Below, one piece after another: positions 1 through 56,585 of a stretch of DNA of 56,585 nucleotides. Origin of the DNA: Schlesneria paludicola DSM 18645 (GTDB lineage: Bacteria; Planctomycetota; Planctomycetia; Planctomycetales; Planctomycetaceae); contig CAMAYU010000018.1 of assembly GCA_945862235.1 (NCBI GenBank), positions 1-56,585 on the forward strand, read 5' to 3'. The notes under the pieces are model-generated. The model was not told the origin of the DNA and did not search any database. It worked only from the letters and a program-made list of their open reading frames with translations. Within the stretch, counting starts at the first letter, position 1. Every line of letters begins with the position of its first letter. The position numbers were made by a program, and so were the translations under genes.

Positions 1-473
1 GCTTCGTCGCGAGCCAGTTGCGCTTCGGCCTGGTCTCGCTGGACCTCAAACGCGCGCGGATCAATCTCAGCCAGCAAGTCTCCCTCGTTCACCATCTGTC
101 CTTCAACGAACGCGATCTTGATCAACTCGCCCTCGACGCGACTTCTCACCGTCACCGTCTTAAAGGGAGTCGCCGTGCCGAGACCATTCAAATAGAGGTG
201 CAGATCACGCGGTCGCACCGCTGCCGTGACAACGGGAACGACGCGCGCGACGGGCCTTGTCGGCGCGGGAGCTTTGAACGCCAGATAAGGCTCAACCGTC
301 GGCCACCACAGCGTCCGGTAGTACCAACCCGCCGTTACGAGGGCACCGAACAACAGCCATCCGAACACGGACCAGATCGCACCCGATCGCACTTCGCCGC
401 GAACCTCGGCCTGCGCCACCGGCACTGGACCGGGGCTGATCTTTTGGGGAACAGTGGGACTGGAAGAACTCAT
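1..473 (-). CDS. RND-type efflux periplasmic adaptor (MdtA/HlyD-like), 3' end outside window
   Basis: Only the first ~157 residues are visible; the frame stays open to the left edge. After a short cytoplasmic tail there is one membrane segment (about residues 32-52), then the adaptor core. The stretch [12 protein letters not shown], then [12 protein letters not shown] and [10 protein letters not shown], followed by [11 protein letters not shown], is the barrel-sandwich (lipoyl-like) half-motif and the start of the alpha-hairpin of MdtA/AcrA-type membrane-fusion proteins. Such proteins sit in the periplasm and link an inner-membrane RND pump to an outer-membrane channel. The pump gene would be expected to the left of the window. 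Start ATG at 473 was chosen because it gives the anchor segment at the normal place; no clear ribosome site is seen. It is transcribed away from the DUF1501 gene at 726. The exact substrate cannot be told. Confidence 0.85.
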
Positions 474-725
474 CGGAAGGAAAGCTCAAGGTGGGAGAGT
501 CGGCAAGATTGAACGAACTGCGGGTCTCAGTTTGTCGTTCGCGACACCCGCTCGCAACGTGGCCGAGTCGCGACTGAGGAGAAATTCAGTTCACCTTGCC
601 GATGCTGATGGCGGCAGGCAGACTGTGTTACAGCTATCGCACGCTTTCGCTCTGTCCATTGAGCGGCCTCACCGGGCTTGCCCCGGTGGGGCGGGTTTTC
701 AACAGACTGTTAGGAACCATTTTCG

Positions 726-2030
726 ATGAACTCAAACAGACTTTGTAAGCCGGGCGAGCATGAAGTTTCGCGCCGACATTGGCTGGGGGCGACGGCTACC
801 GGAGCGGCGGCTCTCAGTGGACTGAGCGTCGGAGGATTGGGGGGACTCGTCAGCGAAGCGGGCGCGGCGGAGTTGGCCTCGAAGGACAAGCAGGTTCTCT
901 TTATTTGGATCGACGGCGGGATGAGTCAGTTCGAGAGTTGGGATCCCAAGCCGGGGACGCAATTCGGCGGACCGTTTCGTTCAATCCAGACCGCTGTCCC
1001 CGGAGTGCAGATTAGCGAGCTGATGCCGCGCAGCGCGCAGGTCATGCAACACTTGGCTGTCGTGCGCAACCTGTGTACTCAGGACAACTCGCATTCGGCC
1101 GGCGTGCCGCGCATTCAGCGAGGCGATCCGAAAGATCGTGGCGTCGTCTATCCGTACTTCGGTTCGGCGGTCTCGAAGCTGATGGGCTCGGGGAAGAGCG
1201 GCCTGCCGCCTTATGTGTCGATCAAACCGGGCAGCGGCGGCTTCGTCTATCAGGACGCCGGGTTCCTCGGACCTCAGTTCGGGGCGCTGGCGTTTGGAGA
1301 CGGCAAGCCTCCCGACAACCTGCTGCGTCACGAGTCGATCAGCGCGGCCGACGATCTCGCCCGCAACGCGCTGCGGACCAGTCTGAACCGGCGTTACACC
1401 GAGCGTCGTCGAACTGAGAATGTGAACGCTCACGCCGCCGTGTTCGACATGGCCGCGACGTTGATGAAGCGACAAGACCTGTTCGACACGACGAAGCTCT
1501 CAGCCACCGACATCACTCGTTACGGCACGCACGACTTCGGCCAGCACCTGTTGCTCGCGAGGAACATGCTGGAAGCGGGCGTGCGCTTCGTGAAGGTGAC
1601 GAGCTACGGTTGGGACACGCACGGCGACAACTTCCTCGGGCATCAAAGCCTGATGCCGCGCTTCGATCAGGCGTTCGCGTCGATCATCGAAGACCTGCAC
1701 GAACGCGGAATGCTGAACAACGTCCTCGTGATCGCGATGTCCGAGTTCGGTCGCACGCCACGCATCAACGGCCACATCGGTCGAGACCACTGGCCGGAAT
1801 CGTGGTCGCTCGCGCTGGCCGGCTGCGGCTTGAAAAGCGGACTCGCGGTCGGTCAGACCAACGCTCTCGGCACAGCGGTGGAAGGAGACGCCAGCGACAT
1901 CGGTCACATGTTCCACACGTGGTTCGCGGCGCTGGGTCTCGACGCGAAGAAGCTCGAATACGACAACCACGGCCAGCCGCTCCCCATCGCGCACGACGGC
2001 TGCTCGGCGGTGAAGGAGTTGCTGGCGTAG
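726..2030 (+). CDS. DUF1501 family protein with twin-arginine signal (copy 1)
   Basis: This 434-residue protein has a twin-arginine leader (SRRHWLGATATG, RR at 16-17) followed by an alanine-rich segment, so it is probably exported folded by Tat. The rest is a DUF1501 domain, distantly related to the alkaline phosphatase/sulfatase fold. WIDGGMSQFESWDPKP at 61-76, GWDTHGDNF near 295, SEFGRTPRING near 339 and GRDHWP near 353 are the family's conserved blocks. Family members are very numerous in Planctomycetes and are often encoded beside DUF1549/DUF1553 cytochrome-like genes; no such partner is present here. The enzyme activity is not established. An AGGA lies 10 nt before the ATG. It is the first of three DUF1501 genes in the window (others at 14293 and 29459). 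Confidence 0.93.
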   Translation: MNSNRLCKPGEHEVSRRHWLGATATGAAALSGLSVGGLGGLVSEAGAAELASKDKQVLFIWIDGGMSQFESWDPKPGTQFGGPFRSIQTAVPGVQISELMPRSAQVMQHLAVVRNLCTQDNSHSAGVPRIQRGDPKDRGVVYPYFGSAVSKLMGSGKSGLPPYVSIKPGSGGFVYQDAGFLGPQFGALAFGDGKPPDNLLRHESISAADDLARNALRTSLNRRYTERRRTENVNAHAAVFDMAATLMKRQDLFDTTKLSATDITRYGTHDFGQHLLLARNMLEAGVRFVKVTSYGWDTHGDNFLGHQSLMPRFDQAFASIIEDLHERGMLNNVLVIAMSEFGRTPRINGHIGRDHWPESWSLALAGCGLKSGLAVGQTNALGTAVEGDASDIGHMFHTWFAALGLDAKKLEYDNHGQPLPIAHDGCSAVKELLA

Positions 2031-2089
2031 AATGATCTGGCGTGATGGAGCGAGACTGAAAGAAACTCAATGAGAATGACGAGGCAACC

Positions 2090-2323
2090 ATGTTGAGTGT
2101 GGTCGTAGAATTGGATCGGATTTTGAAGTCATCGGACCCAGCGACGGCCGAGCGTTTGGAAAGCAAGGTTTGGGAACTTCTCGAAAACATCGCAAGGCCC
2201 GCTGCCACCGTGCGAGGCAAGGGCCGACCACCGGGGTATTTTGAACGCACGTTTGGAGCATTCCGAGACGAGCCGTTCGAACGTCCCGAACAGCTTCCCT
2301 TTGAGAAGCGGGAGGAATGGTGA
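2090..2323 (+). CDS. VapB-like antitoxin of a type II toxin-antitoxin pair
   Basis: A 77-residue protein whose gene ends inside the start of a PIN-domain toxin gene. The C-terminal half (FGAFRDEPFERPEQ then LPFEKREEW) is the acidic/aromatic tail typical of small antitoxins that pair with PIN toxins, which wraps around the toxin active site. The N-terminal helical part (VELDRILKSSDP..ERLESKVWELLENI) has no clear DNA-binding fold that I can name. GAGG lies 5 nt before the ATG. The stop codon (2321-2323) overlaps the toxin start, giving translational coupling so antitoxin is made first. Autoregulation is usual in this family but no operator was identified. Confidence 0.8.
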   Translation: MLSVVVELDRILKSSDPATAERLESKVWELLENIARPAATVRGKGRPPGYFERTFGAFRDEPFERPEQLPFEKREEW

Positions 2324-2727
2324 TGACGTGGTTACTCGATACCAACGTCTGGATTCAGTACCTCAAGGGGCGCGACGCCGTTCTCGGAGCGAGAATTGAT
2401 TGCACCGACGCAACCGATCTGTGCGTTTGTTCCGTCGTTAAAGCGGAGTTGTTGCGAGGAGCCCTTGGTTACGCAAAGTCGATGGAAAGAACGAAACGTA
2501 TCCATGAGACACTCGATCCATACGACTCGCTCCCCTTCGACGATGTCGCCGCCGAGTACTACGCGCGCATCCGACATACTCTCGAACTGCAAGGCCAAGT
2601 CATCGGGCCGAATGATCTGTTGATCGCGGCCATCTGTCTGGCCAATGGTTGCACGCTCGTCACATCAAACACCGACGAGTTTTCGCGCGTGCCCGGATTG
2701 AAGTGCGGGGATTGGAGCCAGCCATGA
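2323..2727 (+). CDS. vapC: VapC-type PIN-domain ribonuclease toxin
   Basis: A 134-residue PIN-domain protein. The acidic residues that bind magnesium in this family can be seen: the Asp in LLDTNVWIQYL, the Glu in VVKAELLRG, and the Asp residues in GPNDLLIAA and NTDEF. VapC toxins cleave RNA, often initiator tRNA or rRNA; the target here is unknown. An earlier ATG at 2317 exists, but GGAGG at 2311-2315 would abut it, while it is 7 nt from the ATG at 2323, so 2323 is the likely start. The stop codon overlaps the next gene's ATG (ATGA at 2724-2727), so a third, unrelated protein is coupled to the module. Confidence 0.9.
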   Translation: MTWLLDTNVWIQYLKGRDAVLGARIDCTDATDLCVCSVVKAELLRGALGYAKSMERTKRIHETLDPYDSLPFDDVAAEYYARIRHTLELQGQVIGPNDLLIAAICLANGCTLVTSNTDEFSRVPGLKCGDWSQP

Positions 2728-4385
2728 CAGAGCCGACCGCTGCCGCAATTCCATCAGATCACCTCGCGGTCGAGACGAACTCAGCGCCGCCTCAACCTCG
2801 ACGACGACGGTGGATCGCGCGTCGAGTCTTGCTGTTCACCTGTCTGCTGGTGGGAGCGGCGCTGTACTGGTTTCGTGAGCCGCTGCTCTTCGGCTTCGTG
2901 ATTCCGGAGTTTGAAACGGGAGGCACGATCTCGGTGATCGTGGACGATGAGGCGGGTGATCGCGTCGAAGGGGCACAGCTCACTCAGCATGGGTTGCGAT
3001 CGGTGTTGGACCCCGGAACTGGCTACGGCTGGGGAACGAAGGAGCATGGAGAACACGTCACTGTTTCCACGGACAAGCTGGGCCGGGCTGAGATCACGTA
3101 CCCGAGGTGGGTCTCCCGCCAACAGGCTTCGCTGACGAGTGCGGTCTCCGTCGTGGCCGAACACCCCGACTACTGCGTCCCGTGGAATGTCGATTGTCCG
3201 GTCCCGCAAAAGGGCGTCGTAGCTCGGACGCCACACATCACACTGAAGCGTGGCGGTCGCTTACGAATCAAAGCCGTGCGCGAGGGCGAGACGATTCCAC
3301 TGACCGACTTTCAGGCGCTGATCTCGGGCCAGTGGTTTCCCGGTCGATGGGCGACGGAAGGTGACGCGCGGCTCTCGCCCGTGATCGATCCCGGCCCGAG
3401 CGTCTTCCGGATCGTCGATCGCACCGATCCCGAGCGACTTCAGTTCAGCCAAGCCATCACGTTCACTTCGACCGCCGGTCAGACGACCGACTTCGACGTG
3501 CCGCTTACTCCAAGCATGACCGTGCGCGGCCAGCTTGATCCATCGATCCCGCGACCGGTCAAGAACGGCTTCGTGGTCGTCACGATTCACGACGAACCGA
3601 TCACTGTCGCGGGGACAAACGTTGAGTCTGTGCAGTGGCAGACGTGGACAAAGGTCTCAGAGAACGGCGACTTTGAGTTCGCCTCACTGCCGCCATCGAG
3701 CGAAGTCCGACTGCTCGCGTGGTGCGACGGTTCTGTTTCCAAGTTGCCCGACGCTTCGACCGTACCGGCCTCCTCGAAGCAGTTCGTCCGCGCGCGGATC
3801 TCGGCACCGCAGTTCTTCACGGTAACTCTCGATGCCCAGTACGAGATCGCGATGGAACCGAGCGCGCAGTGCGAAGTCACCGTCGTCACATCGAGTGGCA
3901 AGCCGGTGGAAGGGGTTGAAGTCCACTTCTCTCCCAACGTGATCTACGGTCGAGGCAGCACGATGTTCGGCTGGGCGGGACGCAGCGAACTGCCGCTTAA
4001 GACAAACGGCCAATCCGTCGGCGACATTCTTCGGCAATCGAGGAACCAGTGGGATGAGACCAAACACGACCCCAACTTCTTGCGAGGCAGTTTCGGGGGC
4101 GTGACCGACGCGAACGGCAAAGTGGTCGTCACCGGTCTCCCCGGTCGAGGCCGCTCAAGCATCGAGGTCTATCACGATCAATGGACTGTGAAAGGGAGCC
4201 TGACTCCGCCGTTTCGATCTGATGTCGCCGTCGATCTTCAGCCCGGCCAAGCGGCCACGGCCAAGATCGTCGTCGTCCCGAAGCCAACAATCACCGACAA
4301 GCTCATCAACCCACCGCCGCCACCTCGCGGACCATCCATTCTCAGCGAGGCCATCCAAATCATCCGCACCACCTTGGGACTTTGA
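2724..4385 (+). CDS. Membrane-anchored protein with carboxypeptidase-regulatory-like beta domains, function unknown
   Basis: A 553-residue protein with a basic N-terminus (PRRRRWIARR), one membrane segment at about residues 37-53, and a long predicted extracytoplasmic part. The segments ISVIVDDEAGDRVEGAQLT, TVVTSSGKPVEGVEVHFSP and GGVTDANGKVVVTGLPG look like carboxypeptidase-regulatory or Ig-like beta-sandwich repeats with a 'value passed between edge strands' pattern. The C-terminus has a run of prolines (NPPPPPRGP). Such proteins are common in Planctomycetes and are presumed to be surface or periplasmic. The ATG at 2724 overlaps the vapC stop and has GGAG 6 nt upstream; a longer reading from 2649 would run through vapC and is unlikely. 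No enzyme motif is visible. Confidence 0.75.
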   Translation: MTEPTAAAIPSDHLAVETNSAPPQPRRRRWIARRVLLFTCLLVGAALYWFREPLLFGFVIPEFETGGTISVIVDDEAGDRVEGAQLTQHGLRSVLDPGTGYGWGTKEHGEHVTVSTDKLGRAEITYPRWVSRQQASLTSAVSVVAEHPDYCVPWNVDCPVPQKGVVARTPHITLKRGGRLRIKAVREGETIPLTDFQALISGQWFPGRWATEGDARLSPVIDPGPSVFRIVDRTDPERLQFSQAITFTSTAGQTTDFDVPLTPSMTVRGQLDPSIPRPVKNGFVVVTIHDEPITVAGTNVESVQWQTWTKVSENGDFEFASLPPSSEVRLLAWCDGSVSKLPDASTVPASSKQFVRARISAPQFFTVTLDAQYEIAMEPSAQCEVTVVTSSGKPVEGVEVHFSPNVIYGRGSTMFGWAGRSELPLKTNGQSVGDILRQSRNQWDETKHDPNFLRGSFGGVTDANGKVVVTGLPGRGRSSIEVYHDQWTVKGSLTPPFRSDVAVDLQPGQAATAKIVVVPKPTITDKLINPPPPPRGPSILSEAIQIIRTTLGL

Positions 4386-4420
4386 TTGCTGGCGTGAAGC
4401 AACCGAACCCCACCGGGCTT

Positions 4421-4471
4421 GGGGACTGTCGGTTAAACGATCGAATCGCGATTAAACCGACAACAGTCCCC
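4421..4471. repeat. Intergenic inverted repeat
   Basis: GGGGACTGTCGGTTAAACGA pairs imperfectly with ATTAAACCGACAACAGTCCCC across a five-base loop. It lies between a plus-strand gene ending at 4385 and another starting at 4501. No run of T follows, so it is not a classic terminator. Confidence 0.75.
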
Positions 4472-4500
4472 CGGGTCGCTGGTATCAAGAGGAGACAGCC

Positions 4501-5592
4501 ATGAACGACGACATCGCGTCGCTGCAGACGCGCTTCACGCCGAAAGAGGGGAAGCCGGTGAAGCTCGACCGGCAGTTGAGTGCCGCGCGGTTTACAGCGT
4601 GCGGGAAGTACCTGTTGGCAGCGGGACACGATGGTCTCGTGCGGCGGTTGGATGCGAGTGGCGATGAGCTGCTGGAATTGAAGCCGCTCGCCGGACATGG
4701 CGGTTGGGTGCAACGTGTCGTCCCACTACCCACCGGTGACGTGGCGTGTTCGGCCGATTCGTGGGGACAGTTGCGATGCATGTCGTTCGTCGATGAAGCG
4801 GCCGCTCCGCGCTGGGCCAACGTCGCGGCTCATGCCGGTTGGATTCTCGATCTCGCGCTGAGTCCCAATGGAAAGCTCATCGCAACGTGTGGCGTCGATC
4901 GCGCGGTGCGAGTCTGGTCCGTGGCCGACGGCTCGAAGCTGCACGAGTTTCTCGCCCCCGAGTGGGAAGCGTTGTCGGTCACGTTCACGCCGGATGATGC
5001 CTCAGTTCTTGCGGGCGATCTGTCGGGCAAGGTCCGTCAGTGGGAATTGGCTTCGGGCAAGATCACGCGCGAGTTCGATGCCTCCGTCCTGCACAAGCGA
5101 GATCGTTTGCAAGACGTGGGTGGCGCGAGGCGACTGCTGTTCAGTCCCGATGGCACGCAACTGCTCTGTGGGGGGACGAAACCCAAAGGAGGCGGCTTCG
5201 TACAGGGATCGGCCACGTTGCTCGTGTTCGAGGCCGTGACCGGGCAGCTTTCCAAAACGATCGACTTTGGTGGCGATGAGACCGGCTATGTGACCGACCT
5301 CGCGTGGCATCCGGCCGGCTTTTTGATGCTGACCACCAGCGGTCAGCCGGGTAACGGCAAGCTGGTCTTTCGCCGACTCACCGACGACGCGGCGTTCTTC
5401 GAGACGACGAAGCTCCCAAACTGTCACTCGGTTGCATTGCATCCGTCGCTCCAGAAACTGGCCGTCATCGCGACCAATGCGGGAAGCAGCGGCAACGGCC
5501 GGAACCTCGCCAAAGACGGCACGTATCCCGGCAACTACACGCCGATCCATGTGTGGACGTTGCCCAGTCCGGAGGCTGCAACTCCAATGTGA
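4501..5592 (+). CDS. WD40-repeat protein
   Basis: A 363-residue protein with no signal peptide, so probably cytoplasmic. Repeated blade signatures are visible: AAGHDGLVRRLDASG, AHAGWILDLALSPNGK with ATCGVDRAVRVWSVADG, TFTPDDASVLAGDLSGKVRQWELASG and AWHPAGFLMLTTSG. These are the GH and (W/F)-D/W ends of WD40 blades that build a seven-bladed propeller used as a protein-binding platform. GAGGAG is 6 nt before the ATG. It stands alone, with inverted repeats on both sides (4421-4471 and 5633-5803). The partner is unknown. Confidence 0.88.
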   Translation: MNDDIASLQTRFTPKEGKPVKLDRQLSAARFTACGKYLLAAGHDGLVRRLDASGDELLELKPLAGHGGWVQRVVPLPTGDVACSADSWGQLRCMSFVDEAAAPRWANVAAHAGWILDLALSPNGKLIATCGVDRAVRVWSVADGSKLHEFLAPEWEALSVTFTPDDASVLAGDLSGKVRQWELASGKITREFDASVLHKRDRLQDVGGARRLLFSPDGTQLLCGGTKPKGGGFVQGSATLLVFEAVTGQLSKTIDFGGDETGYVTDLAWHPAGFLMLTTSGQPGNGKLVFRRLTDDAAFFETTKLPNCHSVALHPSLQKLAVIATNAGSSGNGRNLAKDGTYPGNYTPIHVWTLPSPEAATPM

Positions 5593-5632
5593 CTCTTGGT
5601 CGTTAGCCCGATTTGCGGCTTTCCGAGCGGGG

Positions 5633-5680
5633 CGGCGTCAGCCCCCTGGTTCCGAGTTGATCGAAGCGGGGACTGACGCC
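5633..5680. repeat. Intergenic inverted repeat (GGCGTCAGCCCC word)
   Basis: GGCGGCGTCAGCCCC at 5631-5645 pairs with GGGGACTGACGCC at 5668-5680. The word GGCGTCAGCCCC also occurs near 11710 and a variant near 38143, so it is a dispersed element. Confidence 0.65.
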
Positions 5681-5686
5681 CAAGAA

Positions 5687-5803
5687 CACTCACTTTGAGC
5701 GGCACGGCGCTAGCCGCCGGTAAACGGAGTTGTGTTTCCAAGCAAAGAACCGGCGGCTAGCGCCGTGCCGCTCACGGAGTGAATGACTAAATGAGTGCCA
5801 TTG
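5687..5803. repeat. Palindromic element family B, copy 1
   Basis: A perfect 24-bp inverted repeat (5697-5720 with 5750-5773; GAGCGGCACGGCGCTAGC and so on) forms the core. The right end reads ATGAGTGCCATTG. Copy 2, at 34312-34434, matches over almost the whole length, including the loop AAACGGAGTTGTGTTTCC. The left terminal CAATGG present in copy 2 is missing here, so this copy may have lost its left end. Confidence 0.9.
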
Positions 5804-5876
5804 GGCCTTACGGCACCCGGCTCACCAAAAATGGACTGACAAATCACGACCGTTAGTCATGCACCGATCCAACACG
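5804..5876. repeat. Right half of a family A palindrome
   Basis: GGCCTTACGGCACCCGGCTC then ACCAAA, and further on GACCGTTAGTCATGCACCGA, match the right arm and right flank of family A at 27151-27222 and 34435-34499. The left arm is missing. As at 34 kb, the B element directly precedes the right arm of A, which suggests the same insertion event followed by loss of the left part. Confidence 0.7.
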
Positions 5877-5899
5877 CGGCGACAAACATTGAGACTCAC

Positions 5900-7150
5900 A
5901 TGCACGGATTGACTCGTTGGTTGGCCATTGGCCTGCTGGCACTAGTCACATCAACTTGGAAGCTGTGGACGCCGCAAGCGGTCTTTCCGCAGGTGCCGCT
6001 CATTCGTGCCGCGTGCGATTGGCCGGGGTGGCTCGATTGGGGATGCCTCGCGGTGTTGGTGGCGTCGGCGCTGACGATGCTGTTCGTCGCGCGACGTGGT
6101 TGGCTCGGACGCGGCTCATGTTTGGGATTGGCGGTCTCATTGAGCGGCTTCTTTGTCCTCGACCAGCACCGTCTGCAACCGTGGGCGTGGCAGTTCTTTT
6201 TGCTGGCGGTGTTGCTGTCACTCGCGGACGACGACACCGCGCGACGCGGCTGGCGGTGGCTGGTGATCGGCATCTACTTCTGGTCGGCCGTGTCGAAGCT
6301 CGACTACACGTTCTGCCACGAACAGGGACCGGCATTGTTGGAAGGTTTGCGGCGGGCGATGGGTTTACGAGGACTGCCGAACGCGTGGACGGAGGCCCTC
6401 GATATCGTCGGTTCACTCGGCATCGCATTGAGTGAGCTAGGAGTGGCGGTACTGTTGGCGTGGCCTCGCACGCGGTGGCTCGGTCTCTGGGCGGCAACGA
6501 CCATGCACGTCGCGTTGCTCGCGGCGCTGGGGCCGCTCGGACTGAATCACTCGCTCGGCGTGCTGCTCTGGAATGTCTTCTTCCTCGTGCAGAACTGGCT
6601 GCTGTTCCGAGCGACCGCCGGTGAACGACCTGTCGTGGGCGAGACCTTCCCCGCTCAAATGAGACAGTGGTGGCGAGACCTCGCGACGTGGCCCGCCTCG
6701 CGAACGAACCGCCTCGCGCTGGGGACGATCCTCGCCGCGATGACGTGGCCGGTGCTGGAGCCGCTCGGCTACTGCGACCACTGGCTGGCTTGGGCGGTGT
6801 ATTCGGCGCGGGCTGAGACGGTGTACATCAACGACCACTTCATCGATCGGGCAAGGCTTCCGTACTACAGATCCACCGCTTTGATGGAACCAGGGTTGGC
6901 GGACTGGTCTTTGAACATGCTCGGCGTGCCAATCTATCCCAATGAACGGTTTCAACTCGGAGTGGCCTCGGCCCTGTTCCGTACGGGGCGGGTCGAGGCT
7001 GCCACCGTTAACGTCTTGACCACCACAAGTCGCATGACGAAGGGACGACGTTTGCGAGAGGTTTTGCCGAAGGAGCTGGTCACCGAACTCGACCGCCATT
7101 GGATCAATGCTCATCCGCGAATGACGACGTATCGAGCGACAACGCCGTAG
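5900..7150 (+). CDS. Multi-pass membrane protein, HTTM/DoxX-like
   Basis: A 416-residue protein with about eight hydrophobic segments in its first ~240 residues and a soluble C-terminal third. The pattern DQHRLQPWAWQFFLL, then IYFWSAVSKLDYTF and later TMHVALLAALGPLGLNHS, resembles the membrane core of HTTM (vitamin-K gamma-carboxylase-like) and DoxX/MauE-type proteins, with a conserved Gln/His in one helix and a YF-S--KL motif in the next. The catalytic function is not evident. It has inverted repeats on both sides, and the gene's stop overlaps the left arm of the repeat at 7148. The family assignment is an inference from motif shape; a plain uncharacterised membrane protein is the fallback. 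Confidence 0.65.
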   Translation: MHGLTRWLAIGLLALVTSTWKLWTPQAVFPQVPLIRAACDWPGWLDWGCLAVLVASALTMLFVARRGWLGRGSCLGLAVSLSGFFVLDQHRLQPWAWQFFLLAVLLSLADDDTARRGWRWLVIGIYFWSAVSKLDYTFCHEQGPALLEGLRRAMGLRGLPNAWTEALDIVGSLGIALSELGVAVLLAWPRTRWLGLWAATTMHVALLAALGPLGLNHSLGVLLWNVFFLVQNWLLFRATAGERPVVGETFPAQMRQWWRDLATWPASRTNRLALGTILAAMTWPVLEPLGYCDHWLAWAVYSARAETVYINDHFIDRARLPYYRSTALMEPGLADWSLNMLGVPIYPNERFQLGVASALFRTGRVEAATVNVLTTTSRMTKGRRLREVLPKELVTELDRHWINAHPRMTTYRATTP

Positions 7151-7232
7151 GGTGCGTGGAGCCTTCAGAACGCACCGTCACAGGAACGTCCGGCCTCAAT
7201 CCGGTGTGTTCCGAAGACTCCACACACCCTAC
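7148..7232. repeat. Long imperfect palindrome after the membrane protein gene
   Basis: GTAGGGTGCGTGGAG (7148-7162) pairs with CTCCACACACCCTAC (7218-7232), and the inner CTTCAGAACGCACCG pairs with CGGTGTGTTCCGAAG. Mismatches are mostly transitions that would still pair as G-U in RNA. The TAG stop of the preceding gene lies in the left arm. It lies between convergent genes. Confidence 0.85.
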
Positions 7233-7247
7233 TTGGCTTTGGTGTCC

Positions 7248-7280
7248 TTGCTCACGCGGCGGGTTGGTGTGGCGCTCACT
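7248..7280 (-). repeat. Gene-end sense motif, copy 1
   Basis: Read on the minus strand, directly from the TGA stop of the 7276 gene: TGAGCGCCACACCAACCCG then CCGCGTGAGC. It matches the copies at 8333, 14125 and 24474 in sequence and in orientation relative to the preceding gene. Confidence 0.7.
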
Positions 7281-8292
7281 TGCCGCGCAGCCGCTCGCTC
7301 ATCCGTTCGATGATCTCCGGTGACGGCAGCTTCTCGGTCTGCATGACGAGGAACACGAAGTTGTCGGCTAGGACTTCATCCGGGTGGATGATGTACTTCG
7401 TGTTCTGACCGATCTGGTCGGCGAAGGATTTTGATTGGGCGGGGTCGATCAAAACGGGTTCGCCCTCTTTGAGGAGCGGTCTCCAACGACCGTCGTGTTC
7501 TTCCAGCTTCATCAACCGGAACGTGAGGTACTGGAACAGTGGCGGCTTCTTGACGGCGTCGTAGGTCGCGGACGACGAGTACAGGATCGGAGCGGCCCAA
7601 CATGCCTCACCGTCGTCGGTCAGTTCGATCCGGCAGTCGATCAGCGGCGCGTCGGGATTGGTCAGTTTGAGATCGGCCATTGCTGGCGGTAGGGCCATCG
7701 GGTCGCAAACGTGGAAGCCGATGATGCGGTACAGATCGCGACGCAGCTCCGGAGCATTGCGGCTGAGAACGTGAAACAACTCGTGCAACAGCAGGCGGTC
7801 GAGTGCGTCGGGCTTCAGTTTTTGGATTCGCGGCTTCGGCAACATGATCGCCGTCCCGCGCGTGTAGGCGGCGTTGGCTTCTTCTTTGCCCGACACCTGA
7901 ACCAGCAGCACGGTCTTGGGGAGCGGTATCCGAAATGATTCGAGTTTGGGTCGCAGCCTCTCGATCGACTGAGTGATGAGCGTGCGCGTCGTCGCTTCGA
8001 CAGGATCGTTTCCCGTCGCGGCGTCATCCCACGCGACGACTTCGCGGGCGAGGAACTCGAGCAACGCGGCCTCCGTCGCCTCGCCGTCGGCTTGCAAACG
8101 GACCTGTCTGTCGAAGCGACTGAGTGCGCCGATAAAGGTGTCTCGCGTGGAGACCAATGTTCGGCCCGTTTCGAGACTCGCGAACTCAAGCTGCGTGTCG
8201 GCCGTCAGCGGCTCATCGGCCAAGAGCTCCGTGTTGATGACAATCAAAGCCACAGTCATGACCAAAGTGCGGAGCGCCAAGGTGCGGAGCAT
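7276..8292 (-). CDS. Secreted protein with HExxH motif, putative metalloprotease
   Basis: A 338-residue protein with an N-terminal signal peptide (MLRTLALRTLVMTVALIVIN). HELFH at 170-174 is a zinc-binding HExxH helix. A glutamate in HPDEVLADNF near residue 306 is placed as the third ligand would be in gluzincin-type peptidases. The region between is unlike any family I can name. Two longer starts exist (8304 and 8367), but GAGG sits 6 nt before the ATG at 8292 and this gives a clean signal peptide. The gene lies downstream of the NagD-like gene on the same strand, separated by a short gap that carries a gene-end motif. Proteolytic activity is inferred only from the motif. Confidence 0.72.
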   Translation of the reverse strand: MLRTLALRTLVMTVALIVINTELLADEPLTADTQLEFASLETGRTLVSTRDTFIGALSRFDRQVRLQADGEATEAALLEFLAREVVAWDDAATGNDPVEATTRTLITQSIERLRPKLESFRIPLPKTVLLVQVSGKEEANAAYTRGTAIMLPKPRIQKLKPDALDRLLLHELFHVLSRNAPELRRDLYRIIGFHVCDPMALPPAMADLKLTNPDAPLIDCRIELTDDGEACWAAPILYSSSATYDAVKKPPLFQYLTFRLMKLEEHDGRWRPLLKEGEPVLIDPAQSKSFADQIGQNTKYIIHPDEVLADNFVFLVMQTEKLPSPEIIERMSERLRGK

Positions 8293-8332
8293 GGTGAACC
8301 TCATCGTGAAGGGTGAAGCGAAGGAAAAGGAT

Positions 8333-8369
8333 GACTCGCTCACGCTTCGGGTTGGTGTGGCGTTCACGC
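8333..8369 (-). repeat. Gene-end sense motif, copy 2
   Basis: On the minus strand it begins with the last codon and stop of the NagD-like gene (GCG TGA), then ACGCCACACCAACCCGAAG and CGTGAGCGAG. The word GCGTGA is repeated at both ends. Confidence 0.8.
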
Positions 8370-9185
8370 GTGACGAAAGGCTTCGATCAGATGCGGCAGA
8401 TCATTGACGATGAGTTGCGGTGGCAGGGCGGCTTGCTCGAACTCGGCGCGCGTGGTGATGCCGGTCAGGATGCCGGCTGTTTGCAGGCCGAGCGGGATCG
8501 CGCCCGAGATGTCGGTGTCGTAGCGATCACCGACCATCAGGGTCTCGGCGGGAGTGATTCCGAGTCGAGCCATGGCCTGCTCGTACATCCCCGCGTTCGG
8601 CTTGCCGATGACGAGCGGTTGTTGACCGGTCGCTGTAGCAAGCAGCGCGAGAATGCTCCCTGCGCCAGGGAGCGGCCCGCGTTCGCTCGGGTACGTCACG
8701 TCGGCGTTCGTGCCGATGAAGCGTGCTCCACGACGAATGGCCAGCGTGACGTTCGCGAGGCTTTCGTAAGTCAGTTCAAAATTGATCCCGGCGACGGCGT
8801 AGACCGCTTCGTCCGGGTTCGTCGTCAGGGGGAAACCTGCGTTGGTGAGAGCCGTCGTCAGTCCCGCTTGCCCCATCACAATGACCGGCCCGCGCGGCCA
8901 GCCGTGATGCTCCACTTGCCCCGCAAGCCAACACGCGGTCGCTTCCGCACTGCCGAGCACCTGTTGTGGCCGCACGCGGATGTGCATCTTGGCCAGCTTT
9001 TCGACGAACTGCTCGGGAGTCTTGCTGGCGTTGTTGGTGACGAACAGGAACGAGCGGCCGGTCTCGGCAAGATAGTCGAGCGCGTCCTGCACGCCGGGCA
9101 GCGGCGTGTCACCGACATAGATCACGCCATCCATATCAAAGAGAACGCCTCGGACAGTACGCAGGCTGGCGGCAGGACGATTCAC
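8364..9185 (-). CDS. HAD-superfamily phosphatase, NagD/4-nitrophenylphosphatase type
   Basis: A 273-residue HAD type IIA hydrolase. Motif I is FDMDGVIY with nucleophile Asp17 and Asp19. Motif II is FVTNNASK. The large C2 cap lies in the middle, motif III is the lysine in IGKPNAG, and motif IV is [10 protein letters not shown]. Family members remove phosphate from small molecules such as nucleotides or sugar phosphates in the cytoplasm; the substrate is not predictable. It begins with GTG at 9185, preceded by GGAG at 8 nt. Its stop codon lies within the gene-end motif at 8333-8369, so the last Ala-stop is part of that repeat. Confidence 0.93.
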
Positions 9186-9215
9186 GAACGAGGCTCCAGA
9201 TGGAAGACGGGTTTA

Positions 9216-9601
9216 ACCACGGATGTCACCGAGGGACACGGATAAAACAGGAACTGGCGGGCAGATCAACCACTCGCCCCACTCAGTCTTCAAGATCGAA
9301 GATTCGCGAAGAGTGAGGCAAGCAGTGGGAGGCCCTGCACCATCGGGCGCAGTCGTTTCTTGGTGGACTCCCCCGAAAATGCCGTCAGACAAGGGTTTCT
9401 GAAAAGGTAGCCCTGTCGCTCCGCGACAGGAAGCGCGATCAACAGGAGACATCGAACCGTCGAGTCACCTTGAATACGGCAACGCTACCCGCGCGATCCC
9501 GCTTCCTGTCGCGGAGCGACAGGGCTACCACCAAGGAACGACTGCGCGCTGTGCCAGCTTGTCTCTGATTCCTATCCGTGCCCATCCGTGTGATCCGTGG
9601 T
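9216..9601. repeat. Three-layer nested palindrome (contains family E)
   Basis: This 386-bp gap element has three concentric arm pairs: 9216-9244 with 9573-9601 (24 of 29 match, ACCACGGAT ends); 9347-9366 with 9528-9547 (19 of 20, GCGCAGTCGTT word); and 9406-9440 with 9495-9529 (34 of 35, GGTAGCCCTGTCGCTCCGCG). A 39-bp stretch (9367-9405) is present only on the left, between the second and third arms. No gene was seen in the gap 9186-9615. Confidence 0.92.
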
Positions 9602-9615
9602 CAGAACTCTTCACC

Positions 9616-10326
9616 TTACTTCGTCTCACCCATCATGCGGGCGACGTGGGGTTCGATGGCGTCGGCCCAAGTTTGGTACGAGGCGGGGTTAAGGTGCAGC
9701 AGGTCGGGCATGACTTCTTTGCTCAAGTTGCCCTTGTCGTCGAGGAACTTGGGGCCGATGTCGAGGTACTCGATGTTCTTGCCGTCGGCCAGTTTCTCCA
9801 CGATCTTGTTGGCTCCCTCATTGACCATGCGATTCTTGTTGGTGCCATCAGCACCGCGTGGGAAGACCGCCAGAATCAGCACCTTCGTTTCGGGAAGCTT
9901 GTCGCGCAGTTTGGTGACGATGGCCGTGATTCCGTCGGCGATCTGCTCGGACGTGTTCTGTCCCGAGTTGTTCGTGCCGATCATGAGGACCGCCAGCTTC
10001 GGCTTGATCCCGTCGATGTTGCCGTTGTCGAGTCGCCACAGAACGTGCTGCGTCCGATCACCGCCGATGCCGAGATTGACCGCGTTCCGCTTGCCGTACT
10101 TCTCGGACCATGCGGCCTTACCCGCCCCTTCCCAACCCTGCGTGATCGAATCGCCGATGAACAGCAGGTCCACGTTCCCCTGCTTGATGCGGGCGTTGAA
10201 CGAGTCGTGCCGCTTCATCCAGTTGGCATCGCGCGGCACCGGCTTGATGGCATCGTTCTCTTGTGCGAACGCCGATGCAGTGAAACCCAAGACGAGAGCA
10301 AACACGGGCAGAGACTTCAGTCGCAT
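9616..10326 (-). CDS. Secreted SGNH/GDSL hydrolase
   Basis: A 236-residue protein with a signal peptide (MRLKSLPVFALVLGFTASAFA). The SGNH blocks are intact: GDSIT at 58-62 (nucleophile Ser60), GIGGDRTQ near 87 (block II Gly), GTNN at 117-120 (block III Asn) and DLLHLN near 208 (catalytic Asp and His). It resembles the platelet-activating-factor acetylhydrolase beta-subunit branch, which in Planctomycetes is common and often thought to remove acetyl groups from carbohydrates. GGAG lies 9 nt before the ATG at 10326; a longer frame back to 10485 would run into the neighbouring gene and lacks sense. It is downstream of the HEAT-like gene on the same strand. Confidence 0.92.
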   Translation of the reverse strand: MRLKSLPVFALVLGFTASAFAQENDAIKPVPRDANWMKRHDSFNARIKQGNVDLLFIGDSITQGWEGAGKAAWSEKYGKRNAVNLGIGGDRTQHVLWRLDNGNIDGIKPKLAVLMIGTNNSGQNTSEQIADGITAIVTKLRDKLPETKVLILAVFPRGADGTNKNRMVNEGANKIVEKLADGKNIEYLDIGPKFLDDKGNLSKEVMPDLLHLNPASYQTWADAIEPHVARMMGETK

Positions 10327-10453
10327 GATGCAATTCTCCAAGCAATCAATTTCGTTTGAGCCATTTTCGCCGCACGCACGGCAAGCGGGGCGAGGTTCTA
10401 CCACAGGCGGGTTCGCTCGACACCCAAGGGAGGAGTGGCTCATCGCTCTTGGA

Positions 10454-10502
10454 GTGCAGTCGTTCCTTGGTGGTGGCCCTGTCACTCCGCGACAGGACTA
10501 CC
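10454..10502. repeat. Half copy of family E, overlapping a gene end
   Basis: GTGCAGTCGTTCCTTGGTGG followed by TGGCCCTGTCACTCCGCGAC and AGGACTACC matches the left half of the nested palindrome at 9347-9440 but lacks the 39-bp interruption. It overlaps the last seven codons of the gene at 10482. Confidence 0.8.
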
Positions 10503-11636
10503 GACGGTCGGCGTCAGCCACTTGCCGCGTAGCGCGAGATCAGCGGCGAGGCGGGCTTCGTCGTTCGGCTCCAGCAGGACGCGCGCTTGTTCGATGAGGA
10601 AGTCGCCTCGACGTGTTTGAGGGATGTTCCCGCGTTCAGCCAGTGACAGCGGTTCGTCCACAAACATCCGACGGACGTGGCGCGAGGGGGCATGAAAACA
10701 AATGGGGGCCGGTTCTCGTTTCGCTCCCGCGCGGCCGAACGGTGGCCGCGACTTCTGTTCGAGGAACAGCATTCGATCCGAATCGCGGACGGCCGCGAGA
10801 AACAAGTCGATGTCCAGCGGATCGGCCACGTCGAACGGTTTCGTGTCGTCGGGTTGCAGCCCCAATTCACCTGGCAACAACCGCCAGACAAAGGCTCGAA
10901 TGCGCCGTTGCCAGCGGTGAGCGATCTTCGTCATGCGCGGCTCGCTCGTCATCCGGGTCGTCACGTACGAGAAGCCCGACGACAACAGATTGACCACTTC
11001 GGCCGTGACCTCATCGTCGCAGTAGCCGCAGTGGCGGATCAGCCACTCGACGAGTTGCGGCTCGCGCGCGTGAACGTCCGCGAGCCAGATCGGTGCCGCG
11101 ACGAAGCCAATCGTGGGGGGTGGCGGCGTCCGTGGGAACCCGAACGCAGTCATGAGTGGCACGATCAACGCGGGATCATCGGCGAGACAGAGCCTTCGCA
11201 AAACGTCGCGATCGACCGGGTCGCCTCGTCGCAACAGTGCGATCGCCTCGACGGGTTGACGCAGCGACACCACCGTCGCCGCCGCGAGTCGCACTTCAGC
11301 GGAAGGTGACTCCATTAACGAGACGACTCGCGCGAGGATCGCGTCCGACACCGCCAGCGTCTCGTGAGCCAGTCCCTTCAAGACCACCGCTGTCACCGCG
11401 TAACGTTCGATGGAAGCGGGATCGGACTGCAACCACGGCTCGACCAGCGCAGTGAGTTGTGGCTCAGACAATTCGGCCATGCGCCGCCAAGCCAGATCCT
11501 GTAGGGGTTGGCAACCACAGCTCAGAGCCTGAACGATGTTCGTCCCATCAATCCGTGCGGCCAGTCCCGCCAACAACGACGGACGAGGCTTCTCTGCAAA
11601 GTGCCAATCCGCGAAGGAAGAGTAGAACGATGTCAC
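10482..11636 (-). CDS. HEAT-like helical-repeat protein, function unknown
   Basis: A 384-residue protein without a signal peptide. Leucine/alanine-rich helix pairs such as LQDLAWRRMAELSEPQLTAL, VTAVVLKGLAHETLAVSDAI and SAEVRLAAATVVSLRQPVEA look like HEAT repeats in the first 190 residues; the remainder is not recognisable. GTG at 11636 was chosen because AAGGA lies 6 nt upstream; the frame is open further back but that part runs through an intergenic palindrome and is unlikely to be coding. The final residues GSPVAE and the TGA stop lie inside a family E repeat (10454-10502), so the original C-terminus may have been altered by the repeat. Confidence 0.65.
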   Translation of the reverse strand: MTSFYSSFADWHFAEKPRPSLLAGLAARIDGTNIVQALSCGCQPLQDLAWRRMAELSEPQLTALVEPWLQSDPASIERYAVTAVVLKGLAHETLAVSDAILARVVSLMESPSAEVRLAAATVVSLRQPVEAIALLRRGDPVDRDVLRRLCLADDPALIVPLMTAFGFPRTPPPPTIGFVAAPIWLADVHAREPQLVEWLIRHCGYCDDEVTAEVVNLLSSGFSYVTTRMTSEPRMTKIAHRWQRRIRAFVWRLLPGELGLQPDDTKPFDVADPLDIDLFLAAVRDSDRMLFLEQKSRPPFGRAGAKREPAPICFHAPSRHVRRMFVDEPLSLAERGNIPQTRRGDFLIEQARVLLEPNDEARLAADLALRGKWLTPTVGSPVAE

Positions 11637-11699
11637 AAACAATCCTTGTGTCTGGTGGCAACGATGCCAGTGGCTTGAGTACGGCTCGGAACACATGCT

Positions 11700-11935
11700 T
11701 CTGAGCGGGATGGCGTCAGCCCCGGTCCCAAAACAGTGTCGTCTTTCGCCGAGCGAAAGAGCGTTCTTTCGAGATTTTTTTTGGGGGGGGGGATTGCAGA
11801 TTCCAGTCGGAGGTATGAAGTCCTCGGTTTTCATCCCGAAGGGATGAAGAATCGGGCCGACTTCTGTTTTACCCCAAGCTGCAATCCCCCCCCAAAAAAA
11901 CCGATGAACCGAAAAAAGCAGGATCCTCGACACGA
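11700..11935. repeat. Complex palindrome with G10 and C8 tracts
   Basis: The main arms are T8-G10-ATTGCAG at 11775-11799 and CTGCAAT-C8-A7 at 11879-11900. A central hairpin TTCATCCCGAAGGGATGAA sits at 11829-11847. GTCGG and CCGAC words give an intermediate pairing. The left flank carries GGCGTCAGCCCCGG, a word shared with 5631. The gap 11637-12144 lies between divergent genes and holds no visible gene; a promoter for the hydrolase at 12145 should lie at its right end but none stands out. Confidence 0.85.
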
Positions 11936-12144
11936 CGGGCACAGTCGATACGATCCGCGCGCACCACCACCGTCCGCGTCCCTGCGCACGCAGTTCCATC
12001 CTGAAACATAACTCAGCCTGACAACTGAGGCGGACGAGAATCGCCCCGCCCGGAAACCTCTCACTTCGTGCCGCCTGAGGTATAAGTGACCACGAGTCAC
12101 CGCTGATTGTGTCCGGCGTAACAATTCCCAAGAGGCAGTCGTTC

Positions 12145-14115
12145 ATGCGAAACGTCCTTCGTGCCGCATTGGTGTTGAGTTTGTGGTGTGTCGCTATGGG
12201 AAGTTCCTCCCGCGCGGTCGCTCAAGAAATCCAGCAACCCGAAAGCTACATCCGGCTCCACTACACCAAGCACGAGTACCTGGTGCCGATGCGCGACGGC
12301 GTGAAGCTGATGACCTCGGTCTTCGTCCCGAATGACTCGACGAAAACGTACCCGATGCTGATGAAGCGGACGCCGTACAACGTCGGCCCGTATGGCGAGG
12401 ACAAGTACCCGACGAAGCTTGGTCCCAGCGAACTGTTCCTCAAGGCGGGGTACATCTTCGTCAATCAAGACGTGCGCGGACGGTTCGCGTCCGAAGGCGA
12501 GTTCCAGCAGGTCACGCCTCATCGGACGATCAAGACCAAGCCGACCGACGTGGACGAAAGCACGGACACGTTCGACACGATCGACTGGCTGCTGAAAAAC
12601 GTGCCGCAGCACAACGGGCGAGTCGGCATGTACGGCATCTCGTACCCCGGCTTCTACGCGGCGGCCGGGATGATCGACGCTCATCCCGCGCTCAAAGCGG
12701 TCTCACCGCAGGCTCCGGTCGGCGACTGGTACTTCGACGACTTCCTGCATCACGGCTCGTTCTTCCTCGCGCATGCCTTCAAATGGCTGACCGGCAACGC
12801 GACCGAACGTCCCAAGCCGACGACCGAACCGACGAAGCCGTATGCCTATCCCACGCCCGATGGCTACAAGATGTTTTTAGAGGCTGGCTCGGTCGAGAAC
12901 ATCGACAAGCTCTACTTGAAGGGAACGATCCCGTTCTGGCAGGAGATGATGCTGCACCCGAACCGCGACGAGTTCTGGCAGCAGCGTGCTTTGATCCCGC
13001 ATCTGAAGAACGTTGCACCGGCCGTGATGACCGTCACCGGTTGGTACGACGCCGAAGACCTGTACGGTTCGTTCAAGACGTATCACTCGATCGAACAACA
13101 GAACCCCTCGGTCAAGAACGTGCTGGTCGTCGGCCCGTGGCATCACGGCGGCTGGGCTTCGGTGGACGGAGACAAGCTGGGCAACGTCTCGTTCGGCTCG
13201 AAGACCGCCGCGTTCTATCGGGCCGAGATTGAACTGCCGTTCTTCGAGAAGTACCTCAAGGACAAGGATGTCCCCGCGCCCGCCGAAGCGATCGTGTTCG
13301 AGACCGGTTCCAACGCCTGGCGGACCTTCGACCACTGGCCACCGAAGAAGACTGAGACCAAGCACCTCTTCCTGCACGAAGGAGGCCAATTGAAGTGGAC
13401 GGCTCCTGAAAGTAGCCCTCACGCTCCACGTGAGGAAAGCCGTTTGAAGAAAGACGCCACTACTCCACAAACCACGCCGGTTCCGAAACCAGCGATTCCT
13501 CACGCGGAACCTGAGGGCGACTTTGACGAGTTCGTCAGCGATCCGAACAAACCGGTCCCGTACTGCGAGATCATCACGCCCAAGATGACGATCGAGTACA
13601 TGGTCGATGACCAACGCTTCGCCTCGCGCCGGCCCGACGTGCTGACGTATCAGACCGAAGCCTTCACGGAAGAGACCGTGTTGGCTGGACCGCTCGAAGC
13701 CAACCTGTGGGTCTCAACCACGGGCACTGACGCGGACTGGATCGTGAAGCTGATCGATGTCCGCCCCGATGCTCCCGAAACGACGCCGCTCGCCGGATAT
13801 CAAATGCTGATCCGCAGCGAGGTCTTTCGCGGCCGCTTCCGCAACGACTACGCCAAGCCCGAACCGTTCACTCCCGGTGAACCGACGCGCGTCCGCTTCG
13901 AGTTGCTCGACGTGCTGCACCGCTTTCAAAAGGGACATCGCCTGATGGTCCAGATTCAAAGCACTTGGTTCCCGCTCGTCGATCGCAACCCGCAGACGTT
14001 CGTCCCGAACATCTACTTTGCCAAGACCGATGACTTCCACAAGGCGACTCATCGAGTCTTCCGGTCCTCGGCCCATCCCACCAGTTTGAAGATCGGGGTA
14101 CTCCCCGCGAAGTAG
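12145..14115 (+). CDS. Secreted CocE/NonD family hydrolase (X-Pro dipeptidyl-peptidase S15-like)
   Basis: A 656-residue protein with a signal peptide (MRNVLRAALVLSLWCVAMGS). The alpha/beta-hydrolase triad can be assigned: nucleophile Ser166 in GMYGISYPGF, Asp302 in TGWYDAEDLYG and His333 or His334 in GPWHHGGW. A C-terminal jelly-roll domain (LEANLWVSTTGTDADWIVKLIDV) is typical of CocE esterases and X-Pro peptidases. The substrate may be an ester, amide or Pro-peptide. AAGAGG lies 9 nt before the ATG; a GTG start at 12109 is less likely. Residues about 424-458, between the catalytic and jelly-roll domains, are encoded by an inverted repeat and read SPHAPREESR and so on: an in-frame palindrome insertion in a linker. 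Confidence 0.93.
   Translation: MRNVLRAALVLSLWCVAMGSSSRAVAQEIQQPESYIRLHYTKHEYLVPMRDGVKLMTSVFVPNDSTKTYPMLMKRTPYNVGPYGEDKYPTKLGPSELFLKAGYIFVNQDVRGRFASEGEFQQVTPHRTIKTKPTDVDESTDTFDTIDWLLKNVPQHNGRVGMYGISYPGFYAAAGMIDAHPALKAVSPQAPVGDWYFDDFLHHGSFFLAHAFKWLTGNATERPKPTTEPTKPYAYPTPDGYKMFLEAGSVENIDKLYLKGTIPFWQEMMLHPNRDEFWQQRALIPHLKNVAPAVMTVTGWYDAEDLYGSFKTYHSIEQQNPSVKNVLVVGPWHHGGWASVDGDKLGNVSFGSKTAAFYRAEIELPFFEKYLKDKDVPAPAEAIVFETGSNAWRTFDHWPPKKTETKHLFLHEGGQLKWTAPESSPHAPREESRLKKDATTPQTTPVPKPAIPHAEPEGDFDEFVSDPNKPVPYCEIITPKMTIEYMVDDQRFASRRPDVLTYQTEAFTEETVLAGPLEANLWVSTTGTDADWIVKLIDVRPDAPETTPLAGYQMLIRSEVFRGRFRNDYAKPEPFTPGEPTRVRFELLDVLHRFQKGHRLMVQIQSTWFPLVDRNPQTFVPNIYFAKTDDFHKATHRVFRSSAHPTSLKIGVLPAK
13415..13518. 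repeat. Palindrome inserted in frame inside the hydrolase gene
   Basis: GCCCTCACGCTCCACGTGAG then GAA (13415-13437) pairs with TTCCTCACGCGGAACCTGAG then GGC (13496-13518), 20 of 23 bases. The 104-bp segment codes for a Pro/Lys/Glu/Thr-rich, low-complexity stretch between two folded domains. Confidence 0.85.
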
Positions 14116-14124
14116 AGATCCAAG

Positions 14125-14149
14125 ACACCAACCCGAAGCGTAAGCGAGG
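14125..14149 (+). repeat. Gene-end sense motif, copy 3
   Basis: ACACCAACCCGAAGCGTAAG then CGAGG begins 9 nt after the TAG stop of the hydrolase gene, in the same direction as that gene, as with the three other copies. Confidence 0.8.
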
Positions 14150-14292
14150 CGTTCTGGCGATACGGCCGGTCTCGCTCGCACACTGCGGTTGACGCCGCAT
14201 CAGGACATCCGAAAGAATCGTTCCGCGTCGGTCGATGAACTGACTTGGACCGACGAAATGATGCCTGTTGACGAGACATCAAGGAGACTGAG

Positions 14293-15684
14293 ATGCAGCG
14301 CGATCCGATCCACCGCTCACCGTTCCTGCCGCGCCGCAACCTGTTGTTGCAGGCGGGAGCGTTGGGGGTTGCGGGCTTGAACTTGCCGACGTTGTTGAGC
14401 GCGGCGAGCGGTACGTCCGGCGAGACGCCAACGGCACAACGAGGATTTGGCCGCGCGAAGCAGTGCATCCTGCTGTTCATGTGGGGCGGGCCGAGTCAGC
14501 TCGACACGTTCGATCCGAAACCGCTCGCTCCCGATACGATTCGCGGGCCGTTCAAGCCGATCGCAACCAACGTCCCCGGCATCGAGTTATCCGAGTTGTT
14601 CCCGAGTCTCGCGCGACAGGCCGACAAGCTGGCGGTGCTGCGGTCACTCAATCACGACGATCCTGCTCACCTTTCGAGTGGGCACACGATCCTCACCGGA
14701 CACCTTCCGCCGGTGAACTTCAGCGACAACGAACCACCGAGCGAACGCGACACGCCGCACATTGGCAGCGTCATGTCGAAGCTCAGGCCGTCTCACTCCG
14801 CAATACCGTCGTTCGTCACGATGCCGTGGCTGGCGTTTCACCCGGCCGCTCCAGGAGGCATGGCACCCGGGCAGCACGGCGGTTGGCTCGGACGGCAATA
14901 CGATCCGTTCCTTGCGATGGGCGATCCGAATGCCGCCGGTTGGAAGGTCCCCGCGCTGGCACTCATCGACGGCCAATCGCCCGACCGGTTGCAACATCGC
15001 CGCGAGCTATTGCAGTCGCTCGACCATCAACGCCGCGCGAGCGAACAGCTCGGTGCGCTAAGCCAACTCGACTCATTGCAGCAACGCGCGTTCGGGCTGC
15101 TCACGTCGGCCACCGTGCGCGGCGCGTTCGATCTCGGACAAGAGACACCCGAGACGCGAGACCGTTACGGCCGGAACATTCACGGACAGTGCGTCCTGCT
15201 GGCGCGTCGGCTGATCGAGCACGACGTGCCCCTCGTCTCAGTCAACTGGCACAACGACGGCCACAACTTTTGGGACACGCACGGCAACAACTTCAACCGC
15301 CTGAAGAACGACCTCTGCCCACCTGCCGATCGCGCGCTGACGGCCCTGTTGGAAGACCTGACTCGCACCGGACGCCTCGATGAAACCCTGATCGTCTGGG
15401 TCGGTGAGTTCGGGCGTGCCCCGGTCATCAACGGTTCCACCGGCCGCGATCATCACCCGCGCTGTTACAGCGGCCTCATGGCGGGAGGCGGCATTCGTGG
15501 TGGACAGGTCTTTGGTGCCAGCGACCACCACGCCGCCTATCCCGCCGACAAACCGACCTCCCCGCACGACCTCGTCGCCACGATGTACCACGCGCTGGGA
15601 GTCCCTCACGACGCCGTGCTGCACGACTCCCTCAACCGCCCCCACCGCATCCACGCCGGTCGAGCGATCGAAGACGTGTTCTGA
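14293..15684 (+). CDS. DUF1501 family protein with twin-arginine signal (copy 2)
   Basis: A 463-residue protein. RR at 14-15 (FLPRRNLLLQAGALG) with a following hydrophobic stretch marks a Tat signal. Conserved DUF1501 blocks are MWGGPSQLDTFDPKP at 63-77, FWDTHGNNF near 326, GEFGRAPVING near 371 and GRDHHPRCYS near 383. The length and domain order are normal. AAGGAG lies 6 nt before the ATG. It is encoded alone, with no DUF1549/DUF1553 partner next to it; the stop is 13 nt from the convergent hicB gene. The family is probably an exported hydrolase-like protein, but its activity is not established. Confidence 0.93.
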   Translation: MQRDPIHRSPFLPRRNLLLQAGALGVAGLNLPTLLSAASGTSGETPTAQRGFGRAKQCILLFMWGGPSQLDTFDPKPLAPDTIRGPFKPIATNVPGIELSELFPSLARQADKLAVLRSLNHDDPAHLSSGHTILTGHLPPVNFSDNEPPSERDTPHIGSVMSKLRPSHSAIPSFVTMPWLAFHPAAPGGMAPGQHGGWLGRQYDPFLAMGDPNAAGWKVPALALIDGQSPDRLQHRRELLQSLDHQRRASEQLGALSQLDSLQQRAFGLLTSATVRGAFDLGQETPETRDRYGRNIHGQCVLLARRLIEHDVPLVSVNWHNDGHNFWDTHGNNFNRLKNDLCPPADRALTALLEDLTRTGRLDETLIVWVGEFGRAPVINGSTGRDHHPRCYSGLMAGGGIRGGQVFGASDHHAAYPADKPTSPHDLVATMYHALGVPHDAVLHDSLNRPHRIHAGRAIEDVF

Positions 15685-15697
15685 GTGACAGCCGAGG

Positions 15698-15910
15698 TCA
15701 CGCGGCGTGGATGATATGTATCGTGGTCGCTGGGGCGGGAACGGTTTCTTCGTGGCGGCGCAACGGATCGATGTGCATGGTCACCGCTTCTTTGATGAGA
15801 ATCCGAACTTCATCCACCGAGTCGCCACTCGTCACACAACCGGGCAGATCAGGCACGTGGGCCGAGAATGAGCCGTCATCTAACTTTTCGATCACCACGA
15901 CGTAATCCAT
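15698..15910 (-). CDS. hicB: HicB-family antitoxin
   Basis: A 70-residue protein with the HicB fold signature: YVVVIEKLDDGSFSAHVPDL followed by PGCVTSGDSVDEV and a helix LIKEAVTMHID. HicB proteins are partial RNase-H-like antitoxins that bind and neutralise the HicA ribonuclease. This one ends with a short tail and has no obvious DNA-binding extension. The ATG at 15910 has GAGG 6 nt upstream; the ORF can be extended four codons to 15922 but without a ribosome site. The cognate hicA upstream appears broken (15919-16062), so HicB is probably an orphan antitoxin. Confidence 0.88.
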   Translation of the reverse strand: MDYVVVIEKLDDGSFSAHVPDLPGCVTSGDSVDEVRILIKEAVTMHIDPLRRHEETVPAPATTIHIIHAA

Positions 15911-15918
15911 CGAAGACC

Positions 15919-16062
15919 TCATTTCATGCCAGCTTGTTTGAAGATGCTGTACAGTCTTCCTAGCGGAATTGCGTTACCAAGCTTTCCCCCGCCGGGCACT
16001 GTCACGGTCCCGTCGATTGTCCTTCTCTTTGCCTCAGGTGCCCCATGCGACGCGCACGTCTG
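15919..16062 (-). pseudogene. hicA: 5'-truncated hicA-like toxin remnant
   Basis: The minus-strand frame ending in TGA at 15919, 8 nt before hicB, encodes GTVTVPGGGKLGNAIPLGRL then YSIFKQAGMK. This matches the C-terminal half of HicA toxins (TVTVPG...IPPGTL..ILKQAGLK). Going upstream the frame meets a TGA at 16063-16065 after 47 codons and contains no ATG, GTG or TTG, and the N-terminal double-stranded-RNA-binding-like part with the catalytic His was not found there. The opposite strand carries the pseudopilin gene. I infer that the 5' end was lost by rearrangement. Confidence 0.6.
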
Positions 16063-16125
16063 TCAGAAACAATCGTGTTGAGGCTGACCGAACCGAGTCC
16101 AACTGCTGATCGTACCGACATCAGC

Positions 16126-16785
16126 ATGAACGGTGTTCGCGGTACGTGGGGCAACCGTCGTGCGGCCACGATGATCGAGACGTTGGTTGTGATCGCGATC
16201 ATCGGGGTTCTGCTGGCACTCCTTTCGCCCGCGATCTTGAGTTCGCGACAGCGGGCGTTGACCATGCAGTGTAAGGGCAATCTGCATCAGTTCGGCATCG
16301 CCTCACATCATGGCCGTCCAATTGTGATGCCACTGGACGCCAACTGTGCCACCCTCTTTTCCACGTACCGCTGCCCCTCTGACAGCGGCAGTGCGTTGAT
16401 CGCAGTGAGTGACAATCCTGAACTTCAGGCGCGAACAAATTATGCCGGTGTTACAGGAGACGGACGACTGCCGGGAATGGGCTCACACGACAGTGTGACG
16501 GACGGCTTGAGCAACACATTGGAGCTGGGCGAACAGGATTCTCAACCCGTAGATCCCTTGAAGTCTTGGTGTGGTTATCCGACTGCCAGTTGTGAGCGTC
16601 CTCCCAATGCTCGGCGACCTGACGGGACCAAGTTTACCGATGGATTTCGTAGTGTTCATCCGGAGAACGGCGTGAACTTTCTGCTCGCCGACGGAGCCGT
16701 GAGATTCATTTCGAATGGCATCGACCTCACCCTGTACCATGCCTTATCAACCGGTCAGGGTGGCGAGAGCACGGGCGGATTCTAG
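16126..16785 (+). CDS. DUF1559-type pseudopilin (H-X9-DG protein)
   Basis: A 219-residue protein with a type IV prepilin-like N-terminus: a short basic leader (NGVRGTWGNRRAAT), then MIETLVVIAIIGVLLALLSP. The glutamate five residues after the predicted cut is kept, although the usual GFTLIE is changed to ATMIE. The C-terminal block HPENGVNFLLADGAVRFISN is the planctomycete 'H-X9-DG' motif of DUF1559 proteins. It is shorter than most members, which have about 300 residues or more. An ATG at 16045 would give a 27-residue-longer leader and overlap the hicA remnant; the short leader favours 16126, though neither start has a strong ribosome site. Confidence 0.85.
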   Translation: MNGVRGTWGNRRAATMIETLVVIAIIGVLLALLSPAILSSRQRALTMQCKGNLHQFGIASHHGRPIVMPLDANCATLFSTYRCPSDSGSALIAVSDNPELQARTNYAGVTGDGRLPGMGSHDSVTDGLSNTLELGEQDSQPVDPLKSWCGYPTASCERPPNARRPDGTKFTDGFRSVHPENGVNFLLADGAVRFISNGIDLTLYHALSTGQGGESTGGF

Positions 16786-16847
16786 GCCCAGTCGATAGAG
16801 TCTCCTCGACGTTCAAAAGGCTCGTACAACGAAGGATCAACAGGACA

Positions 16848-17426
16848 ATGGGATTGAAGATGATGGGATTGAATCAGGCGGAATTGGAGCTATTGGATCA
16901 TCAGGCGGAAGCCGATCGCGATCGTGACTATGTGCATCGGACCACATTGAGTTTCGACTTTGACGACGCGCGGTGCGATCACCGGTTTGAGTCGCATCTG
17001 CCGGTGATTGCCCGGCTGTGCGAGCAGCTTGCCGGGACGGAGGCTCCGTTGAAGTTGGACCTGACCACGCGGTCTGCTCCGCAGCGGACGATGTGGGCGA
17101 TTGTCGATGACGCCGGTCGTGGTCTGATCATGCACCATGACAGTCAAGTGCAGCCGAAGACGCGCGATCACGATGAATTCGTCGATCTCTTTTGGTCGAG
17201 CGTCGGGCTGCCGCAGGCGTTCGCGATCTGCAATCTGTTTGGCCGATACCTGTTCGATGGCAGCTACGATGTGAATCTGACTCCGATGGTCGATATCCAA
17301 TCGAACTTGCCCGAGGAACAACACGCTGCCGCCGTGCGAGACTTTGAAGCGGCGATGCTGGCACTCGGCTATCCACGAATGCAGCCGAAGCCGCCTCGTG
17401 AACGACGGGTCAAAGGGAATGCGTGA
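16848..17426 (+). CDS. Conserved-type hypothetical cytoplasmic protein
   Basis: A 192-residue protein with no signal or membrane segment and no motif that I recognise. It is mixed in secondary structure, with alternating beta-like (LSFDFDDARCDHRFESHL, LKLDLTTRSAP, MWAIVDDAGRGLIMHH) and helical segments (QAFAICNLFGRYLF, AVRDFEAAMLALGY), and ends in a basic tail. AGGA lies close to the ATG at 16848. The reading frame is clean and its codon use is like that of its neighbours, so it is probably a real gene. Confidence 0.65.
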   Translation: MGLKMMGLNQAELELLDHQAEADRDRDYVHRTTLSFDFDDARCDHRFESHLPVIARLCEQLAGTEAPLKLDLTTRSAPQRTMWAIVDDAGRGLIMHHDSQVQPKTRDHDEFVDLFWSSVGLPQAFAICNLFGRYLFDGSYDVNLTPMVDIQSNLPEEQHAAAVRDFEAAMLALGYPRMQPKPPRERRVKGNA

Positions 17427-17468
17427 GGTCTGCGAGAGGGTCGTTCAAAAAGAAGCAGAAGCAAGAAC

Positions 17469-17515
17469 CCCTCACCCCCGGCCCCTCTCCCCGCAAGGCC
17501 GGGGCGAGGGGTGAG
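17469..17515. repeat. CCCTCACCCC...GGGGTGAG hairpin
   Basis: CTCACCCCCGGCCCC pairs with GGGGCGAGGGGTGAG around CTCTCCCCGCAAGGCC. It lies between convergent genes ending at 17426 and 17521. This word type is known from many bacterial genomes as an intergenic hairpin and could act as a bidirectional terminator. Confidence 0.75.
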
Positions 17516-17520
17516 ATTCC

Positions 17521-18771
17521 TCAGTTCCCCTTTGCGGATTCGTGCAACTTCAAGGCTTCTTCGACGAGGCCGAGCGTTTCATCCAGTTCGGGGCGGAACA
17601 GATCGCCGATCAAGAGATCGGTGATGTCTCCTTTGCGATGCGGATGAGCCGCGACGAACCGGCCGAAGTTGAACCCCGAGTAGTACGCGCAGACGAGTGA
17701 CCTCATGCGGTCCATTCCGCGCACGTAATCGGCTTCCCATGTACCGAGCTGCGCCGCAGAAGTGTCTCCCTTGGCGAGCCCCTCGCAGACGGCATCGGCG
17801 GCCAGCTCACCCGACTTCAGCGCGAGCAGCACGCCCGACGAATAGAGCGGGTCGAGGAACCCAAACGCATCGCCCACCAGCACCCAGCCGTTGCCTGCCG
17901 CTCGCGTGGATCGGTACGAGTACTCCTTCGCAGCGCGGTAGATGTCAGCTCGCTTGCCGATCTCGATCCGCTGTTTGACCGCCGGGCACTTGGCGGCTTC
18001 TTCGTGATAGAGCTTCTCGAAATCCTTCGTGTCGCGATTCTTGAAGAGGTACTCATACCCCGCCACGACACCTACGCTGACGATGTTGTCGTGGAGCGGG
18101 ATGTACCAGAACCAACCGGTCTTATCTTGGTTCTGCAAGACGATGGTCGCTCCCTCGTCTTTGGCCGTGTCACGATAGGCTCCCTCCCAGTAAGTCCAGA
18201 CGGCGGCCTTCTTCAGCACGGGATCCCACTCGCGCAACCCGAGCTTGCCCATGATCAGCGAACTCTGCCCGCTGGCATCGACGATCACATCGGCTCGCTC
18301 GATCCATTCTCGGCTGCCGTCTTCGTTCTGCACGCGCACGCCGACCGCGCGATCACCCTCGAACAGCACTTCCAACACGCGAACACCCTGCTGCACATCG
18401 ACGCCATGTTCAGCTGCGTTCTCGATCATCTTCTGATCGAACTCACTCCGGCGAACCTGCCATGTCTGCGAACACTCGTGCGGCCGGTTGTCCCAAAAGT
18501 AGAACGGCTCGGAGAGACGACCGCTCGCGCCAACGAACTGCACGCTGTACTTCTGGATAAAGTGGCTCCCCTTCATCTTGTCGAGCATGTTCAGCCGCTT
18601 CAACGTCCAATAGGTCTGCGGGATGAGCGACTCACCGATGTGGAAGCGCGGAAATTTCTCACGCTCGAATAACCGGACGCGATACCCCTTTTGAGCGATC
18701 AACGTGGCGGCCGTCGATCCGGAAGGACCGCCACCAATGACGATCACTTGGGGTTGAGCGGACTGAACCAT
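17521..18771 (-). CDS. FAD-dependent oxidoreductase, flavin halogenase / geranylgeranyl-reductase-like
   Basis: A 416-residue flavoprotein. VIVIGGGPSGSTAATLIAQK at 9-28 is the GxGxxG dinucleotide fold. FPRFHIGESLIP near 40 is the signature shared by tryptophan-halogenase-like and geranylgeranyl-reductase-like enzymes. GWFWYIPL is the W-x-W-x-I-P-type motif of the halogenase group, and WVLVGDAFGFLDPLYSSGV is the second FAD-binding motif. The sequence fits both halogenation and reduction or hydroxylation; the halogenase catalytic lysine cannot be placed by eye. It follows the MarR-type gene on the same strand (58-nt gap), so it is probably regulated by it. Confidence 0.85.
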   Translation of the reverse strand: MVQSAQPQVIVIGGGPSGSTAATLIAQKGYRVRLFEREKFPRFHIGESLIPQTYWTLKRLNMLDKMKGSHFIQKYSVQFVGASGRLSEPFYFWDNRPHECSQTWQVRRSEFDQKMIENAAEHGVDVQQGVRVLEVLFEGDRAVGVRVQNEDGSREWIERADVIVDASGQSSLIMGKLGLREWDPVLKKAAVWTYWEGAYRDTAKDEGATIVLQNQDKTGWFWYIPLHDNIVSVGVVAGYEYLFKNRDTKDFEKLYHEEAAKCPAVKQRIEIGKRADIYRAAKEYSYRSTRAAGNGWVLVGDAFGFLDPLYSSGVLLALKSGELAADAVCEGLAKGDTSAAQLGTWEADYVRGMDRMRSLVCAYYSGFNFGRFVAAHPHRKGDITDLLIGDLFRPELDETLGLVEEALKLHESAKGN

Positions 18772-18829
18772 GAGCGTGTCTCCTATGATGTTGCCAAGGG
18801 TTTGGGAGTGATTGCGGTTTGAACAAGGA

Positions 18830-19333
18830 TCAGTCGCGAGGCGGTTTGTGCCAGCGTCCGCCCGGTTCTTCGTGAGGGTCGCGGGCCGCTTGCAAGAGTT
18901 CGATCAACTGTTTCAGTTCGCGAGCTGCCAGATGTCCGAGTTGCCGTTTGTGGCCCTCGCGCACCAGACCGGACAATTCTTCCAGCAAACTGAGTCCCAC
19001 GGGTGAAATGCCGACTTCGACGACACGGCGGTTCTCGGGTTTCCGCTCGCGATGAACCAGCTTTCGCTCCTCGAGTCGATCGAGCATCCGAGTCATGTCG
19101 GGCGCACGCGAAATCAATTTCGTACCAAGTGCCAACGTCGGCAGCGTGCCGGGCTGAGCCGCCTCCAGCAGTCTCAGGGCGTTGTATTGCTGAGCCGACA
19201 GATCGAAGCGAACGAACAATTCGTCCTCGACAACCTTGAGCCGATCGTACGTTCGCCAGAGGTTGAGATACGCCTCTTGAAAGAGCGAATCGAATCGCGG
19301 CTTCCGAACAGTGCGTGTTGAGGCTGTTGTCAT
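18830..19333 (-). CDS. MarR-family transcriptional regulator
   Basis: A 167-residue winged-helix regulator. LSAQQYNALRLLEAAQPGTL is the start of the helix-turn-helix, ISRAPDMTRMLDRLEERKLV is the recognition helix region, and HRERKPENRRVVEVGISPVG is the wing with its conserved Arg-Arg. MarR proteins bind DNA as dimers and release it on binding small phenolic or other ligands. ATG 19333 gives the usual length; a GTG at 19354 has no usable ribosome site. It is probably co-transcribed with the flavin oxidoreductase at 17521. A candidate operator lies 42 nt upstream of the start (19375-19394). Confidence 0.92.
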   Translation of the reverse strand: MTTASTRTVRKPRFDSLFQEAYLNLWRTYDRLKVVEDELFVRFDLSAQQYNALRLLEAAQPGTLPTLALGTKLISRAPDMTRMLDRLEERKLVHRERKPENRRVVEVGISPVGLSLLEELSGLVREGHKRQLGHLAARELKQLIELLQAARDPHEEPGGRWHKPPRD

Positions 19334-19374
19334 AGCGCAGGACTCTATCGGCACCTCACACGAGCGTCAACACA

Positions 19375-19394
19375 ATAGTTGTTGCAACGTGTAT
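19375..19394. promoter_or_regulatory. Candidate MarR operator
   Basis: ATAGTTGTTGCAACGTGTAT is a partial palindrome centred on GTTGCAAC (19381-19388) with ATA and TAT at symmetric outer positions. It lies in the gap between marR (minus) and ridA (plus). MarR sites often are 16-20 bp palindromes of TTGCAA type. Binding is an inference. Confidence 0.4.
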
Positions 19395-19589
19395 CGTCCG
19401 GACGGCTTTCGAGCCTTCAACGAGAACCGTGCGCGCCAGCACTTCGCGGTCCGTGTCGCCGTGATGTCCGCAGTGATTCACGTCCTGGGCGTGAGCCACG
19501 CCCCATCCGCCGCTTGACCGCGTTGTTGCTCGGGGGATACACACCTTGAATCACCCGACCGATCAGACACACTGCTTGAGGACCGCCCG

Positions 19590-20057
19590 ATGAGTGCCGA
19601 AGCCCGCGTTGCCGAGTTGAATCTCGAATTCCCAACCGCTCCGAAACCGGGCGGCGTCTATCACCCCGTCGTGATCGTGGGCGACCTGGCTCATGTCTCG
19701 GGCCACGGGCCGATGCGCACGGACGGCACGATGATTACCGGCAAAGTGGGAGCCACGATGAATGAAGCCGATGCGTATCTGGCCGCGCGTCAGGTCGGAC
19801 TGACCATGCTGGCGACACTGCGTCGGGAACTCGGCAGCCTCGACCGGATTGAACGTCTCGTGAAGACGCTCGGCATGGTCAACGCCACGCCCGAGTTTGG
19901 CCAACACCCACAAGTCATCAACGGCTTCAGCAACTTGATGGTCGAAATCTGGGGTGAGGTAAATGGCAAGGGAGCACGCAGCGCCGTCGGCATGGGTTCG
20001 CTTCCCAGCAACATCGCAGTCGAAGTCGAGGCGGTGTTCCAATTAAAGCCGCAGTGA
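19590..20057 (+). CDS. RidA/YjgF-family protein
   Basis: A 155-residue member of the RidA/YjgF/UK114 family. VVIVGDLAHVSGHGP near 28-42, AARQVGLTMLATLRRELGSL near 65-84, and SAVGMGSLPSNIAVEVEAVF at the C-terminus match the fold of trimeric enamine/imine deaminases. The arginine that contacts substrate carboxylate in true RidA (usually in an R-x-x-V motif before the end) appears as KGARSAVGMG, so deaminase activity is possible but not certain. GAGG is 8 nt before the ATG. It is divergent from the marR gene across a 256-bp gap. Confidence 0.88.
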   Translation: MSAEARVAELNLEFPTAPKPGGVYHPVVIVGDLAHVSGHGPMRTDGTMITGKVGATMNEADAYLAARQVGLTMLATLRRELGSLDRIERLVKTLGMVNATPEFGQHPQVINGFSNLMVEIWGEVNGKGARSAVGMGSLPSNIAVEVEAVFQLKPQ

Positions 20058-20158
20058 GCGTCTTCTGACGCCTGCTCAACACACGGCTTGATGACGCGAC
20101 GGAGCCCCGCAACACAATTTTCGGATGCAGGGTGATCGCCTTGTTGAAACGGGGTGAT

Positions 20159-20259
20159 GGAGTGCCACGGTCACGGAGCTTCGACGTGGCCGTGTGAATG
20201 AGAAACCACCTTCAGCTCCTCAACACGGCCACGTCGAAGCTCCGTGACCGTGGCACTCC
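20159..20259. repeat. Perfect 37-bp inverted repeat
   Basis: The arms 20159-20195 and 20223-20259 are perfect reverse complements over 37 bp (GGAGTGCCACGGTCACGGAG and so on), with a 27-base spacer. It lies in the gap 20058-20424 between ridA and htrA, both on the plus strand. No gene was seen in the gap. Confidence 0.95.
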
Positions 20260-20424
20260 AACAGGAAACAGGCGTTTGCTCTGCTTCGGATGCGGTCGGC
20301 CGTTCCAACACACGGCAGCTGGGCATCGTAATAGTCGCCGTGTCGGAAGGGGGTTGCCTGGCCTCGTATAACTGAGGCGATTGGCGTTCGGGGATTGCGT
20401 GAGAAAGAGCAAAGGAGAATTGTG

Positions 20425-21924
20425 ATGGCAATGAATGGTCATTGGCGGCAGAACGTGTTGGTGATTTTGGCGGGGAGCGCGCTGGTCGTCAGTGCGGTCA
20501 GTTGGTCTCAACGACATGAAGCAGTCGCCGTTCCACCGCTGCCCAATGCGCAGGACTTGTCTGTCGCGTTTCGTTCGGCAGCGGCGGAGGCATTGCCGAG
20601 CATCGTCTCCATCCAGACGACAATCAAACCCAAGTCGGTTCCGGGGCGAGGCCAGGCGATCCTCGACGACGAGATTCCCGCTCCGTTACGTCAGTTCTTT
20701 CAGAACGACCCGCGCATGGAAGAGCTGTTCAAAAACAAGGGGCGTCCTCGCACGGTCCCGCAGCAGCACGGCATGGGTTCTGGGTTCATCATTGATGCGT
20801 CGGGAGTCATTCTCACGAACAACCACGTCGTGAAAGGGGCCGATGAAGTCAAAGTGACGCTGAACGATGGGCGCGAGTTCATCGCCAAGGACGTGAAGAC
20901 CGATCCGCGCACCGACGTGGCCATCGTGCGAATCGACGCCAGCGACTTGAAGGCGATCAAACTGGGAGACAGCCACGCGATGCAGGTCGGCGATTGGGTG
21001 CTGGCGATCGGCAGTCCGTTCGGATTGGACATGTCGGTCACGGCGGGAATCATCAGCGCGAAGGGTCGCAACAACAAGATCACGGATCGCGCCGACTTCC
21101 TCCAAACGGACGCGGCCATCAATCCCGGTAACAGCGGTGGGCCGCTGATCAATCTGCGGGGCGAAGTCATCGGGATCAACACGGCCATCGCGACGGAAAG
21201 CGGCGGCTACGACGGCATCGGCTTCGCCATTCCGACGCACATCGCGGGTTGGGTCAGCCAGCAGTTGATGACGGCGGGCGAGGTCAAGCGCGGCTATATC
21301 GGCACGCAGATTCAACCGGTCGATGCGAACATCGCCAAGCAGTTCAGCGTCAAGGTGCGCGAAGGGGCGTTGGTACGGTTGGTCATGCCGAATTCACCTG
21401 CTGAAAAAGCGGGTGTCGAACCGGGCGATGTGATTCTCAGACTGAACGGCCAAGGAATCACCGATCCCGCCAGTTTGCAGGGGGTCGTCGAGCAACTGAG
21501 TGTCGGCAAGAGTTACCCGTTGGAGATCATTCGCGACGGCAAGCGACAGACGCTGACCACAACCATCGAAGCGATGCCGAAGAGTTTCGCCGTGGCCGAG
21601 AGTGGTGAAGAGACCGACGCGCCGAGTGACTCGAAGTTCGACAAGCTCGGACTGGATGTCCGCACGCTGACGAAGGATCTCGCCAAGCAACTCGGCACGA
21701 CGGCGACGGCCGGTGTGGTGATCGCTGGCGTCGATGAGAGAGGCGTGGCGGCGCTGTCCGGTTTGAAGAGCGGCGACCTCATCGAGAAAGTCGGCGCGCA
21801 GGCGATCACGACGGCCGAGGAATATGAGAAAGCAATGGCTCAGTCCTCGAAGGCCGACGGGTTGGTACTGCACATTCGCTCGACGAACGGCAAGAAGTTT
21901 TTCGTCGTGCTGAAGGTCGAGTGA
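20425..21924 (+). CDS. htrA: HtrA/DegP-family serine protease
   Basis: A 499-residue periplasmic or membrane-tethered protease and quality-control factor. The N-terminal hydrophobic segment is VLVILAGSALVVSAVSW. The trypsin-like triad is His134 (LTNNHVV), Asp164 (RTDVAIV) and Ser237 (GNSGGP). Two PDZ domains follow: YIGTQIQPVDANIAKQF onward, with the carboxylate-binding region near residues 300-385, and a second one near 415-498 (GVVIAGVDERGVAALSGLKS). The order matches Do-type proteases. GGAG lies 7 nt before ATG 20425; an upstream TTG at 20395 is unlikely. It is convergent with moeA. Confidence 0.96.
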   Translation: MAMNGHWRQNVLVILAGSALVVSAVSWSQRHEAVAVPPLPNAQDLSVAFRSAAAEALPSIVSIQTTIKPKSVPGRGQAILDDEIPAPLRQFFQNDPRMEELFKNKGRPRTVPQQHGMGSGFIIDASGVILTNNHVVKGADEVKVTLNDGREFIAKDVKTDPRTDVAIVRIDASDLKAIKLGDSHAMQVGDWVLAIGSPFGLDMSVTAGIISAKGRNNKITDRADFLQTDAAINPGNSGGPLINLRGEVIGINTAIATESGGYDGIGFAIPTHIAGWVSQQLMTAGEVKRGYIGTQIQPVDANIAKQFSVKVREGALVRLVMPNSPAEKAGVEPGDVILRLNGQGITDPASLQGVVEQLSVGKSYPLEIIRDGKRQTLTTTIEAMPKSFAVAESGEETDAPSDSKFDKLGLDVRTLTKDLAKQLGTTATAGVVIAGVDERGVAALSGLKSGDLIEKVGAQAITTAEEYEKAMAQSSKADGLVLHIRSTNGKKFFVVLKVE

Positions 21925-21963
21925 GTCTTGGCCGGGGCCATCACGTTTTTGTATCGGGCAACG

Positions 21964-22021
21964 AGGCATCCGCAGGATGCCGCCCACCGTCTCAAGTCCG
22001 GCTTCAGGAAAAGCCGGACTT
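21964..22021. terminator. Two hairpins between convergent htrA and moeA
   Basis: GGCATCC-GCA-GGATGCC lies at 21964-21980 and AAGTCCGGCTT-CAGGAA-AAGCCGGACTT at 21994-22021. The second is an 11-bp perfect stem. U-tracts are weak, but the position between two gene ends suits a bidirectional terminator. AAGTCCGGCT recurs at 27884 and 40398. Confidence 0.55.
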
Positions 22022-22030
22022 CGAGATCTC

Positions 22031-23281
22031 TCATTCGGCTGCGTACAGCCAAACCTCGACTTCCGCTCCCGGCGGATAGCCCTCACTGTCGGCGGGGATG
22101 ACGACGAAGCCGTCGGCGCGCGTCGCGGAACTCAGCACAGACGCGCCGCTGATGGCCAGTGGTTCCGCTGCGTTTCCTCGAACCAGCACGCGCGCGTAGT
22201 CCACGCGACCGACGGTCGAAACAAGTTTGCGGGAGAGCGGCACGCGGACACGACGATACGGCCAATCTTGAGAACGACCGCCCAACGCGCGGATGGCTCG
22301 CCCGGCGAAGAAGTCGTACGCGCACAGACACGACACCGGGTTGCCCGGCAGCAGGAAGACCATGCGTCCATCGAGGCGGCCCATGCCGGTCGGGCTGCTC
22401 GGACGCATCGCGATGCCATGCACTGCCAGTTCTCCTTCATCGGCGAGCAGCCTCGGCACATAATCTTCCTGCCCCACACTCGAACCGCCAGAGACGAGAA
22501 TGACCTCGGCCGGTGCGTGCAGCGCGGCGCGAATCGCTGACGGGTTATCGAGCAGGATGTCGGACAAGATCGGCTCGCCGCCGTCGCGCGCGACCAGTGC
22601 GGCGAGCATCGGGCCATTGGCATCGGCAATGCGATGCCCAACGGGCGGAGTCCCCGCGGGAAGGAGTTCATTCCCTGTGATGAGGATGCACACGCGAGGT
22701 CGTCGGATCACGGGGACGCGACCGCAACCGATCGACGACAAGACGCCAACGTCTTGCGGGCGCAGTCGTCTTCCTGCTGGTTGCACGATGTCGCCGAGCC
22801 GAATGTCCTCGCCCACTTGCCCGACATGCTTGCCCGGCGAGACCGCGCTTTGCACGAGGACGCTCTCACCGTCGAGCTCAGTCTCTTCGACAGGCACCAC
22901 GGCGTCTGCTCCGGTAGGCAGCGGCGCACCGGTCATGATCCGGACGGCTTCGTGGGGTCCGACCGCAATCGGGAAGGGGACGCCGGGGAGACACGTTCCG
23001 AGGATGCGAAGTCCGATCGGGTTGTACGCGGTCGCTCCGTGAGTCTCCTCGGCGCGAACGGCGAAACCGTCCATCATCGACCGCGCAAAGCTCGGGACAT
23101 TCACCAGACTGGTCACATCCCGCGCGAGGACTCGCCCACTCGCTGCAAACAAATCGACCTCATCCGTGGCGAGGCGTTGAATGTCCGGCAGCACCGAGTC
23201 AATCCAGGCGATGGCCGCTTCGACCGTGGTTCGCGACGCAAACCCTTTCATGCGGACATCGGCGTTCGGGTGTTCGGGCAT
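22031..23281 (-). CDS. moeA: Molybdopterin molybdotransferase MoeA
   Basis: A 416-residue MoeA. The substrate-binding parts are seen in order: VPSFARSMMDGFAVR near 62-76, EAVRIMTGAPLPTGADAVVPVEE near 110-132, ITGNELLPAG, VSGGSSVGQEDYV, and FLLPGNPVSCL, followed by the small C-terminal beta-barrel domain IV. MoeA inserts molybdate into adenylylated molybdopterin to complete the molybdenum cofactor in the cytoplasm. The ATG at 23281 gives ten extra residues compared with ATG 23251; neither has a clear ribosome site. It is the last gene of a minus-strand run that starts with the RluA-type gene at 25987. No other cofactor gene (moaA, mogA) is in the window. Confidence 0.95.
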   Translation of the reverse strand: MPEHPNADVRMKGFASRTTVEAAIAWIDSVLPDIQRLATDEVDLFAASGRVLARDVTSLVNVPSFARSMMDGFAVRAEETHGATAYNPIGLRILGTCLPGVPFPIAVGPHEAVRIMTGAPLPTGADAVVPVEETELDGESVLVQSAVSPGKHVGQVGEDIRLGDIVQPAGRRLRPQDVGVLSSIGCGRVPVIRRPRVCILITGNELLPAGTPPVGHRIADANGPMLAALVARDGGEPILSDILLDNPSAIRAALHAPAEVILVSGGSSVGQEDYVPRLLADEGELAVHGIAMRPSSPTGMGRLDGRMVFLLPGNPVSCLCAYDFFAGRAIRALGGRSQDWPYRRVRVPLSRKLVSTVGRVDYARVLVRGNAAEPLAISGASVLSSATRADGFVVIPADSEGYPPGAEVEVWLYAAE

Positions 23282-23321
23282 CGCAAACCTGTAGAGGGGC
23301 CAAGCAAGGTGTAATCGGCTG

Positions 23322-24332
23322 CTATTCCGCCGTCACGAACTTCAACGTGAACGCGGCTTCGGGTCTCACCGAGTCTGGTGGGAGCGAACCGATCTCGGTC
23401 ATCTGTGACGCGAGCGACTGCCAGCGCTCGGCCGTCATGCTGCCGAGGCGTTCTTCGGCAAAGTCTTTTGGCAGACAGAGCGGCTTCAAAACACCGACAC
23501 CAAACGTCAGCACGTCGAGGCCCATCTGAGTGTTCTGTTCGTGGATGTGCTTGTTCGTTTCATCGGGTTCCGCGAGATACTTCTTCCAACCGCGAATCGA
23601 CGCTCGCGTCATCTTCGCGACCAGTTCGGGCTGCTGCTCAATCAACTCACCCCGCGTGATGAGCAGGCTCGTGTACGTGTTGAAGCCCAGCTCGGACAGC
23701 ATCAGGCAGACGGGATCGCCCCCTTGTTGCTCGGCGACGAATGGCTCACTGAAGTTGTACGCCTGCTGCCCATACTTCGGTTCGAGTAGGAACTGCGCGA
23801 CGTTGCCGGGGTACGACGTGATTTGTACGTCGGCCAAATTGACGTGCTTCATCAGGAATTGAGCGAACGGTTGGCCGGTGTTCATCGCCAGCGTGAACGG
23901 TTTCCGTCCGGAGAGGTCTTTCAGCGACGCGATCCCTTCGCTCTTGTGGACCATGATGCAGCGCGGGCTGTCCTGAATCGGAGCCATCACGGCGACCACG
24001 TCCGCCTGTTGGACTCGGCCCAGCAACAGCTTGTCGGCGTTATCGACTCCAAACGCGACCGTTCCCGATGCGACATCGGCAATGACCGGCACCTTCGGCC
24101 CGCCACCGCGAATCGTCACGTTCAAGCCTTCCTCGGCGAAGTAGCCATGCACGAGTGCCGCATAGAACCCGCCATGCTCGGCTTCCGGGAACCAGTTCAG
24201 TGCGAGCGTGACATCGATGGGCGTCTGGGCGGGCACGGTGCCGCCGATATTCGGTGCAGCAGTCGTTGGCGTGGGAGGTGCCGACTGCGTCTGGCAACCA
24301 GCGATGAGCGCGAGCAACAAAATAGGGATCAC
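23322..24332 (-). CDS. ABC-importer substrate-binding lipoprotein, NMT1/THI5-like
   Basis: This protein has a lipoprotein signal (ILLLALIAGC) and then LALNWFPEAEHGGFYAALVH followed by GYFAEEGLNVTI. The last segment is the standard start of NMT1/THI5-type binding proteins, which serve uptake of thiamine pyrimidine precursors or related compounds. EPFVAEQQGG and LITRGELIEQQP follow the family pattern. The start is uncertain: GTG 24332 is used here, but it has no ribosome site and no basic residue in front of the hydrophobic stretch. Only seven bases upstream begins a perfect 28-bp inverted repeat, through which the frame stays open to 24437. The repeat may have displaced the original 5' end. 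Confidence 0.8.
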   Translation of the reverse strand: MIPILLLALIAGCQTQSAPPTPTTAAPNIGGTVPAQTPIDVTLALNWFPEAEHGGFYAALVHGYFAEEGLNVTIRGGGPKVPVIADVASGTVAFGVDNADKLLLGRVQQADVVAVMAPIQDSPRCIMVHKSEGIASLKDLSGRKPFTLAMNTGQPFAQFLMKHVNLADVQITSYPGNVAQFLLEPKYGQQAYNFSEPFVAEQQGGDPVCLMLSELGFNTYTSLLITRGELIEQQPELVAKMTRASIRGWKKYLAEPDETNKHIHEQNTQMGLDVLTFGVGVLKPLCLPKDFAEERLGSMTAERWQSLASQMTEIGSLPPDSVRPEAAFTLKFVTAE

Positions 24333-24338
24333 TCGCCA

Positions 24339-24448
24339 GAGAGTGCAAAGTGAGCAGTGCCAAGTGAAAAGTGAAAAGTGAAAGACTGACGATCGCGCAC
24401 CTCTTCTACTTTGTACTTGGCACTTGGCACTGCTCACTTTGCACTCTC
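24339..24448. repeat. Perfect 28-bp inverted repeat at a gene start
   Basis: The arms 24339-24366 and 24421-24448 are perfect reverse complements over 28 bp (GAGAGTGCAAAGTGAGCAGT and so on), and are rich in the AAGTG word, which also fills the left part of the loop (AAGTGAAAAGTGAAAAGTG). It lies between two co-directional transporter genes. Confidence 0.95.
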
Positions 24449-24473
24449 CTCAACAAATAGGAAACACGCCCAT

Positions 24474-24509
24474 CCTCGCTCACGCATCGGGTTAGTGTTT
24501 TCTTCACGC
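24474..24509 (-). repeat. Gene-end sense motif, copy 4
   Basis: On the minus strand it starts with the last codon and stop of the permease gene (GCG TGA), then AGAAAACACTAACCCGATG and CGTGAGCGAGG. It is the most diverged of the four copies, but has the same orientation and the same place at the stop codon. Confidence 0.7.
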
Positions 24510-25301
24510 CCGATGCTCGACCGGCCCATCGTACCAGCGGCGCAGGATCGTCGCACTCGCCAGGTTCACGAGGGCGAAGATTGCGATGCCGAACAGCGTG
24601 GAAGTGAGTACGGCGGCGAACAGGCGGTCGATCTGAAGCTGATCGTTGGTCGAGTTAATGAGATACCCGAGGCCGAAACGCTTCGAGCCATAACCGACGA
24701 AAAACTCACCCACGATGGCCCCGACGACCGCAAGGCCACTCGCCGTTCGAGCACCCGCGCAGATCGCGGGGACCGCGCTCGGGAACCGCAGCTTCGTCAA
24801 CATCTGCCAGCGCGAAGCATTGTTGAGACGGAACAGGTCCAGCAAGTTCGGGTCGATCTGAAGCAGTCCCTGCGTCGCGTTCGAGAGGATCGGAAACAGG
24901 CTGAGGATCGCGGCAACCAGCACCACGCTATGAAAGCCATTGCCGCACCAACGAACGATGAGCGGCGCGATGGCGACGATGGGTACCGTCTGCAAAAAGA
25001 TGAAGTACGGGTAGCCGCTGCTTCTCAGAATTCGCGACTGCGAGAACGCGAAGGCGATCACAGTGCCGATCAGCAGACTCGCGCCAAATCCCAGCAACGC
25101 GGCGGTGCCGGTGTAGAGGACCGCGCTTCCCAGCAGAGCCGCATCGCGCACGAGCGCCGTTCCCACCGCAACCGGTGACGGCAGCAAGTACGGCTTGACG
25201 TGGTACGCGACGACAAACCACTGCCAGATTGCCGCCACGAGCGCGAACAATGCCAGCGGCGGCAGCACCGTTTGAATCAACCCAGTCAGGACGCGCTTCA
25301 T
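24504..25301 (-). CDS. ABC transporter permease, SsuC/ThiX-like
   Basis: A 265-residue membrane protein with about six hydrophobic segments. The stretch GLLQIDPNLLDLFRLNNASR then WQMLTKLRFPSAVPAICAGAR is the cytoplasmic loop that contacts the ATPase in nitrate/sulfonate/taurine/thiamine-precursor permeases. With the binding protein at 23322 it forms two-thirds of an importer; no ATPase gene is in the window. GAGGGG lies 5 nt before ATG 25301, which overlaps the TGA of the RluA-type gene (ATGA), indicating translational coupling. Its own stop lies in a gene-end motif. Confidence 0.9.
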   Translation of the reverse strand: MKRVLTGLIQTVLPPLALFALVAAIWQWFVVAYHVKPYLLPSPVAVGTALVRDAALLGSAVLYTGTAALLGFGASLLIGTVIAFAFSQSRILRSSGYPYFIFLQTVPIVAIAPLIVRWCGNGFHSVVLVAAILSLFPILSNATQGLLQIDPNLLDLFRLNNASRWQMLTKLRFPSAVPAICAGARTASGLAVVGAIVGEFFVGYGSKRFGLGYLINSTNDQLQIDRLFAAVLTSTLFGIAIFALVNLASATILRRWYDGPVEHRA

Positions 25302-25987
25302 CGGTTCCCCTCGCCTGCACCCGAGGTCAACGTGCGCCACGCAGACGGCCAGTCGCTGGTCACGGTAATCGGTTCCTGTGTCGTCGGATGAGCAAACATC
25401 AGAGAGGCCGCGTGCAGTGCGATGAAGCCTTCGACGCGAGACTTCGCGCCGTACTTGCCATCACCCACGATCGGCCAGCCACGCGCCGAGAGTTGCACAC
25501 GAATCTGATGGCTGCGGCCGGTCTGTGGCAGAATCCTCACCAACGTGAAGCGGCCCACTTTTTGAACTCGTTCGTAAGACAAGACGCAGTCCTGACCGTC
25601 CTCTTCGTCATCGACAACCGAGACCACGTTGCGCGCCCGATCTTTGTTGAGCCGGTCATGCAAGACGCCTGCGTCCGGTGAGACGGTTCCTTCGACCAGC
25701 GCGAGATACGTTTTCTCGACACTGCGGACGCGGAACTGTTCGGAAAGTCGCGACGCACCCTTGCTCGTGCGTGCGAACAGCACCACGCCCGAGACCGGCC
25801 GGTCCAACCGATGGACCACGCCGACGAAGACGTTCCCCGGCTTGTTGTACTTCCACGCGAGATAGTCCTTCGCCGCATCGACCAGCGTCGGCTGGCCCGA
25901 ATGATCGCCCATCGTCAGCAATCCGGCGGGCTTCTCAACGGCGAGACAATGGTTGTCCTCATAAAGGATGCGCAGCGGCGATGTCAC
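25298..25987 (-). CDS. RluA-family RNA pseudouridine synthase
   Basis: A 229-residue single-domain synthase without an S4 domain. VVHRLDRPVSGVVLFART holds the catalytic Asp62. PQTGRSHQIRVQLSARGWPI then VGDGKYG is the conserved RNA-binding and uracil-contact block. ILYEDNHCLAVEKPAGLL is the family's first strand-turn. Members change uridine to pseudouridine in rRNA or tRNA; the target base cannot be predicted. It is the first gene of the run continuing into the ABC permease by a 4-nt overlap. Why an RNA-modifying enzyme is coupled to a transporter is unclear. Confidence 0.93.
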   Translation of the reverse strand: MTSPLRILYEDNHCLAVEKPAGLLTMGDHSGQPTLVDAAKDYLAWKYNKPGNVFVGVVHRLDRPVSGVVLFARTSKGASRLSEQFRVRSVEKTYLALVEGTVSPDAGVLHDRLNKDRARNVVSVVDDEEDGQDCVLSYERVQKVGRFTLVRILPQTGRSHQIRVQLSARGWPIVGDGKYGAKSRVEGFIALHAASLMFAHPTTQEPITVTSDWPSAWRTLTSGAGEGNR

Positions 25988-26097
25988 GAAGTCGTTCTCT
26001 CACAAAAGCCTGATGAATCCGATGATCGCGACTCGCACGGGGAGGACTATCCTGCCACCCTGCGGCTGGTATGCTCGCCGCCCGAGTCGATCCTAGC

Positions 26098-26192
26098 AGC
26101 CTGTTGAACATCGTAGAGTAGGCGGCTCGCCTGCTCGTATTTCGAGTTGGAAAACACCGGCGAGCCGCCTGTGCTACGGGTTCTTCCACAGG
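26098..26192. repeat. Palindromic element family C, copy 1
   Basis: The core CGTAGAGTAGGCGGCTCGCC (26112-26131) pairs with GGCGAGCCGCCTGTGCTACG (26159-26178), with ends CAGCCTGTTGAA and TTCCACAGG. Related copies are at 31922-32012 and 38154-38250. Confidence 0.9.
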
Positions 26193-26236
26193 TGACCGGT
26201 GTTTCTGAAGGCCAATCTATCACGAAGGAGTTTGCG

Positions 26237-26788
26237 ATGCGCATCATCCAATCCGCACTGATCGCCACGATCATTTTTGTTACGTCAGTCGCGCGAGCCG
26301 ACATTGAATCGGGGCCGAACGTGGGGACGGCGGTGACGGCGTTGAAGGTCTTCGCGGCGACGGGCGATCACGCGGGGAAGGTACTCGACTTCGCGGCCGA
26401 TCGCGGCGCAAAGCCGACCGTGTACGTGTTCATCCCATATGACCGGTTCGACCGGCCCTTGGCTCGATTGCTGAAGACACTCGAAAAGTCGGTGATCGAG
26501 GCGGGGAATGAAGCGACCGTCGTGACGGTGTTCCTCGCCGATGACGAAGCGGCCGCGAAGGACCGCCTGCCGAAAGTTCAGATGTCGTTGCAGTTCACCT
26601 CCAACCCGCTCGCCATCTTTCCGAGCATGAAGCAAGGGCCGGAAGGCTGGCAGGTGAACACCGATGCGCAGTTGACGGCCCTCGTCGTGAAAGAGGGCAA
26701 AGTCGCCGCGAAGTTCGGCTACAGATCGGCCAACGAAACCGTCGCACCGGAGATCGTCGAAGCACTCAAAAAAACGATTGGAAAGTAG
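26237..26788 (+). CDS. Secreted thioredoxin-fold-like protein
   Basis: A 183-residue protein with a signal peptide (MRIIQSALIATIIFVTSVARA). The body has the order of a thioredoxin/peroxiredoxin-like fold: KPTVYVFIPYDRFDRPLARL, ATVVTVFLADDEAAAKDRL, NPLAIFPSMKQGPEGW, then TALVVKEGKVAAKFGYRSAN. No CxxC pair is present, so it is not a classical redox enzyme. AAGGAG lies 6 nt before the ATG at 26237; the longer frame from 26147 runs back through a family C palindrome. The stop is followed at once by repeat G. Confidence 0.6.
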   Translation: MRIIQSALIATIIFVTSVARADIESGPNVGTAVTALKVFAATGDHAGKVLDFAADRGAKPTVYVFIPYDRFDRPLARLLKTLEKSVIEAGNEATVVTVFLADDEAAAKDRLPKVQMSLQFTSNPLAIFPSMKQGPEGWQVNTDAQLTALVVKEGKVAAKFGYRSANETVAPEIVEALKKTIGK

Positions 26789-26975
26789 TAGTTATTCCGT
26801 TGCCGTGGGGGACACTCGTGAGCAAGGAACGGTGGGCAGATTGGCTTGGATGCCGCGTCCACCTCTTCTCTCAGTTCGCCTTCTCTGTGCTTCGGTGACT
26901 CTGTGGTAAACCTTCTTCGATGACGTTCCCGGAAGCGGATTTAACCACTGAGGCGCAGAGGCACAGAGAAGGCAA
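26787..26975. repeat. Dispersed repeat family G, copy 1
   Basis: It begins at the stop codon of the preceding gene with AGTAGTTATTCCGTTGCCGT then GGGGGACACTCGTGAG. It continues to TCTTCGATGACGTTCCCGGA and TTTAACCACTGAG. Copy 2 at 47486-47675 shares these blocks in the same order. The second half is also palindromic (CTTCTCTGTGC...GCACAGAGAAGG). It fills much of the gap 26789-27228. Confidence 0.85.
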
Positions 26976-27077
26976 GCAGAGGTCTGTTCCTCAGGAGGGG
27001 CACAAGCTCAAGAACCAAATCTCAAGAAGTCGTCACCGTCCATGAGTGTTGATTGGTTCTTGAGACTTGGTATTCAG

Positions 27078-27222
27078 GACCGGCGCATCAATTCCTGTCG
27101 GAATTGTGGTAAGCCGGGTGCCGTAAGGCCCCGGACTCTTCGTCGAAGAATCCGGGGCCTTACGGCACCCGGCTTACCAAGGTCAAAAAAACAACCTCGA
27201 CCGTTGTTGATGTGCCAACCCT
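27078..27222. repeat. Palindromic element family A, intact copy
   Basis: Perfect 28-bp arms lie at 27108-27135 and 27151-27178 (GGTAAGCCGGGTGCCGTAAG...) around a loop that itself forms CTTCG-TCGAAG. Outer partial arms are GGCGCATCAA near 27082 and TTGATGTGCC near 27207. Other copies are at 34222-34499 (interrupted by B) and 5804-5876 (right half only). Confidence 0.95.
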
Positions 27223-27228
27223 TGGTTC

Positions 27229-27801
27229 TTAACCAACATGTTGCTTGAGCAGCTTCATGAACTCGCGGAACAGCGGCGTGTTGTCATGCCACGTTCGGCC
27301 GCTGATCAAGTTGCCATCCACGACAACGGGTTGATCGACGTAGTGACCACCAAACGAGGTGATGTCGAGGGCACACTTGGCGACCGTTGTCAGAGTCCGT
27401 CCCGTCAAACAACCGGCGGCAGCGGCGATCTCGACCCCGTGGCAGACCGTGGCCACCGGTTTGCCCGCGTCGAAGAAGTGCTTCGTCAGGGCGAGCAAGT
27501 CTCGGTCGTAACGGAGGTACTCGGGAGCGCGGCCTCCCGAGAGAAACAGCCCGACGTACTCGTCGGGATTCACGTCTCGAAACGCGATCTTGGCCTGGAC
27601 GTGATAGGCCGGTTGCTCGCGCGTGATGTCCCACGGGATGCTGTCGTTGGGCGGAACTTCGTGCATCACGCCGTGGTACTTGCGAGCCTCCGGCCCGGCC
27701 ACGACGACTTCAAAACCGTCCTCGGGAAGCCGAAAGAACGGATAGAGCGTGTCCATGACTTCGGTCGCATCACCGATCGGCATCAAGACTTTATGGGACA
27801 T
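27229..27801 (-). CDS. DJ-1/PfpI-family protein
   Basis: A 190-residue class I glutamine-amidotransferase-like protein. KPVATVCHGVEIAAAAG holds the nucleophile elbow with Cys120 and His121, and LFLSGGRAPEYLR is the glycine-rich segment facing it. This branch contains intracellular proteases, glyoxalase III/deglycase-like enzymes and chaperones. The start at 27801 (SHKVLMPIGD) gives a standard N-terminus and has AAGG at 8 nt; the frame is open to 27912 but that would add residues outside the fold. No partner gene is adjacent. Confidence 0.9.
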   Translation of the reverse strand: MSHKVLMPIGDATEVMDTLYPFFRLPEDGFEVVVAGPEARKYHGVMHEVPPNDSIPWDITREQPAYHVQAKIAFRDVNPDEYVGLFLSGGRAPEYLRYDRDLLALTKHFFDAGKPVATVCHGVEIAAAAGCLTGRTLTTVAKCALDITSFGGHYVDQPVVVDGNLISGRTWHDNTPLFREFMKLLKQHVG

Positions 27802-27914
27802 GGTTCGGGCCTTGTTTGAATGTGAAACGGACGTTGTGGCGGCGGAGGATACATTTGGATTGAAGGAGCGGCTACCGGGCAATCGAAGTCCGGCTAACAA
27901 AGCGAATGTCAACT

Positions 27915-27994
27915 TCTTCCCCCGTGTCCTCCCGTGCTCCCCGTGGTTCTTTCAGAGAGCAACCACGGGGAGCACGGGAGGACACGGGGGAAGA
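27915..27994. repeat. Perfect 34-bp inverted repeat
   Basis: The arms 27915-27948 and 27961-27994 are perfect reverse complements over 34 bp (TCTTCCCCCGTGTCCTCCCG...) with a 12-base loop that again holds CTTTC-AGAG. It lies between divergent genes starting at 27801 and 28237. The rest of this gap (27995-28236) shows nothing further that I can name. Confidence 0.95.
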
Positions 27995-28236
27995 TTGCCG
28001 TTCCTCTCAAATTTAAAGTCCGGTGGGTCGAGTCGAATTGAAAAGGAGGAAACCCGTGGCCTTACGGTAGACGGCTCGCCTCGCCCCCCCGCTCATGACC
28101 GTGCGAGGTCTAAGCCGGTCTTGATTCGTGGGGCGTTGCCGTTTGAGATTGCCGGAGTGAACCCTCTGCGACTATCTTCCCCGCCCTTACGAGCCGGAAA
28201 TTTTTGAGTGTTGGCTCGTTCGCCAAGGAGTAGGCG

Positions 28237-29214
28237 ATGATGCGAACTGTGCTGACAGGGATGTTGGCGGTGTTGGTGTGTGGCTGTCTCAGTCGCAGCG
28301 GCACCGATTTGTTGCAGGCCCGGATTCGGGATCAGGAAGTTCACCTTGCTGATGCCGAGCGGCAGGTCGCAACGACTCAGACTGAACTCGCCAAGGCGCG
28401 GCGCGAGGCCGACGGGCTGCGAACCGAACTGGCCAAACGAGGCAGTGGCGGTACGACGGCCGAACAGACCGAAGCGTTGGTGCGCGTGACCAAGCTTCAG
28501 ATTCATTCGCTGTTGTCTGGCGGCATCAACAAGGATGAGCAACCGGGCGACGATGCGTTTGTGGCGCAGTTAGCTCCCGTCGATGTGGACGGTGAAGTAG
28601 TGAAGCTGCCCGGCCAGATCGAACTCACGCTGCTCGACCCCGCCGTGACGGAAGGCCAGCGCGAAGTGGGTCGCTGGAACTTCACGGCCGAGGAATGCCG
28701 TCAACATTGGACGCGCGGCCTGACCGGCGCGGGCTATCAGTTCACAGTGCCGCTCGCCGCATCGCCGACTCACGACAGTTTGGTCTTGCACGCGAAGCTC
28801 ACGACGGTGGATGGCCGTTCGTTTGACGCGAGCCAGATCGTGCGCGTTTCCCCCGGGACGACGATCACCGCCAGCAGCCGTCGCGAGGTACTCGGCCGCT
28901 CGGTTCTGGACCGTTCTTTACTTGACCGACCAGCACTCGACACCGTGCCGCGCGAATTGGATGACATTAACGACCCACCTCCCGCGCCACTGAAGGATCA
29001 GCCCGAGGAACTCCCCGCGTGGGCAGATCCAGCCGCGACACCCGCACGGCCTGCTGGAACAACACCACCCGCTGCACCGACAAAGGCGGGGGCGAAAACT
29101 CCGGCAGAACTTCCCGCGCCAGGCCTGTTCCCTCCTGCACCGAAGAAGCGCGAGTTGCCACCGCTGCGCGACTCAACCAACTGGACCGAAGGAACTATCC
29201 CGCAGTTGCGCTGA
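28237..29214 (+). CDS. Probable lipoprotein with coiled coil and Pro-rich tail, function unknown
   Basis: A 325-residue protein with a short lipoprotein-type leader (MLAVLVCGC, probable lipidated Cys17). Residues about 25-65 (IRDQEVHLADAERQVATTQT then ELAKARREADGLRTEL) form a coiled coil. The middle (VDGEVVKLPGQIELTLLDPA, then TVPLAASPTHDSLVLHAKLT) looks like a beta-sandwich. The last ~90 residues are rich in Pro, Ala and Thr. AAGGAG lies 6 nt before the first ATG. Similar coiled-coil lipoproteins are common in Planctomycetes and have no known role. It is encoded alone. Confidence 0.75.
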   Translation: MMRTVLTGMLAVLVCGCLSRSGTDLLQARIRDQEVHLADAERQVATTQTELAKARREADGLRTELAKRGSGGTTAEQTEALVRVTKLQIHSLLSGGINKDEQPGDDAFVAQLAPVDVDGEVVKLPGQIELTLLDPAVTEGQREVGRWNFTAEECRQHWTRGLTGAGYQFTVPLAASPTHDSLVLHAKLTTVDGRSFDASQIVRVSPGTTITASSRREVLGRSVLDRSLLDRPALDTVPRELDDINDPPPAPLKDQPEELPAWADPAATPARPAGTTPPAAPTKAGAKTPAELPAPGLFPPAPKKRELPPLRDSTNWTEGTIPQLR

Positions 29215-29458
29215 GGGTGCTGCCCGACTTGCTCCTCACGCGGCACTACGCGAGGTTTTTAGGCGAGCTGTGTGCCGTAAGTCCACGGGTTTCTGGCGAA
29301 GAATTTAGTACCCGGAGCTTCACGACGTGCGGCTCGTCAGTCGCTCATGCATCGCCGCAACTGCGATCAGCCGAACTTCAGGTGTGGAACGACATCGGTC
29401 GCTGCGGTATGAAGTGAGCCGATCTCTCAGCCATCTCTCACCGCGAGGAGCCTCACTC

Positions 29459-30925
29459 ATGTTGAGCTTCATACCACCGCACGTTTCCTTCGACCGTCGG
29501 GCGTTTCTGTTGGCGGGCGGGTTGAGTTGCTTCGGAGCGGACATCGCCGGTTCCGCGATGGCCTGTGCGGCGGAACGAGCCGCGCGCGGTGAAGGTGTTG
29601 CCGCAGCGGGCGAGATCGGTTCGGGGCGACGCAAGATCGCGAAGTCGGCGATCATGATCTGGCTGTCGGGGGGCGCATCCCACATCGACACGTGGGATAT
29701 GAAACCGAACGCACCGCTCGAATATCGCGGCGAGTTTCATCCGGTCGCCACGTCGGCTCCGGGGATCGAATTGTGCGAGCATCTGCCGCATCTGGCCAAG
29801 CAGGCGCATCATCTCGCAGTCGTTCGTTCGCTCGGCGACTTCCATCGCGGCACGGGCGATCATCACGCGGGCTACTACACCAATTTGACGGGCCACTCGC
29901 CCGACCCGACGTTTCACCGATTGCTCAACGCGCGCACGCCCTATCCGACCGACTGGCCTTCGATGGCGTCGGTCGTCGCGATGAAACGGCCGCCGCATCC
30001 GAGCCTCCCCAACGCGATCACCCTGCCGCAAAAGGAAGGTGCTCCCGAGTACACGCGACCCGGTCAATTCGCCGCACGGCTGGGGATCGAGTACGACCCG
30101 CTGTTCGTTGATGGTTCGCGAGCCAAGCCGCTCGACTTCACCGTTCCCGCGTTGACCTTGCAGGGAAAGATCACGCGCGAACAAGTCGCCTCGCGGCGCG
30201 AGCTGCTCGCCACACTCGACCGCGCTCAGCAATCGGCCGAGCAATCTCCCGCGCTCTCCGATTATCAGAAGCATCAACTCAAAGCCTTTTCATTGCTGAC
30301 ATCGAGCGAAGCGAAGTCGGCTTTCGACATCGGGTCCGAACCGGAATCAGTGCGACAGAAGTACGGCAGCAGTATCACAGGGACTTCGATGCTCATGGCG
30401 CGGCGACTCGTCGAAGCGGGCGTCCCGTTCGTCACCGTCTTTTGGAAAGAGAACAAGGAACTCGACAAGCTCTGCAAGAGCGGCGGCGGCTGGGACACGC
30501 ACGGCAACAATTTCCACTGCCTCAAGGAGCGACTGCTGCCTGAGTTCGATCAGCCGTTCGCCGCACTGCTCGATGACCTGCACCAACGGGGCCTGCTCGA
30601 CGAGACGCTCGTGATCGTGTCGAGCGAGATGGGACGCCGTCCGAAAATCGGCGACCCTCGCTCGGGAGGGGTCTCGGGGGCGGGCCGCGATCATTGGACG
30701 CACGGCATGTCTACACTGTTGGCGGGAGGCGGCATCCAAGGTGGTCAGGTTTATGGCTCGACGGACAAGCTGGCCGAGTATCCGAAGGACAACCCAGTCG
30801 GAGCCGAACACATCGCCCGCACGGTCTTCCATTCGCTCGGCATCGACGACCTGATGGCCAAGGACCGCGAAGGCCGCCCGTTCCATCTCATGGACGAAGG
30901 TCGCGTGCTGACGGAACTGTTCTGA
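29459..30925 (+). CDS. DUF1501 family protein with twin-arginine signal (copy 3)
   Basis: A 488-residue protein. RR at 13-14 (SFDRRAFLLAGGLSCFG) is the Tat signal. The blocks MIWLSGGASHIDTWDMKP near 66-83, GGWDTHGNNF near 343, SSEMGRRPKIG near 388 and GRDHWTHGMSTLLAGGGIQG near 409 are those of DUF1501. It differs from the other two copies in an EMGRRP instead of EFGR-P block and a longer region before GWDTHG. GAGGAG lies 9 nt before ATG 29459; the frame open from 29327 has no ribosome site. It is convergent with mutM, and a 24-bp perfect palindrome lies between. Confidence 0.93.
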   Translation: MLSFIPPHVSFDRRAFLLAGGLSCFGADIAGSAMACAAERAARGEGVAAAGEIGSGRRKIAKSAIMIWLSGGASHIDTWDMKPNAPLEYRGEFHPVATSAPGIELCEHLPHLAKQAHHLAVVRSLGDFHRGTGDHHAGYYTNLTGHSPDPTFHRLLNARTPYPTDWPSMASVVAMKRPPHPSLPNAITLPQKEGAPEYTRPGQFAARLGIEYDPLFVDGSRAKPLDFTVPALTLQGKITREQVASRRELLATLDRAQQSAEQSPALSDYQKHQLKAFSLLTSSEAKSAFDIGSEPESVRQKYGSSITGTSMLMARRLVEAGVPFVTVFWKENKELDKLCKSGGGWDTHGNNFHCLKERLLPEFDQPFAALLDDLHQRGLLDETLVIVSSEMGRRPKIGDPRSGGVSGAGRDHWTHGMSTLLAGGGIQGGQVYGSTDKLAEYPKDNPVGAEHIARTVFHSLGIDDLMAKDREGRPFHLMDEGRVLTELF

Positions 30926-30934
30926 AAACCGCCC

Positions 30935-31005
30935 CGTAGGACGGGCACTCTTGCCCGTTTTGCTTTGGTGTTCACGAGCAGACGGGCAAGAGTGCCCGTC
31001 CTACG
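30935..31005. repeat. Perfect 24-bp inverted repeat between convergent genes
   Basis: The arms 30935-30958 and 30982-31005 are perfect over 24 bp (CGTAGGACGGGCACTCTTGC...). It is 10 nt after a DUF1501 stop and 26 nt from the mutM stop, so it may also end transcription from both sides. Confidence 0.93.
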
Positions 31006-31030
31006 ATTTCGATCCGTGATCGAACGGTCC

Positions 31031-31870
31031 TCATCGTTGGCAGCGCGGGCAGTAGAACGTGGACCGCTGAGTTTGCACGACGCGCACGACGGTGGCTCGA
31101 TTGCAGGTCGGACACGTTTCGTCCGCTCGCATGTAGACGCGGTGCTCGTTCTGGTAGCGACCGCTTTGGTTGAGGGCGTTGCGATACGTGCCATCTCCCA
31201 ACGTCGAGCCTTCGTAAGTGATCGCCAGTTCGAGAACGGATTGCACGGCGGCGGCGAGTCGCTTCACTTCGGGCAGTCGCAACGAATCGGCGGCGCGATG
31301 CGGGTCGATCCTCGCGACGTGCAGAATCTCGCTCGCATAGAGATTGCCGATCCCCGCGACGAGACGTTGGTCGAGCAGCGCGACCTTGATCGCGCGGCGG
31401 GTTGCGGCGAGTCGCTCACGCAGCTCGGTCATTGAAATCGCCAACGCATCCGGGCCGAGTTTGTTCGGACCGAGATCACGCTCCAATTCGCCGGGTCCAA
31501 ACAGACGAACGGTTCCCAAACCGCGACGGTCCCAGAACCAGATCGAGTTGAAGTCACGATGGCCCTCGAATTGCCATTCGAGTCTCAGGTGTTCGACATC
31601 CGGCGGATCGGCCAGCAGCATCAGTCCCGTCATCCGCGGTTCGATCACGAGACTCGATCCGACCACTAAATCGAGCACAACCCGCTTCCCCAGCCGTCGC
31701 GCCGCCGTGACAACTTGCCCTTCGATGCGACTCGCCATCCGAGCGAACGTCGGCGTGATACCGATCGGTCGGCAATGTGTTTTGCAACGTTTGACCTTGA
31801 GAATGCGTCGGCCTTCGACGAACGGCCGAATGCCGCGGACCATCGTTTCGACCTCGGGTAACTCTGGCAA
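31031..31870 (-). CDS. mutM: Formamidopyrimidine-DNA glycosylase (MutM/Fpg)
   Basis: A 279-residue base-excision-repair enzyme that removes 8-oxoguanine and ring-opened purines and cuts the strand. The catalytic N-terminus PELPEVETMVRG is present (Pro2, Glu3), together with the helix-two-turn-helix region DQRLVAGIGNLYASEILH and the conserved Lys region. It ends in a zinc finger with Cys253, Cys256, Cys274 and Cys277. The start is TTG at 31870 with GGAG 7 nt upstream, which puts Pro at position 2 as the mechanism needs. It is divergent from the DUF1598 gene; the gap holds the D/C nested palindromes. Confidence 0.97.
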   Translation of the reverse strand: MPELPEVETMVRGIRPFVEGRRILKVKRCKTHCRPIGITPTFARMASRIEGQVVTAARRLGKRVVLDLVVGSSLVIEPRMTGLMLLADPPDVEHLRLEWQFEGHRDFNSIWFWDRRGLGTVRLFGPGELERDLGPNKLGPDALAISMTELRERLAATRRAIKVALLDQRLVAGIGNLYASEILHVARIDPHRAADSLRLPEVKRLAAAVQSVLELAITYEGSTLGDGTYRNALNQSGRYQNEHRVYMRADETCPTCNRATVVRVVQTQRSTFYCPRCQR

Positions 31871-31880
31871 AGGAAAGCTC

Positions 31881-32044
31881 CGTAGGCCGGACCCCTTGGT
31901 TCGGCTGTATCTGACGGCCGGTTGATAAACGTAGAGTAGGAGGCTGGCCTGCTCGCATTTCTAAAGGCAAAATACAAGCGGGCCGCCTGTGCTACGGCTT
32001 GTTCAATAGGTTTCTGACGGCCGGACCAAGGGGGCCGGCCTACG
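31881..32044. repeat. Palindromic element family D, copy 1, split by a family C element
   Basis: The arms are CGTAGGCCGGACCCCTTGG at 31881 and CCAAGGGGGCCGGCCTACG ending 32044. The loop is interrupted at 31922-32012 by a C element, and the 12 bases TCTGACGGCCGG occur on both sides of it (31910-31921 and 32013-32024). Removing one copy and the C element restores an almost continuous ~60-bp hairpin. Confidence 0.9.
31922..32012. repeat. Palindromic element family C, copy 2 (inside D)
   Basis: CGTAGAGTAGGAGGCTGGCC (31930-31949) pairs with GGGCCGCCTGTGCTACG near 31980-31996, with end words GGTTGATAAAC and GTTCAATAGG that correspond to the CCTGTTGA and TCAACAGG ends of copy 3. Confidence 0.88.
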
Positions 32045-32335
32045 TTGAGTTGCAGCCATCGCCACCCCTTCGACTTTACGGATCGGGTTCCCCTTGCTCG
32101 GGCTGACGCGCGAACCTGACGGCAGCATTCTAGCGGCTGGCGCGATGAGTGGGATGATGGACCGCGAGGAGTCACGCGAGCAGCGGAAATTGCAGAATCT
32201 CCTTGACCCTAGGAGGTCACCGGACGATCTTACTCCCCGAGATGCCGTCTTCCGCACGGTTCGTTCGACATTCCGCCGTCTCAGTTGGGAAGCGACCTCC
32301 CGACCCATCGCGGCCAGTTCACATCGGGTGTCATC

Positions 32336-34090
32336 ATGCTGCGTTCCCGTTCTGTATTCGCTCAATTGGTGGCAGGTCTGGGGTGTGTCCTCGCCCTGTC
32401 GGTCTCAGTGAGAGCCGCCGAGGCTCAACCCAAGCTCGACCGGGCACAGCAGGTGGCAGCTCACCTCGCTGCGGGTGAGTTCGGTCCGGCCCTCAATCTG
32501 GCCAAGACCGCAGCCAGCCCGGCCGAACAAGCGGGGCTGCTGAACAACGTCGCGGCGGCTCAACAGAGTGCCGGTGAAACGACGGCAGCATCGGGAACGA
32601 TGCAACAGGCCAGTCGAGCCAATGGTCGCCGAGCCGGTGGGCAAGGTGCTGGCGGAGGCAGTCAAGCGGGAAGCGGTGGCTTCGGCGGCGGTGGCTCGCT
32701 GGCCGACTTCACCACGCTGATGACGCTCATCATGGAGAACACCTCGGGCAAGTGGGAGGCCGAGGATGGCGAAGGTGGCACGATGTCACCGTTCCCCACC
32801 GGCGTGCGCGTCGCGCCAGGTGGACTGCTGCAAAAGCTCACGCAAGAAGAACAAACCGGCGTGCTGGCTTCGCTGGGGACGACCGCTCGCAAGGCGGACC
32901 TCAACGCGGACGTGGCTCAACGCTCGGACCTGCGGATGGTCTCGCTGACTCGTTTGGAGAAGGCGGTCGCTCAGCGATTGGCTGACGGCGAGCCGGTTCC
33001 CGAAACGATGGCTCAACTCGCCGGGTTGTCTCAAATCAAGTACGTCTTCGTGTACCCGGAAGCCAACGAGATCGTGCTGGCGGGGCCGGCCGAAGGCTGG
33101 CAATACAACGCTCAAGGACAGCCGGTCGCCGTCAGCAATGGCCGGCCGACGCTGCAACTCGATGACCTCGTCACCGTGCTGCGGACGTTTGCCAAAGGCA
33201 ACGCCGACTTCGGTTGCTCGATCAACACGCGCGATGCGGGAGTCCGGGCGCTGACCGACTATGTGCAGAAGTCGCAGTCCAAGGGAGCGATCAGTTCGGT
33301 GGCCGTCAAAGGCTGGGTGAATGCCCTCCAACACAAGCTCGGTCGCCAAGACATCGAAGTCTGGGGCGTTCCCGGTGACAGCCGCGTCGCCCGCGTGATC
33401 GTGGAAGCGGACTATCGGATGAAGTTGATCGGGATCGACAAGCTCGATGCGGGCAAGGATGTTCCGAGCTACTTCGACCTGCTGCCGGTCGCTCAGCAGA
33501 AGAACGTCCAGACGATGGACGCGTTGCGATGGTGGCTCACGATGAAGTACGACGGCGTGCAACACAGTGCCGACAAGAGTGCCTTCGAGATCGCAGGGTC
33601 TTCCGTTCTCTGTCAGTCCGAAAATCAACTGCTGACGGCCGATGGCAAGCATGTGCCGACCGGGAAGTCGGAAGCGACCAACCGCATGTTCGCGCAGAAC
33701 TTCACCGCGAACTACGACAAGCTGGCTGCTCGCGACACGGTGTTCGCGGATACCCAGAACGTCTTCGATCTCGCGCTGGTCTCGGCTCTGATCCAACACG
33801 AAAACCTGAACGACAAGGCTCACTGGGACATGGGTGCGTTCGCTCCGAACGGCGCTTATTCACCAGCCCGCTACGCTGTTCCGAAAGAATGTGAATCGGT
33901 CGTCAACCATCGCGTCTACAACGGCAAGGACATCGTGGTCCAGATCGCCGGGGGCGTGAAGGGGGACGTGATGTCCGTCGTGAAGGACAAGGCTCTGAAC
34001 ACCGAATCGCCTCGCTTGGGCAATGTGGCTCAATCCGCCAAAGCGGGCGATCTCCCCGCCGGTCGTTGGTGGTGGGATGCCGCTCGGTAG
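32336..34090 (+). CDS. Secreted DUF1598 family protein
   Basis: A 584-residue protein with a signal peptide (MLRSRSVFAQLVAGLGCVLA, cut after VRAAEA). A Gly-rich linker (GGQGAGGGSQAGSGGFGGGG) lies near 95-120. The central part with ETMAQLAGLSQIKYVFVYPE then ANEIVLAGPAEGW is the hallmark of DUF1598, a family largely confined to Planctomycetes with unknown function. The ATG at 32336 has no clear ribosome site; the frame is open to 32285. An intrinsic terminator follows at 34125. The left gap (32045-32335) shows nothing further that I can name. Confidence 0.85.
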   Translation: MLRSRSVFAQLVAGLGCVLALSVSVRAAEAQPKLDRAQQVAAHLAAGEFGPALNLAKTAASPAEQAGLLNNVAAAQQSAGETTAASGTMQQASRANGRRAGGQGAGGGSQAGSGGFGGGGSLADFTTLMTLIMENTSGKWEAEDGEGGTMSPFPTGVRVAPGGLLQKLTQEEQTGVLASLGTTARKADLNADVAQRSDLRMVSLTRLEKAVAQRLADGEPVPETMAQLAGLSQIKYVFVYPEANEIVLAGPAEGWQYNAQGQPVAVSNGRPTLQLDDLVTVLRTFAKGNADFGCSINTRDAGVRALTDYVQKSQSKGAISSVAVKGWVNALQHKLGRQDIEVWGVPGDSRVARVIVEADYRMKLIGIDKLDAGKDVPSYFDLLPVAQQKNVQTMDALRWWLTMKYDGVQHSADKSAFEIAGSSVLCQSENQLLTADGKHVPTGKSEATNRMFAQNFTANYDKLAARDTVFADTQNVFDLALVSALIQHENLNDKAHWDMGAFAPNGAYSPARYAVPKECESVVNHRVYNGKDIVVQIAGGVKGDVMSVVKDKALNTESPRLGNVAQSAKAGDLPAGRWWWDAAR

Positions 34091-34124
34091 GCACCGCTCG
34101 CTGACGGAATTTGCTTCAAATAGG

Positions 34125-34157
34125 ACGGGGCCGACTTCACAGTCGGCCCCGTTTTTT
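34125..34157 (+). terminator. Intrinsic terminator of the DUF1598 gene
   Basis: ACGGGGCCGACT-TCAC-AGTCGGCCCCGT forms a perfect 12-bp stem (34125-34136 with 34141-34152) followed directly by a T6 run. It lies 34 nt after the gene's stop. This is the only textbook terminator in the window. Confidence 0.95.
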
Positions 34158-34221
34158 ATTTGTGGCCGAACGAAATCGAGCGACCTCGACAGCGACGCAG
34201 CCCGGCGCGAGAATCGCGTTA

Positions 34222-34499
34222 GAATCGGCGCATCAATCACTGCCGCAATTTGGTGAGCCGGGTGCCGTAAGGCCCCGGACTTTACGTCGAGGAAATCCGG
34301 GGGCTTACGGCCAATGGCACTCACTTTGAGCGGCAAGGCGCTAGCCGCCAGTAAACGGAGTTGTGTTTCCAAGCAAAGAACCGGCGGCTAGCGCCGTACC
34401 GCTCACGGAATGAATGACAAAGTGGGTGCCATTGGGCTTACGGCACCGGGCTCACCAAAGCCAAATAGAAAACCCCGACGGTGATTGATGCGCCGATCC
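34222..34499. repeat. Palindromic element family A, copy split by a family B element
   Basis: The outer arms GAATCGGCGCATCAATCAC (34222-34240) and GTGATTGATGCGCCGATCC (34481-34499) match at 18 of 19 bases. The inner arms carry the GAGCCGGGTGCCGTAAGG word. The right inner arm is interrupted by element B at 34312-34434, with GGCTTACGGC present on both sides (34302-34311 and 34435-34444). Without B, the palindrome reads like the intact copy at 27078-27222. Confidence 0.93.
34312..34434. mobile_element. Family B element, copy 2: MITE-like insertion with 10-bp target duplication
   Basis: A 123-bp element with end inverted repeats CAATGGCACTCACTTT and AAAGTGGGTGCCATTG (15 of 16). It contains the long core palindrome GCGCTAGCCGCC...GGCGGCTAGCGC. 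A 10-bp direct repeat GGCTTACGGC flanks it. It has no coding capacity. This is the form expected of a small non-autonomous transposable element; no transposase gene is in the window. Confidence 0.8.
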
Positions 34500-34548
34500 T
34501 AAGCAGTGTTGACGACGACCGCACGAAATATGGAACAGCCCCGCTCTC

Positions 34549-35970
34549 ATGTCTGACTCCGCGCCCCTGCCTGATGCGAACATGACCTCGGTGATTCCCG
34601 AGGCTCCCAGCGAGACTGCGTTCCCCTCGCAAATCGATTCGACACCGACCACAGAAGACCATTCAACCGACAACCTGCCGCCGCGTGAGAAGGTGAAGTT
34701 GTTTCCCACGACGCCGGGCATCTATCTGATGAAGGACTCCGTCGGCCGCGTGATCTACGTCGGCAAGGCAGTCAACCTGCGCAGCCGCGCGTCGAGCTAC
34801 TTCACAAAGATCGCTGCCGAGGACTCGCGCACCGCCAACCTCGTCCCCGAGATCTGCGACATCGATTTCATTCCGTCCGAGAGTGAGGTCGATGCACTGC
34901 TGCTCGAAGCGCGACTGATCAAGGACATCCAGCCGCGTTTCAACACGGCGCTCAAGGACGACAAGACGTTTCCGTACTTGGAAATCTTCGTGCGTGAAGA
35001 GTTCCCACGCGTCGAGTTCACGCGCAAGCCGCAGCCACGCGGGACGAGGCTGTACGGCCCGTTTCTCAATTCGCGGCAACTGCGCGGCGCGATCGTTGTC
35101 CTCCAGCAGGTCTTTCGATTTCGCACTTGCTCGCTCAAGATCAAAGAGGCGGATGAACGCTGGCGCTGGTTCCGGCCGTGTCTGCTCGCGAGCCTCAATC
35201 AATGCACGGCTCCATGCAATCTGAGGATCTCGCGCGAAGAATATCGCCACGACATCCGTCGGCTGCGGCTGTTCCTCGAAGGAAAACGGAAGCGGCTCTT
35301 CCGCGAACTGCGTGAGGAAATGTTGGCCGCATCGAAAGAGTTGAAGTTTGAAAAGGCCGCCCGGCTGCGCGATCAAATCAAGAACTTGGAGGGACTGAAC
35401 TTTTGCGGAAACCTCAAGGACCACGCACAGCCCGAGGCATTTCAGATCGATCCACGCAAGGGACTGCTCGGCCTGAAAAAGGTCTTCAACCTGACGAAGC
35501 TGCCACGTCGGATCGAAGGGATGGACATCGCCCACTTGCAGGGGGGTGAGACCGTCGCGAGCTGCGTGCAGTTCATTGACGGACTGCCGTTCAAGCACGG
35601 CTACAAGCGGTTCCAAATCAAGACGGTCGAGGGCGTCGATGACTTCGCCTCGATGCGTGAAGTTGTCAGCCGCCACTTCCGCCGACTGCAACAAGAAGGG
35701 GAAGCCTTCCCGGACATCCTGCTGATCGACGGTGGCAAAGGGCAACTCGGCGCGGCGATGGCGGCGCTCGAAAGCATTGGCGTCACGGCCCCGTTCGTCT
35801 GCTCGCTGGCCAAGCGCGAGGAAGAAATCTACCTGCCGGGCGAGTCCGACCCGAAGGTCCTGAGCAAGCACTCCTTCGCACTGCGCCTGTTGCAATACGT
35901 GCGAGACGAATCCCACCGCTTTGCTCAGCACTACCACCACCTGCTCAGAAAGAAATCAACGCTGACGTAA
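34549..35970 (+). CDS. uvrC: Excinuclease subunit UvrC, short form without C-terminal HhH region
   Basis: A 473-residue UvrC, compared with about 600 in typical bacteria. An unusual ~48-residue polar N-terminal extension precedes the GIY-YIG nuclease (PGIYLMKDSVGRVIYVGKAV near 56-75). The UVR motif that binds UvrB is near 265-300 (LKFEKAARLRDQIKNLE). The second, RNase-H-like nuclease is complete: RIEGMDIAHLQGG, LLIDGGKGQLGAA and the final RDESHRFAQHYHHL with its catalytic His. The protein then stops at RKKSTLT, so the tandem helix-hairpin-helix domain that binds DNA at the 5' incision is missing. The stop is 32 nt from a family D palindrome. Confidence 0.93.
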   Translation: MSDSAPLPDANMTSVIPEAPSETAFPSQIDSTPTTEDHSTDNLPPREKVKLFPTTPGIYLMKDSVGRVIYVGKAVNLRSRASSYFTKIAAEDSRTANLVPEICDIDFIPSESEVDALLLEARLIKDIQPRFNTALKDDKTFPYLEIFVREEFPRVEFTRKPQPRGTRLYGPFLNSRQLRGAIVVLQQVFRFRTCSLKIKEADERWRWFRPCLLASLNQCTAPCNLRISREEYRHDIRRLRLFLEGKRKRLFRELREEMLAASKELKFEKAARLRDQIKNLEGLNFCGNLKDHAQPEAFQIDPRKGLLGLKKVFNLTKLPRRIEGMDIAHLQGGETVASCVQFIDGLPFKHGYKRFQIKTVEGVDDFASMREVVSRHFRRLQQEGEAFPDILLIDGGKGQLGAAMAALESIGVTAPFVCSLAKREEEIYLPGESDPKVLSKHSFALRLLQYVRDESHRFAQHYHHLLRKKSTLT

Positions 35971-36002
35971 CCAGTACACGTTGAGAACAGACGAACTGGA
36001 GT

Positions 36003-36102
36003 CGTAGTCCGGCCCCCTTGGTCCCGACGAAGCGGTGATTACTAGCCCGGCGAGTTGCTCGCATTTGTGGTGCCTCGCCCGGACCAAAGGGGCCGGACTA
36101 CG
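36003..36102. repeat. Palindromic element family D, copy 2
   Basis: CGTAGTCCGGCCCCCTTGGTCC at its left end (36003-36024) pairs with the right end 36081-36102 at 21 of 22 bases. The loop (GAAGCGGTGATTACTAGCC...) differs from the loops of the other D copies. Confidence 0.93.
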
Positions 36103-36202
36103 GCTGCGACTTTTGACGAAACATCATGCTTGCCTTCTGTCTCGCTCGCTGCCCACACTTGCTGCCGCTGTCTGTGATCGAACCGCACTCGGGAGTCCCC
36201 CC

Positions 36203-37090
36203 ATGTCTCAACCGCGCGACGACATCATTCTCTGGGGACAGAACGCTCCGTTGCGGCGATTCTTGATCGTGTCGAACCTGATGCTGTGTTGGATCGGGTG
36301 CGATCTGACGCTGCAAACATTGTCGAACGTGAACATGGTGGGGCACGACTTCTGGATCGTCGCACACCAAGTCACCGGCATTCCGTGGCAGCGGATGCTG
36401 TTGGACGATTGGCCGATCGACATGTGGCGGTTGCATCTGTACACGGCCTATTCGTTGCCGGCGATTGGCCTGTTGATGCTCGTGCTGCTCGACCGGTTGG
36501 TCAGTCAGGGAGAGACACGTCTGCCGAAGCTGGTCACCTGGTGCGGGGCGGCATTCATCGTGGGCGGCGCGCTCTGTGACATTTCCGTCACTGTGGCGTG
36601 CAGCCCCGATCTGGCGATGGAAGGGAACCCGTATGTTCGCGTCCTGATCGACTCGCAACATCCGCTCGCGTTCGTTTACGCGCATGCGCTTATCACGCAG
36701 TCGCTGTACATCACGCTGTTCTGCGGGCTGTGGCTCGGCTTTCTGCGGCACCGGCAGACGATCGCCGACACTATTTCAGCGTCGGCTCCGGTCGGCTGGT
36801 TCGGCTTTTTGAAGGCGGCGACTGGCGGTGCTCATCTCACCACGCGGCAATGGCTCGTGCCGTTGAGAATGTCCGACGTTCCGCTGCTGTATCACTACGT
36901 GTGGCTGGTCGCAATTCCGGTCGTGTTTGGGATCAGCCTGTTCCGGTGGTATGCGGCGTTGGAATGGTTGGGCTTCGTGGAGCCCGCGTTCTCGACGCGG
37001 TTCCTCGTCGTGGTGCATGGCGTCTTCAGCACGCTGGTCCTGTACTTCCTCACGATGTGGCGACTGTCTCGCCCACTGCCACAGGTGTGA
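36203..37090 (+). CDS. Multi-pass membrane protein, function unknown
   Basis: A 295-residue protein with about seven hydrophobic segments: FLIVSNLMLCWIGCDLTLQT, TAYSLPAIGLLMLVLLDRLV, LVTWCGAAFIVGGALCDISV, AHALITQSLYITLFCGLWLG, YHYVWLVAIPVVFGISLF, and FLVVVHGVFSTLVLYFLTMW are the clearest. No catalytic motif or family signature was recognised. ATG 36203 is used because it gives a short polar N-terminus before the first helix; the frame is open back to 36035 through a D palindrome and has no likely start there. Convergent with fmt, 37 nt away. Confidence 0.72.
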   Translation: MSQPRDDIILWGQNAPLRRFLIVSNLMLCWIGCDLTLQTLSNVNMVGHDFWIVAHQVTGIPWQRMLLDDWPIDMWRLHLYTAYSLPAIGLLMLVLLDRLVSQGETRLPKLVTWCGAAFIVGGALCDISVTVACSPDLAMEGNPYVRVLIDSQHPLAFVYAHALITQSLYITLFCGLWLGFLRHRQTIADTISASAPVGWFGFLKAATGGAHLTTRQWLVPLRMSDVPLLYHYVWLVAIPVVFGISLFRWYAALEWLGFVEPAFSTRFLVVVHGVFSTLVLYFLTMWRLSRPLPQV

Positions 37091-37127
37091 GCCGCTCGGA
37101 AGCGAACCAGCCGACGCGGTACTACGC

Positions 37128-38081
37128 TCACGCAAACTGGTCACCGAGGACAACGCGGCGACCTCGCAGGAAATCGGCGGTTGTCATGGGACGTTTGCCG
37201 TCGGGTTGGAGCGAGATGATTTTGAGGTGGCCTTCGCCGCACGAGACCACGAGTTGATGATCTGCGACGCTGGTGACCGCGCCCGGCGCGGCCGCTTCGT
37301 GTGAGTCGGGGGCGACCGTTTCGACGGCGAGGATCAGCAATCGTAGCGGCGGTTTGTCGAGCTGATGCAGTTCGGTGAACGAACCGGGCCAAGGCTGCAT
37401 GCCTCGCACATGGCGGGCGATCTGTTCGGCGGATTGCATCCAAGTGATACGACCGTCGGGCTTGGAAAGCTTGCGGACGCGAGTCACCAGCGCCGGGTCT
37501 TGCAGCTCGCGTGAGACTGTTCCCGCCATGATCTCGTCGATCACGCGCAACGTCAGCGGGACCGCGAGCGCCGCCAGTCGCTGTTCGAGTTGTCCGGTCG
37601 TTTCACTCAGGTCGATCGGCGTGCTGACCCGGCCGAGCATCGGACCCGCGTCCATCTTCGGTTCGATCTCAATGATCGTCACGCCGGTCTCGGCATCGCC
37701 GTTCAAGATCGCAGCGTGAATGGGTGTCGCGCCGCGGTACTTTGGCAACAGCGACGCATGGATATTGATCGTGCCGCGCGGCGGAACGGCGAGTACAGCG
37801 GGAGAGAGCATCTGACCGTACGCTGCCACGACGAAGAGGTCCGCGTTCAGAGCCTGCAAGTCGGCGACGGCCTCATCGGTTTTGATCGAGTCGGGTTGGA
37901 GAACGGTCACGCCTCGCTCGACGGCGGCGAGCTTGAGCGGGTTGACGTGCTGATGATGCCCGCGTCCCGTGCGATCTGGCTGAGTCACCAAGCCGACAAT
38001 CTGATGCGGCGATTCCAGCAACGCGAGAAACGATGGCAGGGCCAGATTGCCGGTCCCCATAAAAACGATGCGAAGACTCAC
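37128..38081 (-). CDS. fmt: Methionyl-tRNA formyltransferase
   Basis: A 317-residue enzyme that formylates initiator Met-tRNA using 10-formyl-tetrahydrofolate. SLRIVFMGTGNLALPSFLAL is the standard start. The catalytic site is complete: Asn106 and His108 in TINIHASLLPKYRGATPIHA, and Asp144 in EPKMDAGPML. The C-terminal OB-fold domain follows. The start is GTG at 38081 with AAGGA about 11 nt upstream; the longer frame to 38195 would add a non-homologous leader. The usual neighbour def (peptide deformylase) is not in the window. Confidence 0.96.
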   Translation of the reverse strand: MSLRIVFMGTGNLALPSFLALLESPHQIVGLVTQPDRTGRGHHQHVNPLKLAAVERGVTVLQPDSIKTDEAVADLQALNADLFVVAAYGQMLSPAVLAVPPRGTINIHASLLPKYRGATPIHAAILNGDAETGVTIIEIEPKMDAGPMLGRVSTPIDLSETTGQLEQRLAALAVPLTLRVIDEIMAGTVSRELQDPALVTRVRKLSKPDGRITWMQSAEQIARHVRGMQPWPGSFTELHQLDKPPLRLLILAVETVAPDSHEAAAPGAVTSVADHQLVVSCGEGHLKIISLQPDGKRPMTTADFLRGRRVVLGDQFA

Positions 38082-38153
38082 GACGGCAGGTTCCTTGATG
38101 TAGGACGAGTGTTCTCGACGCGCCGAATAAATTGGCTGCGGGGCGGCGTCAGT

Positions 38154-38250
38154 AGCCTGTTGATGAACCTTCGAGTAGGCGGCTCGCCTGCTCACATTTC
38201 CAGCTGGAGAACACGGGCGAGCCGCCTGTGCTACGGTTTTTCAACAGGCT
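38154..38250. repeat. Palindromic element family C, copy 3 (complete)
   Basis: This is the most complete C element: perfect 10-bp ends AGCCTGTTGA (38154-38163) and TCAACAGGCT (38241-38250) with the core GAGTAGGCGGCTCGCC...GGCGAGCCGCCTGTGC. It is 97 bp long. No direct repeat was found on its flanks. A variant of the GGCGTCAG word touches its left end. Confidence 0.92.
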
Positions 38251-38312
38251 GGTATCGCCACCTCGCTCGCCGGTTTATCGGGAGCGTCCATCCGGTCCAC
38301 CATTCAATCCCG

Positions 38313-39140
38313 TTACTCCGCAGGCGGGCGTTCTTGCTGGAGGTGGAATTTTTTCACGATGTTGCGGCGGAGAATGGGACCGAACCAGCGGGCGTAGCGC
38401 GACATCCATGCGATCAGTTTGCCGTGCAGCGGGAAGATGATGACCTCCTGATTGCGGCGCACGCCACGCAACATCAGTTTGGCGGCTCGCTCGGGTGAGA
38501 TGGCCATTCGCGCACCAACCGCCGTCGTTTCTCGAAAGGGAGCCTTGCCGATTCCGACTCCGTTGTCGAACAGATGCGTGGCGATGAAACCGGGGCACGC
38601 GACGCTGATTTTGACGCCGTACCACTCTGCCTCGGATCGCATCGACATGCTCATCCCGACGACCGCATGTTTGGTCATCGCGTAGGAAGACGACAACGGC
38701 AATGGCGCAACACCCGCGATCGACGCCGTGTTGATGATGTGGCCGAACTTCTGTTTCGCCATGACTCGGTATGCGGCCATCGTCCCCCAGATGCAGCCTT
38801 CCACGTTCACCGCCAAGATGCTGCGCCACTGTTCGGGCGTCATCTCGATCGTGTCGCCCGCGATGGCGAACCCGGCGTTGTTGAACATGAAGTCGAGGTG
38901 CCCGTGTCGAGCGGCAACCTCTTCGACGACGCGGTCGCATTCGGGCTGCTGCGTGACATCGAGCCGCACGGCCTCGGCCTGCCCCCCGGCAGCGATCAGT
39001 GCGGCAACGGTCTCGTGAGCGGCCGCTTCGTTGAGATCGGCCACCACCACGAACACTCCGTCGCGCACCAATTCCTGGCACAGGGCGCGACCCAACCCCG
39101 AGGCACCGCCCGTCACAATGGCCACTCGCCGATCCGTCAT
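38313..39140 (-). CDS. Short-chain dehydrogenase/reductase
   Basis: A 275-residue classical SDR. VAIVTGGASGLGRAL (TGxxxGxG at 10-17) binds the nicotinamide cofactor. Asp at the end of strand 2 (VVVADLNEA) favours NAD over NADP. NNAG is at 87-90, and the active site is Ser140, Tyr153 and Lys157 (SSYAMTKHAV). A C-terminal tail after ~230 is hydrophobic and basic (GKLIAWMSRYARWFGPILRR then NIVKKFHL), as in SDRs attached to membranes that act on lipids or retinoid-like substrates. The substrate is unknown. It lies alone between two palindromes. Confidence 0.92.
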   Translation of the reverse strand: MTDRRVAIVTGGASGLGRALCQELVRDGVFVVVADLNEAAAHETVAALIAAGGQAEAVRLDVTQQPECDRVVEEVAARHGHLDFMFNNAGFAIAGDTIEMTPEQWRSILAVNVEGCIWGTMAAYRVMAKQKFGHIINTASIAGVAPLPLSSSYAMTKHAVVGMSMSMRSEAEWYGVKISVACPGFIATHLFDNGVGIGKAPFRETTAVGARMAISPERAAKLMLRGVRRNQEVIIFPLHGKLIAWMSRYARWFGPILRRNIVKKFHLQQERPPAE

Positions 39141-39177
39141 CGCTTCAAAACCTTTCTCGGTTGGTTACTGCAGTTCA

Positions 39178-39265
39178 TTTAACCGCGTGGGCAACGCCCC
39201 GCGGTCGATGCACAGGAGAGTCTGTTTCACCGCTTGACGCGCGGGGCGTTGCCGACGCGGTTAAA
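39178..39265. repeat. 26-bp inverted repeat (TTTAACCGCG word)
   Basis: The arms 39178-39203 and 39240-39265 match at 25 of 26 bases (TTTAACCGCGTGGGCAACGC...). It lies between the SDR gene and the ornithine-cyclodeaminase-family gene, both on the minus strand. Confidence 0.93.
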
Positions 39266-39290
39266 CGATTCATCACAAGGATTACTGCGA

Positions 39291-40250
39291 TCAGAACGGC
39301 AGCAGCTGGCCAATTCCTTCCGCGCGGGCACGTTCAAACACGCGCACGGCCACGGCGAGGTCTTCCAGTCCGATGCCGACCGACTTGAACAGGGTGATGT
39401 CTTCCGGGTGTGCCCGGCCGGTCTCGCGACCCTGCACCACGTCGGACAGTTCGTGAACGCGGGACCAGTCGAGGCTGCCATCTTCGATCGCGGGAACGAA
39501 GTCGCCAGCCTCCAACTTGCAGGCGTCGAGGCTGTCGCACGCAATGTGATCGGCGCGACGGATCGTGGTGACATCGATCTCGGCCTTCGTCAGATAGTTG
39601 CTCCCGATGACGTTCAGGTGAGTCCCCTCGGCGAGCGAATGTCCGTCGAAGAGTGGCACGCGGCTGGTGGTGGCGCAGACCACGATGTCTTTTTCAGCGG
39701 CAGCCTCTTCGGGCGAATGAACGGCGACGACGGGAACATTGCAAAACTCGGTCATCTCAGCGGCGAAGGCGCGACGACGGGCATCGTCTCTTCCGTACAC
39801 TTCGATCCGTTCAATCCGTCTCACGCTGCACACCGCTTTGAGCTGTGCCTTGGCTTGGAACCCGGTGCCAAAGCAACCGACGATTTTCGCGTCCGGTCGA
39901 GCCATAAACTTAGTGGCAACACCCGACGCGGCTCCCGTTCGCATCTGGCCGAGCAAGTTGGCTTCGATCAATGCGACGGGTTGACCAGTCTTGGCGTCAA
40001 ACAGTCCGAACTGGAATCTCGCCCCTTTAGGAGTGGTCACGTAAGACTTGTAGCCCACGTAACCGAGCGGTTCGGAACCGGCCGACAGCACATGCAGCGT
40101 CGCACCATGTCCGCCGGCAACACGGCGACGCGGCTGATGTTCGGCCCGTTCATCGCCCCATTGACGAAAGGCATCTTCCACGGACTCGATCGCCCCATTG
40201 ATGTCGAGCAACCAGGCCACATCTTCTTCAGTGAGATAAAGCGCGGACAT
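39291..40250 (-). CDS. Ornithine cyclodeaminase / mu-crystallin family protein
   Basis: A 319-residue protein. ALYLTEEDVAWLLDINGAIE is the N-terminal dimerisation part. GQMRTGAASGVATKFMARPD contains the conserved Arg-Thr-Gly-Ala substrate region, and IVGCFGTGFQAKAQLKAVCS is the NAD-binding Rossmann motif. NVIGSNYLTKAEID and HELSDVVQGRETGR match late family blocks. Members act as ornithine cyclodeaminases, alanine or other amino/imino-acid dehydrogenases; the reaction here cannot be chosen by eye. GGAGG lies 8 nt before ATG 40250, which is preferred over the ATG at 40265. Confidence 0.92.
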   Translation of the reverse strand: MSALYLTEEDVAWLLDINGAIESVEDAFRQWGDERAEHQPRRRVAGGHGATLHVLSAGSEPLGYVGYKSYVTTPKGARFQFGLFDAKTGQPVALIEANLLGQMRTGAASGVATKFMARPDAKIVGCFGTGFQAKAQLKAVCSVRRIERIEVYGRDDARRRAFAAEMTEFCNVPVVAVHSPEEAAAEKDIVVCATTSRVPLFDGHSLAEGTHLNVIGSNYLTKAEIDVTTIRRADHIACDSLDACKLEAGDFVPAIEDGSLDWSRVHELSDVVQGRETGRAHPEDITLFKSVGIGLEDLAVAVRVFERARAEGIGQLLPF

Positions 40251-40393
40251 GGGAAGGACCTCCATAGAAAGGGGTAGTTCATCACCACATCAGATCGGCA
40301 CGTTGTTGGTTCAGCCGGTCGTTCTGACGCGACGGCATCCTACCGTGCGAACGATCAGTCGCACTCTCGCGTACACGATTTTCTCACGGCCAC

Positions 40394-40431
40394 GCCGAAG
40401 TCCGCCTAACAAAGCTAAGCCGGACTTCGGC
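40394..40431. repeat. Short inverted repeat (AAGTCCG word)
   Basis: GCCGAAGTCCG (40394-40404) pairs with CGGACTTCGGC (40421-40431). The loop CCTAACAAAGCTAAG resembles CTAACAAAG at 27892, next to an AAGTCCGG word; 21994-22021 uses the same stem. Confidence 0.75.
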
Positions 40432-40471
40432 AACTCGACTTCCACCACGAACAACCTGCCCTACTTGCCGG

Positions 40472-42010
40472 TCAGGATTCGGCGACGATCTTGGCGATGT
40501 CGTTGAAGTCGTTCTTGAGGGACCGGTACAGCTTGCCATACATCGGGTACGACTTGGTGTAGATCCGCTTGGCTTCGGCTTGCGGGTCCGTGCTGCTCGT
40601 CACCTTGATCAGTGCAGAGCAAGCTTCAACCACGCCTTTGAAGCGTCCGGTCCCCGCTGCGGCGAGCAGAGCCGCGCCGAACGCGGGGCCTTCCTCGGCG
40701 TTGATCATGCTCACACGACGGCCATACACGTCGGCCTGCATCTGACGCCAGAAGTCGCTGCGTGCTCCGCCGCCCGAGAGACGGATCTCGCGGATCGGGA
40801 TGCGCATTTCGTTGATGACTTCGAGGCAGTCACGCATCGCATACGTCGCCCCTTCCATGATCGAACGAATGATGGCCGACCGGCCGTGGCGCAGGCTCAG
40901 ACCGATGAAACAGCCGCGTGCGTTGGGGTCCGCATGGGGCGTGCGCTCACCGGTGAGATACGGCAGGAAGAAGAGACCTTCACAGCCGGGGGGAGCCTCG
41001 GCCGCTTGCTCGGTGATGATGTTGTAGGGGTCCGTCTTGATCTTCTTGGCGGCAGCGACTTCGGTCTCAGCCAATTGATTGCGATACCACTGCAAGCCGC
41101 CTCCTGCGGAGAGGACGCAGCCCATGATGTGCCACTTGCCGCGCACAGCATGACAGAACGTGTGAACGCGCCCGGTCGGGTCGATCTGCACATCGTCGCT
41201 GTGAGCGAAGACAACTCCGCTGGTCCCGAGGGTCGCCGAGATGATGCCTCGTTTGACGATGCCGTTCCCGACGGCACCGGCAGCTTGGTCACCGGCTCCC
41301 GCAACGACGGGAACACCCTTTTTGAGACCGAGCAGTTTCGCCGCCGCTTCCGTCAGCGTGCCAGTCACATCTTCGGACTCGAAAACTTTAGGGAGCAACG
41401 TCGATTTGATTTCGAGCTTCTCGAGCAGTGGCTTGCTCCACTGACGGTTCCGCACATCGAGCAGCAGCGTTCCCGAAGCATCGCTGACATCGGTCGCAAA
41501 CTCACCGGTCAGCTTGAGTCGCACGAAGTCTTTCGGCAGCAGAATCTGCGTCGTCTTGGCGTAGCTCTTTGGTTCGTTCTTTTGCAGCCAGAGAATCTTT
41601 GGCGCGGTGAACCCCGTGAGAGCGGGATTGGCGACCATCTCGATCAGTTTTGGGCGGCCACCGACGCGCGTTTCGATCTCGGCACATTCATCGGCGGTGC
41701 GCTGGTCATTCCACAGGATCGCGTGACGGATGACGTTTTGCTGCTTGTCGAGAAACACGCTGCCGTGCATCTGACCGCTGAGTCCAATCCCGGCCACTTC
41801 GTCTGGCTTGATCTTGCCGGTCTTGAGAACCTTCTTGACCGTCTCGATGGTCGCGTCCCACCAATCGTCGGGATTTTGCTCGGACCAACCGGGTCGTGGC
41901 GACATCAGGGGGTATTCGGCGGTGGCCGAGGCGAGGATGGTTCCGTCCTCACGCATGGCTATGGTTTTGGTCCCACTCGTGCCGATATCGATCCCCAAAA
42001 ATACAGCCAT
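40472..42010 (-). CDS. xylB: Xylulokinase (FGGY family)
   Basis: A 512-residue sugar kinase. [14 protein letters not shown] is the N-terminal ATP loop; [13 protein letters not shown] is the xylulose-binding motif typical of XylB. The catalytic Asp lies in [16 protein letters not shown], and the second domain shows [19 protein letters not shown] and [20 protein letters not shown]. It phosphorylates D-xylulose to feed the pentose-phosphate pathway. Length and motifs are normal. No xylose isomerase or transporter is beside it; deoC at the right window edge is the only other pentose-related gene. A long antisense reading frame on the plus strand is a shadow. Confidence 0.95.
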
Positions 42011-42584
42011 CGTGAGTGGTCCCTGGTGCAGGCGAGAGGAGTAGCGGAGTCAGCCGCGCAAGGCTCTATCGAACTCGCAGCAATGCGAGAGCGATCAGTC
42101 AAGTGCGGCGGCAGTCTATCAATCAAGAGGCTCATTCGCCACGAACTCCCGTCGAACGGCAGCTTCAGCCTCAAGCCGCGTCGAGTGCGCGCAGCGTCAA
42201 AGATCACGCCGCGCAATAGACCAGACCGGTCTTGCTGAGCGACCCGACCGCGCCTATAAACCCGCCCGCTTGGCCGGGTGTCTGTATTACTGACGGAGGT
42301 GCCAAAACTTTTCGGACGGCTTGGAACGATTCAACGGTGCATGCTAGACATGACCGGTTCTCGCCTTCCTACGCGACTCCACCGTCGCGATCGACCCCGA
42401 CTGAGCCACCCCGAGGCCGCGGTTTTCTGCTCGTCAGAGATCGCGGTCTCGGTCATTAGGCGACTGGCATCTGAAAGTAGACCGGTCACTCCGTGACCGG
42501 AAGCTTCGAGTGCCGGAGTGACTCGTCTACTTTGGGGTAAGCTATTTCCTGCCGCTCGCTTTACCGTCCCGCAGGACGGGCGCA
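42011..42584. other. Gene-poor gap with one inverted repeat
   Basis: No convincing gene was found between xylB and the decayed gene. AAAGTAGACCGGTCACTCC (42474-42492) pairs with GGAGTGACTCGTCTACTTT (42515-42533), 17 of 19 bases; its CTCCG-GAC words recall family E. The xylB promoter should lie at its left end but none is distinctive. Confidence 0.6.
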
Positions 42585-44471
42585 TCACGGCTGCGAGGCG
42601 ACTCGCTTCACGTCGCTCCGTTTGCGGAACGACTCATACGAGTGAACGGCTGTTCCGGCGAAGTGCTTGGTGCGGCGGCAGGTCGTCTCGGCCGACTTCA
42701 GTTGGGTGTGCAGTTCATCGAGCGTGTTGTCGGCGAACGAGATCTTGGACAGCATCACAGTCGTGGCGCTGAAGCCTGCCAGTTCTTGACCGCTGGCCGT
42801 GGCGATGTCTCGCGAGCGAAAGCCGCTCCATTCCGGGTCGAGCCTCACGAACCCTTCCGCTTCGTTTCGAGCGAGGGCGATTTGCGAGCGAGGCACTGAC
42901 GGCGCGGCCGCTCCAAAACGTTCGGCGATCTGCGTGAGATGCTTCTGGACGCGAGCCAAGTCTTCGTCGGTCGGATCGGCGGGAAGCTCCAGTCCGACGT
43001 GAACGTGCTGTCCGTCGTCGAGTCGATGCAACCGCAGTCCATCCACGCGACTGAGCGTCGCCAGTTCTTTCCCCCGCGCCGCGGATGATCGCCTCAAACC
43101 GCTCCCGCTTTGTCCGCATACGCGAGCAAATCCTGTCCATGAGCGATCAGGCCGTCGGCCCCTTCCGCCGCGTCGAGTTCCTGCCACCAGAACGGGCTAC
43201 GGGCTGTCGACGCCAAAGGCCAGACCCGATTGAGTCCTCACGCGGGGCGCTGGCATTCGACGTTCAGTTCGAGGAACTCGCGCAGGATCTGTTCGCGCCG
43301 CAGCCGGTCTTTCCAACCGAGCAACAAGTACGGCTCGTTGTCGAAGTGAATGCCGTCGAACCGTTGCTCAGCGGGCAACTCGCGGTTGAAGGCGATCACC
43401 GCATCGACCACAGCCAGCAGCGGCACGCCATGCTGCGGCTTGAGGGCGAACTCGGGATAGCCATCGAGCGAATGAACTTGGATGCGTGCCTGATGGGCTT
43501 CCGCGAGGAACCGCCGCCACGCACCGGCGGTCGGGGAACTCACAGGTGACTCGTTCGACAGCCTGGCTCTTGGCGGACGTTGCCGTGGGAGCCGCCGTGG
43601 TGGTTGTCGGACGGGAACCCGCGGGATCGGCATCGGTCGGCTGGAGGGTGATCTCAGCTTCCTGCGGCGAGCCACGAACCACCTTGCAATCGAGCTGCAT
43701 CCAGAGCTGCTCGATCGACTCATTGCGGCAAAAGGTGAACAACTCTTCGCGACTGGCCGCGTCGTTGAGGACGGCGTTCGATTCCCACAACCACATCGCG
43801 CTGGGAGTTGTCGTCGCAGCCGAGACGTCGGTGCTGGCCACGTCACTCTGTGGTGTGGTGATCGTCGCGGTCGCCTTGAAGCTGATGTCGTCGATCCACA
43901 CGGCGTGCCTACCGGGCGATGTGAAGTCGAGCGTCAGGCCACCCAGATATTGAATATCCAGTCCCTTGAGCGCCGCCAGCGGGATGAGCACTTCCTGCCA
44001 CTGGTTCGTGACGCCCTTGGGCAGGAACCGACGGATGTCGCCGACGGGCAGTGAGTCATCCTTCTCGATCCACTTGCCATCAGCCAGCTTGACCGTGAAT
44101 TGCTCGCCGCCCACTTGCCCCTTCACCCAGAACGACAAGTACCCGAACGGCCGCGGGTCGAAGTACCGGCGCTGCGGCGCGCGAAAATTGAAGAACTGGA
44201 GCTACACGCCGCAGTAGCCGGCGACTCGGCGATCGGCCTGCACGGAGAGACTGCTACCGCTTTTGCCTCGCCGGACATTGGCGTCCCGCGCGATCACCGC
44301 GACCGAGTCACCCGCCTGATACTTCGGGTGAAAGCCGCCGAGCTTGTTCTGTTGCCCCCCCTCAAAATCATCGACCAGCAGCAGCTTCACGGGAGCAGCC
44401 GCGTTGAGGGGCGAGGACAAGCAGAGGAACACCAAGCTGAACACAAACGCAACGACGACATGGCGACCCAT
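42585..44471 (-). pseudogene. Decayed secreted protein gene: CBM11-like beta domain plus glycosidase-like part
   Basis: One ancestral gene can be followed through several breaks. Residues 1-89 carry a signal peptide (VVVAFVFSLVFLCLSSPLNA) and LLLVDDFEGGQQNKLGG. Then an in-frame TAG at 44202-44204 is followed in the same frame by LQFFNFRAPQRRYFDPRPFG then YLSFWVKGQ, a galactose-binding-like beta-sandwich. Near 43545-43590 the coding frame shifts, giving AWRRFLAEAHQARIQVHSLD and IHFDNEPYLLLGW, a TIM-barrel glycosidase-like strand-loop. A further shift near 43200 gives WWQELDAAEGADGLIAHGQD. Another shift near 43090 leads to KELATLSRVDGLRL and on to 42585. At least three frameshifts and one nonsense codon make it a pseudogene, unless the assembly is poor here. 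Confidence 0.75.
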
Positions 44472-44490
44472 TCAAAAGTGCATGAAACGA

Positions 44491-44608
44491 AGACGTTTCC
44501 GACAGAAGTCGTAGTCTGGAGCCCTTGGCCCGGACGAGACCTCGCGCAAGAGAGCAAGCGAATACGCTGAAGTTGAATGCCTCATCCGGACCAAGGCGTC
44601 CGGACGAC
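44491..44608. repeat. Palindromic element family D, copy 3
   Basis: GTAGTCTGGAGCCCTTGGCC (44511-) pairs with CCAAGGCGTCCGGACGAC (ending 44608). The preceding GACGTTTCCGACAGAAGT and the loop words GACCTCGCGCAAGAGAGC and CGAATACGC are shared with copy 4 at 45164-45282. Confidence 0.88.
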
Positions 44609-44643
44609 AGCCTCCGCTCGCCTTTTGACTTCAATCCTCAACC

Positions 44644-45081
44644 TCACTGGCGAACCAGCTCGACCGGCTCCGAGTGCGGTGTTTCTGAGGGGAGCTGATC
44701 GAAGCTCGAACCGACGGTGAAGCGATTCGCTTCCTCGGCATCGCGCATAGCCAGCACGACCAACTGATAGCGGGTTCCCGGCGGCGTCTTGTCGTTTCCA
44801 AAGTGAGACGTGGCCACGAACCGCGTTCCGCGAACGGCACGACACGGCTGCTGCACCCACCACTCGGCACCGGCTGCAACATCGCGCACCACGACGACCG
44901 GCCACCCGTGAGGGCTGTCGCATTCCACTTCCTGCACTCGCTCCACCAACTGACCGGGAGGTGCGGCCACGGAGATCGCCGCGCGCGGCTGAAATCCCGC
45001 ACGCACGGCATAGCCACCGACCAACATCGTCGTCACCAACACCACACACCACACCCACTTCCGGACCAGAAACCGCTTCAC
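44644..45081 (-). CDS. Secreted or anchored protein of a tandem paralogue pair (copy 1), function unknown
   Basis: A 145-residue protein with an N-terminal hydrophobic segment (RKWVWCVVLVTTMLVGGYAV). The mature part, HGWPVVVVRDVAAGAEWWVQ then QPCRAVRGTRFVATSHFGND and YQLVVLAMRD, can be aligned with the gene at 45359 over about 75 residues, so the two are paralogues. The fold looks like a small beta protein, with no catalytic motif. GTG 45081 is chosen because AAGGG lies 8 nt upstream; a GTG at 45090 would abut it. D elements lie on both sides. Confidence 0.75.
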   Translation of the reverse strand: MKRFLVRKWVWCVVLVTTMLVGGYAVRAGFQPRAAISVAAPPGQLVERVQEVECDSPHGWPVVVVRDVAAGAEWWVQQPCRAVRGTRFVATSHFGNDKTPPGTRYQLVVLAMRDAEEANRFTVGSSFDQLPSETPHSEPVELVRQ

Positions 45082-45163
45082 GTCGCACACCCTTTCATGA
45101 ACTTACCTGATGATTGGAGAACCACACTCGGCTCACCCGATTCTCAATTGAGTCAGTCACATT

Positions 45164-45282
45164 TGACGTTTCCGACAGAAGTTGAAGTCGTCGTCCGGCC
45201 CCCTTGGTACGGACGGAGACCTCGTGCAGGAGAGCCACCGAATACGCCGAGATTGCAGACATCGTCCGGACCAAGGGAGACT
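45164..45282. repeat. Palindromic element family D, copy 4
   Basis: GTCCGGCCCCCTTGGTACGG (left) pairs with GTCCGGACCAAGGGAGACT (right, ending about 45282). The upstream GACGTTTCCGACAGAAGT and loop words GACCTCGTGCAGGAGAGC and CGAATACGC show close relation to copy 3. Confidence 0.88.
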
Positions 45283-45358
45283 CAGTTCGACCGATTTCGA
45301 CTGCTGTTAATCACGTCCGATTGGCCTACTTCCGCAAGACTTCAAACCCAGCGGTCAA

Positions 45359-45943
45359 TCACTCGCGAACGACGTTGACCAACCCCATCACGTCTCGCCC
45401 CGCAGGCAATTCGTTGAGGACCGCACCCGTGGCGAAGAGCTTCTCGTCGTCAGCATTGCGGGCGACGATGAGTGCCACTTGGAACGGAGTTCCTGCCGGA
45501 GTTCCCGTATTGCCGATGGTGACCGGGCAGCGCAACGTCGTCCCCTCGACCGATTCCGCCGGAGATTGCACGTACCACACGGACTCTTCGCCTAATGTTT
45601 TCACCAGAACTACAGGTCGCCCGGTGGAAGATTCGCAAACGATCGTGTCGGAAGCATTCAGTGCTTGCCCGGCGGTCAGCTTCCAAGTCGCCAAACCCTC
45701 AACGGGATGGATCGCAGGAGTGACGCTGGAAGTCGGCGTGAGTGTCGTTTCCGATGCCGTGGCCGCCGGACTCTGCGCAACCGTGCGCTGCGACTCAACC
45801 TTAGTGACAGACTGCACGGTGGGAACCGGCATTCCGGCGGCATTGCCCGGTGCCGCCGAGGCGAAGCCATCGCCACACAAACCACCCACCAAGAGGGCCG
45901 CCACGGCGGTAATGCCATGCGTGGCGAATTTCTGACGAAACAC
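45359..45943 (-). CDS. Secreted protein of a tandem paralogue pair (copy 2), function unknown
   Basis: A 194-residue protein with a signal peptide (FATHGITAVAALLVGGLCGD). A Thr/Ser/Pro-rich linker (about 40-80) leads to a beta-rich domain: TGRPVVLVKTLGEESVWYVQ, SPAESVEGTTLRCPVTIGNT and FQVALIVARNADDEKLFATG. This domain pairs with the protein at 44644 (same PVV-V, W-VQ-P, GT-, GN--TP-GT, Q--L-A spacing). GTG 45943 has GGAG 8 nt upstream; the TTG at 45949 would be too close to it. Role unknown. Confidence 0.75.
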   Translation of the reverse strand: MFRQKFATHGITAVAALLVGGLCGDGFASAAPGNAAGMPVPTVQSVTKVESQRTVAQSPAATASETTLTPTSSVTPAIHPVEGLATWKLTAGQALNASDTIVCESSTGRPVVLVKTLGEESVWYVQSPAESVEGTTLRCPVTIGNTGTPAGTPFQVALIVARNADDEKLFATGAVLNELPAGRDVMGLVNVVRE

Positions 45944-45949
45944 GATCAA

Positions 45950-46560
45950 CTCTCCAATTCAAAGGTTGTCCGCTCGGTGAACTTTCACCCGCAATCACGA
46001 TCAAGTTCAAACGTTGATCACACCAACGCGACCTGTGATCGTGTTCAGAACGAGTCTCCCGAACGCCGTTTGGCGCGGGGTTCTTGCTCCCGTCGAAACC
46101 CCCGACGAACACCGTGCCGAACTCTACACGGCAACGAGCAACCTGCTTGAACGAAACTTTTTCTTGCGGTCCATTTCGAGCTGTCACTCTGAGTGTTGTC
46201 CCGGTCACATCCGTTGGAGAATCGATACCGTGCAGGCAAACGTTTTCGGTCACAACTGATCTGAGACGAGGGCCAACTCGCCACCCTGCGGTCGCAACGG
46301 TGAGTCGCGTGTTGCGTGACGTGACGACCAGGCAGAATCTCTCCAATGTGCGCGATGTTTCGCCAAGGTCGGGCACTCTGATCGACGCGGGCCATTGGCT
46401 CGTGGCACCCCAACCGGCAGCAGACAATGTCCCTGCACTCATCCATACGATCCATCGTCGTGCCGAACTTCGGTCTGTAGAGTTTCGCGGCCCGGTGGAG
46501 GCCGCTCGTTGCGAGAGCGATTCCTCCACGAATTCACTCGCCCCCGAAAGGACTGCTTCG
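45950..46560. other. Gap that may hold a third, decayed paralogue
   Basis: On the minus strand, the frame near 46250-46130 reads GWRVGPRLRSVV, then VCLHGIDSPTDVTGTTLRVT, which loosely resembles the PVVVVRDV and QPCRAVRGTRF region of the paralogue pair. The frame runs on into the antisense of the 45943 gene start without a suitable end, so it is not an intact gene. The resemblance is weak. Confidence 0.3.
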
Positions 46561-47478
46561 ATGACGCGATTCGTTCTCCGGTCTCTGTGTCTGCTGAGTC
46601 TTCTGGCACTGCCGTGGTCTTCGGCCGCGCGTGCTCAAGACATGGCCCTGTCTACCGTGCTGATCGAGGGCGAGAACTGGCAACTCGTCGCCGAAGGCTA
46701 CAAGTTTACGGAAGGCCCCGCCGTCGATCGCGATGGAACCGTCTACTTTGTCGATGTGCCTGACAGTCTGATTCTGAAGATCGGCGGCGATGGCAAGCCC
46801 GTCGTGTGGGCACGCGACACCGGCAAGGCCAGCGGCCTGATGTTTGGCCCCGAAGGTCGGCTGTACGCCTGTCAGAGCGGAACAAAACAGATCGTCTGGT
46901 ACGACCGCAACGCGAAGCCAACAGTGCTCGCAACCGACATCGCAGGAAATGACATCACCGTCGATGCGAAGGGCGGCGTGTACGTCACCGACATGGGAGG
47001 CAAGCAGGTTTGGTATGTCGCACCCGACGGAAGCAAGCGCGTCGTGGCGAGCGGCTTCATGCCGAACGGTCTCACCCTCTGGCCCGATGGCGGCACGTTG
47101 GTCGTGGCCGATTGGGAGCATCCCGCGCTGCAAACTTTCCGCGTGGAGGCGGACGGCGGTTTGAAGTTTCAGGACCGCTACTACGGCCCCGTGCAGATTC
47201 CCGCAGGTCAGGACAAACCCGGCTCAGACGGTATGACCGTCGATGACATCGGCCGGCTGTTCGTCGCGACTCACGCCGGGCTACAGATGTTCGATCCGAC
47301 CGGTCGTCCCTGTGGAGCGATCACCAAACCGCAGACCAAATTCCTGTCGAACGTGAAGTTCGGCGGTCCCGATTTCGACACGGTCTACGTCACCAGCAGC
47401 GACCGCATTTACAAACGGAAGCTCAAGACGAAGGGGACGCCGCACTTCCTGAGAGCAGCCGTCGCGGCAACCAAGTAG
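46561..47478 (+). CDS. Secreted SMP-30/gluconolactonase-like beta-propeller protein
   Basis: A 305-residue protein with a signal peptide (MTRFVLRSLCLLSLLALPWS, cut near ARA-QD). YKFTEGPAVDRDGTVYFVDV is the first blade with the EGP metal-ligand Glu. Later blades show ASGLMFGPEGRLYACQSG, GNDITVDAKGGVYVTDMG (Asn ligand region), MPNGLTLWPDGGTLVVADWE and GSDGMTVDDIGRLFVATHAG with an Asp ligand. Family members hydrolyse lactones such as gluconolactone; planctomycete members are numerous and rarely tested. AAGGA lies 8 nt before ATG 46561. Repeat G copy 2 follows the stop. Confidence 0.92.
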   Translation: MTRFVLRSLCLLSLLALPWSSAARAQDMALSTVLIEGENWQLVAEGYKFTEGPAVDRDGTVYFVDVPDSLILKIGGDGKPVVWARDTGKASGLMFGPEGRLYACQSGTKQIVWYDRNAKPTVLATDIAGNDITVDAKGGVYVTDMGGKQVWYVAPDGSKRVVASGFMPNGLTLWPDGGTLVVADWEHPALQTFRVEADGGLKFQDRYYGPVQIPAGQDKPGSDGMTVDDIGRLFVATHAGLQMFDPTGRPCGAITKPQTKFLSNVKFGGPDFDTVYVTSSDRIYKRKLKTKGTPHFLRAAVAATK

Positions 47479-47485
47479 CAATCAA

Positions 47486-47675
47486 AGTAGTTATTCCGTT
47501 CCCGTGGGGGACACCCGTGAGGGTGGAACGGTGAGCAAGAATGGCCTCGATGCCCCGTCCACCTCTTGAAATGAAACACAGCCGCTCTGTGGTAAACCTC
47601 TGTGGTGAACCTTCTTCGACGACGTTCCCGGAAGAGGATTTAACCACCGAGCGGCCATGTTTCGTTTCAAGAAAT
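47486..47675. repeat. Dispersed repeat family G, copy 2
   Basis: It shares AGTAGTTATTCCGTT, CCGTGGGGGACAC, CGTCCACCTCTT, CTTCTTCGACGACGTTCCCG and GGATTTAACCACCGAG with copy 1 at 26787, in the same order. It has its own palindrome: CTTGAAATGAAACACAGCCG (47565-) with CGGCCATGTTTCGTTTCAAG (ending 47671). The gap to 47794 holds a further partial palindrome built on GGGGATCAGG and TCACGCGGAGCGAGG words. Confidence 0.82.
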
Positions 47676-47794
47676 TTAGGGGAGTTTTCAGTCGCCTTCC
47701 TCGCTCCGTGTGATGGGCCTTGGGGATCAGGCGTCCCTTTGCAAAAAGGCTCATCACGCGGAGCGAGGCGGGCGACTTTGGCTGAATCGACGTG

Positions 47795-48517
47795 TTACGC
47801 GGCAACGCGGTTATCGATCTCTATCGGCGGCGGTTGTTTGCCGGACAGCATCCGCTCGACCTGTTCGCTCAAGCGGTCCATCGCCTGTTGGGCGAGAGCG
47901 ATGTAGTCGCTCAGTTGTTCGCGTGTGAGGTCGCTCGGAATAGCGATCGCTTCACCGGTGATGACGTAGATCGTGCTAAACGGCTTGGGGATGGCGAGGT
48001 CGGTCCACTTCCCTTTCGGGCGCCATGCCTTCGTCGCGACGAAGGCTCCCGGTAATAGACTGCGGCCAAGCTGCGAGGCCACAAACACACAGCCCTGCTT
48101 GAGCTGTCGTCTCGGTCCGCACGGTCCATCGGGCGTGAAGACGATGTGCTTGCCAGCGGTGTCGTCCAAGAGTTGCCTCAGCGCGTTGGCTCCGCCGCGA
48201 CGACTCGAACCGCGCACCGTGCTGTAGCCGAGCAACGCCATCGTGTTGGCCAGGTACGAACCGTCTTGATGCTGGCTGACGAGGCAGCAGGCTTGCTTGC
48301 GCACACCACGCGGCGCGGCGAATGTGGGGATCAGCAGTTCATCGTGCCAGACGCATAGAACGAAGCGTTCGTGGTCGTCGGGAGTCGGGACGAAATCGAG
48401 ACGACTTTGCGGGCGATGGCCCACGTAAACCTTGCGGCATGTCGCAAACAACAGCTTCGTCAGACCAACGACACTGGCGGCGGCGACCCACGTCAGCCAG
48501 CGGCTCCGAATCTTCAT
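47795..48517 (-). CDS. DUF374 lysophospholipid-acyltransferase-like protein
   Basis: A 240-residue protein with an N-terminal hydrophobic segment (WLTWVAAASVVGLTKLLF). VLCVWHDELLIPTF holds the acyltransferase-like WH; the blocks CLVSQHQDGSYLANTMALLG, VRGSSRRGGANALRQLL and FTPDGPCGPRRQLKQG are the DUF374 signature. Relatives add acyl groups to lipid A or phospholipid precursors at the inner membrane. The acyl donor and acceptor are unknown. GAGGGAG lies 9 nt before the ATG. It is downstream of the beta-propeller gene at 48688 on the same strand, with a hairpin between. Confidence 0.9.
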   Translation of the reverse strand: MKIRSRWLTWVAAASVVGLTKLLFATCRKVYVGHRPQSRLDFVPTPDDHERFVLCVWHDELLIPTFAAPRGVRKQACCLVSQHQDGSYLANTMALLGYSTVRGSSRRGGANALRQLLDDTAGKHIVFTPDGPCGPRRQLKQGCVFVASQLGRSLLPGAFVATKAWRPKGKWTDLAIPKPFSTIYVITGEAIAIPSDLTREQLSDYIALAQQAMDRLSEQVERMLSGKQPPPIEIDNRVAA

Positions 48518-48603
48518 GACACTGCGCTCCCTCGCACGAACCTTGAACGGGGCGGGACTTTAAGAGAAAGCCCTCACGCCGGGAATGGCAGTCACGATCA
48601 AAC

Positions 48604-48639
48604 AACACGGCCCGGCTGCGTGGGCAGTCGGGCCGTGTT
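48604..48639 (-). terminator. Hairpin after the beta-propeller gene
   Basis: AACACGGCCCGGCTGC (48604-48619) pairs with GCAGTCGGGCCGTGTT (48624-48639), 15 of 16 bases, with loop GTGG. On the minus strand it is followed by TTGTTTG, a weak U-tract, 49 nt past the stop of the gene at 48688. Confidence 0.7.
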
Positions 48640-48687
48640 TGGAATTGAGAGAACGCATGGAGACGAGCCGTCATCCACGATGAGGCA

Positions 48688-49830
48688 TCACAGACCGGGT
48701 TCGAGTCGGATCAGACTGCCGTTCGGCTTGTCGCCGGTGTCTTTGCCGCCGCCGAAGACGGTGATGAGCAGGCCGCCGTCTTTGTCGAAAGCGAGTGACG
48801 TGGGGCGGTCGAGACCGATGATCTTCTTCGTTTTGACTTCTTCACCTTCGATCGTCAGCTCAAATAAGCCGCCGTTCATTTTGATCTCTTCGGCCCACGC
48901 GAAGTCGGTGGCGTAGAGCTTGCCGCTGGGGCTGTATGCGAGACCGGTGATGTCGTTCAGTCCGGTCTTGTAGCTCTTCACGAGCTTGCCTTCCTTGTCG
49001 TACATCGTGAGGAGCGCGTCGCCGGGGACGTTCATCTCACCCATCTGGCCGACCACGAGTTGCGACTTGTCAGGGCTGACCGTGATCGCCACGGGAGCAT
49101 CGACTTGAGTCGCTTCCTTGGTGGCGATCGTCCCGGTCAGTTCGCCCGGCTTGCCGTCGGCGATCTTGGACGAGACGACCCAGCCCTTGGTGTCATCGCC
49201 GTTCGACGTGACATAGATCGCGTCGTTCCAAACGACAGCTTGATAGTAGTTGCCTTCGCCCTTGGCTCCTTCTCCGGTCCCCTTGATCGGGCCGAGTGTG
49301 AATTCGGCTTCGGCCTCTTTGCGAGGCTTGGCGGGGACCGCATCTTCAATCTTGTAGACCCGTACGACTTCTTCGCCATCGGGGCGACTGCCATCGGGTA
49401 CGACGAGGCGATCCGTTCCCCACAGTGCGCAACCGAGTGGGCCGACGTTGTACTTCGGTCCCTTGCCGTAGATGTCGGTCGGGAAGCCTTCGACTTCCAA
49501 GTAAATCTTCTTCGCTTTGCCAGGCTCAAGCACTAATCGGAAGACACCTTGCCGCGAGGTGATGAACACGTGCCCCGTGGTGGGATGAACGCAAACGCCC
49601 GACGGGTTGTCGAGGTGCTGGACCATCTCCGTCTGCTTGGGGCCAGCAGGCTGTTCGGCGGGTTTCTCTTCCGTCTTCTCAGCCGGTTTGTCTGCGGGCT
49701 TCTCTTCGGCCTTGGCGGCGGGCTTGTCCGCAGGTTTGTCTTCCTTCTTCTCAGCATCCTGGGCGAAGCCAATCACACCGAGGCTCAGCATCAACGAGGC
49801 GGCGGTCAGGCTGAAATACAAACGGCGCAT
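48688..49830 (-). CDS. Secreted beta-propeller (NHL/SMP-30-like) protein with Lys/Glu/Pro repeat linker
   Basis: A 380-residue protein with a signal peptide (MRRLYFSLTAASLMLSLGVI). Residues about 24-60 form a low-complexity linker of repeated KPADKPA / EEKPA units, as found between signal and domain in cell-surface proteins. The rest is a propeller: NPSGVCVHPTTGHVFITSRQ, GPLGCALWGTDRLVVPDGSR, APVAITVSPDKSQLVVGQMG, ITGLAYSPSGKLYATDFAWA and RPTSLAFDKDGGLLITVFGG. No catalytic residues are evident. GGAG lies 5 nt before ATG 49830; the ATG at 49851 is less likely. Confidence 0.82.
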   Translation of the reverse strand: MRRLYFSLTAASLMLSLGVIGFAQDAEKKEDKPADKPAAKAEEKPADKPAEKTEEKPAEQPAGPKQTEMVQHLDNPSGVCVHPTTGHVFITSRQGVFRLVLEPGKAKKIYLEVEGFPTDIYGKGPKYNVGPLGCALWGTDRLVVPDGSRPDGEEVVRVYKIEDAVPAKPRKEAEAEFTLGPIKGTGEGAKGEGNYYQAVVWNDAIYVTSNGDDTKGWVVSSKIADGKPGELTGTIATKEATQVDAPVAITVSPDKSQLVVGQMGEMNVPGDALLTMYDKEGKLVKSYKTGLNDITGLAYSPSGKLYATDFAWAEEIKMNGGLFELTIEGEEVKTKKIIGLDRPTSLAFDKDGGLLITVFGGGKDTGDKPNGSLIRLEPGL

Positions 49831-50123
49831 GCTCACTCCAACTTTAGACATGGGATCGGGATCACGGAGGCCACGGTCCACCGCGAACAGCGCAGCTGAG
49901 AGACCGTTCGGCTCGCGTGTGCGGGAGACCTCGAAATCGAGATGGCTTCCGTCAGCGCGGCGCGAGTCAGTCTTTGGGCAGACCGGGCGGCGGGATGGTA
50001 CTGGAGCCTCCGCAGCGATGCAATTTACGCAGGCCACGTTGGCAGATCAGCCACATCGAGTGTTGGCTCAATCACAATCTGAGAGCCACGGACAAAGCGC
50101 GGCCCGATCCCACGGAACCGCCA

Positions 50124-51518
50124 TCACGGATTGGGTACTGGAGGGACTGCAGCACCCTGCGCGTTAGCCGCGACCCACGCTTCCAACGCTTGGAGTTGAG
50201 CGGCCGTCAGCCGTCCTCCCTTGAGGATCGTGGCGCACAGCGGAGTGATATGGGAACTGGCGGCCTTGGCTCCACCCGCCACAACGGGATTGTTCAACAA
50301 CCCCGCCTTGATCGCTTTCGTCACGTCCTTCTCGTTGGCATCCACGGACCAGAACGCGAGGTAAGTCTTCCAGAACGCGGACTTCCATTGGGGATCGGCA
50401 GGAGCCTGCTGAGCCGCCTTGGCCAGTTGCAGCGCCATCTCACTGACAGCGAACACCACGGACGCGGGATTGGATGCGGGCGGGAGCGGGACACGGCCCA
50501 ACGCCTTCGCCGCCTCAGTCCGCACCGTCCACGATCGCTTGGGATCGCTGACCACTTTTTTCAGAGCCGTCACAATAATCGGTTGCTTGAGTTGATCGAG
50601 GGTAGCGGAACCCAGCGTTCCGACGAGCCTGAATTCGTACCAACTCTCTGAGGGGTGATCGGCCGCTTTAACACGGTCCAACTCGGAGATCACCGCCTCG
50701 GCAATCCGAGTTCGCTCATTCACATTGGCCGTTCCAATTTTCAGGATGCGCGTCAAACCGTTGACTGCCGCGATCTTCACAGACACGTCCTGCTTCGGGT
50801 CGAGAATCACCTTCACGAAAGTGTCAAACACGGGCGTAAACGCTTCGGTTGCGATCCCCTTTGATGGATCACCGACAACCAACTCCAACTCGCCCATCAA
50901 GACGATGACCTGGATTCGCACGTGGAGATTGTTCTCCAAGAGCGGCGCGGCCTGCTTGACGAACTCCAACATCAAGTTCCGGCGGAATTCCTTGATCGCC
51001 TCAGCCTTCAAGAGCTTCGCGGCAGAACCGGCCCCATTCAGATCACGCCGCAGATTATTCCTGAGCGTGGTGATGAAGTACGGCCCCTTCTTGGCGTTCT
51101 CGGCTTGATAGTTTTCCTTGAGCGTCATCTGGGCGAGGCGATACCGAATGCCCGCCTTGATGACGGCCTTAGCGGCATCGTCAGATTCCGCTTTGTTGAG
51201 GACACCTTGAAACTTGCCGTCCTCTTTTTTCAGCTTCTCCAACTCATCCGGCAACGCAATCGGCATGTCGAGTTCGAGGAGCGGATTCCGGTCCTTGGGC
51301 GGCGTGTAGTTGGGCGGCAATGCTTCCGGGTCAATCACAAGCGGCGCTGCGGAACCTTTCGGAACGGCTGGCTTCGCACCGGCACCACCGGCGGGCTTGG
51401 CCTTCGGCTTGGCGGCTTGGCTCCATGCGACATCTGTCGCCACAAGACCGCAAAGCAGAGCCAGCAACGCAACGCACAGCCAATTCGGAAACGCAGCTCG
51501 CCGCCGCTCGATCCGCAT
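50124..51518 (-). CDS. Secreted HEAT-like helical-repeat protein, function unknown
   Basis: A 464-residue protein with a signal peptide (FPNWLCVALLALLCGLVATD), an Ala/Lys/Pro-rich linker (AAKPKAKPAGGAGAKPAVPK) and then helical pairs such as ENNLHVRIQVIVLMGELELV, QDVSVKIAAVNGLTRILKIG and RSWTVRTEAAKALGRVPLPP, which look like HEAT repeats. The C-terminus is hydrophobic and Pro-rich. ATG 51518 is used as it starts a proper signal; the frame is open further upstream without a ribosome site. It may be co-transcribed with the propeller gene at 49830 (293-nt gap). No partner is known. Confidence 0.75.
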   Translation of the reverse strand: MRIERRRAAFPNWLCVALLALLCGLVATDVAWSQAAKPKAKPAGGAGAKPAVPKGSAAPLVIDPEALPPNYTPPKDRNPLLELDMPIALPDELEKLKKEDGKFQGVLNKAESDDAAKAVIKAGIRYRLAQMTLKENYQAENAKKGPYFITTLRNNLRRDLNGAGSAAKLLKAEAIKEFRRNLMLEFVKQAAPLLENNLHVRIQVIVLMGELELVVGDPSKGIATEAFTPVFDTFVKVILDPKQDVSVKIAAVNGLTRILKIGTANVNERTRIAEAVISELDRVKAADHPSESWYEFRLVGTLGSATLDQLKQPIIVTALKKVVSDPKRSWTVRTEAAKALGRVPLPPASNPASVVFAVSEMALQLAKAAQQAPADPQWKSAFWKTYLAFWSVDANEKDVTKAIKAGLLNNPVVAGGAKAASSHITPLCATILKGGRLTAAQLQALEAWVAANAQGAAVPPVPNP

Positions 51519-52237
51519 CTCAATCACGCTCGTGTCTCGCACGGGGCCATCCCTTTTTGTCACGAATCCGTGTTGTGGTTGAGGTTCCGCAGGCATGGCA
51601 CAGATGTGTGTTCCGGCAGTTCTCGTTGAGATTAAGACTGGCTCAAGATTGGCGTGCGGCAACAAGGTCGCAAACACTACACGCCGATTCCGGGTTTTGC
51701 CACCCGACAAACAGGTTTCCCAGCACTTCATCAAGACGCGGCTCGACCACTCCAGAACGTTCGGAATGTTCGACAGGCTGTTAGCGGCTCGCCAATCGCT
51801 TCAATTCTTTTGTCTGGTGTTTCGCTCGTCGCTTAAAGTGGCAGTGACATAATAACCGGACCAGCCAACCGGCTGCGGCCGACAGGGGTTCGAACCATAA
51901 ATTTGACCGACCACTTCCCTTCGACGCGACCGCAGGTCAAAACTGCGCGATGCGCCAGTCCCCGGAATTACTCGGCCCCGAATGTCCCAGCCGATGAGAA
52001 GTTCTGTCGCCGTGCTGCACGATCTGTTTATCGGGCCGCTGCTGAATGCAACGATCCCCCGCATCGTGCAGCCTATTGAAAAGCGTAGGGTCAGCGTCTC
52101 GCTTGCCTGATAAATGCGATTGAAAACGGGGCAAGCCAGAGGCTTACCCGACGTTTTTTGGCGGGCGGTTATAACGAGCGATTGCCTCGCTTTTCACTGA
52201 GCATGGCACAGACGACAAGCCACAACCGGAGCCAATG
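51519..52237. other. Long divergent gap with hairpins; no gene seen
   Basis: The gap separates the HEAT-like gene (minus) from the HExxH gene (plus). GCTGCACGAT (52014-52023) pairs with ATCGTGCAGC (52063-52072). A terminator-like hairpin lies at 52124-52159 (listed separately). The stretch 51519-52000 shows nothing I can name; a TTCGAACC at 51891 is not part of a tRNA. Confidence 0.55.
52111..52159 (+). promoter_or_regulatory. Attenuator-like leader hairpin upstream of the HExxH gene
   Basis: GGGCAAGCC (52129-52137) pairs with GGCTTACCC (52141-52149), extended by AAAACG with CGTTTT, and ends in a T6 run (52154-52159). An upstream GCTTGCC (52111-52117) could pair instead with GGCAAGC (52130-52136). 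The hairpin is 79 nt before the ATG of the gene at 52238, in a divergent gap where no transcript needs ending. Confidence 0.4.
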
Positions 52238-53005
52238 ATGACCAAACCGCTTTTCAACCGAACGCTCGTCTTGCTTTGCCTCCTCGCGCCGTTCGGCCTC
52301 AGTGCGGCCGAGCCATCGGCCGCACCGGCCCCCCCCGAGTGGATCAAGCCCGTGTTCGATCGTGGTCTGACGAAGCTCGAGTTCTACGACCCGATCAAGA
52401 AGCCGCAGAACTTTCCCGGCTGGACCAACTACAAGTTTGAACTCAATTACCGCTTCACCTACGAGTACAAAATTCACGAGACCAACAACAAAGAGTCGCC
52501 GAAGAAAAGAATCGTCGCCACGATAATCCCCAAATTCACGATGCTGGAACTGCCCGTACAGCATCAAATTCTGTTGCCTCAGCGGTACGACACGCCGCGC
52601 GTTTGGGATACGCCGCTAGCGCAGCATGAACTCGAACATGTTGCCATTTCGGCCCATCATCGTGTCGCGCTCTTGGCCAAACATCTCGTCAAAAAGGTCC
52701 ATCAGTTCGAGCGGACCCTCGACGCGCCGAGTCAGATCACCGACGACTGGGTCAAGCAGGAGATTGATGAATTGATCACGCCTCGCCGCAAAGCCATCGA
52801 CGCGCTGTTCGCTTCCAACAATCGCCAACTCGACAAACTGACCGGTCACGGTGCGAAGCCGCTTGCCGACCGCGACGCCTTCTTCGCGCAGATGTATCTC
52901 AAAGAGAACCTCGACGAGATGAAGTTCCCGTTCCTGACCGAGGCCCTCGATCTCCTGAAGGAACGCCACTACCAAAACGCCCGTTGGCAGGCGTCTCCGG
53001 AGTAG
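52238..53005 (+). CDS. Secreted HExxH protein, putative zinc peptidase
   Basis: A 255-residue protein with a signal peptide (TKPLFNRTLVLLCLLAPFGL, cut near SAAEP). DTPLAQHELEHVAISAHHRV carries HELEH at 130-134, a zinc-binding helix, and His140 nearby. The N-terminal region (YKFELNYRFTYEYKIHETNN, then IIPKFTMLELPVQHQ) is beta-rich. The layout recalls DUF922-type secreted Zn-protease domains, where HExxH follows a short beta-sheet, but that is an inference. GGAG is 3 nt from the ATG at 52235 and 6 nt from the next ATG, so 52238 is preferred. Confidence 0.7.
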   Translation: MTKPLFNRTLVLLCLLAPFGLSAAEPSAAPAPPEWIKPVFDRGLTKLEFYDPIKKPQNFPGWTNYKFELNYRFTYEYKIHETNNKESPKKRIVATIIPKFTMLELPVQHQILLPQRYDTPRVWDTPLAQHELEHVAISAHHRVALLAKHLVKKVHQFERTLDAPSQITDDWVKQEIDELITPRRKAIDALFASNNRQLDKLTGHGAKPLADRDAFFAQMYLKENLDEMKFPFLTEALDLLKERHYQNARWQASPE

Positions 53006-53033
53006 CGGCACAGCCATCGCCCGTTTCAAGGTA

Positions 53034-53135
53034 GGAGGGTGGGACCAGCTCGCGTCGAGCGCCGGCCCACCATTGGGAATCGTCGAGAAAATCTGGTGGG
53101 CCGACGCGGCGAAGCGCAGGCCAGTCCCACCCTCC
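53034..53135. repeat. Intergenic inverted repeat (GGGTGGGAC word)
   Basis: GGAGGGTGGGACCAGC (53034-53049) pairs with GGCCAGTCCCACCCTCC (53119-53135), and the inner GCCGGCCCACCA pairs with TGGTGGGCCGACG. It lies between two plus-strand genes. Confidence 0.82.
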
Positions 53136-53243
53136 GCGGAACAAGGCGCTGGTTCGCTGGCCTTGGCGACTCGAATTGACTCGATTGGTGACGAGGCATA
53201 GAGTCCGCGCCGAGTGGGACTGACCGTTTCCAGCGAGGCAGGG

Positions 53244-54338
53244 ATGAATTCGCCGCGAGCCATTTTGAGCAGAAGATTCTGGCGACAGAGCCGTCGGCCG
53301 CAGGCTCGTTTCGTACCGAACTTGTTCTCGTTGTTGTTTCACTCGGCGTTGCTGCTGCTGTTGGCGACTTCGTATCGAGGCAACGCGGGGGGCGGCATTG
53401 GCCGAGGACCGGGGGAGTTCACGACGATCATCACGCGCGACGACGGTGTCGTGGTGGCGAACCCGTGGGGAGACCGTCCGGATGCTCAAGTCGAAGGCGC
53501 GCCGAATGACGTTCCTCCCGGTGACCAGTCTCAAGGATCGAACGCCAGCAACCAGCTCCTCCAAACGAAACACAGCGTCGCGAACGAAGCACCACCCGCT
53601 GCGTTGATGTTGCCCACGGCCGACGGTCCTGGGGCAAGCACCTCGCATGTGAATCTCCCGACGGGGACGGGGTCCGCTTTCCCACAGGGAGGCATTGGAA
53701 CCTCAGGCGGAACGCGGCCGCTCGCATCCGGGAAACGTGGCTTTCAAGACGGCGTCATTGGTGGTGGCAAGCCGGGAGGAGGCTACGGTGCAGGCTTCTT
53801 TGGTACGAGCGACGCGGGCATGAAAATGGTCTTCGTGGTCGATGCTTCCGGCAGCATGACCAGCAACAACGCGATGCAGGTCGCCAAAGCCGAGTTGATG
53901 GCCAGCTTGCAGGCCCTCGATGAACGGCAGCAGTTTCTCATCATCTTTTATGACGACACGCCGCACTTCGTGAAGCTGATTAACGAGGTCAAGCCGACAC
54001 TCGCATTCGCCACTGACCTCAACAAGACACGCGCGCGACAACAGATCGCGGGGATCCAACCTGGCGCAGGAACGGACCACTTTCCGGCCTTGGAACTGGC
54101 CCTCAAGCAGTACCCCGACATCATCTTCTTCCTGACCGACGCCGCCGAACCAGCCATGTCTCCCTCGGACCTCGATAAGGTGAAACGGATCAACGCCGGA
54201 CGCGCCCGCATTCACACCATCGAGTTCGGAGTCGGTCCGGAGTTGATCGAGTACACGTCCAACTTCCTGCGCCGTCTGCCACAACAAAACGGCGGGACAT
54301 ACAGCTACCACGATGTCACCAAGTTCAAGGATCGCTGA
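53244..54338 (+). CDS. Membrane-anchored von Willebrand factor A domain protein
   Basis: A 364-residue protein with a basic N-terminus (SRRFWRQSRRPQARF) and one membrane segment at 26-44. A Gly/Ser/Pro-rich linker runs to ~190. The VWA domain follows: MVFVVDASGSM near 195-205 is the metal-binding DxSxS, the Thr of GAGTDHF is the third MIDAS residue, and FFLTDAAEPAM carries the final Asp. Such domains bind proteins through a metal ion. GAGG lies 5 nt before ATG 53244. It is followed after 46 nt by an M50-like membrane protein on the same strand, so they may form an operon. Confidence 0.88.
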   Translation: MNSPRAILSRRFWRQSRRPQARFVPNLFSLLFHSALLLLLATSYRGNAGGGIGRGPGEFTTIITRDDGVVVANPWGDRPDAQVEGAPNDVPPGDQSQGSNASNQLLQTKHSVANEAPPAALMLPTADGPGASTSHVNLPTGTGSAFPQGGIGTSGGTRPLASGKRGFQDGVIGGGKPGGGYGAGFFGTSDAGMKMVFVVDASGSMTSNNAMQVAKAELMASLQALDERQQFLIIFYDDTPHFVKLINEVKPTLAFATDLNKTRARQQIAGIQPGAGTDHFPALELALKQYPDIIFFLTDAAEPAMSPSDLDKVKRINAGRARIHTIEFGVGPELIEYTSNFLRRLPQQNGGTYSYHDVTKFKDR

Positions 54339-54384
54339 ATCGGCGATGTCGAACCGCGTCAGTTGTAACCGGTGAACAGACTCC

Positions 54385-54954
54385 ATGCGCCGACTGCCAC
54401 AACTGATTCTGATCGGCGCGACGGGGCCGCTGGCTTGGCTCTGGATGCAGATCATCCACGAAAGCGGTCACGCATTGTTCAGCTGGCTGACGGGAGGAAC
54501 CGTTCGTCGAGTCGTCCTGCATCCACTGACGATCTCGCGTACAGACCTCGATCTGAATCCGCACCCGCTGATTGTCTGTTGGGCCGGGCCGGTGTTCGGT
54601 TCCATCGCTCCGGTCATGGTCTGGCTGATCTCTCACGCAGTGAAGTGGCCCGGCGAGTATTGGCTCCGTTTCTTCGCGGGCTTCTGTCTGATCGCCAATG
54701 GAGCGTATCTCGCCGTCGGTTCCTTCGAGGGGATCGGCGACGCCGGCGACCTGCTCAGGCATGGCTCTCCCGTCTGGATGCTCTGGCTCTTCGGAGCCTG
54801 CACAATCACAGCGGGTCTTCGCCTCTGGCACGGTCTTGGTCCGAAGTTTGGCATCGGTCCATCAGTCACTCAGATCGGTTGGCCCGCAGCGTTGATGGCC
54901 TGTGCATCGCTACTCGCAACCATAATCACAGAAGCCCTGCTCAGCAGACGTTGA
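54385..54954 (+). CDS. M50-like membrane protein with HExxH motif
   Basis: A 189-residue protein with about four or five hydrophobic segments. HESGHALFSWLTGG, with His25, Glu26 and His29 inside the first helix, is the site-2-protease/M50 pattern. NPHPLIVCWAGPVFGSIAPV, with its Gly-Pro-x-x-Gly, resembles the second M50 helix, but the NPDG-type Asp is not clear. It may be an intramembrane protease or an inactive relative. No ribosome site is obvious before the ATG. It follows the VWA gene closely. Confidence 0.65.
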   Translation: MRRLPQLILIGATGPLAWLWMQIIHESGHALFSWLTGGTVRRVVLHPLTISRTDLDLNPHPLIVCWAGPVFGSIAPVMVWLISHAVKWPGEYWLRFFAGFCLIANGAYLAVGSFEGIGDAGDLLRHGSPVWMLWLFGACTITAGLRLWHGLGPKFGIGPSVTQIGWPAALMACASLLATIITEALLSRR

Positions 54955-55140
54955 GGACTTCTCAACGAGCGGTGTGAAAACGAGAACAGCTGGCGAGAAA
55001 TCTCGTCGGCTGTTCAGTGCCCGTGTCGGGCGGATCGGACGCTCTGTCACTTTGAAAGACAGAGCCAAGTGGAGTGCTCTGCACTCCGGTCGAAAACTCT
55101 CCCGCCACCGGGTCATCATCCACCGCCGATTACTAGGAAA

Positions 55141-56214
55141 GTGCGGATCGTTCCCTATGAAGGCCAGACGCAGAACATCGGCGAACTGAAACGGTTCGCA
55201 TGCCTGGCCTGCCGGGGCGACGTGCTGGTCGAAGTCGACCACGACGACGAATTGACGCCGGATTGCGTGGCGGAACTCGTGGCGGCGTTTGCTGATCCGC
55301 AGGTCGACTTTGCCTATTCAGACTGTTGCGAGATCAACGAAGGCAAACCGTTGCGGTACGACGAGCGGTGCGGCTGGCGGTATCGGCCGTTCGCCTGGGA
55401 TGGCCAATCGCAGTGGGAATGCGTGGCTTTCGATCCGTCGCCGGCGTCGTTCTCGAAGATCTGGTTCGCGCCGAACCACGTTCGGGCCTAGCGCGCCGAT
55501 TTCTACCGGCGGATCGGCGGCCACGATCCGTCACGGGCGGTCCTTGACGACCAGGACATCCTCTGTCGGACGTTCATCCACGGCCGCGTGAAGCACATCG
55601 ACCGTTGCCTGTACGTCTACCACGTCCATGCCGGCAACACCTGCCGGGGCGAGCAGAACGGTTTCATCCAGACCGAGACCCTGGCCCTCCACGACCAGTA
55701 CACCTACCCGCTGGTCGAACGCTGGTGTGACGAGAACGGCCTGCGGAAGATCGACCTCTGTGGTGGGATCAATCCCGCCCCCGGCTACGAGTCCGTCGAT
55801 CTGCACGGTGGCCGGATCGCTGCCGACCTCAACAATCGCTGGCCATTCGGCGATGGCGAGGTCGGCGTCTTCCGGGCGCATGATGCACTTGAGCACCTCC
55901 GCGATCCGATCCACACGATGCGGGAAATTCACCGCTGTCTGGCCCCGCAGGGTTGGCTGCTCTCGCAGACCCCCAGCACCGACGGCCGCGGCGCGTTCCA
56001 AGACCCGACGCTCGTCTCGTTCTGGAACTCGAACTCGTTCTGGTACTACACCCGCGCCGACCAGAACCGCTTCATCGACTGCCCCGTCCGGTTCCAGGCG
56101 AATCGCCTGAAGAACTTCTTCCCCAGCGAATGGCATCGAGAACACCAGATCGTCTACGTGAAGGCTGACCTGCTGAAGGTGGCGGGACGGGTGCCGGGTG
56201 GGGTGGCGATCTGA
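55141..56214 (+). pseudogene. Broken glycosyltransferase 2 - methyltransferase fusion gene
   Basis: The reading frame starts abruptly in a GT2 domain: VRIVPYEGQTQNIGELKRFA, CRGDVLVEVDHDDELTPDCV (the DxD-type motif) and FAYSDCCEI; the N-terminal strand-helix of GT2 (usually about 50 residues) is absent. At 55489-55491 an in-frame TAG interrupts NHVRA and RADFYRRIGGHD. Downstream, RKIDLCGGINPAPGYESVDL, VFRAHDALEHLRDPIHTMRE and IHRCLAPQGWLLSQTPS form a SAM-methyltransferase-like domain. Proteins of this two-domain type modify surface polysaccharides. The missing 5' end and the nonsense codon suggest it is not functional; a frame back to 55069 exists but has no family match. Confidence 0.7.
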
Positions 56215-56252
56215 AAATGGCGAGATCAGCGACGACCGTCGATGCTGTCCGA

Positions 56253-56585
56253 TCAATAGTCTCCGCCTTCGAGGGAGTTCGCATGTTGAGTGGGGGATTT
56301 TTCGATTGCGAATCGCCGACGGTGACACTCGTCGAGCATCGCGGCGGTCGCTGTTGCTCCACAGCGAGTGGCCCCGAGGTCGCGGACTTTGATGAGGCCG
56401 TCGAGGTCGCGGACTCCACCGGCAGCTTTCACTTGTACGCGCGGCGAGACACTCGCGCGCATCAGCGCGAGGTCGTGTTCGGTCGCCCCTTTGTAGTTGT
56501 ACGAACCGTCGGTCTGCTTCACGAAGCCGTAGCCCGATGAGGTCTTCACCCAGTCGGCTCCGGCTCGCTCGCAGAGTTCGCAGAG
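56253..56585 (-). CDS. deoC: Deoxyribose-phosphate aldolase, 5' part outside window
   Basis: Only the C-terminal 110 residues are visible. ADWVKTSSGYG holds the Schiff-base lysine of DeoC, and ASVSPRVQVKAAGGVRDLDG holds the second conserved lysine and the phosphate-binding Gly-Gly-Val-Arg segment. GATRCGATATAAMLDE is the last phosphate-contact helix. The enzyme splits deoxyribose-5-phosphate into glyceraldehyde-3-phosphate and acetaldehyde in nucleoside breakdown. The frame is open to the right edge; the true start is beyond it. It is convergent with the broken glycosyltransferase gene. Confidence 0.92.
   Translation of the reverse strand, partial: LCELCERAGADWVKTSSGYGFVKQTDGSYNYKGATEHDLALMRASVSPRVQVKAAGGVRDLDGLIKVRDLGATRCGATATAAMLDECHRRRFAIEKSPTQHANSLEGGDY

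Follow-up and report, generated by a model that had tools for sequence, protein, structure and literature searches.

Transposition into repeated palindromes is established in bacteria, and insertion sequences that target REP palindromes, including members of the IS4 family, are already known. The IS4 family is marked by the YREK signature, Y(2)R(3)E(6)K, and IS231A, one of its members, inserts in GGGNNNNNCCC with duplications of 10-12 bp. REPINs, which belong to RAYT systems with an HUH transposase, are likewise short palindromic repeats present in high copy. In Sinorhizobium meliloti, all nine copies of ISRm22 (IS4 family) lie in a REP palindrome, and some have imperfect repeats that were ascribed to recombination between copies, while the IS3-family elements IS1397 and ISKpn1 target palindromic units with a specificity ascribed to the transposase (Tobes and Pareja 2006, PMC1525189). 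Bacterial MITEs, i.e., gene-less mobile elements such as RUP, NEMIS, and Nezha, measure 70-300 bp, carry terminal inverted repeats, and lack coding capacity, and REP families are also mentioned in Planctomycetes (PMC3733652).

Element B is a 123-bp sequence at positions 34312-34434 (+ strand) of the window, by which the whole stretch of 56,585 nucleotides that was analysed is meant. It is very probably a MITE, and the insertion sequences with which it shares its ends belong to the same family as IS231A, and would resemble it, by the general description of IS231A, in a partly symmetric, G/C-edged target and in duplication length. The B system resembles that of ISRm22 in its IS4-family relationship, in the use of a repeated palindrome as target, and in the recombination invoked for imperfect repeats. 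ISRm22, however, makes 6-bp repeats at the palindrome axis, and only full-length copies are described in the available part of that article (PMC1525189), whereas the B system has 10-bp repeats in the arm of palindrome A or C, comprises MITEs as well as insertion sequences, and has planctomycete relatives. IS1397 and ISKpn1 share with B the specificity for repeated palindromes but use another transposase family, and no MITE is mentioned for them in the same part of that source (PMC1525189). RUP, NEMIS, and Nezha are like B in size and inverted repeats, and insertion into arms of a second family of palindromes goes unmentioned in the available portion of the corresponding article (PMC3733652).

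An earlier note on this DNA, made from the letters of the window, had described B with 16-bp inverted ends, a 10-bp duplication around it, and a host palindrome that is restored when B and one 10-mer are taken out; all three features were borne out. The ends, CAATGGCACTCACTTT (34312-34327, +) and AAAGTGGGTGCCATTG (34419-34434, −), are complementary at 15 of 16 positions. At up to three mismatches, the end 16-mer occurs four times in the window against 0.48 expected (0 of 100 shuffles reached four), and all four matches are ends of two B copies. The perfect 10-bp duplication GGCTTACGGC (34302-34311 and 34435-34444, both +) has exactly two occurrences in the window, both directly flanking B. Within B lies an inner palindrome with its left arm at 34327-34352 (+), which has a further target-like motif, GGCGCTAGCC, at 34337, and its right arm at 34380-34405 (−), which contains GGCTAGCGCC at 34386. 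The left arm, loop, and inner right arm of the host, palindrome A, are found at 34251-34301 (+; 86% to 27107-27157), and the outer part of its right arm, including the second duplication copy, continues at 34435-34461 (+). A larger palindrome surrounds A, its outer arms at 34219-34245 (+) and 34476-34502 (−) being 89% complementary. An empty A, with one target in each of its 36-bp arms (97% complementary), is present at 27107-27180 (+); the alignment score to this copy is 57 when B and one GGCTTACGGC are removed, as compared with 47 when both GGCTTACGGC are kept. The B-in-A structure folds at −165.9 kcal/mol (z = −12.55 vs 200 shuffles). The site is intergenic, with a DUF1598 protein upstream (32285-34090) and a UvrC-like protein downstream (from 34549), and no Rfam match was obtained in the window at the gathering threshold.

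B is abundant in the genome from which the window comes (G000, an assembly of 6.83 Mb in 377 contigs with 97% completeness), in which at least 40 near-full-length matches were found (all 40 scored, the best of 180 candidates). The whole-genome search for B ends that the earlier note had proposed returned 91+104 (195) matches at up to two mismatches against 4+4 (8) for a reversed-pattern control, and the target-plus-end pattern at up to three mismatches gave 98+107 (205) against 0+2 (2). Both flanks were read for 56 copies, which were chosen rather than sampled at random from 30 loci of the 40 scored, the window, and 33 regions from 100 listed of the 195 ends; three entries were excluded prior to counting, namely C18:48583, where two ends pair over 221 bp by chance, a 222-bp pairing that duplicates the C172 element, and a B copy with a cut flank (C35:38674). 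Flanking duplications, which the note had asked for in other copies, are widespread: the 10-bp flanks are identical in 25 of the 56 copies and one base apart in 20, i.e., they agree at nine or more of ten positions in 45, and at eight or fewer in the other 11. Because the target is conserved, right flanks were shuffled among copies 10,000 times, which gave a mean of 7.9 and a maximum of 18 identical pairs, with a mean identity of 7.1 of 10. The length is exactly 123 bp in 45 copies, which differ on average by 3.0% from their consensus (three equal it) and by 5.4% from one another; the remaining 11 measure 41, 53 (two), 62, 73, 116, 120, 122, 124 (two), and 197 bp. B occurs in either orientation and, to judge from the four inner bases, in either arm. 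At L049:2993 (C4 of the same genome), the same B end stands in an A-type target and is followed by a different palindrome, which suggests a MITE family with varied palindromic cargo.

The target of B reads GGC/GCC-N4-GCC/GGC and is present in palindrome C as well as in A. The earlier claim that B prefers A has to be amended, since the target lies in C arms as well as in A arms and in some cases in a free-standing core palindrome, so that there is no preference for A alone. GGC-N4-GCC stands on at least one side of 45 of the 56 copies (53 with the looser G(G/C)C-N4-G(G/C)C), and the inner four bases are mostly GTCA, TGAC, GTAA, or TTAC. As in REP-targeting systems, insertion takes place at one defined point of a palindrome. 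With 2 of 11 mismatches allowed, an A or C arm was recognised no more than 60 bases away, to one side or both, for 52 of 56 copies vs 151 of 2000 random window positions. Of 47 sites emptied of B, 39 scored as inverted-repeat arms (17 of 24 or better) and eight did not; this score was reached by 8 of 400 positions drawn at random from the window and by 4 of its 34 GGCNNNNGCC sites, all four inside B copies. The latter test was run without nine of the 56 copies, eight with flanks matching at six positions or fewer and one with too little flank. Copies without a recognised A or C arm are those at C184, C60, C11:25424, and C9:67682, of which C184, adjoining a contig start, reads by eye as A and C60 as C, both being near misses. 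A arms number 253+256 in G000 (1+0 in the control), so most A copies are probably empty by this estimate. The B end at C35:6840 and a broken insertion sequence of the same genome both sit in a free-standing core palindrome; the former had been considered as B inside B, a reading that was dropped because the left side of its host core palindrome shows no B end.

The restriction to palindromes may have come about in another way, in that an IS4-type MITE inserted more widely and selection removed the insertions in genes, the 10-mer surviving in palindromes. The exact 10-mer GGCGTCAGCC is indeed mostly palindrome sequence, with 241+270 (511) occurrences in G000 vs 34+35 (69) for the reversed control and 20 of the first 30 listed sites scoring as inverted-repeat arms, so that recognition of structure and recognition of motif are indistinguishable here. 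The broader GGCNNNNGCC sites, however, are common (34 in the window, four in inverted repeats, all of them B's own), yet only 4 of 56 copies are without an A or C arm, although this comparison pools genic and intergenic sites. Selection is thus a possible but doubtful source of the pattern; it concerns the origin of the pattern, and the identity of B is unaffected by it.

Candidate partners of B are insertion sequences in related genomes. When 170 genomes of the same family were scanned with GCC plus the B end (up to two mismatches), 62 genomes from 23 of 58 genera gave matches, a spread that is partly chance since the reversed control matched in 20 of the 170 genomes (counted by hand). Paired B-type ends enclose 1487-1488 bp in G121, G120, G115, and G122, and 1568 bp in G075. 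In the first set of full-length elements (L187-L205, five genomes, 1487-1568 bp), to which the count was confined because some places recur under two locus names among all the rows, perfect 10-bp GGCNNNNGCC duplications were found in 19 of 19; their GGC/GCC edges are partly selected by the GCC edge of the search pattern, in which two mismatches were allowed, while their equal inner bases and 10-bp duplication length are free of such selection. Elements outside this set have imperfect flanks, e.g., 6/10 at L228, 8/10 at L239 and L254 (the same place), and 9/10 at L253. As read by eye, all five sites in G121 share ccg(g/c)GGCTAACGCC(c/g)t(g/a)cggct, and eight of nine sites in G075 read gggc(c/a)GGC-N4-GCCggcc, the ninth being oppositely oriented. 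The insertion sequences and B both end in [C/T]AATGGCACTNANTTT or a near variant of it, and they also have in common the 10-bp duplication and a target of the GGC-N4-GCC type. A transposase whose own ends match those of B, for which the earlier note had proposed to look, is thus present in related genomes.

The two partner transposases tested (456 and 511 aa) match DDE_Tnp_1 (PF01609) above the cut-off and the NCBIfam IS4-family model NF033592 with 167 and 177 bits (cut-off 115). Invariant in six aligned partner proteins are D138, D218, and E327, which we take to be the IS4 catalytic residues, and Y320-R323-E327-K334, presumably the YREK signature. A scan of genome contigs with a protein query, which contains neither end nor target, yielded 14 loci, of which two, and probably a third, belong to the G081 assembly; the end is present in 13 of the 14 at up to 4 of 16 mismatches and in 12 at up to two, and 11 have a GGC-N4-GCC flank on one side or both. 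L261 and L262 have the end but a different flank, and L264 (29% identical) has no end. Most of these loci are titled planctomycetes, and four carry the provisional labels Emcibacter, Nitrospirota, Gammaproteobacteria, and Comamonadaceae. At L256, GGCGTCAGCC is duplicated inside an A-like sequence. Among more distant IS4-type transposases (about 26-30% identical; L241, L245-L250), B-type ends were found in none of the seven loci fetched. An 867-bp form with both ends and transposase fragments (L206, G163:C143) may have arisen by internal deletion and represent a stage between insertion sequence and MITE.

Palindromes of these families also seem to recombine, and B might have reached the A arms by recombination or slippage between palindromes, with the 10-bp repeat as a by-product of shared sequence. 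The second B copy in the window is a case in point. It lies at 5687-5803 (+; 94% over query positions 7-123), with its left end altered and its first six bases mostly replaced where it is joined to the left arm, loop, and right-arm start of palindrome C (5624-5686, +), and it is adjoined by a right arm of A (5803-5829, −; 100% complementary to 34249-34275). The earlier note was right that this is a real copy followed by the right arm of A, but the copy is a C-B-A recombinant; with C on its left, its two 10-bp flanks match each other at 2 of 10 positions, so that it shows no target duplication itself and lends no independent support to transposition. In addition, 5 of the 56 copies (C11:18482, C121:10292, C154:3968, C34:28619, and C45:14684 of the same genome) have reverse-complement targets on their left and right sides (GGCGTCAGCC / GGCTGACGCC and one variant), and therefore B replaces the whole palindrome centre there. 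The 10-mer shared by A and C also makes the flanks of different copies agree often, as the shuffled mean indicates. As an account of B itself, recombination is nonetheless very improbable: identical flanks exceed the shuffled expectation by far (25 vs 7.9), rare flank variants (GCCTCACGGC, GCCTGACGGC, and GGCTTACGGC) match within one copy, and the transposase-bearing full-length elements of the first set have the same 10-bp repeat throughout. We propose instead that B copies recombined with one another, which would account for the 5687 hybrid, for the centre replacements, and for the 11 copies with flanks agreeing at eight or fewer positions. A REPIN-like nature of B, with movement by a RAYT (HUH/Y1 transposase) as for gammaproteobacterial REP sequences, can practically be dismissed, since B and A resemble such repeats as short palindromes in high copy but B has long terminal inverted repeats, 10-bp target duplications, of a kind that to our knowledge HUH transposition does not leave, and full-length relatives with a DDE transposase.

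B is thus best described, with high confidence, as a MITE that would be moved in trans by transposases of this IS4-family insertion sequence group, a reading based on homology and anatomy. It is short, has no coding capacity, and has terminal inverted repeats and dispersed copies with target duplications, and it shares its ends and duplication length with an autonomous element found in related genomes, of which only a broken copy was found in its own. The earlier view of B as a non-autonomous, DDE-type element is likewise supported by the copy number, the 10-bp duplication together with ends common to IS4-family insertion sequences, and this broken copy. The predicted mechanism is cut-and-paste transposition or copying by an IS4-family DDE transposase. 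The transposase would bind both B ends and cut B out (or copy it), B would be joined to a GGC-N4-GCC-like site of a palindrome arm, opened by cuts with a 10-bp stagger, and gap repair would make the 10-bp duplication. With the target sites in abundant non-coding palindromes, insertion would be harmless and copies could accumulate, and later recombination between copies would make hybrids such as that at 5687.

Of 24 chosen genomes searched with the 456-aa protein, 18 gave matches. In G000 there are five fragments, four of them in a relic at C26:10843-11773 and one at C7:34759-34890. The C26 relic sits behind the end CAATGGCACTGACTTT, which is preceded by GGCTAGCGCC in a core palindrome; it has a stop and frame changes, is without residues of about 149-251 (including, by alignment, the second catalytic aspartate), and has no recognised right end. 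With this query, no intact transposase of the partner group was found in the G000 assembly. As the only related transposase there is broken, B is probably immobile at present, or else it was driven by an insertion sequence that has been lost or is missing from the assembly; an intact driver may also be hidden as a collapsed repeat. G010, which has more B relatives than any other genome of the same genus, gave no match to the 456-aa protein. A PF01609 transposase on C15 of G000 (L089), the DDE match of which starts about 0.6 kb downstream of a B-like end, was considered as a partner and rejected as an unrelated insertion: it carries TAGG/CCTA ends itself, and its multi-copy relatives in G086 and G047 have TAGG...CCTA ends with short repeats of about 5 bp (by eye). 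L089:1042-2098 is a separate decayed insertion sequence with the ends TAGGAGTGACGCAGTG / CACTGCGTAACTCCTA.

Relatives of B occur in other genomes. G010 has 184-bp relatives with perfect duplications, GCCGTCAGGC at L129 and GGCGTTGACC at L155, and among the 10 end pairs of plausible length in this genome these two alone have identical flanks. A family scan of 30 loci gave identical flanks in 5 of 13 end pairs, three of which repeat the set of 19 full-length elements, and some of the other pairs are probably chance. B-like DNA was found at E ≤0.001 in six of 59 genomes including its own, and the 14 loci read in the other five mostly show the inner core and lack B ends. B and the insertion sequences agree over no more than about 16 bp at either end; the interior of B is a different palindrome, so B is no plain deletion of an insertion sequence and would rather appear to consist of insertion-sequence ends around a pre-existing palindrome. 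Several G010 relatives have an extra GGCGCTAGCC adjoining an end: at L154:2415, L151:2469, L152:2427-2450, and L128:1009-1032, an extra GGCGCTAGCC or its complement stands between the MITE end and the A target, or two MITEs share one 10-mer. These extra 10-mers are possibly footprints of excised neighbours.

Each B contains two further GGC-N4-GCC motifs (GGCGCTAGCC) inside its own palindrome, and exactly this 10-mer adjoins several insertions, namely the broken insertion sequence of the own genome, the B end at C35:6840, several G010 MITEs, and one full-length insertion sequence in G127. A tentative reading is that B carries its own landing site, whereby a palindrome-targeting transposase group would make more landing pads and build the nested palindromes of these planctomycete genomes. 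If true, B would offer a possible origin for the nested palindromes in these genomes. B links repeated palindromes, MITEs, and IS4-family insertion sequences by one 10-bp landing rule in several genera, and the partner transposase provides a concrete candidate driver and a natural system for the question of palindrome structure versus short motif. The surprise is limited in that REP-targeting transposition is already known; a literature search for planctomycete MITEs or REP-targeting MITEs, judged by title and abstract start, found no B-like element and no earlier description of a MITE that targets REP palindromes while carrying the target motif itself.

Further repeats were noted in the window. 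A 95-bp family with a GTAGGCGGCTCGCC-like core is present at 26099-26193, 31917-32011, and 38156-38250, the latter two copies being 79% and 72% like the first. A repeat block occurs in two copies 20.7 kb apart (26787-26952 and 47486-47651), which are 87-93% alike in pieces, and a perfect 34-bp inverted repeat, with 12 bases separating its arms, lies at 27915-27994.
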